From the NCBI RefSeq assembly GCF_000143085.1, contig NC_014315.1, positions 3,254,001 through 3,318,000 of the forward strand: DNA of 64,000 nucleotides. Reading direction: 5' to 3'. The notes under the pieces were generated by a model. That model was not told where the DNA came from, did not search any database, and saw only the letters and a program-made list of their open reading frames with translations. Source of the stretch: Nitrosococcus watsonii C-113. GTDB taxonomy: Bacteria > Pseudomonadota > Gammaproteobacteria > Nitrosococcales > Nitrosococcaceae. Of the stretch, positions 1 to 64,000 are shown in pieces. The translations under genes and the position numbers were made by a program. Position 1 is the stretch's first letter; every line of letters starts with the position of its first letter.

Positions 1-1854
1 ATAAGGTCCATAACGTCCCATGCGCACCGATACCGGACGGCTACTTTGGGGATCAACTCCTAATTCCCGAGCCTGGACGGCTTCTTCCCGACTAACGTTT
101 TGTTCTTTTTCTTGTATCCGTGCAGAAAATGGCCCCCAAAATTCCTCCAACACTGGAATCCACACTTTCTCCCCACGAGAAATGGCATCTAGTTCATCTT
201 CTAAGCGAGCGGTGAAATCATAGTCTACATAAGGATTAAAATGCTCCGTCAGAAAGCGGTTAACGACCCGTCCCACATCCGTTGGCTGGAAACGCTTGCT
301 TTCCAAGACAGTGTAATCCCGTTGCTGGAGGGTTGAAATGATAGTGGCATATGTAGATGGGCGCCCAATACCAAATTCTTCCAAGGCACGCACCAGACTA
401 GCCTCGGTATAGCGGGGTGGCGGCTCGGTGAAATGCTGCTCCGGGCGTATCTGTAACAGCGCTACTCTATCTCCTTCCTTCATGGGAGGCAACTTCCGCT
501 GTTCCTCTTCCCCCTTGGCATCATCCCGACCTTCCTGATATACGGCCATAAAGCCGGGATCAACCACCGTCGAACCGGTAGCCCGGAAAATATTGCCGCG
601 GGCATCCTCTCCCCTTTCTGGCGCTGCCTTTTGAGTGTCCAAATCTACCGCCACAGCATCAATGGTGGCATGATTCATCTGGCAAGCAATCGTGCGGCGC
701 CAAATAAGCTGATAAAGCTTGAACTGTTCGGGTTTTAGGTAGGGTTTGAGTGCCTCGGGAACCCGGTATACCGACGTAGGCCGGACAGCTTCATGGGCTT
801 CTTGAGCATTCTTGGCCCGGGTTTTAAAGGTCCTCGATTTAACCGGTAAGCTATTTTGTCCAAACCGCTCTGCAATGAAATTGCGAATTTCTCCCACGGC
901 CTCATTCGCCAGATTGACCGAATCAGTTCGCATATAAGTAATCAAGCCCATCGCCCCATCCCCAATATCAACCCCTTCATAGAGCTGTTGGGCTACGCTC
1001 ATAGTCCGCTTAGCAGAAAAACCAAGCTTACGGGAGGCTTCCTGCTGTAACGTGGAAGTAATGAAGGGTGCTGCTGGATTGCGGCGGCGCTGCTTACGCT
1101 CTACCTTGATCACCCACAACTCGCCTGCTGCCGCCTTGGTCAGCCGTTCCACAAGCGCCAAAGCCTGATCTTTATTTTCAATATCAAACTGGGTTAGTTT
1201 TCTACCATCCAAATGGGTTAGTTTGGCAACAAATGGCTGCTTGGCTGCCGCTGCATCTGCCTCCAACGTCCAATACTCTCGAACTTTAAAGGCATCTATC
1301 TCTTTCTCCCGCTCGCAGATTAAACGCAGTGCTGGGCTTTGTACCCGTCCAGCAGACAGGCCGCGGCGAATCTTTTTCCAGAGTAGCGGAGAGAGATTAA
1401 ACCCTACCAGATAATCTAAAGCGCGCCGTGCCTGCTGGGCATTAACCAAATCCAAGGAAATATCACGAGGATGAGCGACAGCCTCGTTAACCGCCTGTGA
1501 GGTAATTTCGTAGAACACTACTCGCTGGATAGCTTTATCCTCCAAGACCCCCTCCTCCTTAAGAAGCTCGAGAAGGTGCCAAGAAATCGCCTCCCCTTCC
1601 CTATCTGGATCAGTGGCAAGAAGAAGAGAATCAGCACTTTTCAATGCCTTGGCAATAGCATTTACATGACGACCATTCTTTTCAATGGCCTGATACTTCA
1701 TTTTAAACCCATGCTCAGGATCGACCGCGCCCTCCTTGGGCATCAAATCCCGCACGTGTCCATAGGAAGCCAGCACTTCAAAGTTTTTCCCCAAATATTT
1801 CTTAATAGTTTTAGCTTTGGCTGGGGACTCCACAACAACCACATTTTTACTCAT
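1..1854 (-). CDS. topA: DNA topoisomerase I, C-terminal part outside window
   Basis: Type IA topoisomerase that relaxes negatively supercoiled DNA. The first 618 codons are open from the ATG at 1852-1854 to the window edge, so the 3' part, including any zinc-ribbon domains, is missing. The N-terminus has the TOPRIM signature VVVVESPAKAKTI and the acidic ATDPDREGEAISWHL motif. The active-site tyrosine lies in GLITYMRTDS at about residue 307. It lies downstream of smg on the same strand, the order known from many gammaproteobacteria. A hairpin sits in the gap before it, so it may also have its own promoter. Identity is very secure from the motifs; only the end is unseen. Confidence 0.97.
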   Translation of the reverse strand, partial: MSKNVVVVESPAKAKTIKKYLGKNFEVLASYGHVRDLMPKEGAVDPEHGFKMKYQAIEKNGRHVNAIAKALKSADSLLLATDPDREGEAISWHLLELLKEEGVLEDKAIQRVVFYEITSQAVNEAVAHPRDISLDLVNAQQARRALDYLVGFNLSPLLWKKIRRGLSAGRVQSPALRLICEREKEIDAFKVREYWTLEADAAAAKQPFVAKLTHLDGRKLTQFDIENKDQALALVERLTKAAAGELWVIKVERKQRRRNPAAPFITSTLQQEASRKLGFSAKRTMSVAQQLYEGVDIGDGAMGLITYMRTDSVNLANEAVGEIRNFIAERFGQNSLPVKSRTFKTRAKNAQEAHEAVRPTSVYRVPEALKPYLKPEQFKLYQLIWRRTIACQMNHATIDAVAVDLDTQKAAPERGEDARGNIFRATGSTVVDPGFMAVYQEGRDDAKGEEEQRKLPPMKEGDRVALLQIRPEQHFTEPPPRYTEASLVRALEEFGIGRPSTYATIISTLQQRDYTVLESKRFQPTDVGRVVNRFLTEHFNPYVDYDFTARLEDELDAISRGEKVWIPVLEEFWGPFSARIQEKEQNVSREEAVQARELGVDPQSSRPVSVRMGRYGPY

Positions 1855-1877
1855 TGACTATCCTCTGAAAACTCAAA

Positions 1878-1894
1878 GCCCGCAGAACGCGGGC
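1878..1894 (-). terminator. short hairpin between smg and topA
   Basis: GCCCGC and GCGGGC pair across a 5-nt loop. Read on the minus strand the stem is followed by a T-rich stretch (TTTGAGTTTT). It could attenuate transcription from smg into topA, but the stem is only 6 bp and the T tract is interrupted. Confidence 0.4.
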
Positions 1895-1958
1895 ATCAAG
1901 CAAACTCATAAGGCTAGTTCCCGCGCGCTCTCGGCGCGAGGCCAAGCAAACCCAAGCA

Positions 1959-2438
1959 TCAATGCAGAAGATCGCTGACCTCATCAAAAACCAAATCTTC
2001 CATCCAGGCGTAGGCTGCCTCCTGCCCTGGCTGATGAGATAACACCATCAGAATAACCCACTTAAGATGCTCCAAGTCAAAATCTTCCGCCTCTAACGCC
2101 ATCACCCGATCAATAATTAATTCCCGGGTCATGGAATCCAACACGCCAACTTGCTCTAAAAATAATAGAAAACCACGGCATTCCGTGTCTAATTTCTCTT
2201 TCTCGTGCAGCGTAAAGATACGAATCGATGAGTTGGTTACCGGAAACCGCCGTGGCTCGCTTTGCTGTAACAAGGCTAGCCCTTCCAACCAATCAAACGC
2301 CTTACCTATTTCGGCATGGTGAAAACCCGCTTCTGTTAGCTCTACTTCCAATGATTCCTTCGTGGGCTGAGACTCAACCTCGCTATCCATATAGTTCTGA
2401 AATAGGTACATCAACACATCGAGCACATTTTCTTTCAT
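1959..2438 (-). CDS. smg: Smg family protein (DUF494)
   Basis: 159-aa acidic protein of the Smg/DUF494 family, the usual neighbour of dprA (smf) and topA in gammaproteobacteria. The N-terminus MKENVLDVLMYLFQNYMDSE is typical of the family and the length matches. No catalytic motif is visible and the molecular role of the family is not established. Its start overlaps the dprA stop by 4 bases, which implies translational coupling within the LysM-dprA-smg operon. Confidence 0.93.
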   Translation of the reverse strand: MKENVLDVLMYLFQNYMDSEVESQPTKESLEVELTEAGFHHAEIGKAFDWLEGLALLQQSEPRRFPVTNSSIRIFTLHEKEKLDTECRGFLLFLEQVGVLDSMTRELIIDRVMALEAEDFDLEHLKWVILMVLSHQPGQEAAYAWMEDLVFDEVSDLLH

Positions 2439-3547
2439 GATTGGCCCTCTTTACCGCATCGGAGGTAGTGTCCTCCAGGCAATGCCGTGATGCAGCCTTG
2501 TAACTCTAATACTAAAAGCATGGAGGAAACCGCTTCTGCCGTCAATCCACAGCGCTCAACCAAGCGATCTATGGGAAGAGGATCATAGCCTAAGCACTCC
2601 AATAGCAACCGATATTCTGGATCATCCGTCGATGCCTCTATTTCCTTAGGCGATTCCTGGAATTGTAGGTTCGGTATTGCGCCTGCTAAAGCTCCTAATT
2701 CCTCCCAAATATCTTGGGCAGCTTCCACTAGCTTGGCGCCCTCTCGGATAAGATGATGGCAACCCCGAGCGAGGGGATTATGGATAGAACCAGGGATAGC
2801 AAATACCTCCCGCCCCTGTTCCGCGCCTAAACGGGCCGTAATGAGAGAGCCACTTTGTAAAGCGGCTTCAACCACGAGAATGCCCCAGCTAAGACCACTG
2901 ATAAGCCGGTTGCGGCGTGGGAAATTCCGGGGTAGCGGAGGAGTTCCAATGGGGAATTCCGATACTAATGCCCCGCTCTCGGCAATGGCGTGAGCCAAGG
3001 CATGATGCCGAGCCGGATAAACTCTGTCTAGCCCTGTTCCCGCCACAGCTATCGTCGCCGCTTTTGCAGCTAGCGCTCCCTCATGGGCGGCGGCATCAAT
3101 ACCAAGCGCCAGTCCGCTACTAATCACTAAACCTGAATTGGCCAGATAGGTAGCAAACTGCGCAGCTGTTTCAGCCCCCGCAGGAGAAGGATTACGGCTG
3201 CCCACAATGGCTAGTTGAGGTAAAGAAAGCAGAGACGGATCACCATGAATAAACAAGACGGGAGGCGGATCGGGAATCTCCCGTAGTAGCTGCGGATACT
3301 CTGGATCGGCCAAAGTGAGTAAATAATGGTCTGGCTGCTCCAGCCATTTTAGATCCTGCTCTACCGCTTTCCAATCAGGTTGCCGCAAATAATGCCGGAC
3401 TTCACCGCTAAGGCCCGCCACCCGTTCCGGGGCAGCGAATATGGCAGCCGGTGAGCCATATTTCTCCAAGAGCCGGCAAAAACTAATACTGCCGACGCCA
3501 GGAGCGCGGTGCAGGGCGAGCCAGTAGGCTCGTTCATCCATGGACAC
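2435..3547 (-). CDS. dprA: DNA-processing protein DprA
   Basis: 370-aa DprA/Smf, which binds incoming single-stranded DNA during transformation and loads RecA. There is an N-terminal SAM/HhH-like region, then a Rossmann-type core with GSRNPSPAGAE and SSGLALGIDAAAHEGAL, then a C-terminal winged-helix (DprA_WH) region rich in leucine. It starts with MSMDERAYWLALHRAPGVG. It lies 18 bp downstream of the LysM gene and overlaps smg by 4 bases. By itself it does not prove competence, since most bacteria carry it. Confidence 0.96.
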   Translation of the reverse strand: MSMDERAYWLALHRAPGVGSISFCRLLEKYGSPAAIFAAPERVAGLSGEVRHYLRQPDWKAVEQDLKWLEQPDHYLLTLADPEYPQLLREIPDPPPVLFIHGDPSLLSLPQLAIVGSRNPSPAGAETAAQFATYLANSGLVISSGLALGIDAAAHEGALAAKAATIAVAGTGLDRVYPARHHALAHAIAESGALVSEFPIGTPPLPRNFPRRNRLISGLSWGILVVEAALQSGSLITARLGAEQGREVFAIPGSIHNPLARGCHHLIREGAKLVEAAQDIWEELGALAGAIPNLQFQESPKEIEASTDDPEYRLLLECLGYDPLPIDRLVERCGLTAEAVSSMLLVLELQGCITALPGGHYLRCGKEGQS

Positions 3548-3565
3548 GCCAAGCGGAGCTATGAT

Positions 3566-4603
3566 TTATGGATTGCGGACAACATCATACACATGAATGG
3601 CTCGTTCCGCCCCCATCATCAACCCATAACTAATATGATCAAAAGCGCGAAAAACCATGATCATCCCTGCTCGCTCATCAGGTAACCGGACTTTATCCTC
3701 TGGTAAACGGCTGATGGGATCGCGCACAACTCTGCCTGCCTGGTATACGGCAAGCACCGTCCCTTTTTCCACGCCATCCTCAGCACCCAAATCCAACGCT
3801 ACAGCCTGATACTGACCAATCTGTGAGACTCCATCTATCACAGCGATAATTTTACCTTCTACGGGAATCCGTGGGGCATGGGGCAAAAAATGCTGCTCAA
3901 ATTCTAGGTCATTGGCTGGCAAGAGACGATCCCCGACTAATACTTCCCGGGTAGAGTTTTGAATACTCAGGATAGCGGGATCACCAAATCGCTGTACATT
4001 AGCGTCAGCAATAAAAAGAGCCTCATAGCCTAAAATTGTAGAGGGATGATCCGGATCGCGGTAGACTTCCCCCCCACGATAAATCCCATATTTCATTGTA
4101 GCCGACTTGCTTAGGCTGCGGACATAAACGTCATCTCCTGCCCCTAAAATCAAACGCTCCTCAGCTCCCGCTACTACATAGGGGGCATTATCCAGAGCCT
4201 CTTTACTGACCACTTGGGGATGCAACAAGAACTGCTGGATAGCATCAATGGGGATAGTGGGAATCGCCTTTTCCAGCTTGCTAGTTCGAACCGTCGGCGA
4301 CATCTTATAGCCAGGAAGCCCTCGCTGAAGTTCCAATACAGGGTCACCATTTTCACGGTAGCTTAAAAAAATAATATCGCCGGGGTAGATCAAGTGAGGA
4401 TTATTAATTTGCTGATTAACCTCCCAAATATCCGGCCAACGCCAGGGATCTCGTAAAAAGCGGCCTGCAATATCCCACAGAGTATCGTCACGAACCACCT
4501 CATAGCGTTGGGGAGCATCTGGATTAAGGGTCACCGGCTCTCCCCAAACCCCACTTGCCATGGCGCATAAAAACATGATACTTATTAATTTTTTAAGATT
4601 CAT
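3566..4603 (-). CDS. LysM peptidoglycan-binding protein, secreted
   Basis: About 345-aa protein with one LysM domain at roughly residues 34-80 (YEVVRDDTLWDIAGRF ... NPHLIYPGDIIFL). I chose the ATG at 4601-4603 because MNLKKLISIMFLCAMASGVW is a good signal peptide and AGAGAAG lies just upstream. The frame is open to 4636, which would add 11 residues before the signal. The rest is a conserved but uncharacterised region. Genes of this kind stand upstream of dprA in many gammaproteobacteria. It is first in the LysM-dprA-smg series and probably acts in the periplasm on or near peptidoglycan. Confidence 0.88.
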   Translation of the reverse strand: MNLKKLISIMFLCAMASGVWGEPVTLNPDAPQRYEVVRDDTLWDIAGRFLRDPWRWPDIWEVNQQINNPHLIYPGDIIFLSYRENGDPVLELQRGLPGYKMSPTVRTSKLEKAIPTIPIDAIQQFLLHPQVVSKEALDNAPYVVAGAEERLILGAGDDVYVRSLSKSATMKYGIYRGGEVYRDPDHPSTILGYEALFIADANVQRFGDPAILSIQNSTREVLVGDRLLPANDLEFEQHFLPHAPRIPVEGKIIAVIDGVSQIGQYQAVALDLGAEDGVEKGTVLAVYQAGRVVRDPISRLPEDKVRLPDERAGMIMVFRAFDHISYGLMMGAERAIHVYDVVRNP

Positions 4604-4865
4604 TGGCTTCTCTGAATAAACCTTAGCGGAGTCCAACGATAACTGCGGGCCAAGGGAAGATACTCATCCTCGGCGGCCCAGTAGCACCGTTACCGAAATA
4701 TCAAGTATTATGGCGACATGGAACCTTTGTACTTTAGCATTGCCAAAAAATAGTAATGGCGCGAAAAGGCTTCTCCCGTGACCGACATTTATGAGAAAGT
4801 AACAAAAGGCGTTAATTTTTTATCCTATAGTTAAGAACACTGACATTATTTTTGGTTAAAGTCCT

Positions 4866-5369
4866 ATGGCAAGACTGAACATACTACATTACCCGGATCC
4901 TCGATTACGGCGGAAGGCTCAGCCCGTAGCTGTCGTTGATAAATCGATAAGAAAGCTTGCCGATGATATGCTGGAAACGATGTATCAGGCTCCCGGTATT
5001 GGACTTGCGGCAATTCAAGTCAATGTTCCTAAACAAGTAGTGGTTATTGATATTTCCGAGGATAAATCCTCCCCGCTAGTTCTCATCAATCCTGAAATTA
5101 TAGCACGGCAAGGAAAAGCTGAAAGCGAGGAAGGATGTTTATCAGTACCTGAAATCTTTGAACCGGTTACCAGGGCCGCAGAGATTACTGTCCACTACTT
5201 AGACCGGGAGGGCCAAAAACAAGAACTTCAAACCCAGGAGTTGCTCGCCACATGCATTCAGCATGAGCTAGATCACTTGGAAGGAAAGCTTTTTATCGAT
5301 TATTTCTCCACTCTCAAACGCCAGCGTATCCGGAAAAAAGCGGAAAAACGGCAGCGTCTATCTGCTTAA
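4866..5369 (+). CDS. def: peptide deformylase
   Basis: 167-aa metal-dependent enzyme that removes the formyl group from the N-terminal methionine of new proteins. All three family motifs are present: GIGLAAIQ (about 44-51), EGCLS (89-93, with the metal-binding Cys91) and QHELDH (132-137, the HExxH metal site). Length and C-terminal basic tail are typical. It is followed by fmt, the enzyme that adds the formyl group, separated here by an unusually long 348-bp gap. It is divergent from the LysM gene. Confidence 0.98.
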
Positions 5370-5505
5370 AAACTGTTCAAAGTAGTAATTTCGTGCCGGA
5401 ACTAGCCGAATCATGCTCGCAAAGTGTAGTATATAAGTGCTCGGAAGGAGTTGTACTAAAGTTTCCCTTAACCTCACACGTTAGTGCCCAAGAACAGTTT
5501 TAAAA
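5368..5505. repeat. gap between def and fmt with 10-bp inverted repeat (possible MITE)
   Basis: The 348 bases between def and fmt (5370-5717) hold no convincing gene. AAAACTGTTC at the def stop codon recurs as its reverse complement GAACAGTTTT at 5492-5501, bracketing about 134 bp. The inner sequence TGTTCAAAGTAGTAAT resembles the start of the IS relic near 19839 (TGTTCAAAAAGTAATA). A small non-autonomous element is possible but the arms are short. The rest of the gap (5506-5717) shows nothing I can name apart from the fmt leader. Confidence 0.4.
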
Positions 5506-5717
5506 CCGCTTCTTATTGAGGTAAAGGGTAGCTCCATCCTCCCCCAGAATCTTCTTCCTTAATTGTTAGGGCCAACACCTTCTTAAGTTAGGCGCTAGGA
5601 AGGATAAAATACAACTTTGTCTTTGCTGCATGCTAGGCGCCACCTTTATAGCCAAAAGCCAACAAAGTAAACTCTATTCATCAACGTTACTGCATTATCC
5701 AACGCAGATAATTCATA

Positions 5718-6689
5718 ATGGCTGCACCGCCGTACATCGTTTTTGCTGGAACACCGGTATTTGCCGCTGTCGCCCTACGCCGACTCCTTGAAACCGGATA
5801 TCGAATTGGAGCGGTTTATACTCAACCTGATCGCCCCAGCGGCCGGGGACGGCGACTCGTCCCAAGCCCAGTTAAAGATATCGCTATCACTCACCAGCTT
5901 CCCCTTTATCAACCGGCTACTTTAAAAGATAAGGCATCCCAGACTCAGCTCGCGGCACTGGCGCCAGATCTTATGGTTGTCGCCGCCTATGGTCTTATTC
6001 TGCCCACAGCAGTGCTCCAAATTCCCCCTCTAGGATGCATCAACATCCACGCCTCCTTGCTGCCTCGCTGGCGGGGCGCTGCCCCTATTCAACGGGCCTT
6101 ACTGGCTGGAGACAAGGAAACAGGTATTAGTATCATGCAAATGGATGCAGGCTTGGATACGGGCCCGGTGCTTCATACCGCCCGTTATCCTATACAGCCA
6201 AAAGATACGGCTGCCATCGTCCATGATCAGCTTGCCGAGTTGGGAGCCGAAGCTTTATTGCAGTGCTTGCCTTCCTTGCTCGAAAAGAAAGCAAACACCG
6301 CTGTTCTTCAAGACGAAAGCCGAGCCTGTTATGCGCCTAAAATACGTAAGGAAGAAGCCTGGCTCGATTGGTCTCAGCCGGCAATATTTCTTGAACGCCA
6401 GGTGCGGGCCTTTAATCCTTGGCCGGTGGCGCAAACTCAGATCGAGGGGCGAATTCTGCGGGTATGGTCAGCAACGGCCCTCGCTAAAACGACCCATGTC
6501 CTACCTGGTACTCTTCTAGCAGTCCACAAAACAGGGATTGATATAGCTACTGGCAACGGCACCTTGCGCCTGCTTGAAGTACAGCCGGCAGGTAAGCGGG
6601 TCATGACGGTCCAAGCTTATCTCAGTGCCCATCTTCTTACGCCAGGTACCGTGTTGGTAAAAAGCCCAGGCAAAACCAAATCGCCTTAA
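5718..6689 (+). CDS. fmt: methionyl-tRNA formyltransferase
   Basis: 323-aa enzyme that formylates initiator Met-tRNA with 10-formyl-THF. The N-terminal formyltransferase domain contains NIHASLLPRWRGAAPIQ with the catalytic Asn/His pair, followed by the DAGLDTGPV loop with the catalytic Asp. The C-terminal OB-like domain for tRNA binding follows. The start MAAPPYIVFAGTPVFA fits the family. It lies 18 bp upstream of rsmB in the usual def-fmt-rsmB order. Confidence 0.98.
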   Translation: MAAPPYIVFAGTPVFAAVALRRLLETGYRIGAVYTQPDRPSGRGRRLVPSPVKDIAITHQLPLYQPATLKDKASQTQLAALAPDLMVVAAYGLILPTAVLQIPPLGCINIHASLLPRWRGAAPIQRALLAGDKETGISIMQMDAGLDTGPVLHTARYPIQPKDTAAIVHDQLAELGAEALLQCLPSLLEKKANTAVLQDESRACYAPKIRKEEAWLDWSQPAIFLERQVRAFNPWPVAQTQIEGRILRVWSATALAKTTHVLPGTLLAVHKTGIDIATGNGTLRLLEVQPAGKRVMTVQAYLSAHLLTPGTVLVKSPGKTKSP

Positions 6690-6707
6690 CTTACCAAAAT
6701 CCTAGCT

Positions 6708-8015
6708 GTGGCTAAATCAGCAAATACGCGAATAATAGCAACCAGTGTACTGGTGCGGGTGCTCGATCAGGGGCGCTCTCTCACTGGGGTTCTACCGCCA
6801 GCGATGGCGCATCTACCGGCACGGGAGCAAGCCTTTACCCAAACCTTATGCTATGGAGTTGTACGATGGCTCCCCCGGCTTGACTATCTGGTCCAGAAGC
6901 TTCTACATAAGCCGTTACGAGCACGCGACAGGGATCTTTATGCCTTGCTGCTTTTGGGGCTATACCAGCTAACGGAGCTAGGTATTCCCTCCTATGCGGC
7001 TTTGTCTGAAACCGTCAACGCCGCCGAAAACCTGGGTAAGCCATGGGCTAAAAAGATGCTCAACGGGACCCTCCGTGCGTACTTACGCAATGAAACCGCC
7101 CTACAAGCTCAGGTGGCTACCCATGAAGCAGCTCATACCGCTCACCCTCAGTGGCTCTTGGACACTATCCGCCATTCCTGGCCAGATCATTGGCCTCAAA
7201 TTATTACGGCCAACAATAACCATCCTCCTCTCAGCCTGCGTATTAACCGTCTCCAAAACAATCGGGAAAACTATCTGCGGGAACTGAGGCGCAATGATAT
7301 CAAAGCCTGGCCTATTCCCCATACGGAAAGTGGAGTCATACTAGAGCAGCCCCGCCAAGTCACCACCTTGCCAGGTTTTCTTAAGGGTCAAATTTCCGTC
7401 CAGGATGGTGCCGGACAGCGAGCTGTTCCCTTATTGGCCCTGGCCCCAGGGCAACGAGTATTGGATGCTTGCGCAGCCCCTGGGGGTAAAACTAGCCATA
7501 TTCTGGAGCTTGAACCTCAATTAGCAACCCTCCTTGCTTTGGATTTAGATGCGACCCGGTTAGGGAGACTGGAGAATAATCTTAAGCGATTGCAACTAAA
7601 GGCTGAGGTGATCCAAGGCAATGCGCTCCAACCTGACGCGTGGTGGGATGGAATTCCCTTTGATCGAATTTTACTAGATGCTCCCTGCTCAGGCAGCGGA
7701 GTCATCCGCCGCCACCCCGACATCAAAGTACTACGACGAGAAAGTGATATTCTTCCCTTGGCGGTCCTGCAAAAACGCTTATTATCAGCCCTATGGCCAC
7801 TGCTCGCACCAGGAGGCATGCTACTTTACTGTACTTGCTCCATATTGCCCATAGAGAACGAGCGGCAAATTCATGAGTTTCTTCTTTCCCACCCCGAAGG
7901 ACAAGAGCGGCCATTGGAGGTTCCGTGGGGCCTGCCGCAAACAGTTGGACGGCAACTACTGACCGGCACGGAAGAACTGGACGGGTTCTATTATGCTTGC
8001 CTGGAGAAACGCTAA
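6708..8015 (+). CDS. rsmB: 16S rRNA (cytosine-967-C5)-methyltransferase
   Basis: 435-aa RsmB/Sun. The N-terminal third is a NusB-like RNA-binding domain. The SAM-binding motif is LDACAAPGGKTSHILEL, motif IV is DAPCSGSGVIRRHPD, and motif VI is YCTCSILPIENE, where Cys377 is the expected catalytic nucleophile. The start codon is GTG (6708-6710), giving MAKSANTRI. Its last 23 bases overlap the next gene. Confidence 0.97.
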   Translation: MAKSANTRIIATSVLVRVLDQGRSLTGVLPPAMAHLPAREQAFTQTLCYGVVRWLPRLDYLVQKLLHKPLRARDRDLYALLLLGLYQLTELGIPSYAALSETVNAAENLGKPWAKKMLNGTLRAYLRNETALQAQVATHEAAHTAHPQWLLDTIRHSWPDHWPQIITANNNHPPLSLRINRLQNNRENYLRELRRNDIKAWPIPHTESGVILEQPRQVTTLPGFLKGQISVQDGAGQRAVPLLALAPGQRVLDACAAPGGKTSHILELEPQLATLLALDLDATRLGRLENNLKRLQLKAEVIQGNALQPDAWWDGIPFDRILLDAPCSGSGVIRRHPDIKVLRRESDILPLAVLQKRLLSALWPLLAPGGMLLYCTCSILPIENERQIHEFLLSHPEGQERPLEVPWGLPQTVGRQLLTGTEELDGFYYACLEKR

Positions 8016-8586
8016 AGCCAGCTTTCCTTGGTGCCATCTCGGGCTGGTATTCCTGGGCCTGCTGTTTGGCGCGCATTGTAACGCAAGCGAGTCATTTAAT
8101 ATTCGTTCGGCTAGCACCCAGCTCGTTAAAGGTGTCTATCGTCTCCGTGCCCAAATCAATTACCCTCTGAGCGAAGATGTAAAAAATGCTATTGAAAGCG
8201 GCATTCCTCTCATCATCAATCAAGAAATTGAGGTCCTGCGACTTCGACAGTGGCTCTGGCCGAAGACTATTAAACGTATCATCCTTCGTCATCAGCTAAA
8301 ATATCATGCCCTATCAGAGCAATTTGTCCTGACTTACTTAAACCAAGGCAAACAACGAACCTATCCCAACCTGAGCGCAGCTATCAAGCAACTTAGTACA
8401 ATTAAGAACTGTCCATTGATCACTCGTGGAGAACTGGATCTTCACCAAAACTACCGGATTCGCCTGAGAACAAGCTTGAGCATCAAGGATTTACCGGCCC
8501 CTATGCGGCCGCTAGCCTACTTATCCCCTCAATGGTACCTAGACAGCCCATGGTTCAGTTGGTTACTCGAATTGCCGGACATCTAA
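7993..8586 (+). CDS. DUF4390 domain protein
   Basis: 197-aa exported protein of the DUF4390 family. The first 33 or so residues form a signal peptide (hydrophobic stretch LGLVFLGLLFGAHCNA). No catalytic motif is seen and the function is unknown. It overlaps rsmB by 23 bases and the following kinase gene by 55 bases, so the three are certainly co-transcribed. The family is regularly found between rsmB and an NtrY-like kinase, which suggests a periplasmic partner of the sensor. That role is inferred from position only. Confidence 0.88.
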   Translation: MLAWRNAKASFPWCHLGLVFLGLLFGAHCNASESFNIRSASTQLVKGVYRLRAQINYPLSEDVKNAIESGIPLIINQEIEVLRLRQWLWPKTIKRIILRHQLKYHALSEQFVLTYLNQGKQRTYPNLSAAIKQLSTIKNCPLITRGELDLHQNYRIRLRTSLSIKDLPAPMRPLAYLSPQWYLDSPWFSWLLELPDI

Positions 8587-10751
8587 ACTACGGCTATATC
8601 CGCTACCTCACCTTGGGGGGGCTTCTCCTACTCTCTTTTTATCTGCTAGCTGCTGCTCTCGAAGATTCGGCTCATTTCGGCCGCCTTTACCTCATCGTAC
8701 TTGGGGTTAATATCCTGGCCCTGTTACTGTTGCTCTTTTTTATTGGCTCTAATCTGATCCGCCTAATTAGAGAATACCGAGAACGCCAGCCTGGTTCGCG
8801 GCTCACTGTACGGGTAGTCGCTATGTTTATTTCCCTAACCTTCATTCCCTTGATCATTGTGTTTTCCTTCTCATTACAATTTTTACACCGAGGCATTGAA
8901 AGCTGGTTTAATGTGCAAGTGGAAAAAGCCCTTGAAGATTCCTTAGAGCTGAGCCGCACCGCCTTTGGGATTCGAATGCGAACTTTACTCAAACAAACCC
9001 AATTAATGGCGGCCACCTTAGCTGAATTACCGCTAGAAAAAGCGACTTACAGTCTCCAGGAGCTCCGCTATATTAGCGGTGCTCATGAGCTAACTTTGCT
9101 TAATACCCGCGGGCAAGTTATTACCTCAGCTACCCACGATCCTGAGACCATTGTCCCAGACCACCCTAATGATGTTATCTTATTTCAGCTCCGCCAAGGA
9201 CAAGACTATGTTGCCCTAGATCCCGTTGGCAACTCAGGGCTGCATTTGCGGGCCGTGGTTAACTTGCCGGCTACGCGAACCGACACCGGAGCATTGATTT
9301 TACAGGCCCTATTTCCTATAGCAGACCGATTAAGTACCTTAGCCGATAGCGTTCAAGATGCCTACGATCAATACAAACAGCTGGCCTACCTGCGCAGGCC
9401 CCTTATCTACAGCTTCACCTTGACACTCTCTCTAATCGTGCTCCTCACGCTGCTGGCAGCCGTATGGACAGCATTTTTTCTAGCGCGGCGCCTGGCCTCC
9501 CCGGTAACGGATCTCGCCCAGGGCACCCGGGCCGTTGCTAGGGGTGACTACGACACTCAATTACCCTCCCATAGTCACGATGAATTGGGATTTCTTGTGG
9601 ACTCCTTCAACCAAATGACGCGACGCTTGAGTCAGGCCCGGGATGCCGCCCACGCTAGCCAGCAACAACTAGAGAAGCAGCGGCGCTATTTAAAAGCCGT
9701 ACTAGGTAGTTTATCTTCCGGGGTTATTACCCTGGATAATGCGCAACGGATTCGCACCGCCAATATTACCGCGGGAGAAATTCTCAGCGTAGATCTCCAC
9801 CGCTACACTGGACAAGTTCTAGAGAGGATCGCTCGCCATCATCCAGAAGTACAGGAATTTATCGAATTGCTCCACCCCTACCTAAAAAGCTGCCATCAGG
9901 AATGGCGCAAGGAAATCATCCGGCATCAGGAAAACGGCCGTCAATTTCTTATGTGCCGAGGCGCTCCCCTGCCAGGCGATGCCGGTCAAGTAATTGTATT
10001 TGACGATGCCACCGCCTTTGTCCAAGCGCAGCGGAACGCAGCCTGGGGCGAAGTCGCCCGACGCCTGGCCCATGAGATTAAAAACCCACTTACACCTATC
10101 CAACTCTCCGCGGAACGGCTGCGACGCAAGTATCTTAAATGTTTGCCCGCTGATCAGATCCAGCCCTTAGATCGATTAACCCATACCATTATTGCCCAGG
10201 TAGAGGCTATGAAAGAGATGGTGAATGCTTTTTCCGAGTATGCTCGTAACCCAGCCCTACAACAGCAATCATTGGATTTCAATAGCCTGGTTAAAGAGGT
10301 ATTGGAACTTTACCGAGGTGACGAGAATAAATTATATATCGAGGCCCAACTGGCCCCCCAGCCCCTTTGGCTGCTGGCCGATCCCAGCCGCCTACGCCAA
10401 CTGCTCCATAATTTGCTCAAAAATGCACTTGAGGCCATGGCTAATTCTCCAAAAACTCCTCACATTACCGTCCAAACCCGCCACCGTGAAGTCAAAAAAC
10501 GGGAGTGGGTAGAGCTTCAAATTATCGATCAAGGCCCCGGCATCCCTCCTGAATTATGTCAAAATTTATTTGAACCCTACGTTTCCACACGTCCTAAGGG
10601 AACAGGATTAGGACTGGCTATTGTCAAACGTATTGTAGAGGAGCAAGGAGGCTATGTTTCGGCCAAAAATCTTCCTGGCGGGGGTGCCTGTCTCATCATC
10701 CAATTGCCCTGCCAAACGGCCTCGCAACCTCTCTTGGAGATACACCGATGA
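8532..10751 (+). CDS. NtrY-like membrane sensor histidine kinase
   Basis: 739-aa two-component sensor. The N-terminal part has several membrane segments and a periplasmic sensor region, with another membrane segment near residues 295-320. A HAMP linker (ARRLASPVTDLAQGTRAVA), a PAS-like region (about 385-480) and the kinase core follow. The phospho-accepting His is in RLAHEIKNPLTPIQ at about residue 514. The ATPase boxes are NLLKNALEAM, DQGPGIP and TGLGLAIVKRI. The ATG at 8532 makes a 55-base overlap with the DUF4390 gene; an ATG at 8550 is an alternative. Its stop overlaps the NtrX-like gene by 4 bases. The signal sensed is not evident; nitrogen control is only suggested by the family name. 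Confidence 0.94.
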   Translation: MVPRQPMVQLVTRIAGHLNYGYIRYLTLGGLLLLSFYLLAAALEDSAHFGRLYLIVLGVNILALLLLLFFIGSNLIRLIREYRERQPGSRLTVRVVAMFISLTFIPLIIVFSFSLQFLHRGIESWFNVQVEKALEDSLELSRTAFGIRMRTLLKQTQLMAATLAELPLEKATYSLQELRYISGAHELTLLNTRGQVITSATHDPETIVPDHPNDVILFQLRQGQDYVALDPVGNSGLHLRAVVNLPATRTDTGALILQALFPIADRLSTLADSVQDAYDQYKQLAYLRRPLIYSFTLTLSLIVLLTLLAAVWTAFFLARRLASPVTDLAQGTRAVARGDYDTQLPSHSHDELGFLVDSFNQMTRRLSQARDAAHASQQQLEKQRRYLKAVLGSLSSGVITLDNAQRIRTANITAGEILSVDLHRYTGQVLERIARHHPEVQEFIELLHPYLKSCHQEWRKEIIRHQENGRQFLMCRGAPLPGDAGQVIVFDDATAFVQAQRNAAWGEVARRLAHEIKNPLTPIQLSAERLRRKYLKCLPADQIQPLDRLTHTIIAQVEAMKEMVNAFSEYARNPALQQQSLDFNSLVKEVLELYRGDENKLYIEAQLAPQPLWLLADPSRLRQLLHNLLKNALEAMANSPKTPHITVQTRHREVKKREWVELQIIDQGPGIPPELCQNLFEPYVSTRPKGTGLGLAIVKRIVEEQGGYVSAKNLPGGGACLIIQLPCQTASQPLLEIHR

Positions 10752-12115
10752 CAATACCCCATATTCTAGTGGTGGACGATGAACCTGATATTCGGGTCTT
10801 AATTCGTGAAATTCTAGAAGACGAGAACTACCGGGTGAGCATCGCTGAAAATGGCGCCATCGCCCGCCAAGTATGGCAAAACGATCCCCCTGATCTTATC
10901 TTGCTGGATATCTGGATACCAGATATTGACGGTATTAGCCTGCTACGGGAATGGATACAAGGCCGCCCTAAGGGCGCGCCCGTCATTATGATGTCAGGGC
11001 ACGGTACAGTAGAAACTGCTGTCCAAGCAACCCGCCTAGGCGCTGTTGACTATATTGAAAAACCACTTTCCATGGCCAAATTATTGCTTACGGTGGAAAA
11101 AGCCCTCGCAGTCTCCCATGAGCTCGCCTCTCCCAGCAAAATAGGTGAATGCTCCACCTCCCCTCCAGAACCCGTGGGTAAGAGCCTGCTGATGACCAAA
11201 CTACGGGAGCAGGCACGGCGCATGGCCGACGATGAGGCTCCCATATTGCTCATCGGAGAACCAGGAAGCGGCAAGAATTTATTTGCTCAATACCTTCATG
11301 CCGCCTGCCCTTCCAAAAGCAAAGGCCCGTTTACTGCGATCAATATTGCCAGTTTGAAATGGGAGTCCCAGGATTTGGAACTGTTTGGGGAAAGCTTGAA
11401 TCACCAGGATCAACCTGGAATATTATTAGAACGAGGGAGTAGGGGCACTGTATTTCTCAATGGGATAGAAGCGCTAAGCCCGGCCAGTCAACGCCGATTA
11501 TATGGCCTTATTAACGCTGCCGCCTCTAGGGGGATGGTAACTTTAGAACAACGTCTGCCACGCTTGGTGGCCGCCACTAGTATAGATTTGCGCCAACTTG
11601 TTGATACTGGACGCTTTCAGGAAGATCTTTTCTATCAACTTAGTGTTCTACCCTTACCTATTCCGCCGCTCCGAGAGCACCCTGAAGATATCCCCGAATT
11701 GCTTAATTATTTTGTTAACCTCCTGGTAGAACAAGAAGGCTACCCTTACCGTCATTTTAGCGTTGCTGCTCAAAATCGCCTCCGCAATTATAATTGGCCG
11801 GGCAATGTTCAGGAGTTACGTAATTTAGTCTGGCGCTTGCTGGTTATTGGCGGTGGAACAGAAATTGATTTAGCTGAAGTTGAAGCCAGTCTCGAACCTA
11901 TTTTGATCACGGGCACTCCCCTTCCCATTGATCTGGGACTCCCACTGCGAGAAGCTCGAGAGCAATTTGAGCGGCTTTATCTGGAGCATAAATTACGGGA
12001 GACAGGAGGCAATGTGGGCAAGGCCGCAAAATTAGTCGAAATGGAACGGACCCATCTATACCGTAAGCTGCGGGCCCTGGGAATTGATGCTAAGCAATTG
12101 GGAAATCAAGAATAA
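10748..12115 (+). CDS. NtrX-like response regulator with degenerate AAA+ domain
   Basis: 455 aa in three parts: a receiver domain (Asp10/Asp11, phospho-site Asp54, Lys105), an AAA+ domain (about 145-375) and a Fis-type helix-turn-helix (about 405-450, [20 protein letters not shown]). The Walker A box GEPGSGKN (170-177) is near normal. The GAFTGA loop that contacts sigma-54 is absent: [17 protein letters not shown] occupies the place of LFG...GAFTGA...GLLE. The Walker B site reads [11 protein letters not shown] instead of the usual GTLFLDEIGDL, and the arginine-finger stretch reads FQEDLFYQL instead of FREDLYYRL. It probably acts as an ordinary DNA-binding regulator paired with the upstream kinase. 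Confidence 0.94.
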
Positions 12116-12156
12116 TTAACCCACTTGCTATAACAATAGACACACTGGCTGTTTTC

Positions 12157-13530
12157 ATGAAAATTATTATTTTAGGCGCAGGCCAAGTAGGGGCCTCGGT
12201 AGCAGTTAATTTAGCCAGCGAAGCTAACGATATTACCCTCGTAGATACCAATGGCAAATTACTGCAAAGTCTCCAGGACCGTTTAGATATCCGAACCGTG
12301 CAAGGCTGGGCCTCCCATCCCGATGTCCTTGCTCAAGCTGGCGCCGAAGACACGGATATGATTGTGGCGGTCACTAGCAGCGATGAAACCAACATGATCG
12401 CCTGTCAAATCGCCTATAGCTTGTTTCATACTCCCACCAAGGTGGCCCGGGTCCGCGCCGCCGGTTATTTAGCCTATCCAGAGTTGTTTTCCACCAAAAT
12501 CTTACCTATCGACGTGCTAATCAGCCCGGAGCAATTAGTTACTGATTATATTAAGCGCTTGATCGATAATCCAGGTACTTTTCAAGTCCTGGACTTCGCC
12601 GATGGGAGGGTCCAATTAGTGGCGGTAAGAGCTTATTATGGCGGTTTACTGGTCGGCCACCAGCTCCGGGAATTATCTGAACATATCCCCGGCGTAGAGA
12701 CTCGGGTAGCGGCCATCTTCCGCCAAGACAAGTCCATTTCCCCCCAAGGTGGCACGGTTATCGAGGCAGACGATGAAGTGTTTTTCATTGCCGCGCAAAA
12801 AGACATTCCTAAAGTCATGGGGGAACTGCGCCGCTTGGACAATCCCTATAAGCGGATCATGCTCGGTGGTGGCGGCAGCATCGGCCAGCGCCTAGCCCAA
12901 GCGCTGGAAGAGCACTATCAAGTTAAAATCATCGAAACTGATCCTAAACGGGCACGAATCCTCTCTGAGGAGCTCCATAAAAGCATCGTCCTGCAGGGCG
13001 ATGCCGCTAGTGAAGAACTCCTGCTAGAGGAGAATATCGAAGATACGGATATTTATTGCGCCTTAACCAACGATGATGAAATTAACATTCTTTCCGCCAT
13101 GCTTGCCAAACGGCTAGGCGCTGGCAAAGTTATGTCCTTAATCAACCGGGCGGCCTATGTGGATCTAGTGGAAAGTGGGGCTGTGGATATTGCTGTCTCC
13201 CCCCAACAGGCTACCATTAGCAGCTTGCTGGCTCACATCCGCCATGGCGATGTGGTGGCTGCCCATTCTTTGCGCCGGGGGGCAGCCGAGGCGTTGGAAG
13301 CTGTAGCCCATGGAGATCCTTCTTCCTCCAAAGTTATCGGCCGGGCTATTGAGGAGATCAAGCTCCCGCCGGGCACCACTATCGGCGCTATTGCGCGAAA
13401 TGAAGAAGTGCTGATGGCCCACCACGATACAATCATTGAATCCGGCGATCATGTCATCTTATTTTTAGTGGACAAGCGCCACGTCCCGGATGTGGAGCGT
13501 TTGTTCCAGGTAGGCTTTACTTTCCTCTGA
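12157..13530 (+). CDS. trkA: Trk potassium uptake protein TrkA
   Basis: 457-aa peripheral membrane NAD-binding regulator of the Trk K+ channel. It has two RCK units, each with a TrkA-N Rossmann fold ([16 protein letters not shown] at the start and [16 protein letters not shown] near residue 230) and a TrkA-C domain. It follows the NtrX-like gene by 41 bp, in the E. coli-like rsmB-trkA order. The TGA stop at 13528-13530 coincides with the first bases of the duplicated TnpB-element right end, so the native 3' end may have been altered. The membrane partner TrkH/TrkG is not in the window. Confidence 0.97.
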
Positions 13531-13631
13531 CACTCTCCGCCCGATTGGGCGGAGGTTCTTGGGTCGCCCCAGGAACCTTCCTGCTTCAACGCGCCTTCCC
13601 TAGACATCGGCGCTGGCCGCTGCCCCCGTTT
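13528..13631 (-). repeat. solitary right-end copy of the TnpB element
   Basis: This 104-bp stretch aligns without gaps to 16545-16648, the 3' end of the tnpB element. It includes an 8-bp hairpin (CTCCGCCC/GGGCGGAG), a second hairpin built on GGTTC and GGAACC, and the last dozen or so codons of a tnpB-like frame ending in the stop at 13600-13602. On the minus strand those codons read TKTGAAASADV against [11 protein letters not shown] in the full copy. The hairpins may also serve as a terminator between the convergent trkA and uvrA genes. It is a relic of a second insertion or a partial duplication. Confidence 0.85.
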
Positions 13632-13640
13632 TGGTAATTG

Positions 13641-16514
13641 TTAAAACGCACGATCATGGCTTTGCTGCACCGGGGACTGACCTCGCTTGGCCTTGGGTAA
13701 AATCCGAGCCAGATAACGTCCAGTATAGGAATCTTGACAGGCAGCTACCGTCTCAGGCGCCCCGGTAGCAATAATCCTTCCCCCCCTTTCCCCTCCCTCG
13801 GGACCTAAATCGACAAGCCAGTCAGCCGTCTTGATGACATCCAAATGGTGCTCAATGATCACAATGGTATTGCCCCCATCCCGCAACCGCAATAGTACTT
13901 GGAGAAGCTGGGCAATATCATGAAAATGCAACCCCGTGGTCGGCTCATCCAGAATGTACAGAGTCCGCCCCGTATCCCGCCTGGCTAGCTCTTTCGCCAG
14001 TTTGATCCGCTGGGCCTCGCCACCCGAGAGGGTAACTGCATTTTGCCCTAGCGTGATATAGGAGAGTCCCACCTCCAGCAAAGTCAGCAGCTTTCGGGCT
14101 ACTGCCGGAACATTAGCAAAGAAATCCTGCGCCTCTTCCACCGTCATGGCTAATATTTCATCAATATTTTTGCCCTTATAACGAATCTCTAAGGTTTCCC
14201 GATTATAGCGCTTGCCCTGGCAAACATCGCAGGCCACATAGAGATCGGGAAGAAAGTGCATCTCTACCTTGATTAGGCCATCGCCTTGGCAAGATTCGCA
14301 GCGTCCTCCCTTGACATTAAAACTGAAACGACCCGGCCCATAGCCCCGGGAACGAGCCTCATGCGTGCCCGCGAATAGGCTGCGAATAGAGGCAAAAAAT
14401 CCAGTATAAGTGGCCGGGTTGGAACGGGGCGTGCGGCCAATGGGATTTTGATCGATAGCGATCACCTTATCCAGATGTTCCAAGCCCTCAATGCTTTCAT
14501 AAGGGGCAGCCTCAACCGAGGCTCGATGAAGAATTCGAGTCGCTGCCCGCAACAGGGTGTCATTGATTAAGGTGGATTTACCCGAGCCGGAAACTCCTGT
14601 GATACAGGTCATTGCTCCTAGAGGAATATCCAAATCCACCTGATCCAGATTATTGCCATGAGCCCCCCGTAAAGAAAGCAGGCGGGAAGTATTGAAAGGC
14701 ACCCGCTGGCAGGGCATGGGGATTTCTTGCTGTCCTTTGAGATACTGCCCAGTCAAGGAGGCCGGATTAGCCATAATCTCGAGCGGCGTGCCTTGGGCCA
14801 CGATTTCCCCCCCATGCCTGCCCGCGCCAGGACCCATATCAATCACCTGATCAGCCGCTCGGATAGCCTCCTCATCGTGCTCCACCACAATGACTGTGTT
14901 GCCCAGATCGCGGAGGCGGATCAAGGTCTCCAGCAACCGCTGATGATCCCGCTGATGCAAACCAATAGAAGGCTCATCCAGAATATACATCACTCCCACC
15001 AAACCGGCTCCAATCTGGCTGGCCAGCCGGATTCGTTGGGCCTCGCCACCGGAGAGGGTCTCTGCGCGCCGATTCAAAGTTAAATAACCCAACCCGACAT
15101 TGATCAAGAAAGCTAGCCGGTCTTGTATCTCCTTAAGGATTGGGTTTGCAATGGCCCCTCGGCGACCCGGTAAACATAGCTGGGAAAACAAGCTCTGCGC
15201 CTCCCCTACAGGCAAGGCGGTGATTTCAGGCAGACTATAATCCGCCACGAATACATGGCACGCCTCCTGGCGTAGCCGGGTACCCTGGCATGCCGGGCAA
15301 ACCTGCACGGCTAAATAGCGAGCCAATTCTTCTCGCACCGCCGAGGTCTCGGTCTCCCGGTAATGGCGCTCCATATTGGGAATCACCCCTTCGAAAGCAT
15401 GGCGGCGGATAGTCTGCTTGTCTTGGCTATCGAGATAATGAAAGGTAATTTTTTCCTGGCCACTGCCGTAAAGTACTACCCTGCGTACTGCTTCGGGCAA
15501 ATCTTGGAAAGGGAGGTCTACCTCAAAGCCATAGTGTCGGGCCAGGGAAAGAATCATCTGGTAGTAATAAGCATTGCGCCGATCCCAGTCCCGAATGGCG
15601 CCCGCAGCCAAACTCAACTCAGGATGGGCCACCACCCGGGAGGAATCAAAAAACGGCTTTACACCCAGCCCCTCGCAACTAGGACAAGCGCCCTTGGGGT
15701 TATTAAAGGAAAATAACCGGGGTTCCAATTCACTTAAAGAATAGCGGCAAACGGGGCAAGCCAAGTGGGCGGAAAACACTTGCTCCGCTAGGGCCGAATC
15801 CTCCAGGGAAGCTACCCGAGCCAAGCCATCAGATAACTGTAGGGCCGTCTCGAAAGACTCCGCCAGGCGCAATTGGAGATCAGGGCGAACCTTGAAACGA
15901 TCCACCACCGCCTCGATAGTATGTTTTTTATTACCATCAAGTTGAGGCGCTTGCTCCAGCTCTACCACTTCACCATCAATCCTGGCCCGGATAAAGCCTC
16001 GCCTCAGCAGATTCTCCAGCACTTGCAGATGCTCTCCCTTGCGCCCTTCGACTATCGGCGCCAGCAACATGTATCGCCCTCCTTTCGGAAGGCCCAAAAC
16101 CTGATCCACCATTTGACTCACCGTCTGGGCCGCCAGGATAATCCCATGCTCTGGGCAACGGGGCTCGCCGGCGCGGGCATAGAGCAAGCGCAAATAATCG
16201 TAGATTTCGGTGATGGTGCCGACGGTGGAGCGGGGATTATGGGAAGTGGATTTTTGCTCGATGGCAATGGCCGGGGAAAGCCCTTCCATATGATCCACAT
16301 CGGGCTTTTCCATAAGGGAGAGAAACTGGCGAGCATAGGCCGAGAGAGACTCTACATAACGGCGCTGCCCTTCAGCATAAAGCGTATCAAAAGCCAGAGA
16401 TGACTTTCCTGAACCCGACAGCCCGGTAATAACGATTAACCGTTCCCTGGGCAGATCCAGATCAATGTTCTTCAAATTATGGGTCCGCGCCCCACGGATG
16501 CAAATCCGATTCAT
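13641..16514 (-). CDS. uvrA: excinuclease ABC subunit A
   Basis: UvrA, the damage-recognition ATPase of nucleotide excision repair. There are two ABC modules: Walker [16 protein letters not shown] near the start and [15 protein letters not shown] near residue 640, each with an LSGGEAQRI signature. Zinc sites CPVC...CPSC and CESC...CDVC are present. The ATG at 16512-16514 ([16 protein letters not shown]) matches the family start; an upstream in-frame GTG at 16550 would add 12 residues. Only about 30 bp separate this start from the right end of the TnpB element, so no room is left for the usual promoter or LexA box directly upstream. Confidence 0.98.
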
Positions 16515-16544
16515 AGCCTTTCGCCTATCAGCGATAAAACTTGC

Positions 16545-16648
16545 TGACACTCCCCGCCCGATGGGGCGGAGGTTCTTGGGTCACTCCAGGAACCTTCCTG
16601 CTTCGACACGCCTTCCCTAGACAGCGGTGTTAACCACTGCCCCCGTTC
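16545..16648 (-). ncRNA. right end of TnpB element, omegaRNA-like hairpins
   Basis: The sequence spans the last codons of tnpB and about 72 bases beyond its stop. On the minus strand it can fold into two successive hairpins: GGTTC...GAACC, then CTCCGCCCC...GGGCGGGGAG. In studied IS200/IS605-type elements the right end is transcribed as the 3' part of the omegaRNA (reRNA) that guides TnpB, and the bases just outside the element form the guide. Here the flank is the uvrA leader. The position and structure are seen; the RNA role is inferred from the family. Confidence 0.6.
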
Positions 16649-17693
16649 CAGTCGCTCCACAGGCCAACCCCGCCAGTCCGGCGGTTAGAATATTTTTGGC
16701 CGCGTTAATATCCCGGTCGTGCTCGGCGCCGCATGCTGGGCAATCCCAGCGGCGCACGCTCAAGGGCATCGCCTCGATCACATGACCGCAGCTGTGACAG
16801 CGCTTCGAGCTGGGAAACCAACGGTCGATCTTGACCACTTGACGACCAGCCCATTTCCCCTTGTACTCCAATTGCCGGACAAACTCGCCCCAGCCCGCAT
16901 CGCTGATGTGCTTGGCCAGCCGCGGATGCTTGACCATGCCCTTGATGCTCAGACTCTCGACCGCCAGCACTTGGTTCTCGTTGATCAGGCGGCGGGTGAG
17001 TTGGTGAAGGTGGTTTTGCCGACAGTCGGCGATCTTGGCATGCAGCCGTGCCACTTTGCGGCGGGCCTTGGCGCGATTGGCCGAGCCCTTCTGTTTCTTC
17101 GCCAGCTGGCGTTGCCGGTGGGCCAACACTCGCCCATAGCGCTTAAGGTGGTGGGGGTTGCCGACCCGGGCGCCGTCGCTGGTCACCAATAGACTGGTGA
17201 GCCCCACGTCAATGCCGACCATCTTCGGCGTGACAGGCAGCGCCTTGGCGTCGAATTCACACAAACACGAGACGAAGTAGCGACCCGCGCGATCGAGGGA
17301 GATCGTGAGGCTCGATGGGGCGCTGGGCAACGGACGACTCCAGCGCACCGGCAGCGCCACGTTCGATTTGGCGATGAACAGTTGGCCATCCCGGTAGCGA
17401 AACGCTGCCCGGGTCAGCCGGATTGACTGACGCCGATGCTTGGATTTGAAGCGCGGATAGCCGGCGCGCCTGTCCCAGAAATGCTTGAAGGCTTGTTGCT
17501 GGTCGCGCAGCGCCTGCTGCAAGATAACGCTGGAGACCTCGACCAACCAGGGATACTCGGCTTTCAACGTCACCAGGCGCTTTTCCAACCTCGAGTGCGA
17601 GAGCGATTCACCACGCTGATAGTAGGCATCGGTGCGCAGGCGCAGAGCATCGTTCCAGACAAAACGCGCACAGCCGAACGAGCGGGCCAGCAA
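16617..17693 (-). CDS. tnpB: TnpB-family RNA-guided nuclease, likely frameshifted near start
   Basis: 358 codons from a TTG at 17691-17693. RuvC-like residues are all present: Asp162 in GIDVGLTS, Glu246 in [12 protein letters not shown], and Asp328 in [11 protein letters not shown]. The zinc ribbon is CHSCG (299-303) and CPACG (318-322). The normal N-terminus [14 protein letters not shown] can be read in frame upstream, but no start codon precedes it before a stop. An ATG at 17744-17746 (MLNA) is in another frame. Removing two bases at the GCGC around 17734-17737 joins them into a classic TnpB start and a 375-aa protein. It is a solo tnpB; no tnpA is nearby. A shortened product from a downstream start cannot be excluded. 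Confidence 0.85.
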
Positions 17694-17802
17694 CTCAGCC
17701 TGTTCCGGCGTGGGATAGAGGCGTTCTTGGTAGGCGCATTGAGCATGAGTTCGAGCTTACAATAAGGTGAATATCCGGTAAAGCCGCTTCGCCGCTTGCG
17801 CT

Positions 17803-17851
17803 TATATTACCGCCCGAGTAGGTGATGCTTTACGCGCCATTTGGTAATATA
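17803..17851. repeat. 9-bp inverted repeat upstream of MFS gene
   Basis: TATATTACC (17803-17811) and GGTAATATA (17843-17851) are perfect reverse complements, 31 bp apart, just upstream of the transporter start. It could be the TnpB element's left-end structure or an operator. Just after it, GAAGCAAAAT-like units repeat in tandem (about 17868-17895) around the annotated start. Confidence 0.45.
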
Positions 17852-17876
17852 CGCGGTTAAATCTTGATGAAGCAAA

Positions 17877-19295
17877 ATGAAGCAAAATAAAGCAAAACGA
17901 CGATTCACCTTGGGAATGACGCTTTTAGAGCGCCGCAGCCTCTTCTCCCTGGCTGGCATCTATTCCCTGCGTATGTTGGGATTATTTCTGATTCTGCCGG
18001 TCTTCTCCCTCTATGCTCATGATCTCCAGGGCGCTACCCCCGCTTTGATTGGCCTGGCCCTGGGCGCCTATGGGATTACCCAAGCACTGCTCCAGATTCC
18101 CTTCGGTTTACTCTCTGACCGTCTTGGGCGCAAACCGATCATTACTGCTGGTCTGATCTTATTCGCCCTCGGGAGCATTGTGGCCGCCATGGCTGATACC
18201 ATCGCTGGCGTCATTATTGGCCGGGCACTGCAAGGTACCGGCGCTATTGCAGCGGCGGTCATGGCGCTGGTGGCAGATCTGACCCGAGAAGAGCAGCGGA
18301 CCAAGGCCATGGCTTTAATCGGCCTCTCTATTGGTATGTCTTTTGCCCTTGCCTTGGCGGCGGGACCAGTACTCAACCAGTGGATCGGGGTGCCGGGACT
18401 GTTCTGGCTGACCGCTGTCCTGGCGATCCTGGGGATTGCCGTACTTCACCTAGGCGTTCCCCAGGTAACAGCACCCCGTCACCACCTAGACGTGGAACCC
18501 GCGCCTCAGCAATTTCTCCGCGTACTGGGAGATTTTCAGCTGATGCGCTTGGCTTTGGGAATCTTTTTTCTGCATCTCCTGCTGACCGCTAGCTTCGTAG
18601 TCCTGCCCATTAGTTTACGGGATGAAAGTGGTCTTGATCCTGCTTATCATGGCTATGTTTACCTGCCGGTATTGGTGACTTCCATCATCGCCATGGTGCC
18701 CTTTATCATTTTGGCGGAAAAAAAACGCCGCATGAAAGAAGTGTTTATTGGCGCAGTAGCAGTGCTGGGCTTGGCGGAATTGGCCTGGCGCTTCTTTCAT
18801 CCTTCTCTGGCGGGCACTATCATTGCTTTATGGCTGTTCTTCACTGCCTTTAACCTGCTGGAAGCCACCTTGCCCTCTCTGGTCTCTAAGCAAAGCCCCG
18901 CCGGAAGTAAAGGTACCGCCATGGGCGTTTACTCCACCTGCCAATTTTTGGGCGCCTTTGCAGGCGGCTGGGCCGGCGGAGCCGTTTACGGGTATTTCGG
19001 CTTTGAAGGGGTCTTCACCTTTTGTGCTGGCATCGTAGCCTTGTGGCTAATCTTTGCCGCCACCATGCAGCCCCCCCAGTACTTGCGCAGTCAAACCCTT
19101 TCTATCGGCAAAGTGAATCCTGATGAAGCCCAGCTGCTGGCGAAACGCCTTGCCCAAGTCACGGGTGTTGCCGATGTGGTGGTAGTTGCCGAAGAAGGCG
19201 TGGCCTATCTCAAAGTGGACAGTGAACGGCTGGATAAAACCGCCCTTACTGAATTTGGGCCAGAGCAAACACAATCGACTCAATCTTCATTATAG
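17877..19295 (+). CDS. YajR-like MFS transporter with C-terminal YAM domain
   Basis: 472-aa major facilitator with twelve predicted membrane segments. The loop motif DRLGRKP between segments 2 and 3 is the MFS signature. After the last segment a soluble tail of about 60 residues (LAKRLAQVTGVADVVVVAEE onwards) has the ferredoxin-like pattern of the YAM domain known from E. coli YajR. The substrate is unknown. The ATG at 17877 lies in a short tandem repeat; the ATG 13 codons later (MTLLERRSLFSLAG) is an equally credible start. ssb follows 24 bp downstream. Confidence 0.9.
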   Translation: MKQNKAKRRFTLGMTLLERRSLFSLAGIYSLRMLGLFLILPVFSLYAHDLQGATPALIGLALGAYGITQALLQIPFGLLSDRLGRKPIITAGLILFALGSIVAAMADTIAGVIIGRALQGTGAIAAAVMALVADLTREEQRTKAMALIGLSIGMSFALALAAGPVLNQWIGVPGLFWLTAVLAILGIAVLHLGVPQVTAPRHHLDVEPAPQQFLRVLGDFQLMRLALGIFFLHLLLTASFVVLPISLRDESGLDPAYHGYVYLPVLVTSIIAMVPFIILAEKKRRMKEVFIGAVAVLGLAELAWRFFHPSLAGTIIALWLFFTAFNLLEATLPSLVSKQSPAGSKGTAMGVYSTCQFLGAFAGGWAGGAVYGYFGFEGVFTFCAGIVALWLIFAATMQPPQYLRSQTLSIGKVNPDEAQLLAKRLAQVTGVADVVVVAEEGVAYLKVDSERLDKTALTEFGPEQTQSTQSSL

Positions 19296-19319
19296 CCTTA
19301 CAGTAGGAGAAAATTTATC

Positions 19320-19802
19320 ATGGCATCGAGGGGCGTAAACAAAGTCATTCTGATAGGCAACCTAGGGCGTGATCCGGAAGTTCGTTATACTGCCAGTGGC
19401 GGGGCCATTGCTAATGTTACCCTGGCGACTTCGGAAACCTGGAAAGATAAAACCACTGCCGAGCAGCAGGAACGGACTGAATGGCACCGGGTGGTATTCT
19501 TCGGCCGCCTAGGGGAAATTGCCGGAGAGTATCTAAAAAAAGGTGCTAAAATTTACGTGGAGGGCCGCCTCCAAACTCGCAAGTGGCAAGGCCAGGACGG
19601 CCAAGACCGTTATATTACCGAGATTGTAGCTAGCGAGATGCAAATGCTGGATCGGGCCACGGGTGGCAGCGCCCCCTATAGCGAGGATACCGGCATGACC
19701 ACAGAAGGCGCCACCGGGCACTCCCCGTCAAGACCTCAATCCCGGCCTTCAGCTCCCCCACCCTCTAGCAATGAGGATTTCGAGGATGATATTCCCTTTT
19801 AG
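19320..19802 (+). CDS. ssb: single-stranded DNA-binding protein
   Basis: 160-aa SSB. The OB fold occupies residues 1-110 ([40 protein letters not shown]). A proline- and serine-rich linker leads to the acidic tip EDFEDDIPF, which docks partner proteins. A strong AGGAGA ribosome-binding site precedes the ATG. It is on the same strand as the upstream MFS gene. A gene order of uvrA divergent to a transporter and ssb is common in proteobacteria and resembles the E. coli uvrA-ssb divergence. Confidence 0.98.
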
Positions 19803-19838
19803 GATTGACGCTAAGGCAAATTATATTAACCTTTAGGT

Positions 19839-19990
19839 AGTGTTCAAAAAGTAATACTTTGGCTTTGTGAAAACAGAGCAACTTCGTTGTAATAGGAAGC
19901 AAGCTTTATTTAAAAGGAATTACTCTGATGGGCAACTTGCATTGCCCACGTTGCGAATTATCGCACGTCAAGAAAAATGGCCATACTTAA
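19839..19990 (+). pseudogene. IS relic: 5' end and zinc-finger start of an IS1-like transposase
   Basis: A 20-codon reading frame from the ATG at 19928 to the TAA at 19988 encodes a CPRC zinc-knuckle followed by HVKKNGHT. This resembles the start of InsA-type and related IS transposases. The upstream part (TGTTCAAAAAGTAATACTTTGG) looks like a terminal repeat with leader. The frame stops where a full transposase would go on, and no matching right end is visible, so it is a truncated relic. Confidence 0.55.
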
Positions 19991-20310
19991 CCTAGCTTCT
20001 TTTGAGTATTTCCCAGCGGATCAAACACCATGATAAAATCAGATAACATGGTGATAGCTAATCACCTTGGGGAACTTTGATCGCATCCAAAGCCAATCTA
20101 AGACAAAAAAGCGGCCCTGCCTAAAGCAGAGCTTCCCGCAGCAATCGGCACTGAAAATTTATCTACTTCCCTTAATTATAAGGACGAGTAAAAGTAGAGA
20201 ACAATAAACCTCGTGTTTATAGATAAAAAACCATATTCTGCTTAGCAGCATATTCTGAGTCAGTGTTCAGCGATTGATCCTATACACCTTTGCTGCTTTT
20301 AGCAGCTTCA
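19991..20310. other. non-coding stretch after IS relic
   Basis: No credible gene. It contains a short palindrome CTGCTTAGCAG between two CATATTCTG copies near 20230-20255, and a GCTGCTTTTAGCAGC hairpin near 20288 just past the end of the HdeD-like gene. That hairpin might end its transcript, though it lacks a T tract. Confidence 0.4.
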
Positions 20311-20889
20311 TTATCTGGCTGATCTCGCGGCTAATGCAATCATCACATACGACCAACCATGAAAGATCATTTCAACCGCCACCAGAAGGCCTATCACCCA
20401 TAGTGCCGAAAGCGGCCATTCAAAAAGGATCATGCCACCTAGAATCAGCGATACCACTCCGGAAAATACGACCCAACCCCAGCCAGCGCCGGAACTCTTT
20501 AACTGCAAGCCCATCACGATCCGCAAAATACCCGTCGCAACGAAAGCACCCCCCAGTATGGCCGTTAGCACCAGCGAGCCAGCTATCGGCTCTGTTATCA
20601 ATAGGACGCCAGCCGCAACGTAGAGCAACGCGATTAAAACATGCAGCAGAATACTTTTCCATCCCTTGCATTTGAAGGCGTCAACAATTTGTAACACGCC
20701 GCCTAGCAGTAGCAAAAAACCAAAGAACAACACGGTTGCAACAGTAAAGGCAACGCTCATCCCAAGCGCAATGGTTCCTAGTACTATAAATAATATCCCT
20801 AAGGCCATGAACCAGCCCCAGTTTTTGCCCAGCTCTCCAAATGCGGTCCCCATGTCGGAAGTAAGTTCTTTATTCGTTATTTCAGCCAT
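20311..20889 (-). CDS. HdeD family membrane protein (DUF308)
   Basis: 192-aa protein with about six membrane segments arranged as three repeated pairs, as in the E. coli acid-resistance protein HdeD. Glycine-rich turns such as LGGVLQIVDAF and LGGAFVATGILRIVMGL recur between segments. The N-terminal 20 or so residues are soluble. The biochemical role of the family is unclear; HdeD is linked to acid stress. It stands alone between IS debris and a gene-poor gap, so it may be accessory. Confidence 0.9.
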   Translation of the reverse strand: MAEITNKELTSDMGTAFGELGKNWGWFMALGILFIVLGTIALGMSVAFTVATVLFFGFLLLLGGVLQIVDAFKCKGWKSILLHVLIALLYVAAGVLLITEPIAGSLVLTAILGGAFVATGILRIVMGLQLKSSGAGWGWVVFSGVVSLILGGMILFEWPLSALWVIGLLVAVEMIFHGWSYVMIALAARSAR

Positions 20890-21336
20890 TTTTTCTTCTA
20901 CCTATCAGATTGGAGTGAAGATTATTTCTCACCCCCTATGTTAAGAGGGAAAAACTATATAAAATAAAATGAACATGCTTAAAAAGTATAGAAAATTATG
21001 CCTTCATTAGAAAGGACTGGTTCATCCCGGAAAACTGCTAAGTAGTCAATCTTAGAGGGGATAACAATTGAAGGCAGAGAAGCCAAAAGAAAGCTGCTCG
21101 CTGATGGCTATAGCATTAGAGGCATAATAATTTTCTCGTTGCCCCTACCCCAGCAGGAAGCCAGAAGGTCATGCTCCTGGAGGGTGATCTCCAACTGAGG
21201 GCCTTGCACGTTAAGCCGTAGCCAGTCCGGTGTGCGAAACACCCATTGAACACAAATTCTCCAGGCTGATGAAATTAAAATTGCCATCAATCATGGCAAA
21301 ATCCCAGAAGGAAAGAATAAGGCGAGCAGATTAAAG
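20890..21336. other. gene-poor gap between HdeD-like gene and tRNA-Pro
   Basis: 447 bp, AT-rich next to the HdeD-like gene. A 60-codon minus-strand frame at 21108-21290 has no good ribosome-binding site and no family I recognise, so I do not call it. It may be a decayed gene fragment. No repeat or strong hairpin stands out. Confidence 0.4.
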
Positions 21337-21413
21337 TGGTCGGGGTGACTGGATTTGAACCAGCGACTCCTGCCTCCCGAAGACAGTGCTCTACCAAGCT
21401 GAGCTACACCCCG
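21337..21413 (-). tRNA. tRNA-Pro (CGG), CCA encoded
   Basis: Read on the minus strand, 77 nt fold into a standard cloverleaf. The acceptor stem CGGGGTG pairs with the ACCCCG end, the D arm is GCTC...GAGC, and the anticodon stem CTGTC/GGCAG encloses loop TTCGGGA with anticodon CGG. The T loop is TTCAAATC. The 3' CCA is encoded at 21337-21339. Its 5' end lies only 5 nt after the ispB stop codon on the same strand. Confidence 0.95.
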
Positions 21414-21418
21414 ATATA

Positions 21419-22387
21419 TTAGTAGGTCCGATAGGCTGCAAACTTTGCTAAATTTAACAAGGCTTCTTGATAGGGCGAAGGAGGAATACTTTTAACCGCC
21501 TGCATAGCCCTATCCGCCTCCCGACGAGCGGCTTCCGCAGTGTACGCAATAGCCCCGCTAGATTCAATAGCCTCGATAACCTCGGCTAAATTCTCCCTAC
21601 CGCCACTCTCAATAGCATTGCGGATCACCTTAACATGCGGGGCAGTCCCCTTGCTCATAGCGTAAATAAGCGGCAAGGTGGGCTTGCCTTCCGCCAGATC
21701 ATCGCCAATATTTTTACCTAAATCTTCGCTGAAAGCACTATAATCCAGCACATCATCAGTCAACTGAAAGGCCGTTCCCAAATGCATACCGTAAGTAGCC
21801 ATTAGTTTTTCCTCGGCGGAGGATCGATGGCAGAGTACAGCTCCTAGCTGGGTAGCCGCCTCAAACAGCTTTGCGGTCTTACTGCGGATAATCTCCAAAT
21901 AGCACTCTTCGGTGGTATCCGGCTCATGACAGTTGAGGAGCTGCATAACCTCCCCTTCAGCGATGGTATTGGTCGTGCGAGCCAGAATTTCCATGACTCG
22001 CATGCTGTCCACCCCCACCATCATTTCAAAGGCACGGGAATAAAGGAAGTCACCAACGAGTACGCTCGCCTCGCTACCCCAGATGTTATTAGCTGTTTTT
22101 CGCCCTCGCCGCAGCTCGGAAGAATCGACGACATCATCGTGGAGCAAGGTTGCAGTATGAATAAATTCAATGATAGCGGCGATATCAATATGGTATGAGC
22201 CTTGATAATCAAAGGCCCGTGCGCTCAATAAAACCACCATAGGGCGTAGACGCTTACCGCCGCTATTAATGATATAATGTCCTAGCTGGTTGATAAGCAC
22301 TACGTCAGAATGCAGCCGTTGCTGGATCAAAGCATCAACGCTCCGCATATCGTCAGCAACTAAATCATAGGCGGATTGTATGTCCAA
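21419..22387 (-). CDS. ispB: octaprenyl diphosphate synthase
   Basis: Trans-prenyltransferase that builds the ubiquinone side chain. Both aspartate-rich motifs are visible: LLHDDVVDSSELRRG, and LTDDVLDYSAFSEDLGKNIG. GGKRLRPMVVLL is the IPP-binding stretch. The frame is open to 22498, but those extra residues do not look like the family. A TTG at 22385-22387 gives 322 aa, close to the E. coli length, and is preferred. It is divergent from rplU-rpmA, the classical arrangement. Confidence 0.94.
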   Translation of the reverse strand: MDIQSAYDLVADDMRSVDALIQQRLHSDVVLINQLGHYIINSGGKRLRPMVVLLSARAFDYQGSYHIDIAAIIEFIHTATLLHDDVVDSSELRRGRKTANNIWGSEASVLVGDFLYSRAFEMMVGVDSMRVMEILARTTNTIAEGEVMQLLNCHEPDTTEECYLEIIRSKTAKLFEAATQLGAVLCHRSSAEEKLMATYGMHLGTAFQLTDDVLDYSAFSEDLGKNIGDDLAEGKPTLPLIYAMSKGTAPHVKVIRNAIESGGRENLAEVIEAIESSGAIAYTAEAARREADRAMQAVKSIPPSPYQEALLNLAKFAAYRTY

Positions 22388-22506
22388 TGGTATCTCAAAA
22401 CCAATTAATATGAGGCAAAATGGGCGAATGCTAGAAAGCAGTACGCTCGCTGTCAAGCCATAATGCTCCCATTCATTTAAAACGGCATATAATACCACTA
22501 ATTGAC

Positions 22507-22535
22507 TTGACCGCTCGAATAAGCAATTTTAAAAT
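22507..22535 (+). promoter_or_regulatory. sigma-70 promoter for rplU-rpmA
   Basis: A -35 box TTGACC (22507-22512), a 17-bp spacer and a -10 box TAAAAT (22530-22535) lie about 110 bp upstream of rplU. Each hexamer matches the consensus at 5 of 6 positions. Confidence 0.65.
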
Positions 22536-22559
22536 TACATTAACTAATTTATTGAGTTA

Positions 22560-22590
22560 AGCACTTCCATCGTAAGGTGCTGAATTTTTT
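22560..22590 (+). terminator. leader hairpin with T tract upstream of rplU
   Basis: AGCACTT (22560-22566) pairs with AAGGTGCT (22574-22581, one G-U pair) and is followed by GAATTTTTT. Lying between the promoter and rplU, it has the form of an intrinsic attenuator. Autoregulation by a ribosomal protein is possible but not shown. Confidence 0.5.
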
Positions 22591-22643
22591 ACTCCCTTTC
22601 TATCCACCGAGGGGGATAACCCAATTTTCAGGAAAGCACTACA

Positions 22644-22958
22644 ATGTACGCAGTCATTAAAACGGGCGGAAAGCAGTACCGTGTTCAAGAAGGAGACACC
22701 CTCCGGGTGGAGAAAATCGACGCCGATGAGGGTGCCACTATTACGCTTGATGAAGTGCTTCTAGTCGCTAATGAAGATAATATTCAAGTAGGCGCGCCCT
22801 ATATTGAGGGTAGCAAGGTAAGTGCAACCGTTAAAACCCATGGCCGTGGTGAAAAGATTAGGATCATCAAACTCCGCCGTCGTAAGCATCATCGTAAACG
22901 GATGGGACATCGGCAATACTTTACGGAGTTGCATATCGATAATATCTCCACCGGTTAA
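22644..22958 (+). CDS. rplU: 50S ribosomal protein L21
   Basis: 104-aa L21, a 23S rRNA-binding protein of the large subunit. The start [20 protein letters not shown] and the basic [16 protein letters not shown] tail are diagnostic, and the length is normal. It is first in rplU-rpmA with a 19-bp gap to rpmA. An SD-like AGGAAAG lies upstream. Confidence 0.99.
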
Positions 22959-22977
22959 AGCAGAATAAGGATCACAT

Positions 22978-23235
22978 ATGGCACACAAAAAGGCAGGCGG
23001 TAGCTCCCGCAACGGGCGTGACTCTGAATCCAAACGTCTTGGAGTTAAACGATTTGGCGATCAGCAAGTATTGGCCGGGAATATTTTGGTTCGCCAGCGG
23101 GGCACTCCCTTCCTCGCGGGAGCTAACGTAGGAACAGGCCGCGATCATACCTTGTACGCCAAAGCGGCAGGCAAAGTTCAATTTGTTAGGAAAGGCCCAA
23201 AGAGCCGCACCTACGTAAACATTATTACAGATTAA
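22978..23235 (+). CDS. rpmA: 50S ribosomal protein L27
   Basis: 85-aa L27 whose N-terminus reaches the peptidyl-transferase centre. The start [20 protein letters not shown] is of the gammaproteobacterial form, without the cleaved leader seen in Firmicutes. Length is normal. It is followed by two terminator-like hairpins before obgE. Confidence 0.99.
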
Positions 23236-23303
23236 TAAAGCCTGCGCCCGCAGTGTGAGGGGCTTTATTTTATGGAGAATCCCCGCGCCTGCGGGGATTT
23301 TTT
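23234..23303 (+). terminator. two tandem terminators after rpmA
   Basis: The first hairpin is AATAAAGCC (23234-23242) with GGCTTTATT (23261-23269). The second is AATCCCCGC (23278-23286) with GCGGGGATT (23291-23299), loop GCCT, followed by further Ts to 23303. The second is a strong intrinsic terminator that isolates rplU-rpmA from obgE. Confidence 0.85.
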
Positions 23304-23320
23304 GTCCTGCTTTTTAATGA

Positions 23321-24379
<1,059 letters not shown>

Positions 24380-24385
24380 GGACCC

Positions 24386-25513
24386 ATGGGCAACCATCGC
24401 GGCGCTTTGAAGGCTACCCGTCGCTGGGTAGTGAAGATTGGCAGTGCCTTGCTCACCGCCAATGGCCGTGGTCTAGATACCGGCTGTATTCGGGAGCTAG
24501 CTGGCCACATAGCCCAGCTTAGAAACAAAGGATATACAGTTGTGCTAGTATCCTCAGGTTCGGTAGCTGCCGGTATGGAGCGGCTGGGTTGGCAGCGGCG
24601 TCCCCGTGCCTTATATGAACTTCAAGCCGCCGCTGCGGTAGGCCAGATGGGGCTTATTCAAGCCTATGAGAGCGAATTTCAGCATCATAATCAGCGCACC
24701 GCGCAGATACTTCTGACTCATGAGGATTTAGCTAACCGCAGCCGTTATCTTAACGCCCGTAGTACCTTGCGTACGCTTTTACGATTGGGGGTTGTACCCA
24801 TCGTTAATGAAAATGATACCGTAGCTACCGAAGAAATTCGCTTCGGGGACAACGATACCCTATCAGCCCTTGTAGCCAACTTAGTAGAGGCCGAACTCTT
24901 GGTAATCTTAACCGATCAAGCAGGTCTATTCGATGCCGACCCGCGGCACTACCCCGATGCCAACTTTATCTCCGAAGCAGCGGCTAATAAAGCCGAGCTT
25001 GATGGTATGGCCAGTTCGAGGGCTGGAGCCTTAGGGCGAGGCGGCATGATTACCAAGATTAGAGCAGCGCGACGGGCCGCGCGCTCCGGCGCTATCACTG
25101 TTATCGCATCGGGTAAAGAGTCCAAAATGCTACAACGAATCGCCTCTGGTGAGACTGTCGGCACGCTGCTATGGCCTGATAGGCAGCCCCTTGCTGCCCG
25201 TAAGCAGTGGTTAGCCGGGCAATTACAAACCAAGGGACGCTTATGGCTAGACATGGGGGCAGTCAAGGTAGTCCGTGAAGCGGGACGAAGTTTGCTGCCC
25301 ATTGGTGTCCTCGCCTGTGAAGGCAACTTTGTTCGCGGCGAAGTAGTCAGCTGCCTGGATACGGATGCTCGTGAAGTCGCCCGTGGCCTAGTTAACTACA
25401 ATGCCGAGGAAACGCAGCGTATCCTCGGCCATTCCAGCCATCAGATTGAGGAAATATTAGGATATGTGGATGAAGAAGAACTCATTCACCGAGATAATTT
25501 GGTACTGCTCTAA
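24386..25513 (+). CDS. proB: glutamate 5-kinase
   Basis: 375-aa first enzyme of proline synthesis. The amino-acid kinase domain ([50 protein letters not shown]) is followed by a C-terminal PUA domain from about residue 280. Length is normal for the PUA-containing form. It follows obgE closely, as in many gammaproteobacteria; proA is not in the window. It converges with rpsT across only 11 bp. Confidence 0.98.
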
Positions 25514-25524
25514 ATTATCCTCAA

Positions 25525-25788
25525 TCACGACATTACCCGAATCCGGGCGTTCAACCGGCTTTTATGCCGAGCCACTTTGTTAGGATGAACCAGTCCCTTA
25601 CGCGCCAAACGATCCAATATCGGAACGGCCTCTTGATAAGCCGCAACCGCCTGCGACTTATCGCCGGATACAACAGCTTTCACTATTTTCTTCACATAAG
25701 TCCGCATCATAGAACGCTGGCCCGCATTGCGGGCGCGGCGTACTACCGCTTGGCGAGCGCGCTTGCGCGCTTGCGATGTATTAGCCAA
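25525..25788 (-). CDS. rpsT: 30S ribosomal protein S20
   Basis: 87-aa basic S20 (MANTSQARKRARQAVVRRAR). The only suitable start is TTG at 25786-25788, preceded by a strong AGGAGG site 8 bases upstream. E. coli rpsT also starts with UUG, where the weak codon is part of translational feedback by S20. It is divergent from murJ, as in many gammaproteobacteria. Confidence 0.98.
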   Translation of the reverse strand: MANTSQARKRARQAVVRRARNAGQRSMMRTYVKKIVKAVVSGDKSQAVAAYQEAVPILDRLARKGLVHPNKVARHKSRLNARIRVMS

Positions 25789-25916
25789 AACCCTACCTCC
25801 TAAAATTTAATAATTAAAAGCTATTAATGATGCCGATTTTTATGGTGATTGTAAATATCCCCCCACTAAAACAAACGTCCTTTGTTCTAAAAAACAACCA
25901 ATTCACTTAATTATTT

Positions 25917-27455
25917 ATGAGCAGTACCCGTTTACTTAAATCAACTGCTGTAGTCGGCAGCGCTACTCTCCTCTCAAGAGTGCTTGGTTTTATCCGCGAT
26001 GTCGTCATTGCTCAAGCTTTTGGGGCAGGAACAGCCGCGGATTCTTTTTTTGTAGCCTTTAAGATTCCCAATTTTCTACGGCGCTTATTTGCAGAGGGGG
26101 CTTTTTCCCAAGCATTTGTGCCGGTACTCTCAGCCTATCAAGTACGTGGTAATTTCAACGAGATTCAGCAGCTCGTCAATCGGGTGGCGGGAACCTTGGG
26201 GCTGGTTCTACTGCTGGTCACCCTCACTGGGGTTATAGGCGCCCCCTTCTTGGTAATGGTCTTTGCTCCAGGTTTTATAGAAGAGCAAGACAAATACGCA
26301 CTCACTGTCCATCTACTGCGAATAACCTTCCCCTATTTATTATTCATTTCCTTGACGGCTTTTGCTGCCGGTATTCTCAATACCTATAAACAATTTAGCG
26401 TACCTGCCATTACGCCTATTTTCCTCAATTTAGCTCTTATTGCTGCGGTCTTGTGGTTTGCCCCCCAGATGGAGATTCCGGTGACTGCTCTCGCGTGGGG
26501 AGTCTTTTTTGCCGGTTTAGCACAGCTATTATTCCAATTACCCTTTCTCGCCCGCCTAGATCTCCTGCCAAAATTACGCCCCCGCTGGAAAGATCCTGGC
26601 GTGCAGCAGATTTTTAAGCTTATGCTACCCGCCATCGTTGGAAGCTCGGTAGCTCAAATTAATCTGCTTATCGATACCCTGCTTGCCTCCTTTTTAGTCA
26701 CCGGCAGTGTGTCCTGGCTTTATTATTCGGATCGGCTGGTAGAGTTTCCCCTAGGCGTTTTCGGCATTGCCTTAGCCACAGTTATCCTTCCTAGCCTTTC
26801 TGAAAAACACGCTCGAGCATCAGGCGAGTCCTTTGCCCGCACGCTCGATTGGGCCTTGCGCTGGGTTTTTCTTATTGGTGCGCCAGCCGCAATAGGGCTA
26901 GTTATACTTGCGGAACCAATCCTTACCACCTTGTTCCAATATGGCGAGTTCGAGAGCCACGATGTTATCATGGCTTCCCGTAGTCTAATTGCCTATAGCT
27001 TTGGCCTACTTCCTTTTATTTTGATTAAAATACTGGCACCTGGATTTTATGCTCGGCAAAATACACGAACACCGGTGCGAATCGCTATCATCGCCATGAT
27101 TGCTAACATGGTATTAAACGGAGTCCTCATCTTTCCCTTGGCTCATGCGGGGCTCGCCCTCGCTACTTCCCTTTCCGCCTGGCTTAACGCAAGCCTGCTC
27201 TTTTTCACCTTAAAACGGCAAGGAATATATCAACCTCGACCAGGGTGGTGGTGGTTTGGCTTGCGCATAATTATTGCCAGTAGTTTCATGGCTTTCACCC
27301 TGCTTTGGCTTATGCCATCACTAACAAATTGGCTAAACTGGGAAGCAACCGTGCGTACCATGCGTATTATGTCGTTAATAGGAGCTGCCGTGCTTGTTTA
27401 TTTTGGTAGCTTACTCCTCATAGGCGTTCGCCCGCGAATGCTAACATCCGCCTGA
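25917..27455 (+). CDS. murJ: lipid II flippase MurJ
   Basis: 512-aa integral membrane protein with about 14 segments, of the MOP superfamily, which flips lipid II for peptidoglycan synthesis. The start region TLLSRVLGFIRDVVIAQAFG holds the conserved arginines of the cavity. FRRLFAEGAFSQAFVPVL-type residues (NFLRRLFAEGAFSQAF) are the family signature. Length is normal. It is divergent from rpsT, the classical arrangement. Confidence 0.97.
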   Translation: MSSTRLLKSTAVVGSATLLSRVLGFIRDVVIAQAFGAGTAADSFFVAFKIPNFLRRLFAEGAFSQAFVPVLSAYQVRGNFNEIQQLVNRVAGTLGLVLLLVTLTGVIGAPFLVMVFAPGFIEEQDKYALTVHLLRITFPYLLFISLTAFAAGILNTYKQFSVPAITPIFLNLALIAAVLWFAPQMEIPVTALAWGVFFAGLAQLLFQLPFLARLDLLPKLRPRWKDPGVQQIFKLMLPAIVGSSVAQINLLIDTLLASFLVTGSVSWLYYSDRLVEFPLGVFGIALATVILPSLSEKHARASGESFARTLDWALRWVFLIGAPAAIGLVILAEPILTTLFQYGEFESHDVIMASRSLIAYSFGLLPFILIKILAPGFYARQNTRTPVRIAIIAMIANMVLNGVLIFPLAHAGLALATSLSAWLNASLLFFTLKRQGIYQPRPGWWWFGLRIIIASSFMAFTLLWLMPSLTNWLNWEATVRTMRIMSLIGAAVLVYFGSLLLIGVRPRMLTSA

Positions 27456-27489
27456 TAGGGAGCTACTTAGCAGAGTCTTAGAAAACTCA

Positions 27490-27532
27490 AAAAAAAATGA
27501 ATGGGCGTGATTTAGCTGTAAAAATCACGCCC
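27490..27532 (-). terminator. terminator downstream of heme O synthase gene
   Basis: GGGCGTGATTT (27503-27513) pairs perfectly with AAATCACGCCC (27522-27532). On the minus strand the stem is followed by a run of T, so it ends the ctaA-ctaB transcript; it may also slow transcription from murJ. Confidence 0.8.
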
Positions 27533-27557
27533 GTGGAATTAAGCTTCGTTACCGTCT

Positions 27558-28457
27558 TTATAAAAATTTGGGTAAATAATGGTCTACTAATAAAAATGCA
27601 AATAATGCTGCTAGATAAACTATAGAGTAGCCAAAAGTTTTCATCGCCAGCTCATTGCTAGTATTACGATAAAGAGCAAGAGTAAGGTATACAAAGCGTC
27701 CCCCTAACCCCACCGCACCCACCAAATACAGCAATCCGCTCATATGGCTAACAAAAGGCAACAAACTGACCGCAAACAATAAAAGAGTATAGAGTACGAT
27801 CTGCTGTTTAGTAAAATCAACACCATGGGTTACCGGCAACATGGGATATTTTGTCCGACTATACTCTTCTCTTCGCGCTAAAGCCAAAGCCCAAAAATGG
27901 GGAGGTGTCCACACGAAAATAATCAAGAAGAGAAGAAAGGCGTGGACATGCAGCTCTCCCGTAACAGCCGCCCAACCTAGCACCGGTGGCATAGCCCCAG
28001 AAGCTCCTCCCAGCACGATATTTTGCGGTGTGGCTGGTTTGAGGAAGGCCGTGTAAATAATGCCGTAACCAATCATAGACGCCAAAGTGAGCCAGGCCGT
28101 CAAGGGGTTAACCAGGAAATACAGGATTATCATTGACGATAAGCCCAACGTAATCGCAAATGCAAGGGCCTGCTCCCGGCTAAGTTTGCCAGTTGGCAAA
28201 GGGCGCCCCTGAGTCCGATTCATGACGGCATCAGCTTTTTCATCAATTAAATGGTTAATCGCTGCTGCAGAAGCAGCGCCCAGTCCAATGCCAAGGGTGC
28301 CAAATAAAAATACTCGCCATGGCGCCAGATCTGGGACGGACAAGAACATACCGACAATCGCGGTAAACACAATGAGAGAGACAATACGGGGCTTGCAAAG
28401 CACGAGATATTCCCGCCAATTTGTTAAGGCCCCGCGAATTAAGGTAATCGTTGTCAT
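27558..28457 (-). CDS. ctaB: heme O synthase (protoheme IX farnesyltransferase)
   Basis: 299-aa UbiA-family membrane prenyltransferase that farnesylates heme b. The allylic diphosphate site is INHLIDEKADAVMNRTQGRP, with the family aspartates and arginine. A second conserved loop contains YSRTKYPMLPV. About nine membrane segments. The start overlaps the ctaA stop by 4 bases; its product heme O is the substrate of CtaA. The same enzyme is called cyoE in other clusters. Confidence 0.97.
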   Translation of the reverse strand: MTTITLIRGALTNWREYLVLCKPRIVSLIVFTAIVGMFLSVPDLAPWRVFLFGTLGIGLGAASAAAINHLIDEKADAVMNRTQGRPLPTGKLSREQALAFAITLGLSSMIILYFLVNPLTAWLTLASMIGYGIIYTAFLKPATPQNIVLGGASGAMPPVLGWAAVTGELHVHAFLLFLIIFVWTPPHFWALALARREEYSRTKYPMLPVTHGVDFTKQQIVLYTLLLFAVSLLPFVSHMSGLLYLVGAVGLGGRFVYLTLALYRNTSNELAMKTFGYSIVYLAALFAFLLVDHYLPKFL

Positions 28458-29482
28458 AGTCTTGTAGCTCCTTGTAATGGATACCCTGTAGGATGGAGCA
28501 AATGATTCAGTGTAACGACGGCAAGCAACAATAATGCAGCCACAGCGTTATGCGCTACCGCCAGCGCTAATGGAATCCCGTCCATGGCGGTGGCAATGCC
28601 CAACGCCACCTGAAGAAGGACCAACATAACAACTATCCACCCAGCGCTGCGTAACGCGGGGGTGCCCCGGCTTAATCCTGCCCGTATACCGAGAGCACTT
28701 AGCACTATCAAAACCACTACGGCACCAATCCGATGAATAACATGAACAGCCACGGCTGCCTCCGGCGCTAACCGCCCGCCTTCATAATTTTCCCCTAACG
28801 GTTGCCAAAATGTGAAAGCCTCGCGAAAATCCATGGTTGGCCACCACTGTCCTTGGCAAGTAGGAAAATCCGAACAATAGAAGCCCGCATAGTTGGTACT
28901 TGTCCAACCTCCTAGGATGATTTGTAGCACTAGTAGACATAACCCTATTAATGCCCAAAGTTTAAAAGCCGGCGAATACCAGATTTTTTCCGTGGGTCGT
29001 CGCGCCTGTCGCTGCCGCAATGCTAGCCACCAAACCAAGGCCAAAACCGCCATTCCCCCAAGAAGGTGCAAAGTCACAATAGCCGGCTGCACCAAAAGAG
29101 TAACGGTCCACATCCCCAACGCAGCCTGAAACCCCACTAAACCAAGCAAAAATAGAGGCAAAGCTACTCTCTGAGTAGGATCAAAACGGTTGCGCCAAGC
29201 AGCAATAGCAAGCCCTAAAATCAATAACCCCAAGGTACCCGCAAGATAGCGATGAATCATTTCCTTCCAAGCTTTATGCGTCTCCACCGGGCGATCTGGA
29301 TAAAGGCGATTAGCATGATCAACCTGCTGCTCAGTGGTGGGTGCTAATAGCTTCTGGTAACAACCTGGCCAATCCGGACAGCTTAATCCAGCATCAGAAA
29401 GGCGTACATAAGCGCCTACCACCACAACGACCAAGGCTAAGAAGCTAGCTACTAAAGCAAAAATATAAAACCGGCGACTCAT
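28454..29482 (-). CDS. ctaA: heme A synthase (COX15/CtaA)
   Basis: 342-aa membrane protein that oxidises the heme O methyl group to make heme A. Eight predicted segments in two halves. The first half has YVRLSDAGLSCPDWPGC and conserved His residues (EMIHRYLAG, TLHLLGG). The second repeats the pattern (HVIHRIGAVVVLIV, AVAHNAVAALLL). A cysteine pair in the loop (CSDFPTCQGQW) is present. It shares an operon with SURF1, the SCO-like gene and ctaB. Confidence 0.97.
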   Translation of the reverse strand: MSRRFYIFALVASFLALVVVVVGAYVRLSDAGLSCPDWPGCYQKLLAPTTEQQVDHANRLYPDRPVETHKAWKEMIHRYLAGTLGLLILGLAIAAWRNRFDPTQRVALPLFLLGLVGFQAALGMWTVTLLVQPAIVTLHLLGGMAVLALVWWLALRQRQARRPTEKIWYSPAFKLWALIGLCLLVLQIILGGWTSTNYAGFYCSDFPTCQGQWWPTMDFREAFTFWQPLGENYEGGRLAPEAAVAVHVIHRIGAVVVLIVLSALGIRAGLSRGTPALRSAGWIVVMLVLLQVALGIATAMDGIPLALAVAHNAVAALLLLAVVTLNHLLHPTGYPLQGATRL

Positions 29483-29491
29483 TTTTATTTA

Positions 29492-30106
29492 TCACCCTAT
29501 TTGAGAAACAAACAATAGCCGTTTAAGATCCTTAAGCATATGCTCAGGAGTTTCTTCAGGTGGATAGCTAATCACTAAATTACCGATAGGATCGATGATG
29601 TATACCCGCTGCGCCATTAAGGGATCGGGAACTTCCGGCAATGCAAACTGATTCACAAATCCTTCCTTACCTTTTTCTTCAGAAGCCACGATGAGATCAG
29701 GGTGTTGCTCCTGGAGCCAGTCTGACTCATTAAGAGAATCCAGATCATTAGTAACCCATAGACGTTGAATCCGGTGCATCTCCTTGCCCGTAGCTAAACG
29801 GATTTGACGCGTTTCATAAAGATTCTGACGGCAAATTTCATCACACTTTGCCGGCCCAAGAACCACTAGCGTCCATTTTTCTCTAAGTTTTTCAATAGTA
29901 AGCTTTTTGCCTTCTAAGGTCTTAAGAGTTGCCTCACCAAGGGGCCTTGCAGGGGTAATAAGCTCGCCGTAATTGCGAGTCGCAAACCTCTCCCCTCTCT
30001 CCGAGCCTTGCAGTAGCCACCAGGCTCCTATTATGGGGAGTGCGCATATAACAAAAATAGCCAGGATAATCCCTTTATTAGCCGATTCTAAATTTTTATT
30101 ACCCAC
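29492..30106 (-). CDS. SCO-like thioredoxin-fold protein, oxidase assembly
   Basis: 204 aa from a GTG start. One N-terminal membrane anchor (GIILAIFVICALPIIGAWWL) precedes a thioredoxin-like periplasmic domain. The motif CDEIC (about residue 90-95) has the CxxxC spacing of SCO1/SenC copper chaperones, but overall similarity to classical SCO looks weak. I cannot place the usual distal copper-binding histidine with confidence. It sits between SURF1 and ctaA, so a role in copper or thiol chemistry of cytochrome oxidase assembly is likely. Confidence 0.8.
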   Translation of the reverse strand: MGNKNLESANKGIILAIFVICALPIIGAWWLLQGSERGERFATRNYGELITPARPLGEATLKTLEGKKLTIEKLREKWTLVVLGPAKCDEICRQNLYETRQIRLATGKEMHRIQRLWVTNDLDSLNESDWLQEQHPDLIVASEEKGKEGFVNQFALPEVPDPLMAQRVYIIDPIGNLVISYPPEETPEHMLKDLKRLLFVSQIG

Positions 30107-30157
30107 CGCTTTATTCTATCCTCTAAACCCCTGTTGTACCGCTCATTATCATCAAAA

Positions 30158-30889
30158 TTAAAAATTACGCCGATATAAAATGATAGCTATAATTAGACCA
30201 ATCAGCGCTAGAGCAAACCACTGAACCGCATAAGCAAGATGTTGCTGCACACTGGTTGGAGGTTCGGGCCATTGACGAACAAACCCATAGGGCTCCTCAG
30301 GAGCAAGTTGGAGAATAAGCGGCTGCAAAAAATAGCCTAACTGGAACTGCAGTTGCTCTATACTCACATATTGAACTACCTTAGGCCAACCGCTCGATTC
30401 TCTACTTTCCTCACCCCCCAGAAAAAAAGGGGCTTGATAGGGTTGCCGTAAAACACCATGCGCGGTAACGCGTAGAGGAGGGGGCTCTATCCGAGGAAGC
30501 TCTTGCCGGTCTAGTTCCATCGGAAGCCAACCAAGGTTAACGAGTATCCCGTTTCCATCTCCATCGTTAAACCGTAGTGGTATCAGCACATGATAACCCA
30601 CCCGACCCTTATGGATTTGATTATCCAAAAATATAACATGCTCATTATCAAACCAGCCTTGCGCAATTCCCTGGCGATATTCACTATCCGGCAATTGTAA
30701 TCTTTCCTCCCCCACCTGAAGAGACTCACCAACACTCCGCTCTTTAAGAACGGTCTCTATAGTGTGTTTTTCCCTCGCTCGCTGCAATTGCCACAGACCC
30801 AATGAGGCCAGGGTAATAATCAAGAGTAGGAAAAATATCGTGAAACGTAGTTTGGGCCAGGAGGCTTTATCATTAAACTGAAATAACAC
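30158..30889 (-). CDS. SURF1 family protein
   Basis: 243-aa protein with two membrane segments at the ends and a periplasmic domain between, the SURF1/Shy1 plan. It begins at a GTG. GLWQLQRAREK near the first segment and the YAVQWFALALIGLIIAIILYRR C-terminus (read in two parts) are typical. SURF1 proteins assist heme a insertion into subunit I. It is first in the series SURF1, SCO-like, ctaA, ctaB. Confidence 0.94.
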   Translation of the reverse strand: MLFQFNDKASWPKLRFTIFFLLLIITLASLGLWQLQRAREKHTIETVLKERSVGESLQVGEERLQLPDSEYRQGIAQGWFDNEHVIFLDNQIHKGRVGYHVLIPLRFNDGDGNGILVNLGWLPMELDRQELPRIEPPPLRVTAHGVLRQPYQAPFFLGGEESRESSGWPKVVQYVSIEQLQFQLGYFLQPLILQLAPEEPYGFVRQWPEPPTSVQQHLAYAVQWFALALIGLIIAIILYRRNF

Positions 30890-31102
30890 GCTTGGGTCGT
30901 TAATTAATGAAGGTTAAACTATGATTCATTATGATGCTGTTTAAAGATTTAGATATAAAGCCAAAATTTCTAACAGCAGATAGGCAAATATCGACTATAC
31001 CGATCTCTTGAAAAAAAGATCCGCCTCTTGGCGCCAGGACAAATCATAATCCCCCGCTGAAAGAGGTCTAATTCCAAGATTTTTAACCTAATGGAGCGCA
31101 TC

Positions 31103-31354
31103 ATGATATTTAAATTAGTTATTATTGTTTTTTTTATTTTTGTCCTCTATACCCTAGGAACCGCGCTCTTTGCTCTAGCGCGAAGCAGCGGTCATTCGGA
31201 TGTGCGAATGGTCAAAGCACTCACCTACCGTGTTGCTCTTTCATTAGGATTATTCATCCTTCTAATGCTTGGCTATGCGACAGGAATTATCACTCCGAAT
31301 ACAGCGGTACCTTCTCCCCCTAAAGCAGAAATACAAGCACCTCCGCAGCAGTGA
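31103..31354 (+). CDS. DUF2909 twin-membrane-segment protein
   Basis: 83-aa protein with two hydrophobic segments (residues about 3-22 and 40-60), typical of the DUF2909 family found beside cytochrome oxidase genes. I use the ATG at 31103 because GGAG lies 6 bases upstream; the ATG at 31091 would place this site inside the gene. It is the only plus-strand gene inside the oxidase region. Function unknown. Confidence 0.85.
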   Translation: MIFKLVIIVFFIFVLYTLGTALFALARSSGHSDVRMVKALTYRVALSLGLFILLMLGYATGIITPNTAVPSPPKAEIQAPPQQ

Positions 31355-31366
31355 AGGTACGACATG

Positions 31367-31405
31367 GTTTATTACCTAGCTAGAAAATCTAGCTAGGTAA
31401 TAAAC
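31367..31405. terminator. perfect 18-bp hairpin between convergent genes
   Basis: Positions 31367-31384 are the exact reverse complement of 31388-31405, with a 3-nt AAA loop. It lies between the DUF2909 gene and the oxidase subunit III gene, which converge. It is probably a bidirectional terminator, though the flanking T tracts are short. Confidence 0.75.
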
Positions 31406-31443
31406 AAATCAGAACAAACTCACATTTACTGAGCAAATAACTC

Positions 31444-32310
31444 TTACAACCAATAAACAAATATGAAAAGGCCAAGCCATACCACATCAACAAAGTGCCA
31501 GTACCAGGCGACGCCTTCAAAAGCAAAATGATGTTTAGGTGTAAAATGACCCGCTAAACTGCGAAGAAGGACAACAAGCAGCATAATAGAGCCAACGGTT
31601 ACATGGAAACCATGAAAACCGGTTAGCATGTAAAATAATGAACCATAAATTCCAGAACTAAACCTCAAATTCAGCTCATCCATGGCATGGCCATATTCAT
31701 AAAGCTGTAGTCCAACGAAGGTGAAGCCCAAAGCAACGGTAAGGAATAATCCAATGATCAGTTGCCGGCGGTTATCCTTCTTAAGCCCCCAATGGGCCCA
31801 GGTAACCGTTACACCGCTGGTAAGCAGAATTAAGGTATTAAGCGCCGGAATGCCCCAAGCCGCCATGGTCTCAAATTCACCGCCAACGCTTTGGGGGCCG
31901 TTGGTCGGCCAGACATCGGTAAACTCCGGCCATAGGAAGGTATGAGCAACACCTTTAGCCCCTTCCCCTAAAAGCCAAGGTAGCGTTAAATCACGGGTGT
32001 AATAAAGCGCGCCAAAGAAAGCCCCGAAGAAAAATATTTCTGAAATAATAAACCAGATCATGCCCCAACGAAAGGAGCGATCAACCTGCTCGTTATAAAG
32101 GCCAGCTTCGCTCTCGCTGATAACTGCCCTGAACCAGCCGAACATCATGAAAAACAAAAGCCCTATAGCAGCGATCAGGAGATATTTGCCTATCTCAACC
32201 CCATTAAGATAAGCAGTAAAACTTGCTGCCATGCTAAAAAGCGCGATAGAACCGATTATCGGCCAGTAACTAGGTTGGGGTTGGTAATATTCCCCATGTG
32301 CATGAGCCAT
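31444..32310 (-). CDS. ctaE: cytochrome c oxidase subunit III
   Basis: About 288-aa subunit III with seven predicted membrane segments. FRWGMIWFIISEIFFFGAFF and GFHGFHVTVGSIML are family signatures. The ATG at 32308-32310 (MAHAHGEYY) is preferred because GGAGG lies about 9 bases upstream; the ATG at 32319 overlaps that site. It is the last gene of the ctaC-ctaD-small protein-ctaG-ctaE series. Confidence 0.97.
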   Translation of the reverse strand: MAHAHGEYYQPQPSYWPIIGSIALFSMAASFTAYLNGVEIGKYLLIAAIGLLFFMMFGWFRAVISESEAGLYNEQVDRSFRWGMIWFIISEIFFFGAFFGALYYTRDLTLPWLLGEGAKGVAHTFLWPEFTDVWPTNGPQSVGGEFETMAAWGIPALNTLILLTSGVTVTWAHWGLKKDNRRQLIIGLFLTVALGFTFVGLQLYEYGHAMDELNLRFSSGIYGSLFYMLTGFHGFHVTVGSIMLLVVLLRSLAGHFTPKHHFAFEGVAWYWHFVDVVWLGLFIFVYWL

Positions 32311-32384
32311 AAGATACATCCTCCCGCATTATTTTAATCGTAGTAATATTAGCTGTGTCGTTGAAACTAATAATATTTAGTTCG

Positions 32385-32954
32385 CTACCCAGAAGGTGTT
32401 GTTATCTGGGCGCTGGCCCTATCGCTCACATCAAAGAACGTGTAGGACAAGGTCATCTCAGAATAGTTTTGTGGTAACTTAGGATCGACAAAAAAGACTA
32501 CCGGCATTTCCCGAGTCTCACCCGCTTGAAGGGTTTGCTCAGTGAAGCAGAAACATTCGGTCTTGCGTAAGTGCTTAGCCGCCAGCCCCGGACTCACGCT
32601 AGGTATCGCCTGACCAATGACGGAATAATCATTCAGGTTACTTGCATAATAGGTAACCTTGGCTACCTCACCAGGATGAACCCGAATTTCCTGCACTTCC
32701 GGTTTAAACTCCCAAGAAAGCTGACTATTCACGCTTGCCAGAAATTGAACAGTGATTGTTCGGCTGGTATCTATAGCACCTGCTTCTGAAACCGACACCG
32801 CTACGTTTTCTGGCTTGCCATTTAGGCCCGCAATCTCGCAAATCACATCGTAGAGAGGCACCATGGCATAACCAAACCCGAACATCGCTACCACCATTAG
32901 GGCCAATTTTGCTACTAACCTGTGATTAGTAGCTTCTCTTTTGCTTGTATTCAT
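32385..32954 (-). CDS. ctaG: cytochrome c oxidase assembly protein CtaG/Cox11
   Basis: 189-aa copper chaperone that delivers Cu to the CuB site of subunit I. One N-terminal membrane segment is followed by a periplasmic beta-domain with the copper-binding CFCF motif in KTECFCFTEQTL and the conserved MPVVFFVDP. I chose the ATG at 32952-32954 (MNTSKREATNHRL); upstream in-frame codons overlap a separate small gene. Its ATGA overlaps the stop of that gene. Confidence 0.96.
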   Translation of the reverse strand: MNTSKREATNHRLVAKLALMVVAMFGFGYAMVPLYDVICEIAGLNGKPENVAVSVSEAGAIDTSRTITVQFLASVNSQLSWEFKPEVQEIRVHPGEVAKVTYYASNLNDYSVIGQAIPSVSPGLAAKHLRKTECFCFTEQTLQAGETREMPVVFFVDPKLPQNYSEMTLSYTFFDVSDRASAQITTPSG

Positions 32955-33085
32955 CTTATCGCATTCAGATATATGAATAATATATAAATAGCCAATGCTA
33001 TACCCGCAACCAACCATGCCATGCGCCGGGCTTTCGCCCGGCGTCGGTCGTTATCAGAGGGGTTAGATCCAAGTCGATCAGTCAT
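32951..33085 (-). CDS. 44-aa cytochrome oxidase small assembly protein
   Basis: A short frame from ATG at 33083-33085 to TGA at 32951-32953. It encodes a basic, arginine-rich N-terminus (NDRRRAKARRMAW) and one membrane segment (LVAGIALAIYILFIYL). The stop overlaps the ctaG start (ATGA), which argues for translational coupling. Short proteins of this form are known between subunit I and Cox11 genes in proteobacteria and are termed cytochrome oxidase small assembly proteins. It is too short for routine ORF calling. Confidence 0.82.
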   Translation of the reverse strand: MTDRLGSNPSDNDRRRAKARRMAWLVAGIALAIYILFIYLNAIR

Positions 33086-33127
33086 AGCTTAAAGAAGTCC
33101 TTGAAGCACCACCGCCTCTTATAATAA

Positions 33128-34726
33128 TTAATGGGGATTATTTTCCGCCGTGACCTGGGGTGGAGTTGTGAAGCTATGGTAAGGGGGCGGAGAGCTAAGT
33201 GTCCACTCTAAACCCTTTGCGCCTTCCCATACCTGGTCGGTAGCTTTTTCCACACCTGCGCCACCACGAATAGCCTTAATAACTACATACACAAAGATCA
33301 GCTGAGAAAAGCCGAAAATAAAAGCACCTATGGTGGAAATCGCATTGAACTCGGCGAACTGAATGGCGTAGTCAGGAATTCGCCGCGGCATACCCGCCAA
33401 GCCAAGGAAATTCTGCGGAAAGAAAACGATATTCATTGAAATCACGGACAGCCAGAAATGCCATTTCCCTAGACGCTCGTCATACATATTACCAGTCCAC
33501 TTGGGTAGCCAGTAGTAAACAGCAGCGAAAGTACCAAACAGCGTCACCGGCAGAAATACATAGTGGAAGTGGGAAACAATGAAATAGGTATCATGGTACT
33601 GAAAATCCACCGCGGCTACGCCCATCATAAGACCAGTCAGGCCACCAATAGTAAATAAGGCGATGAAAGCTAGAGACCATAGCATGGGCAACTCAAAAGT
33701 CATGGAACCCCGCCACATGGTGGTAAGCCAATTAAAAATTTTGATCCCAGTGGGAACGGAAATCAGGACAGTTGCATACATAAAATACAACTCTCCTGAA
33801 AGCGGCATACCGACAGTAAACATGTGATGCGCCCATACAATAAAGGAGAGGAAAGCAATCGAAGCTAAAGCGTAGACCATGGAATGATAACCAAATATTG
33901 GCTTACGGGCAAAAGTCGGAATAATATCCGATATCACCCCAAAAATAGGTAAAACCATAATATAAACTTCGGGATGGCCAAAAAACCAGAAAATATGCTG
34001 GTACATCACCGGGTCGCCGCCACCAGCCGCGTTAAAAAAACTGGTGCCAAAATGACGGTCGGTAAGCTCCATGGTCACGGCGCCAGCAAGCACTGGAGCT
34101 ACCGTAACCAGCAAAAAGGCGGTAATCAGCCATCCCCAGACGAACATAGGCATTTTCATCAGACCCATGCCGGGTGCCCGCATATTTAGGACGGTGACAA
34201 TAATATTGATCGACGCCAATATAGAAGAAAGACCCAGTAAGTGGACAGCAAAGATGGTCATATCAATGCCAATCCCACCCTGGATAAACAAAGGTGGGTA
34301 CATGGTCCATCCGCCAGCGGCTGCTCCACCTGGCACCAGTAGGCTGCCAAGAAGCAAAAGCATGGCAAAGGGCAAGAGCCAGAAGCTCCAGTTATTTAAC
34401 CGTGGCAAAGCCATGTCAGGCGCGCCAATCATAAGCGGTATCTGCCAGTTGGCTAAACCCGCTAAAACGGGCATCATGGCGCCAAAGATCATAACCAATC
34501 CATGCAGGGTCACCAACTCATTAAATCTCTGAGGATCTAGAATTTGTAATCCAGGTGCAAAGAGTTCGGTACGGAATGTTAGCGCCATCGCGCCGCCAAC
34601 AAAAAACATGGTAAGACTAAATACCAGGTATAGAGTACCAATATCCTTATGATTGGTGGTTGTTAACCAGCGCATGATGCCGGTAGGGTGATGCGCGTGA
34701 TCACCGTGTGCTGCTACTGTGCTCAT
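33128..34726 (-). CDS. ctaD: cytochrome c oxidase subunit I
   Basis: 532-aa heme-copper oxidase core with twelve membrane segments. The low-spin heme ligand is in LVTLHGLVMIFG. The CuB histidine with its Tyr partner is in FGHPEVYIMVLP, the CuB pair is in WAHHMFTVGMP, and the heme a3 ligands are in VSHFHYVFLP. The K- and D-channel landmarks place it in the A-type (aa3) family. It follows ctaC on the same strand. Confidence 0.99.
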   Translation of the reverse strand: MSTVAAHGDHAHHPTGIMRWLTTTNHKDIGTLYLVFSLTMFFVGGAMALTFRTELFAPGLQILDPQRFNELVTLHGLVMIFGAMMPVLAGLANWQIPLMIGAPDMALPRLNNWSFWLLPFAMLLLLGSLLVPGGAAAGGWTMYPPLFIQGGIGIDMTIFAVHLLGLSSILASINIIVTVLNMRAPGMGLMKMPMFVWGWLITAFLLVTVAPVLAGAVTMELTDRHFGTSFFNAAGGGDPVMYQHIFWFFGHPEVYIMVLPIFGVISDIIPTFARKPIFGYHSMVYALASIAFLSFIVWAHHMFTVGMPLSGELYFMYATVLISVPTGIKIFNWLTTMWRGSMTFELPMLWSLAFIALFTIGGLTGLMMGVAAVDFQYHDTYFIVSHFHYVFLPVTLFGTFAAVYYWLPKWTGNMYDERLGKWHFWLSVISMNIVFFPQNFLGLAGMPRRIPDYAIQFAEFNAISTIGAFIFGFSQLIFVYVVIKAIRGGAGVEKATDQVWEGAKGLEWTLSSPPPYHSFTTPPQVTAENNPH

Positions 34727-34879
34727 GGATTTCTCCTATGAAATTAACCTATGATTTAAAAACAACGCCCTAACACTTTATCTCTCCTCGCTGGCTTTCT
34801 TTTCTAGATAGACACTTCAATATCAATAGGATGAGAAAACTAGCTTGGAATCTCCCTCTAGCATATAAAAGTGTTTTGG

Positions 34880-35725
34880 CTAGTGTGTCTCTGCTTGAGC
34901 CGATTGAATGACGGCCTTCGCCCCCTCCCCGGACAGTGCGGCTTTGCTCTCAGCCATCCATTTATCAAATTCTTCCGGAGTTTTGGCTTCCACGACGATA
35001 GGCATATAACCATGCCCCCGGCCGCAAAGCTCTGCACATTGTCCCCGATAAATACCGGGTTCTTGTATAACCGCCCAGGCCTCGTTAATAAAGCCAGGAA
35101 TCGCATCTTGCTTGAAACCAAACGCAGGCACCCAAAAAGCATGATTAACATCATCGGCGGTAATAACGAAACGCACTTTTTTATCGGTTGGGAGCACCAA
35201 TGGATTATCCACCTCAAGCAAATAATGCTCACCTTTAGGGGCTTTGTTTACTATTTGATCAAAAGGAGTGGATAGACTGCTCGTGAAACCAAAGTCATGG
35301 TCCACATACTCATAGTGCCACCGCCACTGATAACCCGTTACCTTTATTGTGAGGTCGGAAGCAGAGCTATCATAAATGCGAACCATGGCAGAAGTAGCAG
35401 GTACCGCGACAGCAATTAGGATTAGGAGTGGAATAATCGTCCACGTTACTTCGAGAGTGAGGTTCTCGTGGAACTGACTGGCTACCGCGCCCTTGGATTT
35501 ACGGTGATGGTAAATAGACCACGCCATGACACCGTACACCAAAATACCAACTCCCACGCAAACCCAAAAAATAAGCATGTGAAGATCGTATATCTCCTCC
35601 GAGGTAGGGGTAACTCCCCTCGTCAGATTCAAGTCTAGCTCGGCACACGCATTCCCACTCACCAGGAATAAGCCAGTACCTCCTATAATTGTTGCGAATA
35701 AGCTTTGTCTATTAAATACGCCCAT
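34880..35725 (-). CDS. ctaC: cytochrome c oxidase subunit II
   Basis: 281-aa subunit II. A signal-like start is followed by two membrane segments and a periplasmic cupredoxin domain. The binuclear CuA site is CAELCGRGHGYMP with the upstream histidine in DVNHAFWVPAFG. No heme c motif (CXXCH) is fused at the C-terminus, unlike caa3 enzymes. It is first in the series ctaC, ctaD, small protein, ctaG, ctaE. Confidence 0.98.
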   Translation of the reverse strand: MGVFNRQSLFATIIGGTGLFLVSGNACAELDLNLTRGVTPTSEEIYDLHMLIFWVCVGVGILVYGVMAWSIYHHRKSKGAVASQFHENLTLEVTWTIIPLLILIAVAVPATSAMVRIYDSSASDLTIKVTGYQWRWHYEYVDHDFGFTSSLSTPFDQIVNKAPKGEHYLLEVDNPLVLPTDKKVRFVITADDVNHAFWVPAFGFKQDAIPGFINEAWAVIQEPGIYRGQCAELCGRGHGYMPIVVEAKTPEEFDKWMAESKAALSGEGAKAVIQSAQAETH

Positions 35726-35853
35726 CCATTTCCCCTCCGGCTATCAAATTTAATGTCATTAATATCAAACGACGGCGTAAAAGTATATATAACATACATC
35801 TTTTTTATGCGCCAGTACGGCAATTGGTTTACATTCATCAACTTTAAAAATCA

Positions 35854-36330
35854 CTAGACGCCACAAACCGTCTGCAACTCCTTGGCTAAATGGAGACGCT
35901 CCTCCTCGCTCAGAAAAACGCCAATTTCTACCTCGTGCCCGTGAGAACCTATTATTAGGCGGCTCATATGCCACGCATAGGGTGGAAGCTCAACTCTAAC
36001 CCGAGCCCAATAGCGATGGAACTTCCATGTTTCACCCTTCATTTCGCGGCCACGAAAAACCTCAATATCCTCCTGGCCAATGGTAATAACTTCACAATGT
36101 TGAGCACGACGCGCAGACAGGTAAAACGCACTGCCTAAAATTAGCAGTTCTAGTCCAGCAAACGGAAAAATCAACCATAAACCTAAAAGACTAAACCCCC
36201 CGGCTATTATGACAAGCACTAGTGTCATAGCAAAAAAAACTGCCTTCATTCCCCTCCAGCTCAAAGAACTATTGGGTCGAAGGATAAACCGAAAGGTATT
36301 CCCAGAAGGCCCAAACCGCTTGCAAACCAT
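35854..36330 (-). CDS. DUF2244 membrane protein
   Basis: 158-aa protein with two membrane segments (about 30-75, then IFPFAGLELLILGSAFYL) and a C-terminal soluble part. It matches the DUF2244 family, which is repeatedly found next to cytochrome oxidase genes. Function unknown; a link to oxidase assembly is a positional guess. It lies 128 bp upstream of ctaC on the same strand. Confidence 0.88.
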   Translation of the reverse strand: MVCKRFGPSGNTFRFILRPNSSLSWRGMKAVFFAMTLVLVIIAGGFSLLGLWLIFPFAGLELLILGSAFYLSARRAQHCEVITIGQEDIEVFRGREMKGETWKFHRYWARVRVELPPYAWHMSRLIIGSHGHEVEIGVFLSEEERLHLAKELQTVCGV

Positions 36331-36464
36331 GCTGCACCTTTATAAACCCTAAAAAATTTTTAACGGTATTTAAAAATATAGGTAAAGCAGCCACTTTGTG
36401 GAAAGACCAACCTCCCGTTCCTCTCTAACTTAAATATCTCAAGAGCATGATTGCTCTCCAGATT

Positions 36465-36806
36465 CTATCTTCCTATCTTCCAAGGCAAGGTAAGACCTTT
36501 TTGGCTAGCATAATAGGCCGCCAAATCCTCTTTATCTTGCTCGGAAAGCGGGGCGGCCATCGGCTGCATAACTGGATCTGTTCTATCGCCAACTTGATAA
36601 GCAGTCAAGGCATGAACTAGATATTCAGCATACTGCCCCGCCAACTTAGGAAATTGTGGCGCAGGACTATTGCCGTCTGGTCCATGGCAAGCAGCACAGG
36701 CTTGAGATTTTTGTTTCCCTGCCGCTGGATCACCTGCTGCTAGAACGGAACCAGAGATAAGAACCACAAATACCGGAGCCAGTAAAAATAACCATCTTCT
36801 CAGCAT
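36465..36806 (-). CDS. monoheme cytochrome c
   Basis: 113-aa class I cytochrome c. A cleavable signal peptide ends near VLAAGD. The heme site is CAACHGPDGNSPAPQFPKL, and the distal Met is probably in DPVMQPMAAPLSEQD. Size and sequence resemble one half of cytochrome c4 (c553-like). It is the second of two tandem monoheme cytochromes and could be an electron donor to the adjacent aa3 oxidase. Confidence 0.94.
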   Translation of the reverse strand: MLRRWLFLLAPVFVVLISGSVLAAGDPAAGKQKSQACAACHGPDGNSPAPQFPKLAGQYAEYLVHALTAYQVGDRTDPVMQPMAAPLSEQDKEDLAAYYASQKGLTLPWKIGR

Positions 36807-36853
36807 GAAAAATCCTCCTCAATCATGTTTTATGGTTTAATTCACTATTTTTG

Positions 36854-37174
36854 TTATTGAGCAGAGAGAAAAGCAGCTATATCCGCCATATCCTGCTCGC
36901 TCAGGCTGTCTGCGGAACCTTGCATGGGGGGATGGTTTCTGGCACCGGACTTATAAGCTTTAAGGGCAGAAACAAGATATGCCGCATGTTGTCCACCTAA
37001 TTTTGGCACCGCATAGGCTGGATAAGCATTACGCCAACCAGAAATGCCATGGCAACCGGCACAGAGTTCAGCTTTCTTCCGACCAGCTTCGGGGTCACCT
37101 TCCGCATGCGCGGTTAAACTAGCCAGCAAAAACACACCGGCGCCCATAGAAATAAAAAATTTTTTCTTACCCAT
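36854..37174 (-). CDS. monoheme cytochrome c
   Basis: 106-aa class I cytochrome c with signal peptide, heme site CAGCHGISGW and probable Met ligand in NHPPMQGSADSLSEQD. It is a paralogue of the next gene (36465-36806), with the same LGGQHAAYLVSALKAYKSG-type helix, so the pair looks like a split or unfused c4 cytochrome. It leads the minus-strand series toward ctaC. Confidence 0.94.
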   Translation of the reverse strand: MGKKKFFISMGAGVFLLASLTAHAEGDPEAGRKKAELCAGCHGISGWRNAYPAYAVPKLGGQHAAYLVSALKAYKSGARNHPPMQGSADSLSEQDMADIAAFLSAQ

Positions 37175-37505
37175 TTTTATGATTACTCCCGGTTACTCCC
37201 TAAGTGGAAATGGTAAGTACTAATTTATCGACTCTCTTTATTAGATTTTATCCCCTAGTGCTCAAGTATCCTCCGTCAATTGCCTATTACCAAAAGAAAT
37301 ACTGATATAAACAACTATACATGATTAGCAATCAGAATAACTCTTAACCTATATTTTATATATCGCTTAATAGCTACAAAGCAAGCATGCAGATTAATTT
37401 TGAGCAATAGAGTAGAATTTTTTTAGTGCCAGAATGGACAGCACGGTATATTAAGTTGGAGTATAACCATACACGCAACCTACTTAACAGGCAATAACGT
37501 AGATA
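37175..37505. other. intergenic region between divergent cytochrome and DUF2970 genes
   Basis: 331 bp, AT-rich, between the minus-strand cytochrome c genes and the plus-strand DUF2970 gene. It should hold both promoters. I see no convincing pair of -35 and -10 boxes, repeat or operator. Confidence 0.4.
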
Positions 37506-37718
37506 ATGCAAGACAAAAATACCCGCTCAAGCTTTCTCGGTATATTTAAGAGCATCTTTACCGCACTCATTGGACTCCAGAGCAGCCGCATGCATGAACG
37601 TAACGTTACTCAGGGCCAGCCAACCCTCTATATTTTTACCAGTATCGTAGTGCTTGCCTTTATTATCGTGGCTTTAGTAGGGCTAGTCCAATTAATTCTG
37701 CGCTTAACCGGTGCTTAG
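37506..37718 (+). CDS. DUF2970 small membrane protein
   Basis: 70-aa protein. The N-terminal half (SSFLGIFKSIFTALIGLQSS) is the DUF2970 signature and the C-terminal half is a single membrane segment (TSIVVLAFIIVALVGLVQLI). The family is often found near cytochrome oxidase genes in proteobacteria. Function unknown. Confidence 0.87.
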   Translation: MQDKNTRSSFLGIFKSIFTALIGLQSSRMHERNVTQGQPTLYIFTSIVVLAFIIVALVGLVQLILRLTGA

Positions 37719-37855
37719 GACTCTATATTTAGAACGCTAGTAGCCACGATTAATGCCTTGCAGACAGGCAAAGAGGAATAAATTCAGGTAATATCTGCCA
37801 TTCTGCCTTAAAGAAGCACTCAACAGCCTTGCAGACATTTAGATCGCAAAAAATT

Positions 37856-38449
37856 ATGTCGAATTATACCGCTACCGTTTACCGCGAAACGTTAGAAACC
37901 CGCGTCGAAGTTGATCTCAATCTAAGCGGAGAAGGGTATTTTACCGCCGAAACAGGCTTACCTTTTCTTGAGCACATGCTTGCTCAAGTAGCCCGGCATG
38001 GATTACTCGATCTCACGGTAAAAGCATCCGGCGATTTGCATATCGATGCTCACCATACCGTTGAAGATATTGGCATTACCCTGGGACAAGCCTTACAACA
38101 AGCCTTGGGTGATAAAACGGGGCTTCAACGCTATGGTTATGCCTATGTCCCCTTGGATGAAGCGCTTTCCAGAGTGGTGCTAGATCTTTCCGGAAGACCT
38201 AGCCTGCACTATCGGGTGAATTATCCCCGGGCCCGTATTGGTGATTTTGATGTCGATCTTTTCCAGGAGTTTTTTCAAGGCCTGGTCAACCACGCCGCCA
38301 TGACTTTGCATATTGATAACCTGCATGGGCGTAATGCCCATCATATCGCCGAGACCATATTCAAAGCTTTTGGCCGCGCCTTACGAGTTGCCGTGGAGTA
38401 CGATCCACGCCGAAAAGGGCAGCTAGCTTCCACCAAGGGAATGTTATAA
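37856..38449 (+). CDS. hisB: imidazoleglycerol-phosphate dehydratase
   Basis: 197-aa IGPD, sixth step of histidine synthesis. The manganese-binding motifs are [10 protein letters not shown] and [17 protein letters not shown]. It is the single-domain form without the histidinol phosphatase found in E. coli. The ATG at 37856 ([18 protein letters not shown]) fits the family; a TTG at 37829 would add 9 residues. It is first in hisB-hisH-hisA-hisF-hisI-hisE. Confidence 0.97.
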
Positions 38450-38466
38450 CTTTAGGGCTTAAACTC

Positions 38467-39096
38467 ATGTCCAGCGTAGCGGTGATTGATTACGGGATGG
38501 GCAACCTCCGCTCAGTAGCTAAAGCATTAGAACAGGTGGCGGGTAAAGTTCGAATAGATGTCACCAGTAATCCCCAGCGGATTCGCGCAGCTGACCGGGT
38601 AGTTTTTCCCGGCGTAGGCGCTATTCGTGATTGTATGCATGAACTACGGCGCCTAAATCTGGATACCATAGTGACCCAATGCGCCGCTGATCGACCTTTT
38701 TTGGGAATCTGCCTGGGTCTGCAAACTTTGCTTGAGCTTAGCGAGGAAAATCACGGCGTTCCCTGCCTTGGTATACTGCCAGGCCAAGTACGGCACTTTG
38801 ATGTCAGCAAAGCAGGCTTGAAAGTACCCCATATGGGATGGAACCAAGTCCACCAAGTCCGCACACACCCCCTATGGAACGCTATTCCCCAGGATTGCCG
38901 TTTCTATTTCGTCCATAGTTACTATACAGCACCGGATGAAGCATCCCTCGTTGCTAGTCGTACGGATTATTCCACACCTTTTGCCTCGGCGTTAGCACGA
39001 GACAATATTTTTGCAGTTCAATTCCATCCCGAAAAGAGCCACAAATTTGGACTGCAATTACTCGCCAACTTCCTCACCTGGAACGGAGTGAGTTAA
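38467..39096 (+). CDS. hisH: imidazole glycerol phosphate synthase, glutaminase subunit
   Basis: 209-aa class I glutamine amidotransferase. The catalytic Cys is in [13 protein letters not shown] and the His-Glu pair is in [21 protein letters not shown] at the start is typical. It pairs with HisF, encoded two genes downstream, to pass ammonia to the cyclase. Confidence 0.98.
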
Positions 39097-39151
39097 AGCA
39101 TTACTAACTGCAATTCGCGCCCTATGGCTTGTAAATTGGAAGGAAATCACC

Positions 39152-39892
39152 ATGCTATTAATACCTGCCATCGATCTCAAGGGGGGAAAATGCGTTCGCC
39201 TGCGTCAAGGACGCATGGAAGACGATACCGTATTTTCTGATGATCCAGTCGCCGTGGCTTTACATTGGGCAGAAGCCGGTGCAAAACGGCTTCACTTAGT
39301 TGACCTAGACGGAGCGTTCGCGGGGCAACCGGTTAATGCCGATATTATTTATCATATTGCCCAAGCATTACCTGATATGGATATTCAAGTAGGAGGAGGC
39401 ATTCGCGATGGCGATACCATCCAAACTTACTTGGATGCGGGAGTTCGCTATGCCATCATCGGCACCAAGGCTATCAATGCGCCCCATTTTGTCGCTGATG
39501 CTTGTTTAGAGTTTCCTGGCCATATTCTCCTTGGCCTAGATGCACGAGAGGGCAAAATTGCAATTAACGGATGGTCCAAGCTCTCCCGGCATAATTTAGT
39601 TGATATTGCTCAACGCTTTGAAAAAGATGGAGTCGAAGCCATTATTTACACTGATATTCAGCGCGACGGCATGATGAGGGGAGTCAACGTAGAAGCCACT
39701 AGTGAGCTAGCTAAAGCGGTTAATATTCCCGTCATTGCCTCAGGCGGCGTCTCCTCGCTGGCAGAGATAGAAGCTCTATGCCGACATGAACCAGATGGCA
39801 TTGGAGGAGCGATCATTGGCCGGGCTCTCTACGAGGAGAAAATCCAGCTTGCTGAAGCCCTCGCCTTAGCCAAACGTCTCTCCGGGGAGTAA
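39152..39892 (+). CDS. hisA: ProFAR isomerase
   Basis: 246-aa (beta/alpha)8 barrel that isomerises the aminoimidazole carboxamide ribonucleotide intermediate. The start [19 protein letters not shown] has the catalytic Asp8, and the second aspartate lies in [13 protein letters not shown] strong GGAAGG site precedes the ATG. It is paralogous to HisF, next in the operon. Confidence 0.98.
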
Positions 39893-39901
39893 ACAGGGCA
39901 A

Positions 39902-40675
39902 ATGAGTCTAGCCAAACGCATCATTCCTTGCCTTGACGTGGCCAATGGCCGGGTAGTAAAAGGGGTCCGTTTCGTTAATATCCGTGATGCAGGCGATCCG
40001 GTAGAAATCGCCCGTCGTTATGATGAGCAGGGCGCAGATGAAATTACTTTTCTGGATATTACCGCCAGCAGTGATAACCGGGATACGCTGGTGCATGTGG
40101 TTGAGGCGGTTGCAGCCCAAGTATTTATCCCACTTACGGTAGGCGGGGGTATTCGCTGCCTTGAAGATATCCGGCGCCTATTAATTGCTGGTGCCGATAA
40201 AGTGGGCATCAACACGGCTGCCGTCCAACGACCCGAATTAATCCGCGAAGCAGCGGAACGCTTTGGCTCCCAATGTATTGTGGTTGCCATTGATGCTAAA
40301 CAGGTTTCTTCTGCTGAGGAACCGCCGCAATGGGAAGTCTTTACCCATGGTGGCCGTAAAGAAACGGGACTGGATGCGGTAGCCTGGGCCCGCCAAATGG
40401 TTGAGTTTGGGGCTGGAGAAATTCTACTGACCAGCATGGACCGAGATGGAACCCGAGAGGGCTTTGACCTTCTGCTTACCCGTACTATTAGCGAAGCCAT
40501 CCCGGTACCGGTGATCGCCTCGGGCGGGGTAGGTACCCTGGACCATCTCGCGGCAGGGATTTTAGAAGGAAAAGCAGACGCAGTGCTGGCCGCTAGCATC
40601 TTTCACTTCGGAGAATATACCATTGCAGAAGCCAAAGAGCATTTATCGGCTCATGGCATTGAAATGAGACAATAA
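39902..40675 (+). CDS. hisF: imidazole glycerol phosphate synthase, cyclase subunit
   Basis: 257-aa barrel. The catalytic aspartates are in [15 protein letters not shown] and [13 protein letters not shown]. Phosphate-binding loops VGGGIR and ASGGVGT are present. It is the partner of HisH and lies 9 bp after hisA. Confidence 0.98.
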
Positions 40676-40677
40676 CA

Positions 40678-41076
40678 ATGTCTCTCACTTGGTTGGAAGA
40701 CGTGGCTTGGAACAAGGAAGGACTTATCCCTGCGATCGCCCAGGAAGCTCACACCGGCCAAGTACTGATGCTCGCATGGATGAACCGAGAAGCCTTAGAG
40801 ACTACCGTACAATCAGGCCATGCAGTTTATTGGTCCCGATCCAGAAAGCGTTTATGGCATAAGGGCGAGCAATCCGGGCATGAACAAATCGTTAAAGCCA
40901 TTCATCTGGACTGCGATAACGACGCGGTGCTTTTATTGGTCGAACAAAAGGGAGAAATTGCTTGTCATACTGGTCGCCATCGGTGCTTTTTCAAACGTTT
41001 AGAAAAAGAAAATTGGGCAAGTGTTGAACCCGTATTGAAATCTCCAGATAGTATCTACCATAATTCAGATGAATGA
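40678..41076 (+). CDS. hisI: phosphoribosyl-AMP cyclohydrolase
   Basis: 132-aa single-domain HisI. Metal-binding motifs [10 protein letters not shown] and [10 protein letters not shown] are present, with the [17 protein letters not shown] stretch. In E. coli it is fused to HisE; here the two are separate genes that overlap by 8 bases. Confidence 0.97.
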
Positions 41077-41383
41077 TACTCTTGAACGCCTTGCTACAAT
41101 ATTAGAGGAACGCAAAAATGCAGACCCGCAACACTCATATGTGGCGCAACTTTATCAGGCTGGCCAGGATAAAATCCTAAAGAAATTAGGCGAAGAAGCA
41201 GTTGAAACGGTTCTGGCTGCTAAAAGCAGAGAATCAGATGCGATTATCCATGAAACCGCCGATTTATGGTTCCATAGCTTAGTGATGCTGGCTGAGAGCG
41301 GACTCCGACCAGAGCAAGTGCTCAGGGAATTAGAGCGGCGTTTTGGTTTATCGGGGCTGGAAGAAAAAGCAAACCGGGGGTAA
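41069..41383 (+). CDS. hisE: phosphoribosyl-ATP pyrophosphatase
   Basis: 104-aa all-alpha MazG-like hydrolase. The metal-binding pattern is [15 protein letters not shown] and [14 protein letters not shown]. It starts inside the last codons of hisI, which suggests translational coupling. It closes the set of his genes here; hisG, hisD and hisC are elsewhere. Confidence 0.97.
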
Positions 41384-41388
41384 AAATA

Positions 41389-41736
41389 ATGGCGATAGAT
41401 CAAATAGACTGTGTCTTTTGCAAAATTATAGAGGGTGAGCTGCCAGCAAAGCTGGTTCATGAAGACGATCAGGTAATTGCTTTTAAAGACATTCACCCCA
41501 AGGCAGAGGTCCATTTGCTGTTAGTACCCCGCACTCACATTGCCAGCCTAGAACAACTAGAAATCAAACATGAGAGGCTGGTTAGTCATTTATTGCTGCT
41601 CCTACCCGATCTCGCCCACCAGCAGGGCCTCCAGGACGGTTTCCGGACTATCATTAATACGGGACGGGGAGGTGGTCAAGAAGTGGATCATCTCCATATC
41701 CATTTGTTGGGCGGCAGCCAACTACCGGGTTTCTAG
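41389..41736 (+). CDS. hinT: HIT family nucleotide-binding protein
   Basis: 115-aa histidine-triad protein. The signature is [11 protein letters not shown] near the C-terminus, and [15 protein letters not shown] lies at the N-terminus. HinT homologues hydrolyse purine nucleoside phosphoramidates. It lies between hisE and tatA, the standard position in many proteobacteria. Confidence 0.94.
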
Positions 41737-41774
41737 CTAACATATATAAACAACTCAGAGCGCAAAGCAAAACT

Positions 41775-42050
41775 ATGGGAGTAGGTGGAATTAGTATTTG
41801 GCAGCTTCTTATCATCTTAGCGATTATATTGCTGCTATTTGGTACCAAAAAGCTGCGCTCTATTGGCACAGATCTAGGCAGTGCCGTAAAGGGCTTTCGT
41901 AATTCTTTGCGCGATGAGGAGCGCCGTGATGCTGAAGAGGCGGCAACCATGGAGCATAAGCAAGCGCATAAAACTGAAAATACCTCTCGGAGTAGTCAGC
42001 AAGGTGATACCGATTTCAAGATAAAATCTAGTAACAACGAAAACAAGTAA
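41775..42050 (+). CDS. tatA: Sec-independent translocase TatA
   Basis: 91-aa TatA. One N-terminal membrane segment ([15 protein letters not shown]), a hinge TKKLRSIG, an amphipathic helix ([13 protein letters not shown]) and a charged, disordered tail. It forms the pore-like component for folded proteins carrying twin-arginine signals. It is first in tatABC. Confidence 0.96.
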
Positions 42051-42068
42051 TCCTTACACCACTATCCT

Positions 42069-42359
42069 ATGTTCGATATTGGCTTCTGGGAAATCTTAGT
42101 CATTTTGGTCATACTGCTCATTGTGGTGGGTCCAGAGCGGTTACCCACGGTTGCCCGTACTACAGCCCTATGGATAAGGAAAGCGCGCCGCTTCGTCTCC
42201 CAAGTTAAGCAAGAAGTGGAAGAAGAATTAAGGGCTGAAGAACTGCGTCAATCGCTTGAAAAAAACAAAGATTTATTCGATCTAGACGAAACCATTAGCG
42301 AAAAACCTCTCCCTAAGCCGAAGCCCTCCCATTCTAAAAAATCCGATGACGGTGCCTAA
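42069..42359 (+). CDS. tatB: Sec-independent translocase TatB
   Basis: 96-aa TatB. The start [20 protein letters not shown] with the conserved Glu in segment 1 and [10 protein letters not shown] hinge separates it from TatA. An acidic amphipathic helix follows. Its 3' end overlaps tatC by 14 bases. Confidence 0.96.
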
Positions 42360-43098
42360 ATCCTCCGGTACCGAAGAACAACCGCTAGTCTCCCATCTCA
42401 TGGAGCTGCGGAATCGTTTGCTTCGCAGCCTTATCGTCATATTGGTCATGACAGTCGTGCTCATGCCCTTTGCAAATGATCTGTACCGCTTGCTCGCCCG
42501 CCCCCTCATGGCTCATTTGCCCGAGACAAACTCAATGATTGCCACTGAAGTGGCGGCCCCCTTCCTTACCCCCTTCAAACTCACCTTAGTAACCGCAATT
42601 ATCCTCTCTGTTCCGGTGCTTCTATACCAGCTCTGGGCCTTTATTGCGCCGGGCCTTTATCAAAATGAACGCCGTCTTATTTTACCCCTATTAACTTCCA
42701 GCACCCTCTTGTTCTTTCTGGGAATAGCGTTTGCTTACTTTGTAGTTTTCCCACTGATGTTCGGCTTCTTCACTCAAGCAACACCCGAAGGTGTCGCCGT
42801 CATGACGGATATCAGCAAATATTTAGATTTTGTATTGACCATGTTTTTTGCCTTTGGACTTGCTTTTGAAGTGCCCGTAGCCACTGTATTACTCGTATGG
42901 ACCGGAATTACTAATGTAGAACGCCTGCGAGAAAAACGCCCTTATATCATTGTTGCTGCCTTTATCTCTGGCATGCTATTGACGCCCCCGGATATTATCT
43001 CGCAAACCTTACTGGCCCTCCCCATGTGGCTTTTGTTCGAAACGGGATTATGGTTCTCCCGGCTATTTATGCCAAAAAAATCTATGGAGGAACCTTAA
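42346..43098 (+). CDS. tatC: Sec-independent translocase TatC
   Basis: 250-aa TatC with six membrane segments, the receptor for twin-arginine signals. The N-terminal [14 protein letters not shown] and the [17 protein letters not shown] segment with its conserved Glu are typical. It converges with the pentapeptide gene, sharing 4 bases at the stops. Confidence 0.97.
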
Positions 43099-43442
43099 TC
43101 CGCCTTTAGATAACGCATTCTGGTTCCATAGCGCAAAGATAAACTTATCTCTTCCGGTTTCAGTTCCGAAGGAAAATAAACACCTGCAATGTGCGCGCCG
43201 TGAATACTTGCTCCTTCAAGCCGGCTAGCTGAAAAATCAACACTCCTTAAATCCGCCTGGCGAAAATAGCTGCCACTGAAATCGAGGCCTTCTGCTTTTA
43301 ATCCTCGCAGATCGGCTTTGAGAAAATCACAATAGGTCAGATCACAGCTTTCTCCGTTTGCTACCCGGCAGTTGAATTCTTCAACTTCACCATTTCTCAG
43401 CAATAAATATAAGAGATCAGATTTAATTTGGGGTTCAGTCAT
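43095..43442 (-). CDS. pentapeptide repeat protein
   Basis: 115-aa protein with about ten A(D/N)LXX-type pentapeptide repeats ([37 protein letters not shown]) forming a right-handed beta-helix. The N-terminal 35 residues are non-repeat. The role is unknown; small members of this family are common. It stands alone after tatC on the other strand. Confidence 0.86.
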
Positions 43443-43699
43443 TACCTTAGCCTCTAGCGTTTTACAACTCTTTTAATAGCAAAACCCAGCTTGATGTTAT
43501 CCCGCTTTGCAGAAAAGCAACTCTTAGCAAACCATCATGGATCATTGGTATGGTAACTAATCTAAGGCGGCAATTTATCAATCTGAATACGGCTAACATT
43601 TACCGAATGCTTAAGTAAAGCTATGCTTAAATATAACACACGGCATTCAATAGCTTGCCGCACTGGAAAAGGTGGGCAAGCCTAAGCTAGGAGACTGAA

Positions 43700-43912
43700 A
43701 TGTATCTAAAACATAAGATTTCTTCTGATCTAATAGAGATTCTTAATATCAAAGAGTTAATCGATCCTTCCAGAGAAAGCATCACTGGCCGTTCTCACGT
43801 AGGAGAAGAAATGCAAGAACCCGCTTCTTTCCAGAAAAGAGAGTTTATCTTTCCCTCTGGAGAAACGTTGCCTCAATGTTGGATTGACCCAGACTATAAG
43901 AAAAAAATGTAG
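43700..43912 (+). CDS. unrecognised 70-aa protein with own RBS and terminator
   Basis: MYLKHKISSDLIEILNIKEL begins a soluble, charged protein I do not recognise. It has no membrane segment and no known motif; the C-terminal PSGETLPQCWIDPDYKKKM has the only Cys. A good AGGAG site lies 8 bases before the ATG and a strong intrinsic terminator follows 29 bp after the stop, so it looks like a genuine single-gene unit. Confidence 0.65.
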   Translation: MYLKHKISSDLIEILNIKELIDPSRESITGRSHVGEEMQEPASFQKREFIFPSGETLPQCWIDPDYKKKM

Positions 43913-43940
43913 TTCAGAAACCAGCTTTTTCGGGGACTCA

Positions 43941-43971
43941 AAGGGTTATGTGTTTTGCGTAGCCCTTTTTT
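43941..43971 (+). terminator. terminator after the 70-aa gene
   Basis: AAGGGTTATG (43941-43950) pairs with CGTAGCCCTT (43958-43967) with two G-U pairs, followed by a T run. Clear intrinsic terminator. Confidence 0.85.
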
Positions 43972-44281
43972 ATTTATTTACTCACTCACTTTGAACTAAA
44001 GTAAAACAATCATATTGGTACCACATTGCGGGAACAACGGTACAACCATTGGTACCATTTTACCTTGCTAGCTTCTTTAGCTCACATCAAATTATAGCGA
44101 TTTTTCATTGCTTACCTACCAGCTATCTTTATTGTAGATAGCTAGTTTTTATAAAGTTAAGCTACGCTTTTACCAAAATTTATGCCAAAATAGTTTTCTA
44201 AACTCACTAGTGTACCGAGATAGCTAGCGCTATAACAAAGCTCACCTCAAAAAATTTCTTAATAGAGTAAGCCGAGAATTC
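43972..44281. promoter_or_regulatory. leader region of the APC permease gene
   Basis: The palindrome-containing decamer ATTGGTACCA occurs twice (44014-44023 and 44048-44057), with a related GGTACA near 44039, about 230-270 bp before the permease start. A hairpin AGCTATCT/AGATAGCT (44121-44143) is followed by AGTTTTTAT and looks like a weak terminator or attenuator. These could be operator and attenuation signals for the permease. Confidence 0.45.
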
Positions 44282-45691
44282 ATGAAACTGTTTCGAACTA
44301 AGCCTATCGAAACGGATCTAGCTAAGGATACCGGCCTTAGAAAAGTGCTGGGAGCGTTTGATCTGATCTTACTTGGCATTGGCGCCATTATCGGCGCTGG
44401 TATTTTTGTGCTGACGGGTATTGCCGCAGCGAATTACGCTGGACCCGCCGTGGTCTTATCTTTCGTAGTAGCGGGAATAGCGGTTACTTTGGCTGCTCTT
44501 TCCTACGCAGAATTAGCTGCCTTTATCGGCGGTGCTGGCAGCGCTTATGGCTATGGCTATGCCGGTTTAGGTGAGTTTGTGGCGTGGGTCATTGGCTGGA
44601 TGCTGATTCTGGAATACACTGTTGCAATCTCCGCAGTATCCGTCGGCTGGTCAGGTTATGTCGGTAACGCACTGGCAGCAATGCAAATGCATCTGCCCGA
44701 CGTGCTGGCAAAAACGCCTTCTCAAGGCGGCTGGGTCAATTTGCCAGCGATGCTCATTATTCTTATCCTCGGAGTCCTTCTTGCTACCGGCGCTAAGGTA
44801 AGCGCCCAGTTCAACGCTATCATGGTCTTTGTCAAAGTTGCCGCCATACTGCTATTTATCGGTGTTGCCCTCTTCCATATAGATACTAATCACTGGACCC
44901 CTTTTATGCCTTTTGGCTGGCAGGGAGTCATGACCGGCGCAGCTAGTATTTTTTTTGCTTATATCGGTTTTGATGCTGTCTCTACGGCAGCTGAGGAGAC
45001 CCGAAATCCACAAAGGGATCTGCCTATTGGAATCCTGGGGTCTCTCGCTATCTGCACGCTGCTTTATATGTTAGTGGCTGCGTTATTGACCGGCATTGTA
45101 CCTTACCCCTCCTTAGATGTTCCCTCCCCAGTTTCCGAGGCCCTTCTCCAGCTAGGTGCGAAGTGGGCCTCCGGGATGATTGCTATCGGCGCTATTGCCG
45201 GCCTTACTACCGTTATGTTGGTCCTATACTTTGGGCTGACCCGGATTTTATTTGCTATTTCACGGGACGGTTTATTGCCACCCTTTTTTTCTCATATAAA
45301 CGAGAGGACCGGTACCCCCGTGCGGGTAATTTTGCTGTCTGGTCTAGCGATGGCAGGCATTGCAGGCTTCGCTCCCCTCAATGATATCGTCGAGCTTACC
45401 AACATTGGCACGCTCGGTGCATTCACAGTAGTTTGTGCTGGAGTCGCTGTACTACGCTACACTAGACCAGAGTTACACCGACCGTTCCGAATCCCATTTA
45501 GTCCTGCCGTCCCTCTACTAGGAATCGCCTTCTGCGTATATTTAATGACCCAATTGAGCGCAGATACGTGGACTCGATTTTCAATATGGATAGCAGCAGG
45601 ACTAGTCATTTACTTTACTTACTCCTACCGCCACAGTAAACTCTCTGATTCAAAGGAAAATAATAAACTAGCCCATGCGCCGCTTGAGTAA
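44282..45691 (+). CDS. APC family amino acid permease (CAT-like)
   Basis: 469-aa transporter with about twelve membrane segments. LLGIGAIIGAGIFVLTG is the conserved first-segment substrate loop of the APC superfamily, and IFFAYIGFDAVSTAAEETRNPQRDLP is the CAT/YfnA-type signature. Likely import of amino acids or amines; the substrate cannot be read from the sequence. It has a long leader with repeats, suggesting its own regulation. Confidence 0.93.
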   Translation: MKLFRTKPIETDLAKDTGLRKVLGAFDLILLGIGAIIGAGIFVLTGIAAANYAGPAVVLSFVVAGIAVTLAALSYAELAAFIGGAGSAYGYGYAGLGEFVAWVIGWMLILEYTVAISAVSVGWSGYVGNALAAMQMHLPDVLAKTPSQGGWVNLPAMLIILILGVLLATGAKVSAQFNAIMVFVKVAAILLFIGVALFHIDTNHWTPFMPFGWQGVMTGAASIFFAYIGFDAVSTAAEETRNPQRDLPIGILGSLAICTLLYMLVAALLTGIVPYPSLDVPSPVSEALLQLGAKWASGMIAIGAIAGLTTVMLVLYFGLTRILFAISRDGLLPPFFSHINERTGTPVRVILLSGLAMAGIAGFAPLNDIVELTNIGTLGAFTVVCAGVAVLRYTRPELHRPFRIPFSPAVPLLGIAFCVYLMTQLSADTWTRFSIWIAAGLVIYFTYSYRHSKLSDSKENNKLAHAPLE

Positions 45692-45892
45692 AGCCTTGCT
45701 TTGCTTCCCTTTTAACTTACCTATGCTGATAAAAAAATGTGTTGATTGCTTACGCTATTAAGCACGAATTTCCCCCCGCCCAAATTAGACATCTCTTGTC
45801 TATCCTATCTTCTTTATTGAATTTGTTAAAAAAATTTTTTCTCGTATTTTCATTATCAACAAGAGCGAGTAAGGTTTGAAGGAGAAAAGCTG

Positions 45893-47593
45893 GTGCTCCA
45901 CAGCTCCCCCCTGATTACGACTCTTGCTGTGGCGCTCGGACTCGCCCTCGCGCTTGGCTTTCTCGCCGAGCGGATCAAGCTCCCGGCACTGGTAGGATAC
46001 CTATTAGCCGGTATCCTCATTAGTCCCTCTACCCCGGGTTTTATCGCCGACATAGAAATCGCAAGACAATTAGCCGAGATTGGCATAATGTTACTGATGT
46101 TCGGCGTAGGACTCCATTTATCTTTAGAAGAACTACTGTCGGTTCGTAAAATTGCTTTGCCTGGAGCTGTACTGCAAATAGTTATCACCACAAGCTTAAG
46201 CACGGGCATCGCTATTGTCTGGGGTTGGGAATTGGGAAGCGCCATGGTTTTCGGCTTGACACTATCAGTTGCCAGCACCGTAGTATTGCTGAAAGCGCTT
46301 GAGACCCATAGTATTCTGGATTCTGTAAATGGGCGAATCGCTGTGGGCTGGATAGTGGTAGAAGATATCACTATGGTACTAGTACTCGTGTTTCTTCCGC
46401 CACTGGCGGGATGGCTGGATGGAGATGGAGCCAACACCCAAAGCTTGGAGCTAGGATGGACGCTAGGGATTACCCTAACTAAAGTAACTGTATTTGCTGC
46501 TCTGATGCTTATTGTGGGGCGCCGTTTCTTCCCATGGTTACTATGGCAAGTCGCGGATACGGGCTCACGCGAACTCTTCACACTATGCGTGGTAGCTGCC
46601 GCTGTGAGTATCGCCTATGGGGCTACGACTCTATTCGGAGTATCTTTCGCCTTAGGCGCTTTTTTTGCCGGTATGGTGCTAAGAGAATCTGAACTCAGCC
46701 ACCGCGCCGCCGCAGAATCCCTGCCTCTACGGGACGCCTTTGCGGTCTTGTTTTTCGTATCGGTAGGGGTGTTATTTGATCCCGTCATTCTCATTGAGCA
46801 GCCATTGGAGTTGCTCACGGTAGTCACTATTATCATAATAGGAAAGCCGCTAGCAGCAGCAACTCTGATACTCACTTTCCGATACCCTTTAAATACGGCA
46901 CTCACGATCTCTGCCGGCTTAGCTCAGATCGGTGAATTCTCTTTCATTTTGGCCGGGCTTGGTGTTAGCCTGGGATTGCTCACTGTGGAAGGCCAGAGCC
47001 TAGTTCTAGCCGGTGCTATAACTTCCATTGCTCTCAACCCCCTGGTATTCAAAGCGATTGAACCCCTGCAAAGATGGCTGCGATCCCGCTCAGTCTTGGC
47101 CCGGGTACTTGAAAAATCCAGCGATCCCTTAGCGGAATTACCTATGTCCACTGAGCAAAAATACCTTTCTAAGCAAGTAGTTTTGGTCGGGTATGGCCAA
47201 ATAGGCCGACGGATTGGAAAAATACTGACTGAGCAGCGGATTCCTTATGTAGTTGCAGAACAAAACCGGGAGCTAGTTGAAACGCTGCGGAAACAAGGCA
47301 TACCCGCTGTATCAGGGGACGCCTCGGACCCCACCGTGCTTATCCAAGCTCACATTGCTCGGGCTAAGGTACTAATAATTACTGTACCGGGCGCCTTTAG
47401 TACACGGCAAATGATCAAGACGGCACGTACTCTCAACCCAACAATCAAAACGGTTATTCATGGCTACAGCAAAGAAGAAACTATACTGCTGGAGCAAGAA
47501 GGTGCTGGAAAAATTTTCCTTGGCGAGAATGAGTTAGCTACAAACATGGCACTGCATGTACTGGAACAATTAGGAAAAAAAAGTAAGCATTAA
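45893..47593 (+). CDS. CPA2-type cation:proton antiporter with RCK domain
   Basis: 566 aa from a GTG start preceded by GGAG 10 bases upstream. Residues 1-385 form a Na+/H+-exchanger-type membrane domain with about 12 segments. A C-terminal TrkA-N (RCK) Rossmann domain follows (QVVLVGYGQIGRRIGKIL). The layout matches YbaL/RosB and Kef-type potassium effluxers; the exact ion is not certain. It ends at the 3' edge of a truncated SLAC1 fragment. Confidence 0.93.
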   Translation: MLHSSPLITTLAVALGLALALGFLAERIKLPALVGYLLAGILISPSTPGFIADIEIARQLAEIGIMLLMFGVGLHLSLEELLSVRKIALPGAVLQIVITTSLSTGIAIVWGWELGSAMVFGLTLSVASTVVLLKALETHSILDSVNGRIAVGWIVVEDITMVLVLVFLPPLAGWLDGDGANTQSLELGWTLGITLTKVTVFAALMLIVGRRFFPWLLWQVADTGSRELFTLCVVAAAVSIAYGATTLFGVSFALGAFFAGMVLRESELSHRAAAESLPLRDAFAVLFFVSVGVLFDPVILIEQPLELLTVVTIIIIGKPLAAATLILTFRYPLNTALTISAGLAQIGEFSFILAGLGVSLGLLTVEGQSLVLAGAITSIALNPLVFKAIEPLQRWLRSRSVLARVLEKSSDPLAELPMSTEQKYLSKQVVLVGYGQIGRRIGKILTEQRIPYVVAEQNRELVETLRKQGIPAVSGDASDPTVLIQAHIARAKVLIITVPGAFSTRQMIKTARTLNPTIKTVIHGYSKEETILLEQEGAGKIFLGENELATNMALHVLEQLGKKSKH

Positions 47594-47817
47594 AGATTGT
47601 GAAGCAACGGGGGTAACCATAGCACCCTGTAGGTGATGATATTCAGTCGAAATAAAATATCTGCAATTACCGGCATGGCTAGCAGATGAGCAGCGAGGGA
47701 GACAATATCCGTTGCCATTACTATACCAAAAGGAGCCGGAGACAAATCTTTTATATTTTTGAATAGATGGCCCGGTGAAGTTTGCCGAATAGGTGCCTTT
47801 CTATGGGTAGAGTTCAT
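47590..47817 (-). pseudogene. truncated SLAC1/TehA-like transporter, N-terminal fragment
   Basis: 75 codons with the start of a TehA/SLAC1-type channel: LSPAPFGIVMATDIVSLAAH is the characteristic first membrane segment, followed by the second (ADILFRLNIITY). Family members have about 300 residues and ten segments; here the frame stops after two. The break lies exactly at the 3' end of the antiporter gene, with a 4-base overlap of stops, so a deletion has removed the rest. Confidence 0.72.
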
Positions 47818-47909
47818 AAATAATAAAAAACTCTTCTAGCTTAATAGGCTGACGAAATTTCTTTTATTTTTCTAGGAATCAGCCAAAAAAATAATTAAGA
47901 TCGCTAGGT

Positions 47910-48010
47910 TTTACCACAGCATGTTCCCGCAAATCATTCTTTAATATACTGCTTGAAGTGCGGTTAAAGTGTGGTAAAGTGGCGCTAAATATGTGTGTGA
48001 AAGTGCGGAT
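47910..48010 (+). repeat. AAGTG direct repeats and inverted repeat upstream of traK
   Basis: Four AAGTG-type units (AAGTGCGGTT, AAGTGTGGTA, AAGTGGCGCT, AAGTGCGGAT) start at 47956, 47967, 47977 and 48001. A perfect 9-bp inverted repeat, TTTACCACA (47910-47918) and TGTGGTAAA (47970-47978), overlaps them. In IncP plasmids the oriT region lies directly upstream of traK and TraK binds it. The spacing of about one helical turn suits a protein-binding site. An oriT relic is a reasonable inference, not shown. Confidence 0.55.
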
Positions 48011-48031
48011 AAATGCAATAAGGAAAGAAGC

Positions 48032-48382
48032 ATGACCCTATCTGATAAGCTAAAAAAGTGCACTCAGACGCGTGGCCAAGGACATCAAGCATTTTTAGCC
48101 CAGCGCTGCGAAATCGCACGGGCACTGAAGGCTGGCTATCCGGCCAAAACTGTGTGGAGTTTACTCCATGAAAAAGGAACCATGCCGGTCCAGTACCGAA
48201 CTTTTATGGAGTATGTAAACCGCTACCTCAAGGATAGCGGACAGTCACAATCTCAACCAGCTAAAATATCATCTTTGCCCCCACTCAATAAAGCTAAGTC
48301 GGTAACCAAATCTAGCCAACCTCCCTTGGCCAAGCGCTTTCAGTTTGATGCCAAAGGCAAAACCAAAGAAGAACTCATTTAG
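48032..48382 (+). CDS. traK: TraK-like oriT-binding protein
   Basis: About 116-aa basic protein from ATG 48032 (MTLSDKLKKCTQTRGQGHQA); an upstream ATG at 47993 lies among the AAGTG repeats and is less likely. It resembles the IncP plasmid TraK accessory factor of the relaxosome: FLAQRCEIARALKAGYPAKT, then KGTMPVQYRTFMEYVNRYLK, with a lysine-rich tail. No TraI relaxase or TraJ is nearby. It is followed by traL 13 bp on, the same order as in IncP plasmids. Confidence 0.82.
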   Translation: MTLSDKLKKCTQTRGQGHQAFLAQRCEIARALKAGYPAKTVWSLLHEKGTMPVQYRTFMEYVNRYLKDSGQSQSQPAKISSLPPLNKAKSVTKSSQPPLAKRFQFDAKGKTKEELI

Positions 48383-48395
48383 GAGAATACGCCCG

Positions 48396-49208
48396 ATGGC
48401 AAGAGCACATTTTACTTTGCAAGGGAAAGGCGGTGTAGGCAAAAGCTTGGTCTCCGCCCTGATTGCCCAGCATCGCCAGGAAAATAACATTCCCCTGATC
48501 TGTGTGGACACCGATCCGGTGAATGCCACCTTTTCCGGTTATACAGCTTTCCCAGTCAAGCGAATAGAGTTATTAAAGGAAAATACTATCGATGAGCGGG
48601 AGTTTGACCGGCTCATGGAGCTTATCGTGGACAACCGGGATACGGAAATAGTGATTGATAATGGAGCATCTAGTTTTATTCCTTTATCCTCCTATTTAGT
48701 GGAGAATGAAGCAATAGATATGCTTCATTCCTTGGGGCATTCAATTATTATTCATCCGGTAGTAACGGGCGGTCAATCGCTGCTCGATACCCTCTCAGGT
48801 TTTGATGCCTTAGCCAGCCAATTTCCAACATCGGCAGAGATGGTAGTATGGCTGAATCACTACTTTGGTCCAATTGAAAAAGAGGGCAAAACCTTCGAAA
48901 AAATGAAGGTTTATCAGGATCACAAAGGACGCGTGAAGGGAATTGTGACGATCAATCGTTATAATCAGGCTACCTTCGGAGAAGATATGCAGCAAATGCT
49001 CGAAAATCGGATGACTTTTAGCCAGGCGATTAAATCTGAAAAATTTAAACTTATGGCTAAGCAACGCCTCAGAAAGGTGAAGGATGAACTATTTAAACAA
49101 ATGGATCAGGTACTAGCAGTATCAGCAAAACCCGTGGCCAAAAAATACCCAGCTACCGAAGCAAAAAAGCCGAAAAAAGTGAGCAGAACCTCTGGCAAAC
49201 AATCATAG
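48396..49208 (+). CDS. traL: TraL-like ParA/MinD-type ATPase
   Basis: 270-aa P-loop ATPase from the ATG at 48396, which has a strong AGGAGAA site; the frame is open to 48345. Deviant Walker A GKGGVGKS (10-17), CVDTDPVNATFSGYTAFPVK and VIDNGASSFIPLSSYLVENE closely follow the pattern of IncP TraL. HPVVTGGQSLLDTLSGFDAL is also shared. It is intact. Its role in conjugation is not well defined. It is an orphan together with TraK, probably left by an integrated plasmid or conjugative element. Confidence 0.86.
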   Translation: MARAHFTLQGKGGVGKSLVSALIAQHRQENNIPLICVDTDPVNATFSGYTAFPVKRIELLKENTIDEREFDRLMELIVDNRDTEIVIDNGASSFIPLSSYLVENEAIDMLHSLGHSIIIHPVVTGGQSLLDTLSGFDALASQFPTSAEMVVWLNHYFGPIEKEGKTFEKMKVYQDHKGRVKGIVTINRYNQATFGEDMQQMLENRMTFSQAIKSEKFKLMAKQRLRKVKDELFKQMDQVLAVSAKPVAKKYPATEAKKPKKVSRTSGKQS

Positions 49209-49301
49209 TGACAATATTTACTCCTCCCTTTCAATCCCCGGCCCCCACTCAGCAGCCTACGGAAAAACAAATTCCTACATTTTATTGCTGCAGGAGTATT
49301 A

Positions 49302-50205
49302 TAGTTATTTGCGTTAAGAATAAGACAATATGAGTTGATCGATTGACGTGTGTTGTGGCAATGATTGTCGCCTCTTTTTCATGCCGCCAAATGAATTTTC
49401 TATGGGATTGAAGTCCGGTGAATATGGCGGTAGCGGTATGACCATGTGGTAATCTGAAGCCACAATCTTCTGGATACGCTTATGATTGTGAAAGGAAGCA
49501 TTGTCCATGACGATGAGGGTGGGCTCATGCAGCTCTTTCATCAAGCACTGCTCAATCGCTCAATCCATGTTTCAACAAGCGCCGCCGTGCATGAGCCTTC
49601 AAAGAGCATGGGCGCCAACCCTTCTTTTTCCTGCCCCTTAGCGGCGCGAGGCTGTGCCATGATAAGATTAGTCCATTAGTCCGGCGCTTGCGTTTGCCTG
49701 TGATAAGGCCAAGGATTTTGTGTCCTTTTTGCACCCATCCTGCATCACGGTCACAAGGGGCATCAAAGCCCGTTTCATCCATGTAAATCAGCTTCTTGAG
49801 GCCGAACATCCTATGCTCGGCAGCGAGTTTCTCAAGAAATTCTTGCCTTCTCATATTGCACCGCTCTTTTTTTTTACGATCTTTACCGTCTTGAGCGCAC
49901 GGCTTATAGAGCTCGTGTGAACGCCAAAAACTTCCGCGCGTTCATGCAAAAACATATCGGGATGCTCCTCAGTGTGCTTCTTCAGAGCAGCCTTATCAAT
50001 CTTACGATGACGAAAACCAGCCTGCTTGGGAGCCAGAGCATCAGCATTTAGCCAACGATAAAGAGTGTTGCGAGAAAAACCAAAAAGACGCGAAGCCTCA
50101 ACTTTGCTACCACCCTTTTTTATGTATGAGAGGGCGGCCTCTCTCAAATCAAGCGAATAAGTCATTCATTATAATAACATGTAACTTTATTAACGCAAAC
50201 TACTA
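49302..50205 (-). mobile_element. IS630-family insertion sequence, about 904 bp
   Basis: Imperfect terminal repeats, TATAGTTATTTGCGTTAAGA at the left and TATAGTAGTTTGCGTTAATA read inward from the right, match at all but three positions. Both ends abut TA dinucleotides, the usual IS630 target. The transposase is split into three frames. It lies downstream of traL. Confidence 0.88.
49314..50165 (-). pseudogene. IS630 transposase, disrupted
   Basis: The N-terminal frame (49851-50165, MTYSLDLREAALSYIKKGG, a helix-turn-helix) joins the central frame by a -1 shift over a run of nine A, the programmed frameshift usual for IS630. The central frame holds the first catalytic Asp (YMDETGF). The last frame holds LIVMDNASFHNHKR and PDFNPIENSFGGMKKRR with the second Asp and the Glu. 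Two perfect 8-bp tandem duplications (49550-49565 and 49667-49682) shift the frame between them. Removing both restores the expected reading, so the gene is dead but recently so. Confidence 0.88.
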
Positions 50206-50271
50206 TACTAACTAGCTGACAGCTTTATTACTCCAAGCTATTCATGCGGAATGGAAGGATAACTTTTTAAG

Positions 50272-52659
50272 CTAATGCTCCATCTGCTGAGCAAGGGGGC
50301 GAAATTGCAGATTATAAAACATCTCCAGGTAACGTCGGCGCTCCTCCCGCTCCAGATTAGTTACATATTTCCAAAAACCATAAATGCGGGACAATGTCAT
50401 CATCCGCTCGGCGTAAAGTTCCCAAGTATAATGGTTTTTAATACGATGCAAAGCACCTTGGGAGAATCTGTCCCAATAACCTGCTTCAGTCTGGCAATGT
50501 TCAAAAAAATCAGCGATGCGGTTAGCGACTTTTTCACCATGGTTAGGATCAATATGAAAACCTGACACTCCCTCTTGGATAATCTCTAAAGGTCCACCAT
50601 AACAAGTAGCAAAGGTGGGCAGTCCGCTACTCATAGCCTCTATCACGGTCAAACCAAAAGCTTCAAAAAGAGCCGGTTGAACAAAGGCGCCACGGGAGTC
50701 AGCAATGAAGCGGTAAAGCTCCCCTGCCAAGTTTTTTTGCAGCATAACTCCTAACCAGCGGACTTGGCCATCCAATCCATATTCTTCCATCAATTGATGC
50801 ATGCGAGCAATTTGCGCCTGTTCTTCACTATCCGCTGACTGGCTCTTATCAATATATCCGCCCACGACCACTAAATTGACTAATTGTCTTAGCCGCTCAC
50901 AGCGTCCGTACCACTCTACTAAACCCGTGATATTTTTAATTCGATCCAGGCGCGCTATGGTAAACAATAAAGGCTTGCTGCGATCCTGAAGTTTACCACG
51001 GGTGTCAGAACGATCATCACCCCATACCAGCGCTTCGATTTCCTGTCGCAATCCACTTAAACGCCGTTTTGTATCTGTATAGGGAAAGTAAACTTCCCCA
51101 TCCGCACCGGGTGAGACAATGTTGAATTTAGGATCAAAAACGTCAATGCCATGAATCACCTGATATAATCCTGGCAAAGTATAGGCGCTATAACTCTCAT
51201 ACTGGCCCACGCTGTTTTTATTCCCGGCAATTTCCTGATACGTGCTGGTGATAATAAAATCGGCGCTATTCATAGCGATGAGATCACCAGTAAATTGACA
51301 GGCAAAATGATATTGGGCATCATTTTCTCGCCAATATAAATCGGAATAAAGGTATTTAGTCTTTTCCAAGGCATGGGCAATATTGCATTGAGTCACCCGT
51401 AAACGCTGAGAGAGAAGGGTCGCCACCAAGCTTCCGTCCGAGTAGTTACCGATGATGAGATCTGGACTCCCTTCAAGCTCGGCAAGCATTTCCCTTTCCA
51501 CATCCATGGCATAGCGCTCAAGGTAGGGCCAAACCTCAAAACGGGAGAGCCAATAGGGCAGTACTTCGCCCGCAGCGTTGCGAAAGGGTACCCTTAAAAT
51601 AGCGGCATTTTCCGTTCCTACAATGGATTCTAAACGTTGATCGCACCGGGTGCCCCGAGCCTCCGGAATCAAGCGAGTGACGACCAAAATCTGAGGTGTA
51701 ACATCAAGTCCCTGCTCTTTTAACTGTCTGCGCATTTCCTTCTCTAACGCCCGAACCTGATCCAGGATATACACTACTTGGCCTCCAGTATCCGGTAATC
51801 CGAGAATATTACCCTGGCCAAAATACCCATGGGGACTCAGGATCGCAATATTAAAGATCATGGGAATGCGTGCTAAAAAATGCTCCAAGTTACCAGGCTC
51901 AGGCGCTTCAAGAATATCCATTAAAAGACTAAAGGAATCCTGCATTCGGACCGCGGTTCTACCCCAGCCCCGCTCAAATCCCAATTCCTGTAACTTATGC
52001 CCTACGGCATCCCATTCAGCAGCTTCCTGAAAGCTGCCAAGAAAATCCATTGCCAAACGCAAAGCACGCCGCAACCCTCGTACATCCTGGATACGATCAT
52101 TCAGCATTAAGGGCTGTCCCCGACAGTGGTGGACACTTAAGAAACTGAGCAGATATTGTCCTCCGGTCTCTAATTCATTAAAGAGCTGGTTAGAAAGATG
52201 CCGGTTGAGAAAATCCATTCCGCGCCCAATAGAGCGGGTTTCCTTAAGCCGAGGAAACTCCCGGTTGAAGGGTCCCATATCAATTTTCAGCGGCCACGAT
52301 TGAGGCTGTGACGTACCAAGCACAAGCCGTTCCTTGAATTCTAGGAATTGGGAAACAGTTACCGTTTCAATGTGCATTACCTCAGTATGAATCCGGTAGT
52401 ATTCCCAGTTTGCAATTCGAGGACGCACCGATAAATAAATCCACTCCGGATCAACCGCCGCTTCTTGGACGGTTTGAATTATTGTTGCTAAGGGGGAATC
52501 CTGGAGCAACGCTCCTCCCTCGTCCTCTTTACAGAAAAGATCAAATTCATCGACGAGATCAGATCTAAGCAAAAAAGGCCTTTGGAGCGCCAAATAGCGG
52601 CGCAACAATAAGTAAATGATCTCTTTGTGCTGGCCTACGAAATTAGCCAATTCATTCAT
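50272..52659 (-). CDS. sus: sucrose synthase
   Basis: 795-aa GT4-family sucrose synthase, which reversibly converts sucrose and UDP/ADP to fructose and nucleotide-glucose. The N-terminal regulatory half is followed by a GT-B core: [19 protein letters not shown] near residue 280, and the E-x7-E motif [18 protein letters not shown] near residue 670. The length matches plant and bacterial enzymes. It overlaps sps by 4 bases and is last in the glmU-to-sus series. Confidence 0.96.
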
Positions 52660-54818
52660 AGTGCTTTTTCCTTAGCCACTACCGCTTTCTCCTGCTCAAG
52701 AAAGCCATAATGTTCCAATGCCTCTAAAATCCCCCAGGCATGATGAGCTTGAGCAAAATAAATACTGGAATCTTTACGCAAATGCTCAAGTTCAGGGCTA
52801 TAGTTACCAACAACTGCCCCTAAAGTATTACCAGATAACATCTCTTCATCGCTGCCGGAGTCGCCCACTACAAGAAGGTGCTCTAGGAGAATACCCCATT
52901 TATCGCAAAAAAAACGAACCGCGCTTCCCTTGGAAGCCCGCACCGGCAGTAAGTCCAGATAAGCTTGATAGGAATAGATAATATTGGCGCTCAAGTCCAA
53001 CTGCCGCAGATGGCGAGCAATCGCTGGAATATCAAGTCCTTTCTCAGCATCCACATCATAGCTGATCTTACAAGGTAACTGTTCACTAGGAGGTTGAAGG
53101 CGCAGATTAGGAATATCAGCCATCGCTTTGAGGATGGATTCCCGCTTCCAACGGTAACGGATATGCTGTTGCCAGCTTTGATCTTCCACCAAATTTGGTC
53201 CATAGAAAATTTGAGACCCTACCCCCGTAATCAGAAGATCAGGAAGAGGAATGCCCCATTTCTTAAGCACTTTGAGGGTGCTAGCAAAATTTCGCCCGGT
53301 CGCAATACCAAAACCAATTTTAGTGCCTGTCCCCTTGAGACTTTCAAATAAGCTGCGCAGACCTTCTCCATCTCCAGTTAAGGTATTGTCAATATCGCAG
53401 ATCAACACTTTTTCGGAAACGGGTAAGCGGCTCTTTTTTTTCGCTTGGAGCCTGGGTTTTTTTGTCTTCCGAATGACTTTACCCACCTCGCGTAAATATT
53501 TAGTGACATGTCCTGGCCAGGAGTAATACTGCTGAGCACCCTTAAGGCCATTTTTAGCCCACCGGTGCCAACGGTTGCGATCAGAAAGAGACTCTAGCAA
53601 CATCTTCCCCATCCGGTCCGCATCCAGGGGATCAATGAGGCGTCCATTCTTACAGTGCTCCAATATTTCCCGGGGGCCCCCATCATGGGTAGCAATAACG
53701 GGTAAACTACTTGCTGCCGCCTCAATTAATGTGAGACCAAAGGGCTCAGTAAGTGCGGGATTAATGAAAATACCTTTTGACCGCGCCGCTAAGCGGTATA
53801 AATCTGGAACATCATCAACCTCATGATGCTTAGGATAAGCAATACTGCCATAAAGATCATAGTAGTCAATTAATAACAATATCTCCTTTAGGACCGTCCG
53901 CGGTCCTTTCTCCATGGTATCGATATCATCTCGGTTACCCGCTATTAGTATTAAATTAGCCTTCTGGCGTAGGGCTGGATTTTCTCCATAAGCACGGATC
54001 AAGGTAGAAATATTTTTCCGCGCATCTGGTCGGGACAAAGCCAGAATGAGAGGTTTACGGGGGTAGGATAGAAAACGATTTATTTCCTGCTCAATCGGCG
54101 CATTACGCCAAAAGCGGGAAGGTGGGTGAAAGCGCTCCAGATCGGTGCCAGGGGGAATGACTACCATCCGCTTGGGGTGATAGTTATCGTAGAGGGCGTA
54201 CTGCTCATCCACCTCCTGCTGGGTGCTTGCAACCACCAGCGCTGCCGTGCTAAGAACTTGTTCTTCAGCCTCAATCCGTTGGCTCATATTGTATCGAGTT
54301 TCGATACTTTCCTCTTTAGTTCCCCCTTCAAGAAGCCGGTGCCGCTTTACCCGACCTAAGGAATGACCCGTATGCACTAGCGGTACACCAAGTAAGCCTG
54401 CCAGTCTTACCCCTACATAAGCCGCATCCGCATAATGGGAATGAATGATATCGGGGAGGCGACCGATACGGCGAATATGCTGTAGCGCATAATCGGCGAA
54501 ACTACCTAGATAAGGCCATAACACTTCCTTGCGCAGGTAGCGGCGCGGACCACAAGTTAAGCGTACAATCTGAGCCCGGGGGGCAAGGCATTCTAGCGGT
54601 TCACTATAATCTTGCTCTACTTTGGGATCGATGACTTTTCGCGTTAATAAGTCAACCCGGCCAACTTGAGGGTTTTCTGCAAGGGCTCGGGCCAGTTCAA
54701 TGACGTATTTTATCTGGCCACCCGTATCAGCATCTCGGCCTAATTCCAGCTCATGGCCCCGAATAAGTCCATGGAGGCTGATGAGCACAATATATAAGCC
54801 ATCATCGGGCTGATTCAT
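52656..54818 (-). CDS. sps: sucrose-phosphate synthase with HAD (SPP-like) domain
   Basis: 720 aa. Residues 1-450 are a GT4 GT-B glycosyltransferase that joins UDP-glucose and fructose-6-phosphate: [20 protein letters not shown] and [20 protein letters not shown]. Residues about 470-710 are a HAD phosphatase-like domain with motif [11 protein letters not shown] and motif [12 protein letters not shown]. The active-site aspartates are kept, so the same protein may also dephosphorylate sucrose-6-phosphate. No separate spp gene is present nearby. Confidence 0.95.
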
Positions 54819-55736
54819 TTAAGCCTCCCGCCAATCCGCTATAAATTCAGCGTAGAATTGAGAGTCCTGGGTCACAGCACCTCGCATCGTACAGATGGCA
54901 GCGGCAAAAGCAGCTCCCCGCTCTATTGCTTGCTTAAGTGGCCAGTCCTGCAGGAGTCCTTGTATCATCACGGCACTAAAAGCGTCACCCGCGCCCACCG
55001 TATCTACCACCTTAACGGGTTGTGGCTCGACCCAATGGGTCTTATCGTCCGCCGTTACTAAAAAAGCCCCCTTGGCGCCCAAAGTGACTAACACCCAAGC
55101 CAGCTGAAAACGCTGGCAGACAGACTGAGCGCCCTTTACCAATTCTTCCTCGGTTTTAGCCTTATGTTCAAGGAGCATAAGCAACTCCAAATCGTTCAAT
55201 TTAACCCAGCGGGCAGTGTGCAAAGCCTGTTCCACTGAAGCTCGCTGCCACCAAGGAGAGCGAAGATTAAGATCAAGAAAAATAGGTGGTTCCCAGGCAC
55301 TGGACAAGGCCGCCAGTGCTTTTTGGGAGACGGCGGAACGAGTAGCCAATGTACCTCGATAAAGCAAAGGAGGCGCTTGGTTGGATAACTGCTGCAAGAA
55401 GAGATCAGGATCAATAAAATCGTAGGCCTGTTCCGGTAAGATATCAAAGCTAGGCTGATCGTCCTGAAGGGTAACCTCTACTCTACCTGTGGGATGGAGC
55501 GGATCTTGCTGAATTCCACGGCAGTCCATACCCCATTTTTTCATGGCTGCTAGAACCCGCTGGCCCTGCTCCTCAGTGCCTACCCGACTAATCAACAATG
55601 GCGCTAGACCAAAACCTTGCAGGTGCCAAGACACATTAAAGGGCGCGCCCCCCAAAACTTGGGTTCCATCGGGAAAGCAATCAAAAAGAACTTCTCCAAA
55701 AATAACGGGGCATGGAAGCGGTTGCTGTTGCATCAT
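54819..55736 (-). CDS. fructokinase (PfkB family)
   Basis: 305-aa ribokinase-type sugar kinase. Signature 1 GGAPFNVSWHLQGFG near the start and signature 2 DTVGAGDAFSAVM near residue 250 with the catalytic Asp. The start MMQQQPLPCPVIFGEVLFDCFPDG is fructokinase-like. Placed directly before sps (stop adjacent to the sps ATG), it would turn fructose released by sucrose synthase into fructose-6-phosphate. Confidence 0.92.
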   Translation of the reverse strand: MMQQQPLPCPVIFGEVLFDCFPDGTQVLGGAPFNVSWHLQGFGLAPLLISRVGTEEQGQRVLAAMKKWGMDCRGIQQDPLHPTGRVEVTLQDDQPSFDILPEQAYDFIDPDLFLQQLSNQAPPLLYRGTLATRSAVSQKALAALSSAWEPPIFLDLNLRSPWWQRASVEQALHTARWVKLNDLELLMLLEHKAKTEEELVKGAQSVCQRFQLAWVLVTLGAKGAFLVTADDKTHWVEPQPVKVVDTVGAGDAFSAVMIQGLLQDWPLKQAIERGAAFAAAICTMRGAVTQDSQFYAEFIADWREA

Positions 55737-55781
55737 ATCTTATCCAAATTGTTGACTGCCCAATCAAAAAACCTCTACAGC

Positions 55782-57617
55782 CTACTCGACAGTAACCGAT
55801 TTAGCCAAGTTACGGGGTTGATCCACATCGGTCCCCTTAATAACGGCTGCATGATAAGCTAGTAATTGCAATGGGATAGTGTAGATGATGGGGGCAGTTT
55901 CGTCCTCTACGGGTGGTATCTCTATAACTGTTATCCCAGGACCGGGTTTAACCTCTGCCGCATGATCAGCAAATACATAAAGCCGCCCGCCCCGGGCTCG
56001 GACTTCTTGCAAATTAGACTTCAATTTCTCTAATATTTGATCATTAGGTGCCACCGCGATCACAGGCATGTCGGCATCAACCAATGCCAAAGGGCCATGC
56101 TTTAGCTCTCCAGCGGGATAGGCTTCAGCATGAATATAAGAGATCTCTTTGAGCTTTAGCGCTCCCTCCATGGCAATAGGGTAATGGGTTCCACGTCCCA
56201 GAAATAAGGCATTTCTAATTTCGGCAAATTGCTCGGAGAGCTTCTCAATAGTTGGACTTAGCTGTAACACTTGTTCCACTCGGCTTGGAAGAAGCAGCAG
56301 CTGCGAGACGAGACTGGCTTCCTCCTCCGCTGCCAGTTTGTGACGCCGTCCCAACACGATAACAAGGAGTAACAAGGCTGTTAACTGGGCGGTGAATGCC
56401 TTGGTAGAAGCTACACCAATTTCAGGACCTGCTCGGGTCATCAAAACTAAATCCGCTTCTCGTACCAGGGAACTTTCTGGAACATTACAGATACTCAAGC
56501 TAGGACCAAAACCTTCCCGTTTAGCCTCCTTAAGGGCAGCGATTGTATCAGCGGTCTCACCTGACTGGGATAAAGTCACAACCAAGGTATAGGGAGTCAC
56601 CACCGGATGACGATAACGGAACTCACTGGCAATCTCTACCTGGCAAGGTATATTAGCGACGGATTCTAACCAATAACGACCGACCATCCCCGCATGGTAG
56701 CTGGTCCCGCAAGCTAGTATCAGCACTGATTGGATTTCATCTAAAATTTCTCCCGCCTTAGGACCAAAAACTTCATCTAAAACTCGGTGGCCACTAATCC
56801 TGCCTTCCAGGGTTTCTGCGATTGCCCGCGGCTGCTCAAAAATTTCTTTGAGCATATAATGGCGGAAGTCTCCACGCTCCACAGCGTCTGCATGAAGCTC
56901 GCTTTCCCGGATAGGACGTTCTACCTGCTTGCCCTCGACATTATAAATGGTAATCCGCTCCCGAGTGAGCTCAGCAATATCTCCTTCCTCCAGGAAGATA
57001 AAACGCTGAGTAACCGGCAACAAAGCCGCTACATCAGAAGCAATAAAATGTTCCCCAATACCTATTCCAATGACGAGCGGACTACCTCGGCGAGCGGCTA
57101 CTAGATAACCAGGATCTTTGGTTGATATCACGCCTAAGGCATAAGCCCCTTCAAGATCTTTAAGTGTACTCTGAACTGCTGCCAGGAGATCGCCATGCTG
57201 CTCAAAGTAGTGATACACTTGATGCACAATAACCTCGGTATCCGTATCCGAAGTAAACTCAAAACCATCGCCTTGCTGCTGTATTCGCAATGCTTCATGG
57301 TTTTCGATAATACCATTATGGACCAGTGCAATGGCCTGCCGGCAGATGTGAGGATGGGCATTGGTTTCACTGGGCTCGCCATGAGTAGCCCAGCGAGTAT
57401 GGGCAATACCTGTACGACCACTCAAAACGGCATCAGAAAGACCCTGCTCGAGTTCTATGATTTTGCCACGCCGCCGCACTCGCTGCAGGGATCTATTTTC
57501 CTCGTCAATTACTACTACGCCAGCCGAGTCATAGCCACGATATTCTAAACGCCGTAAACCCTCCACTAAGATGGGAACTACATCCCGCTGTGCAACTGCC
57601 CCGACGATACCACACAT
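55782..57617 (-). CDS. glmS: glucosamine-6-phosphate synthase
   Basis: 611-aa enzyme that makes glucosamine-6-phosphate from fructose-6-phosphate and glutamine. The N-terminal glutaminase starts [14 protein letters not shown] with nucleophile Cys. Two SIS sugar isomerase domains follow ([42 protein letters not shown]). It lies 75 bp after glmU and 45 bp before fructokinase, all minus strand. Confidence 0.98.
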
Positions 57618-57692
57618 GCTCCATTCTTCCTCTTGCTTTTAAACCGGTCTATTTTCTGCACTGGTAGTAAATCCAGAGCAATTCGGTTATTT

Positions 57693-59054
57693 TTACTTTT
57701 TGCTAGGACGCTTCCACCCAGGTGATGATCGCTGTGGCGCCCTGCTTAGGGTGAGTTCCCCCGGCGGCGCGTCACGGGTAATGGTGGTACCAGCTCCAAT
57801 AGTGGCACCCGCGCCCACCTTCACAGGAGCTACCAATTGAGTATCTGAGCCAACAAAAGCGCCATCTTCAATGATCGTCCGATGTTTACTTGCCCCATCG
57901 TAATTGCAGGTAATGGTACCTGCGCCAATATTAACTTCCTTGCCGATGGTAGTATCACCAATATAGCTCAAGTGGTTAACCTTGGAGTTATCACGGATGG
58001 TCGATTTTTTGATTTCCACAAAGTTGCCAATATGTACTCCTTCACCCAACCTTGTTTCGGGACGAATACGTGTGAAGGGGCCAACTCGGGCACGAGCATC
58101 AATCGTGGCTTCTTCAATAACGCAATTGGCCAACACTTCAACGCCTTTCCCAAGTACCGCATTACGAAGATAGCAATGAGGACCGATTTTTACTCCATCG
58201 CCTAGGATCACCTTACCTTCAATAATTACATTAATATCAATAAAAACATCCTCCCCTGCCACCAATTCGCCTCGTAAGTCAAACCGATTTGGATCACCGA
58301 GGGTAACTCCTTCTCCCATTAAACGTGCTGCCTCTCGTTTCTGATAAACACGCTCTAAATAGGCAAGTTGCTGGCGATCATTGATACCCATCACTTCTAT
58401 AGGATCTGCCGCTGAAACTGCTGCTACTTTCTCTCCGCTGGTAGCTGCATACTCAATGATATCGGTAAGGTAATATTCCCCCTGGGCATTATTATTGCTC
58501 AGATTAGGGACAATCTGCTTCAAATAACGAGCCTCAATAGCCGTAATGCCTGTATTAACTTCTCTGATTTGGCGCTGCTCTGGGCTAGCGTCAGCTTCTT
58601 CAATAATTTTAGATACTTTACCAACCCTATCTCGAATAATTCGGCCATAACCATTAGGATTAGGCAGATCAACAGTAAGCAGACCTACTTTTCCCTGATC
58701 CATCATAACCAGCAGTCTTTTTAGAGTCTCAGTTTTAACCAGGGGAACATCACCAGAAAGAATCAAGAGCATTGCACCCGGCTTTACATAAGGCAAAGTC
58801 TGGAGTGCCGCATGACCCGTGCCTAACTGTAGTTCTTGCCGTATCCAGGTAATATCAGCGGCGCTAAAAGCTTTAGGTACTGTTTCCCCACCATGGCCAT
58901 AAACCACAATTATTTGCTCTGGATTTAGCTGACGCGCCGTTGCAATCACATGGCTCAGCAACGGCCGGCCTGCAAGTTGGTGAAGTACCTTAGGTAAACT
59001 TGAATGCATACGCTTTCCTTGCCCCGCAGCTAGGATAATGACACTAACAGCCAC
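57693..59054 (-). CDS. glmU: bifunctional GlmU (GlcN-1-P acetyltransferase / GlcNAc-1-P uridylyltransferase)
   Basis: 453 aa from a GTG at 59052-59054 with a GGAGGGGG site upstream; the frame is open to 59096 but MAVSVIILAAGQGKRM is the family start. The N-terminal half is the nucleotidyltransferase (AAGQGKRMHSSLPKVLHQL). From about residue 250 a left-handed beta-helix of hexapeptide repeats carries the acetyltransferase. It makes UDP-GlcNAc for cell wall and LPS. It is the first of the glmU-glmS-frk-sps-sus series. Confidence 0.97.
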   Translation of the reverse strand: MAVSVIILAAGQGKRMHSSLPKVLHQLAGRPLLSHVIATARQLNPEQIIVVYGHGGETVPKAFSAADITWIRQELQLGTGHAALQTLPYVKPGAMLLILSGDVPLVKTETLKRLLVMMDQGKVGLLTVDLPNPNGYGRIIRDRVGKVSKIIEEADASPEQRQIREVNTGITAIEARYLKQIVPNLSNNNAQGEYYLTDIIEYAATSGEKVAAVSAADPIEVMGINDRQQLAYLERVYQKREAARLMGEGVTLGDPNRFDLRGELVAGEDVFIDINVIIEGKVILGDGVKIGPHCYLRNAVLGKGVEVLANCVIEEATIDARARVGPFTRIRPETRLGEGVHIGNFVEIKKSTIRDNSKVNHLSYIGDTTIGKEVNIGAGTITCNYDGASKHRTIIEDGAFVGSDTQLVAPVKVGAGATIGAGTTITRDAPPGELTLSRAPQRSSPGWKRPSKK

Positions 59055-59151
59055 TAATACCCCCTCCAAATGAATTTGTGGGAAATTGAAAACCAATAAT
59101 CATTTATTTCGCACTTTATTTATCGGCTATATTAGGGCCTCCTCTAGAAAT

Positions 59152-59181
59152 AAAAAAGGCCGTCTATAGACGGCCTTTTTT
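59152..59181. terminator. terminator of the atp operon
   Basis: A fully palindromic stem, AAAAAAGGCCGTCT (59152-59165) with AGACGGCCTTTTTT (59168-59181), has A and T tracts on both sides, so it can act in either direction. It separates atpC from glmU. Confidence 0.92.
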
Positions 59182-59213
59182 ATTTCTCTTGGCAAAATAC
59201 CGACTATATTTCT

Positions 59214-59636
59214 TTAACCTAGCTTTTTGCGTATCCTCTGAATAGCCCTAAGTTGAGCAATTGCCTCGGCAAGCTCAGCTTGGGCCCGAGCATAGTCCAT
59301 TTTACCCTCTTGATCTTGAAGCGCCTCTTCCGCCCGTTGTTTAGCTGCTAGGGCAGCAGCTTCATCAATATCGGCAGCTCGCTGCGCGGTATCAGCCAGC
59401 ACGGTAACAACATGGGGTTGAACCTCAAGCAGGCCGCCGGAGACATAAAAAAAATCCTCCTGACCTTCCGGGCGCTGAAGCCGAACTTCTCCTGGCTTAA
59501 GACGGGTAATCAAAGGCGCATGGCGAGGCATGATGCCTACCTCCCCCATCTCTGCCGGCGCAAATAGCATATTAACCGTTCCAGAGAAGATCTCTCGCTC
59601 AGCGCTTACGATGTCCACATGCATGGTCATGGCCAT
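59214..59636 (-). CDS. atpC: ATP synthase epsilon subunit
   Basis: 140-aa central-stalk subunit. The beta-sandwich domain (MHVDIVSAEREIFSGTVNML, GEVGIMPRHAPLITRLKPG) is followed by two C-terminal helices that can inhibit ATP hydrolysis. Last gene of the atp operon. Confidence 0.97.
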   Translation of the reverse strand: MAMTMHVDIVSAEREIFSGTVNMLFAPAEMGEVGIMPRHAPLITRLKPGEVRLQRPEGQEDFFYVSGGLLEVQPHVVTVLADTAQRAADIDEAAALAAKQRAEEALQDQEGKMDYARAQAELAEAIAQLRAIQRIRKKLG

Positions 59637-59660
59637 TCCCTTCTCCCTGTAGTCCTAGAT

Positions 59661-61040
<1,380 letters not shown>

Positions 61041-61115
61041 CTATTCCTCTTAGCGATATATAGTGTGTCTCTGTTACCTGCCCTTGCTTCAGGTTTAGAA
61101 TAATTGGTAACGAAA

Positions 61116-61985
61116 CTAGAGAGCAGCAGCGCCGCCCACAATCTCCGAAAGTTCCTGAGTAATCGCCGCTTGCCGAGCCTTGTTATAAGCCAGCTGGAGA
61201 TCATCAATAAAACCTCCTGCGTTATCTGAAGCAGCTTTCATGGCAACCATTCGGGCAGCTTGTTCGCAAGCAATATTCTCTACCACACCTTGATAGACCA
61301 AGGACTCGATGTAGCGAATCAACACTTGGTCTAGGACTTCTTTCGCTTCTGGCTCATAAAGATAATCCCAACGATGCTCCAATTTTTCATCCGTTTTTCC
61401 CACACTCGCATCAATAGGCAATAACTGCTCGATTTCTGGACGCTGAGTCATCGTATTAACGAATTCATTGAATGCCAAGTAGAGGCGATCAATATTTCCT
61501 TCTTGGTAATTATCGAGCATTACCTTAACCGTCCCAATCAGATCCTCCACATGAGGACTATCACCCAGATGGGTCGCTTGGGCCGCGATGCTACCGCCAA
61601 ACCTCCGAAAAAAAGCATTAGCCTTCTGACCAATAATGCAAAGTTCAACAGGCACACCTTTTTCTTCCCATTCCCGCATGGTCCGTAAAAGGGTTCTAAA
61701 TAGATTGGTATTCAGACCGCCGCACAATCCCCTATCACTAGAGACAATAATGAAACCTACCTTCTTGGCCTCACGGCTAGTCAAATAGGGATGCTGATAT
61801 TCCTGATGGGCCTGGGCCAAATGGCGAATTACATTACGAATTTTATCCGCATAGGGACGGGAAGCTCGCATCCGATCCTGGGCCTTACGCATCTTACTAG
61901 CCGCCACCATTTCCATAGCGCGGGTAATTTTTTGCGTATTTTTAACACTGGCGATCTTGCTGCGTATTTCTTTACCACTCGCCAT
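61116..61985 (-). CDS. atpG: ATP synthase gamma subunit
   Basis: 289-aa rotor shaft. The N-terminal helix [20 protein letters not shown] and the C-terminal [20 protein letters not shown] with [15 protein letters not shown] are diagnostic. [13 protein letters not shown] marks the Rossmann-like core. It lies between atpA and atpD. Confidence 0.99.
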
Positions 61986-62000
61986 AAAGGATACTCCCGC

Positions 62001-63548
62001 TTACCACGTACTAGTGGTTTTGAAGTTCTCAATAGCGGCCCTAAGTTCTGCCGCAATCTCATCGCTATAATCACCAGTTTTGGTAATCTTGTCCAAGAGT
62101 CCTCCATGGCTAGACTTCATATAGCCTTGTAAAGCGGATTCAAAATCTTGAATTTTATCCACTTCTACATCATCCAAAAAGCCTTCATTAGCAGCAAATA
62201 AGGATACCGCCATTTGGCCCACGCTCATTGGCGAGTATTGGAGCTGCTTCATAAGCTCCGTCACCCGTTGGCCGCGTTCAAGTTGCTTTCTCGTTGCCTC
62301 GTCAAGATCAGAAGCAAACTGAGCGAAGGCCGCAAGTTCACGATACTGCGCGAGATCTAAGCGAACGCCCCCTCCTAATTTCTTGATGATCTTAGTCTGA
62401 GCCGCTCCTCCTACCCGCGAAACTGAAAGCCCCGCATTAATCGCTGGACGAATACCTGCGTTAAATAAATCTGTCTCCAAAAAAATCTGGCCGTCGGTAA
62501 TAGATATGACGTTAGTAGGAATAAAAGCAGAGACATCTCCGGCTTGGGTCTCAATAATAGGCAAGGCCGTCAATGAACCCGTCTTACCTTTTACCTTCCC
62601 CTCGGTCAATTTTTCCACATGTTCTGCATTAACCCGAGCTGATCGCTCTAGCAGCCGAGAATGAAGGTAGAATACGTCACCCGGGAACGCCTCTCGTCCC
62701 GGCGGGCGCCGAAGTAGCAGAGAAACCTGGCGGTAAGCCCACGCTTGCTTAGTAAGATCATCGTAAATGATCAGCGCATCCTCACCTCGATCACGGAAAT
62801 ATTCTCCCATTGCACAACCGGCATAAGGTGCAATAAATTGCAGTGCAGCTGACTCAGATGCACTGGCAGCCACGACAATCGTATGCTCGAGGGCCCCGTG
62901 TTCTTCTAGTTTACGTACTACGCCTGCGACAGAAGAGGCTTTTTGGCCTATCGCCACATAAATACACTTAATTCCCGTGCCTTTCTGATTGATGATAGCA
63001 TCAACGGCTACCGCCGTTTTGCCAGTTTGGCGGTCTCCTATAATTAACTCCCGCTGACCCCGGCCAACCGGCACCATGGAGTCAATGGATTTCAAACCTG
63101 TTTGCACCGGCTGCGAAACCGACTGACGAGTAATAACGCCAGGTGCTACTTTTTCAATTGGAGAGGTCGCTTGCGCTTCAACAGGCCCACCCCCATCAAT
63201 AGGAATGCCCAGAGAGTCCACGACGCGGCCTAATAAGGCTTCTCCAACCGGAACCTCCAAAATACGGCCAGTACATTTGACCCGATTTCCTTCGGAAATA
63301 TGTTGATAAGGTCCAAGTATTACCGCACCCACTGAGTCTCGCTCCAGATTCATCGCTAGACCGTAAGTGTTCCCGGGAAATTCAATCATTTCTCCAAACA
63401 TTACATCGGTCAGCCCATGAATACGGACAATACCATCAGTCAAGCTAACTACCGTACCTTCTGTACGGGCCTCCGTATCAGCTTCGAATCCTTCAATTCG
63501 TTTTCTAATAAGTTCACTAATTTCTGCAGCGTTGAGTTGCAGTTGCAT
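62001..63548 (-). CDS. atpA: ATP synthase alpha subunit
   Basis: 515-aa non-catalytic F1 subunit. Walker [19 protein letters not shown], the arginine finger region [14 protein letters not shown] and the start [20 protein letters not shown] are standard. It lies 15 bp upstream of atpG. Confidence 0.99.
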
Positions 63549-63574
63549 GGATATATCCTCTTGTTAGGCCCGCT

Positions 63575-64000
63575 CTAATGAAGTAATGAAGCGGCCAACT
63601 GATTAAGTTTCCCGATAGCAGACCCATCAATAACTAAATCGCCAGCGCGGATAATGATGCCACCCAACAGGGATTCGTCGATTTTACGGGAAAAGGTTAC
63701 CTCACGTCCTAATCGACGTTTAAGAGCACTTGCAATTTCATTTAATTGCTCCTCAGTCAGTGGCTTAGCCGAAATAATTTCAACTTCTAATGTTCCTTCG
63801 ATTTCGGCTCGTAACTGCTCAAATAAGGCAGCAACTTCCGGAAGAATGGACAAGCGATCATTTTCAGCCAATATTTTAATAAAGTTTTTAGCCGATTCGG
63901 TTACCGTATCACCTCCGATTTCAACAAATAACCCGACGAGCTGCTCGGAAGTGTAGCGCGGATCGTCAATTAAAATTTGCATTTCCGAATCCCTAACCAA
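63575..64000 (-). CDS. atpH: ATP synthase delta subunit, 5' end outside window
   Basis: C-terminal 141 or so residues of the F1 delta (OSCP) subunit, which joins F1 to the peripheral stalk. RYTSEQLVGLFVEIGGD and the C-terminal GGIIIRAGDLVIDGSAIGKL are typical. The complete protein is about 178 residues, so the start lies beyond 64000; the reading frame is open to the edge. Confidence 0.96.
   Translation of the reverse strand: MVRDSEMQILIDDPRYTSEQLVGLFVEIGGDTVTESAKNFIKILAENDRLSILPEVAALFEQLRAEIEGTLEVEIISAKPLTEEQLNEIASALKRRLGREVTFSRKIDESLLGGIIIRAGDLVIDGSAIGKLNQLAASLLH

Follow-up and report, generated by a model that had tools for sequence, protein, structure and literature searches.

Among the closest described systems, as far as the available excerpts of the respective reports go, IS608 of Helicobacter pylori inserts 3' of TTAC, with AAAG, located 5' of the left hairpin, as guide for TTAC and GAAT as guide for the right site TCAA (PMC5934647). 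The PATEs of Haloquadratum walsbyi consist of element ends only, carry no transposase gene, have near-terminal palindromes, make no target duplication and show strain-specific core deletions at one site (PMC3119063). A PATE-like IS605 element in Halanaerobium hydrogeniformans comprises a short left end, the last 58 nt of tnpB and a full right end, with no genes (PMC7290912), and the reRNA (omega RNA) region of ISDra2 extends over the tnpB 3' end and the right end and takes its guide from the flank (PMC8612924). Here we describe a decayed element of this kind in a window of 64,000 nucleotides from Nitrosococcus watsonii C-113 (NC_014315.1, positions 3,254,001 to 3,318,000 of the forward strand), where it lies between the convergent genes trkA and uvrA and probably exchanged the stop codon of trkA.

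The first-pass annotation had placed at 13528-13631 a solitary right end that aligns over 104 bp without gaps to the right end of the tnpB element 3 kb away. The alignment holds: BLAST of the 104-bp block gives 88% identity (92 of 104 columns, ungapped, E 6.4e-32), which is far from chance, the last tnpB codons and their TAG stop can be identified in frame, the reported hairpins are borne out by folds on both strands, and the trkA TGA (13528-13530) lies inside the block. The location is likewise right, but the extent has to be corrected to 13527-13633 (Table 1). On the minus strand, from 13633 down to 13527, the remnant reads CAAAACGGGGGC...GTGTCAG and is preceded by TTAC (13637-13634); of the left end it keeps CAAA alone. 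Because traces of both termini are present, the remnant is not strictly a solitary right end, and it has relatives both in the window genome (G000) and in that of the sister species (G002). Specifically, the 104 bases find five places in G000, namely the block itself, a 99% copy (C1:940371-940473, the right end of copy L002), a 91% copy, the 88% right end of the window tnpB element and a partial match of 84%, and copies at 99% and 95% in G002.

Table 1. Features at the trkA-uvrA junction and around the neighbouring tnpB element (window positions).
Feature	Coordinates	Strand	Remarks
trkA	12157..13530	+	457 aa, full length; NF007032, protein 1-457 on profile 1-457 of 457; element-supplied TGA
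CTGA	13527..13530	+	reverse complement of the TCAG end; third base of the last Leu codon of trkA plus TGA stop
Ends-only IS605-type element remnant	13527..13633	-	107 bp; CAAA plus 103 bp of right end, ending TCAG
Terminal right-end hairpin	13535..13554	-	stem CTCCGCCC/GGGCGGAG, loop of 4
GAAC, candidate right guide for TCAG	13555-13558	-	just upstream of the right-end hairpin
TTAC target, left flank of the insertion	13634..13637	-	plus-strand reading contains the inferred old trkA stop TAA
uvrA	13641..16514	-	convergent with trkA; mechanical ORF start GTG 16550, inside the tnpB element
tnpB-only (IS1341-type) element	16544..17843	-	1300 bp; separate insertion after TTAC (17844-17847)
tnpB	16617..17693	-	first in-frame start candidate TTG; matches TnpB families

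Short copies of the same family with both ends intact occur in G000 (L002, 232 bp) and in G002 (L009, 227 bp, and L012, 228 bp). After TTAC, these copies run from a left end that has AAAG and a hairpin, through a spacer and the final codons of tnpB, to a right end with hairpins that terminates in TCAG, and they share both ends with the window tnpB element; L002 begins TAAA, not CAAA, and a further copy in G002, L015, has a different internal deletion. The window copy is the same as L009 for the first four bases past TTAC and then skips to the right end. In particular, the right hairpin, GAAC and TCAG are present in the window copy, and the left hairpin and AAAG, which the siblings have, are missing. 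Given the intact siblings and the jump from CAAA to the right end, the window copy is, judged by its sequence, a left-deleted and decayed member of an ends-only (PATE/MITE-like) family of the IS605 type. Across the order, 6 of 63 genomes match, the four of the genus strongly and two others by 36-bp hits (E 9.9e-4). Y1 transposase genes are found in all four genomes of the genus, and no Y1 source with matching ends was found among eight tnpA stretches, five of which were scanned by script without a match and three of which differ by eye. Two tnpA/tnpB elements, L137 (G001) and L139 (G002), have a left end with GCGTAAA plus a hairpin like that of the window copy's family but end in GTCAC; they may represent a sister family or an old transposase source. 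Additionally, CCTGCCTG...CAGG palindromes, which resemble the PATE-targeting small mobile repeats excerpted from the Haloquadratum report (PMC3119063), break the ends of IS605-like elements in L028 (the remnant of G002 described below) and in L063 (the right end of another tnpB element).

To place the insertion point of the family, the flanks of other copies were joined and the genus was searched for element-free sites. The joined flanks of five copies (the window tnpB element, L002, L009, L012 and L015) align to such sites; TTAC precedes each of these copies and is found at the junction in four of the five empty sites. The empty site of the tnpB element is 99% identical over 300 bp in G002 and 84-85% identical in G001 and G003, where it reads TTAA; that of L002, in G002, has 29 extra bases before TTAC; those of L012 and L015 lie in G001 (79%) and G000, respectively; and that of L009, in G000, now reads TCGC. 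These sites indicate that the family inserts 3' of TTAC without target duplication, which is the rule of IS608. AAAG stands 5' of the left hairpin in the intact copies. Among 12 aligned rows, seven, one of them the window copy, carry GAAC as the tetranucleotide 5' of the right hairpin, four carry CAAC and one carries GAAT. By analogy, GAAC would pair with TCAG through a fourth-letter change that matches the IS608 pair, and the rows with CAAC suggest that the guide rule is loose.

Comparison of the trkA-uvrA junction, as proposed at the outset, covered the four genomes that a search for the genus returned (G000, G001, G002 and G003). The block is absent from G001 and G003, which have no element between trkA and uvrA. 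In G002, a 91-bp remnant with the same flanks as the window copy is present; its left end, which the palindrome CCTGCCTGCGGCAGGCAGG interrupts, is kept, and of its right end no more than the final 9-13 bp match family right ends. The window copy begins TTAC/CAAA and ends TCAG/AGGAAAG, and the same two junctions are found in G002. Its joined flanks align with G001 and G003, which have TCAC there, not TTAC. Because the junctions are shared, one insertion with complementary losses is the simplest history, and we consider it very probable that one shared insertion took place in an ancestor, at a TTAC on the trkA stop, that the stop was silently swapped and that the element was later crippled in complementary ways, leaving a functionless relic. 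In such a history, the common ancestor of the window species and G002 would have received a non-autonomous element of the IS605 type, ~230 bp long and made up of left end, tnpB tail and right end, mobilised in trans by a Y1 transposase, 3' of the minus-strand TTAC in the few bases between the convergent trkA and uvrA. This TTAC would have coincided in part with the plus-strand CTG TAA, the last codon and stop of trkA, and the right terminus TCAG, being CTGA on the trkA strand, would have produced CTC TGA, with the same leucine, a new stop and an unchanged protein. Complementary internal deletions would later have removed the left end save CAAA in the window lineage and nearly all of the right end in G002, so that the present remnant would be an immobile and probably functionless relic. 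An insertion relic had been one of the possibilities raised at first, and the complementary remnant of G002, the element-free G001 and G003 and the sibling copies with element-free sites all argue for it.

In the window, trkA ends TTC CTC TGA. The joined flanks would give an ancestral TTC CTG TAA, from which the change of CTG TAA to CTC TGA is silent; trkA of G001 and G003 ends TTC CTG TGA, which counts against an ancestral TAA. The last residues of TrkA are VGFTFL in each of the four genomes of the genus, and 79 of the 80 best further TrkA loci stop right after the residue aligned with residue 457, the remaining one stopping one codon later. Since this end is the same in element-free relatives and in other loci, the element, which supplies the stop of trkA, did not reset the C-terminus of TrkA. 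The suggestion in the first-pass annotation that the insertion may have reset this C-terminus is thus contradicted, the block-free relatives having both the same protein end and TGA as stop.

The frame is kept because GTAA and CTGA carry the stop at the same offset: the antisense target GTAA holds TAA and the element end CTGA holds TGA, and insertion therefore exchanges stop for stop. Of the 15 sense codons of the form NNG, 8, including CTG, CCG and GGG, keep their amino acid when the accompanying change turns them into NNC. By their letters, TTAC/TCAA (IS608) and TTAT/TCAA would also swap stops; among 39 elements in six species, the right site is reported to be TCAA in 16 and the left site TTAT in 10, the excerpt of that report giving no pairings (PMC9956272).

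For further cases, an antisense frame ending on the element TGA was sought at 21 right-end loci, which are the 23 places found in the genus less two 24-bp hits; at one of the loci, L011, the element end was not located by the script. Clear frames are present at 3 of the 21, in trkA (457 codons), a hemW-like gene of G001 (385) and a ParE-like gene of G000 (98), and two further candidates, counted from their first Met, are 69 and 92 codons long. The hemW-like gene ends CTA TTT TTA CCC TGA in G001 with the element and CTA TTT TTA CCG TAA in G003 without it, both reading LFLP before the stop, in a comparison that concerns the gene-side junction only, the left flank of the G001 copy being TTGC and unmatched to G003; in G002 this gene ends CCA TAA. 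The copy at the hemW-like gene (L019/L096 in G001, against L097 in G003) is a family member with an internally deleted tnpB. The ParE-like gene ends AAC GGC TGA in G000 with the element and AAC GGG TGA in G001 without it, FNG in both, and the left junction of this copy is lost. The TGA of this toxin gene (L005/L115, G000:C1, about 2726157) is provided by the terminus of a different right end of the family, also decayed. Within the window, insertion at 87 TTAC sites would leave the 61 predicted ORFs undamaged, and 6 of these sites would give a stop swap. Set against this, the 3 of 21 right ends give P 0.17, and we claim no preference for stop codons: the counts show tolerance, not preference. 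Other tnpB subfamilies were also considered as a source of extra cases and rejected for the 9 of 30 loci at which the TnpB C-terminus was found: all nine have another type of right end (...AAACTCCAA), and the list of antisense ORFs there has two entries only, which end 269 and 277 bases past the tnpB stop. Among the open-access papers listed, titles and abstract openings yielded none on stop-codon replacement by IS605 elements. As a tentative proposal, which we rate as unlikely, stop-for-stop exchange would be a built-in property of TTAC-type (and TTAT/TCAA-type) IS605 elements, which would land on the stop of a convergent gene, supply a new one and so settle in tight convergent junctions with the protein unchanged; this property may even have shaped which cleavage sites are kept.

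The tnpB element 3 kb away has its site empty in G001, G002 and G003, which makes it a separate insertion, and a later one if the trkA insertion is shared with G002. Residue 2 of its TnpB, counted from TTG, aligns with residue 21 of the solved TnpB chain 8bf8, and the start ATG of the relatives shown is out of frame in the window; with TTG as the first in-frame start, about 20 N-terminal residues would be missing. One close tnpB only is present in the window genome, the next best being at 49%. Over the whole window, Rfam gives one match at gathering score, a tRNA. RAGATH-18, a family linked to TnpB guide RNAs in the excerpt of PMC11061315, appears below threshold on the right end of the tnpB element (16595-16663, E 0.085, 21.6 bits against a gathering score of 44.9) and has no match on the window copy; the other sub-threshold Rfam hits are at chance level. 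The tnpB element ends ~30 bp upstream of the probable ATG of uvrA, at 16514, in the same orientation. As the element lies upstream of uvrA, 1.3 kb now separates this gene from its old upstream region, and uvrA may now depend on transcription through tnpB.

Sequence hardly decides which copy was the parent of the two trkA-uvrA remnants, and a single copy rests on the shared junctions. Over 103 columns, the window right end shows no substitution and one gap against L009, one substitution and no gap against L002, and 5 and 12 substitutions against L012 and the window tnpB element, respectively; the left end in G002 agrees with L009 in 38 of 40 columns, with L002 and L012 in 37 and with L015 in 36. 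Halves that do not point clearly to a single parent copy, in remnants that have only the extreme ends in common (CAAA at the left and 9-13 bp at the right), could also stem from separate insertions in the two sister species, in each of which a member of this family would have hit the same TTAC and been truncated later. We regard this as improbable, because the tetranucleotide, the orientation and the flank junctions on both sides are identical and one insertion is simpler. What does count against a single insertion decaying into a relic is the conservation of the right end, which seems to exceed the need of a dead relic: 22 of 221 fourfold sites of trkA differ between the window genome and G002, while the right end matches L009 without substitution. 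Slow local change, on which the 99% identity of the region upstream of uvrA bears, later exchange, or constraint before the loss of the left end are possible causes. The same strong conservation would suit a domesticated terminator or insulator between the convergent genes, as would folding energies of -45.8 kcal/mol (z -1.85) on one strand and -43.8 kcal/mol (z -2.47) on the other and the hairpin and palindrome that the G002 remnant retains too. However, hairpins are expected of any end in this family, G001 and G003 do without the block, and a simple consensus scan of 13400-13760 for intrinsic terminators (G+C-rich hairpin plus T-run), which is blind to factor-dependent termination, finds none in the block on either strand, its one hit lying upstream within trkA with 0.6 expected by chance. 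The domesticated terminator, which the first-pass annotation had offered beside the relic, has little likelihood.

That annotation had also offered a trans-acting guide RNA, which would direct TnpB against the element-free trkA-uvrA allele for homing or retention. Indeed, the flank past TCAG, when placed behind TTAC, would match the inferred element-free allele, and the right ends of the family share a fold that covaries. From the 21 loci, 18 right ends were cut out and 12 of them aligned, six near-identical or oddly ended ones being left out, and the consensus fold of the 12 rows has five helices with 98.0% of cells paired. In this alignment, 38 cells are changed on both sides against 14.7 in shuffles (none of 500 as high), the covariation score is 0.299 against 0.199 (above all 500), and nine pairs are changed on both sides (reached by 6 of 500), counts that are optimistic because the rows are related; further pair types are not raised (497 of 500 shuffles as high), and slid versions of the alignment all score far lower. 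The window copy, however, is empty in columns 1-32, which contain the 5' strand of helix 1 and five of the six positions of the 5' strand of helix 2 and which L002, L009 and L012 have; its conserved omega RNA/reRNA scaffold is incomplete. Moreover, the sole close tnpB has no ATG in frame, and in the other three genomes its site is empty. When as many as 3 mismatches to TTAC plus guide are allowed, the window genome offers as target only the element's own flank, with TCAG; the best matches across the four genomes are likewise the elements' own flanks, with TCAG instead of TTAC, and G002 has one unrelated TTAC site with 3 mismatches. A guide role in trans is therefore unlikely for the window copy, and its use against the element-free allele for homing or retention strikes us as highly improbable.

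Taken together, the kind of element is already known, and the stop swap is the interesting part. These findings suggest that a transposon can insert at the stop of a conserved gene, in a junction that has hardly any DNA to spare, without damage to either protein, and the hemW exchange in another species, probably with that in the ParE-like gene, suggests that such an event is repeatable. If this were true of IS605 families generally, it would provide a simple reason for tolerance at gene ends, and a gene that ends inside an element would not have to be a truncated gene. The outcome also removes a tempting guide-RNA story for the block.

The family described here resembles the PATEs of H. walsbyi, as excerpted, in being ends-only without a transposase gene, with near-terminal palindromes and no target duplication, and the core deletions of PATEs are paralleled by the window and G002 remnants (PMC3119063). 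It differs from them in that its intact copies retain the tnpB-tail/right-end RNA region and in that hardly any of the left end remains in the window copy. L002, L009 and L012 have the layout of the H. hydrogeniformans element, which belongs to another family, is present in one copy and is described in the excerpted account without stop-codon exchange (PMC7290912). Insertion 3' of TTAC and AAAG 5' of the left hairpin are as in IS608, in contrast to which the elements here end in TCAG, with mostly GAAC instead of GAAT/TCAA, and contain no tnpA (PMC5934647). Finally, a predicted RNA region that covers the tnpB 3' end and the right end, with a guide derived from the flank, is as in the ISDra2 reRNA (PMC8612924), but the window copy contains only part of it.
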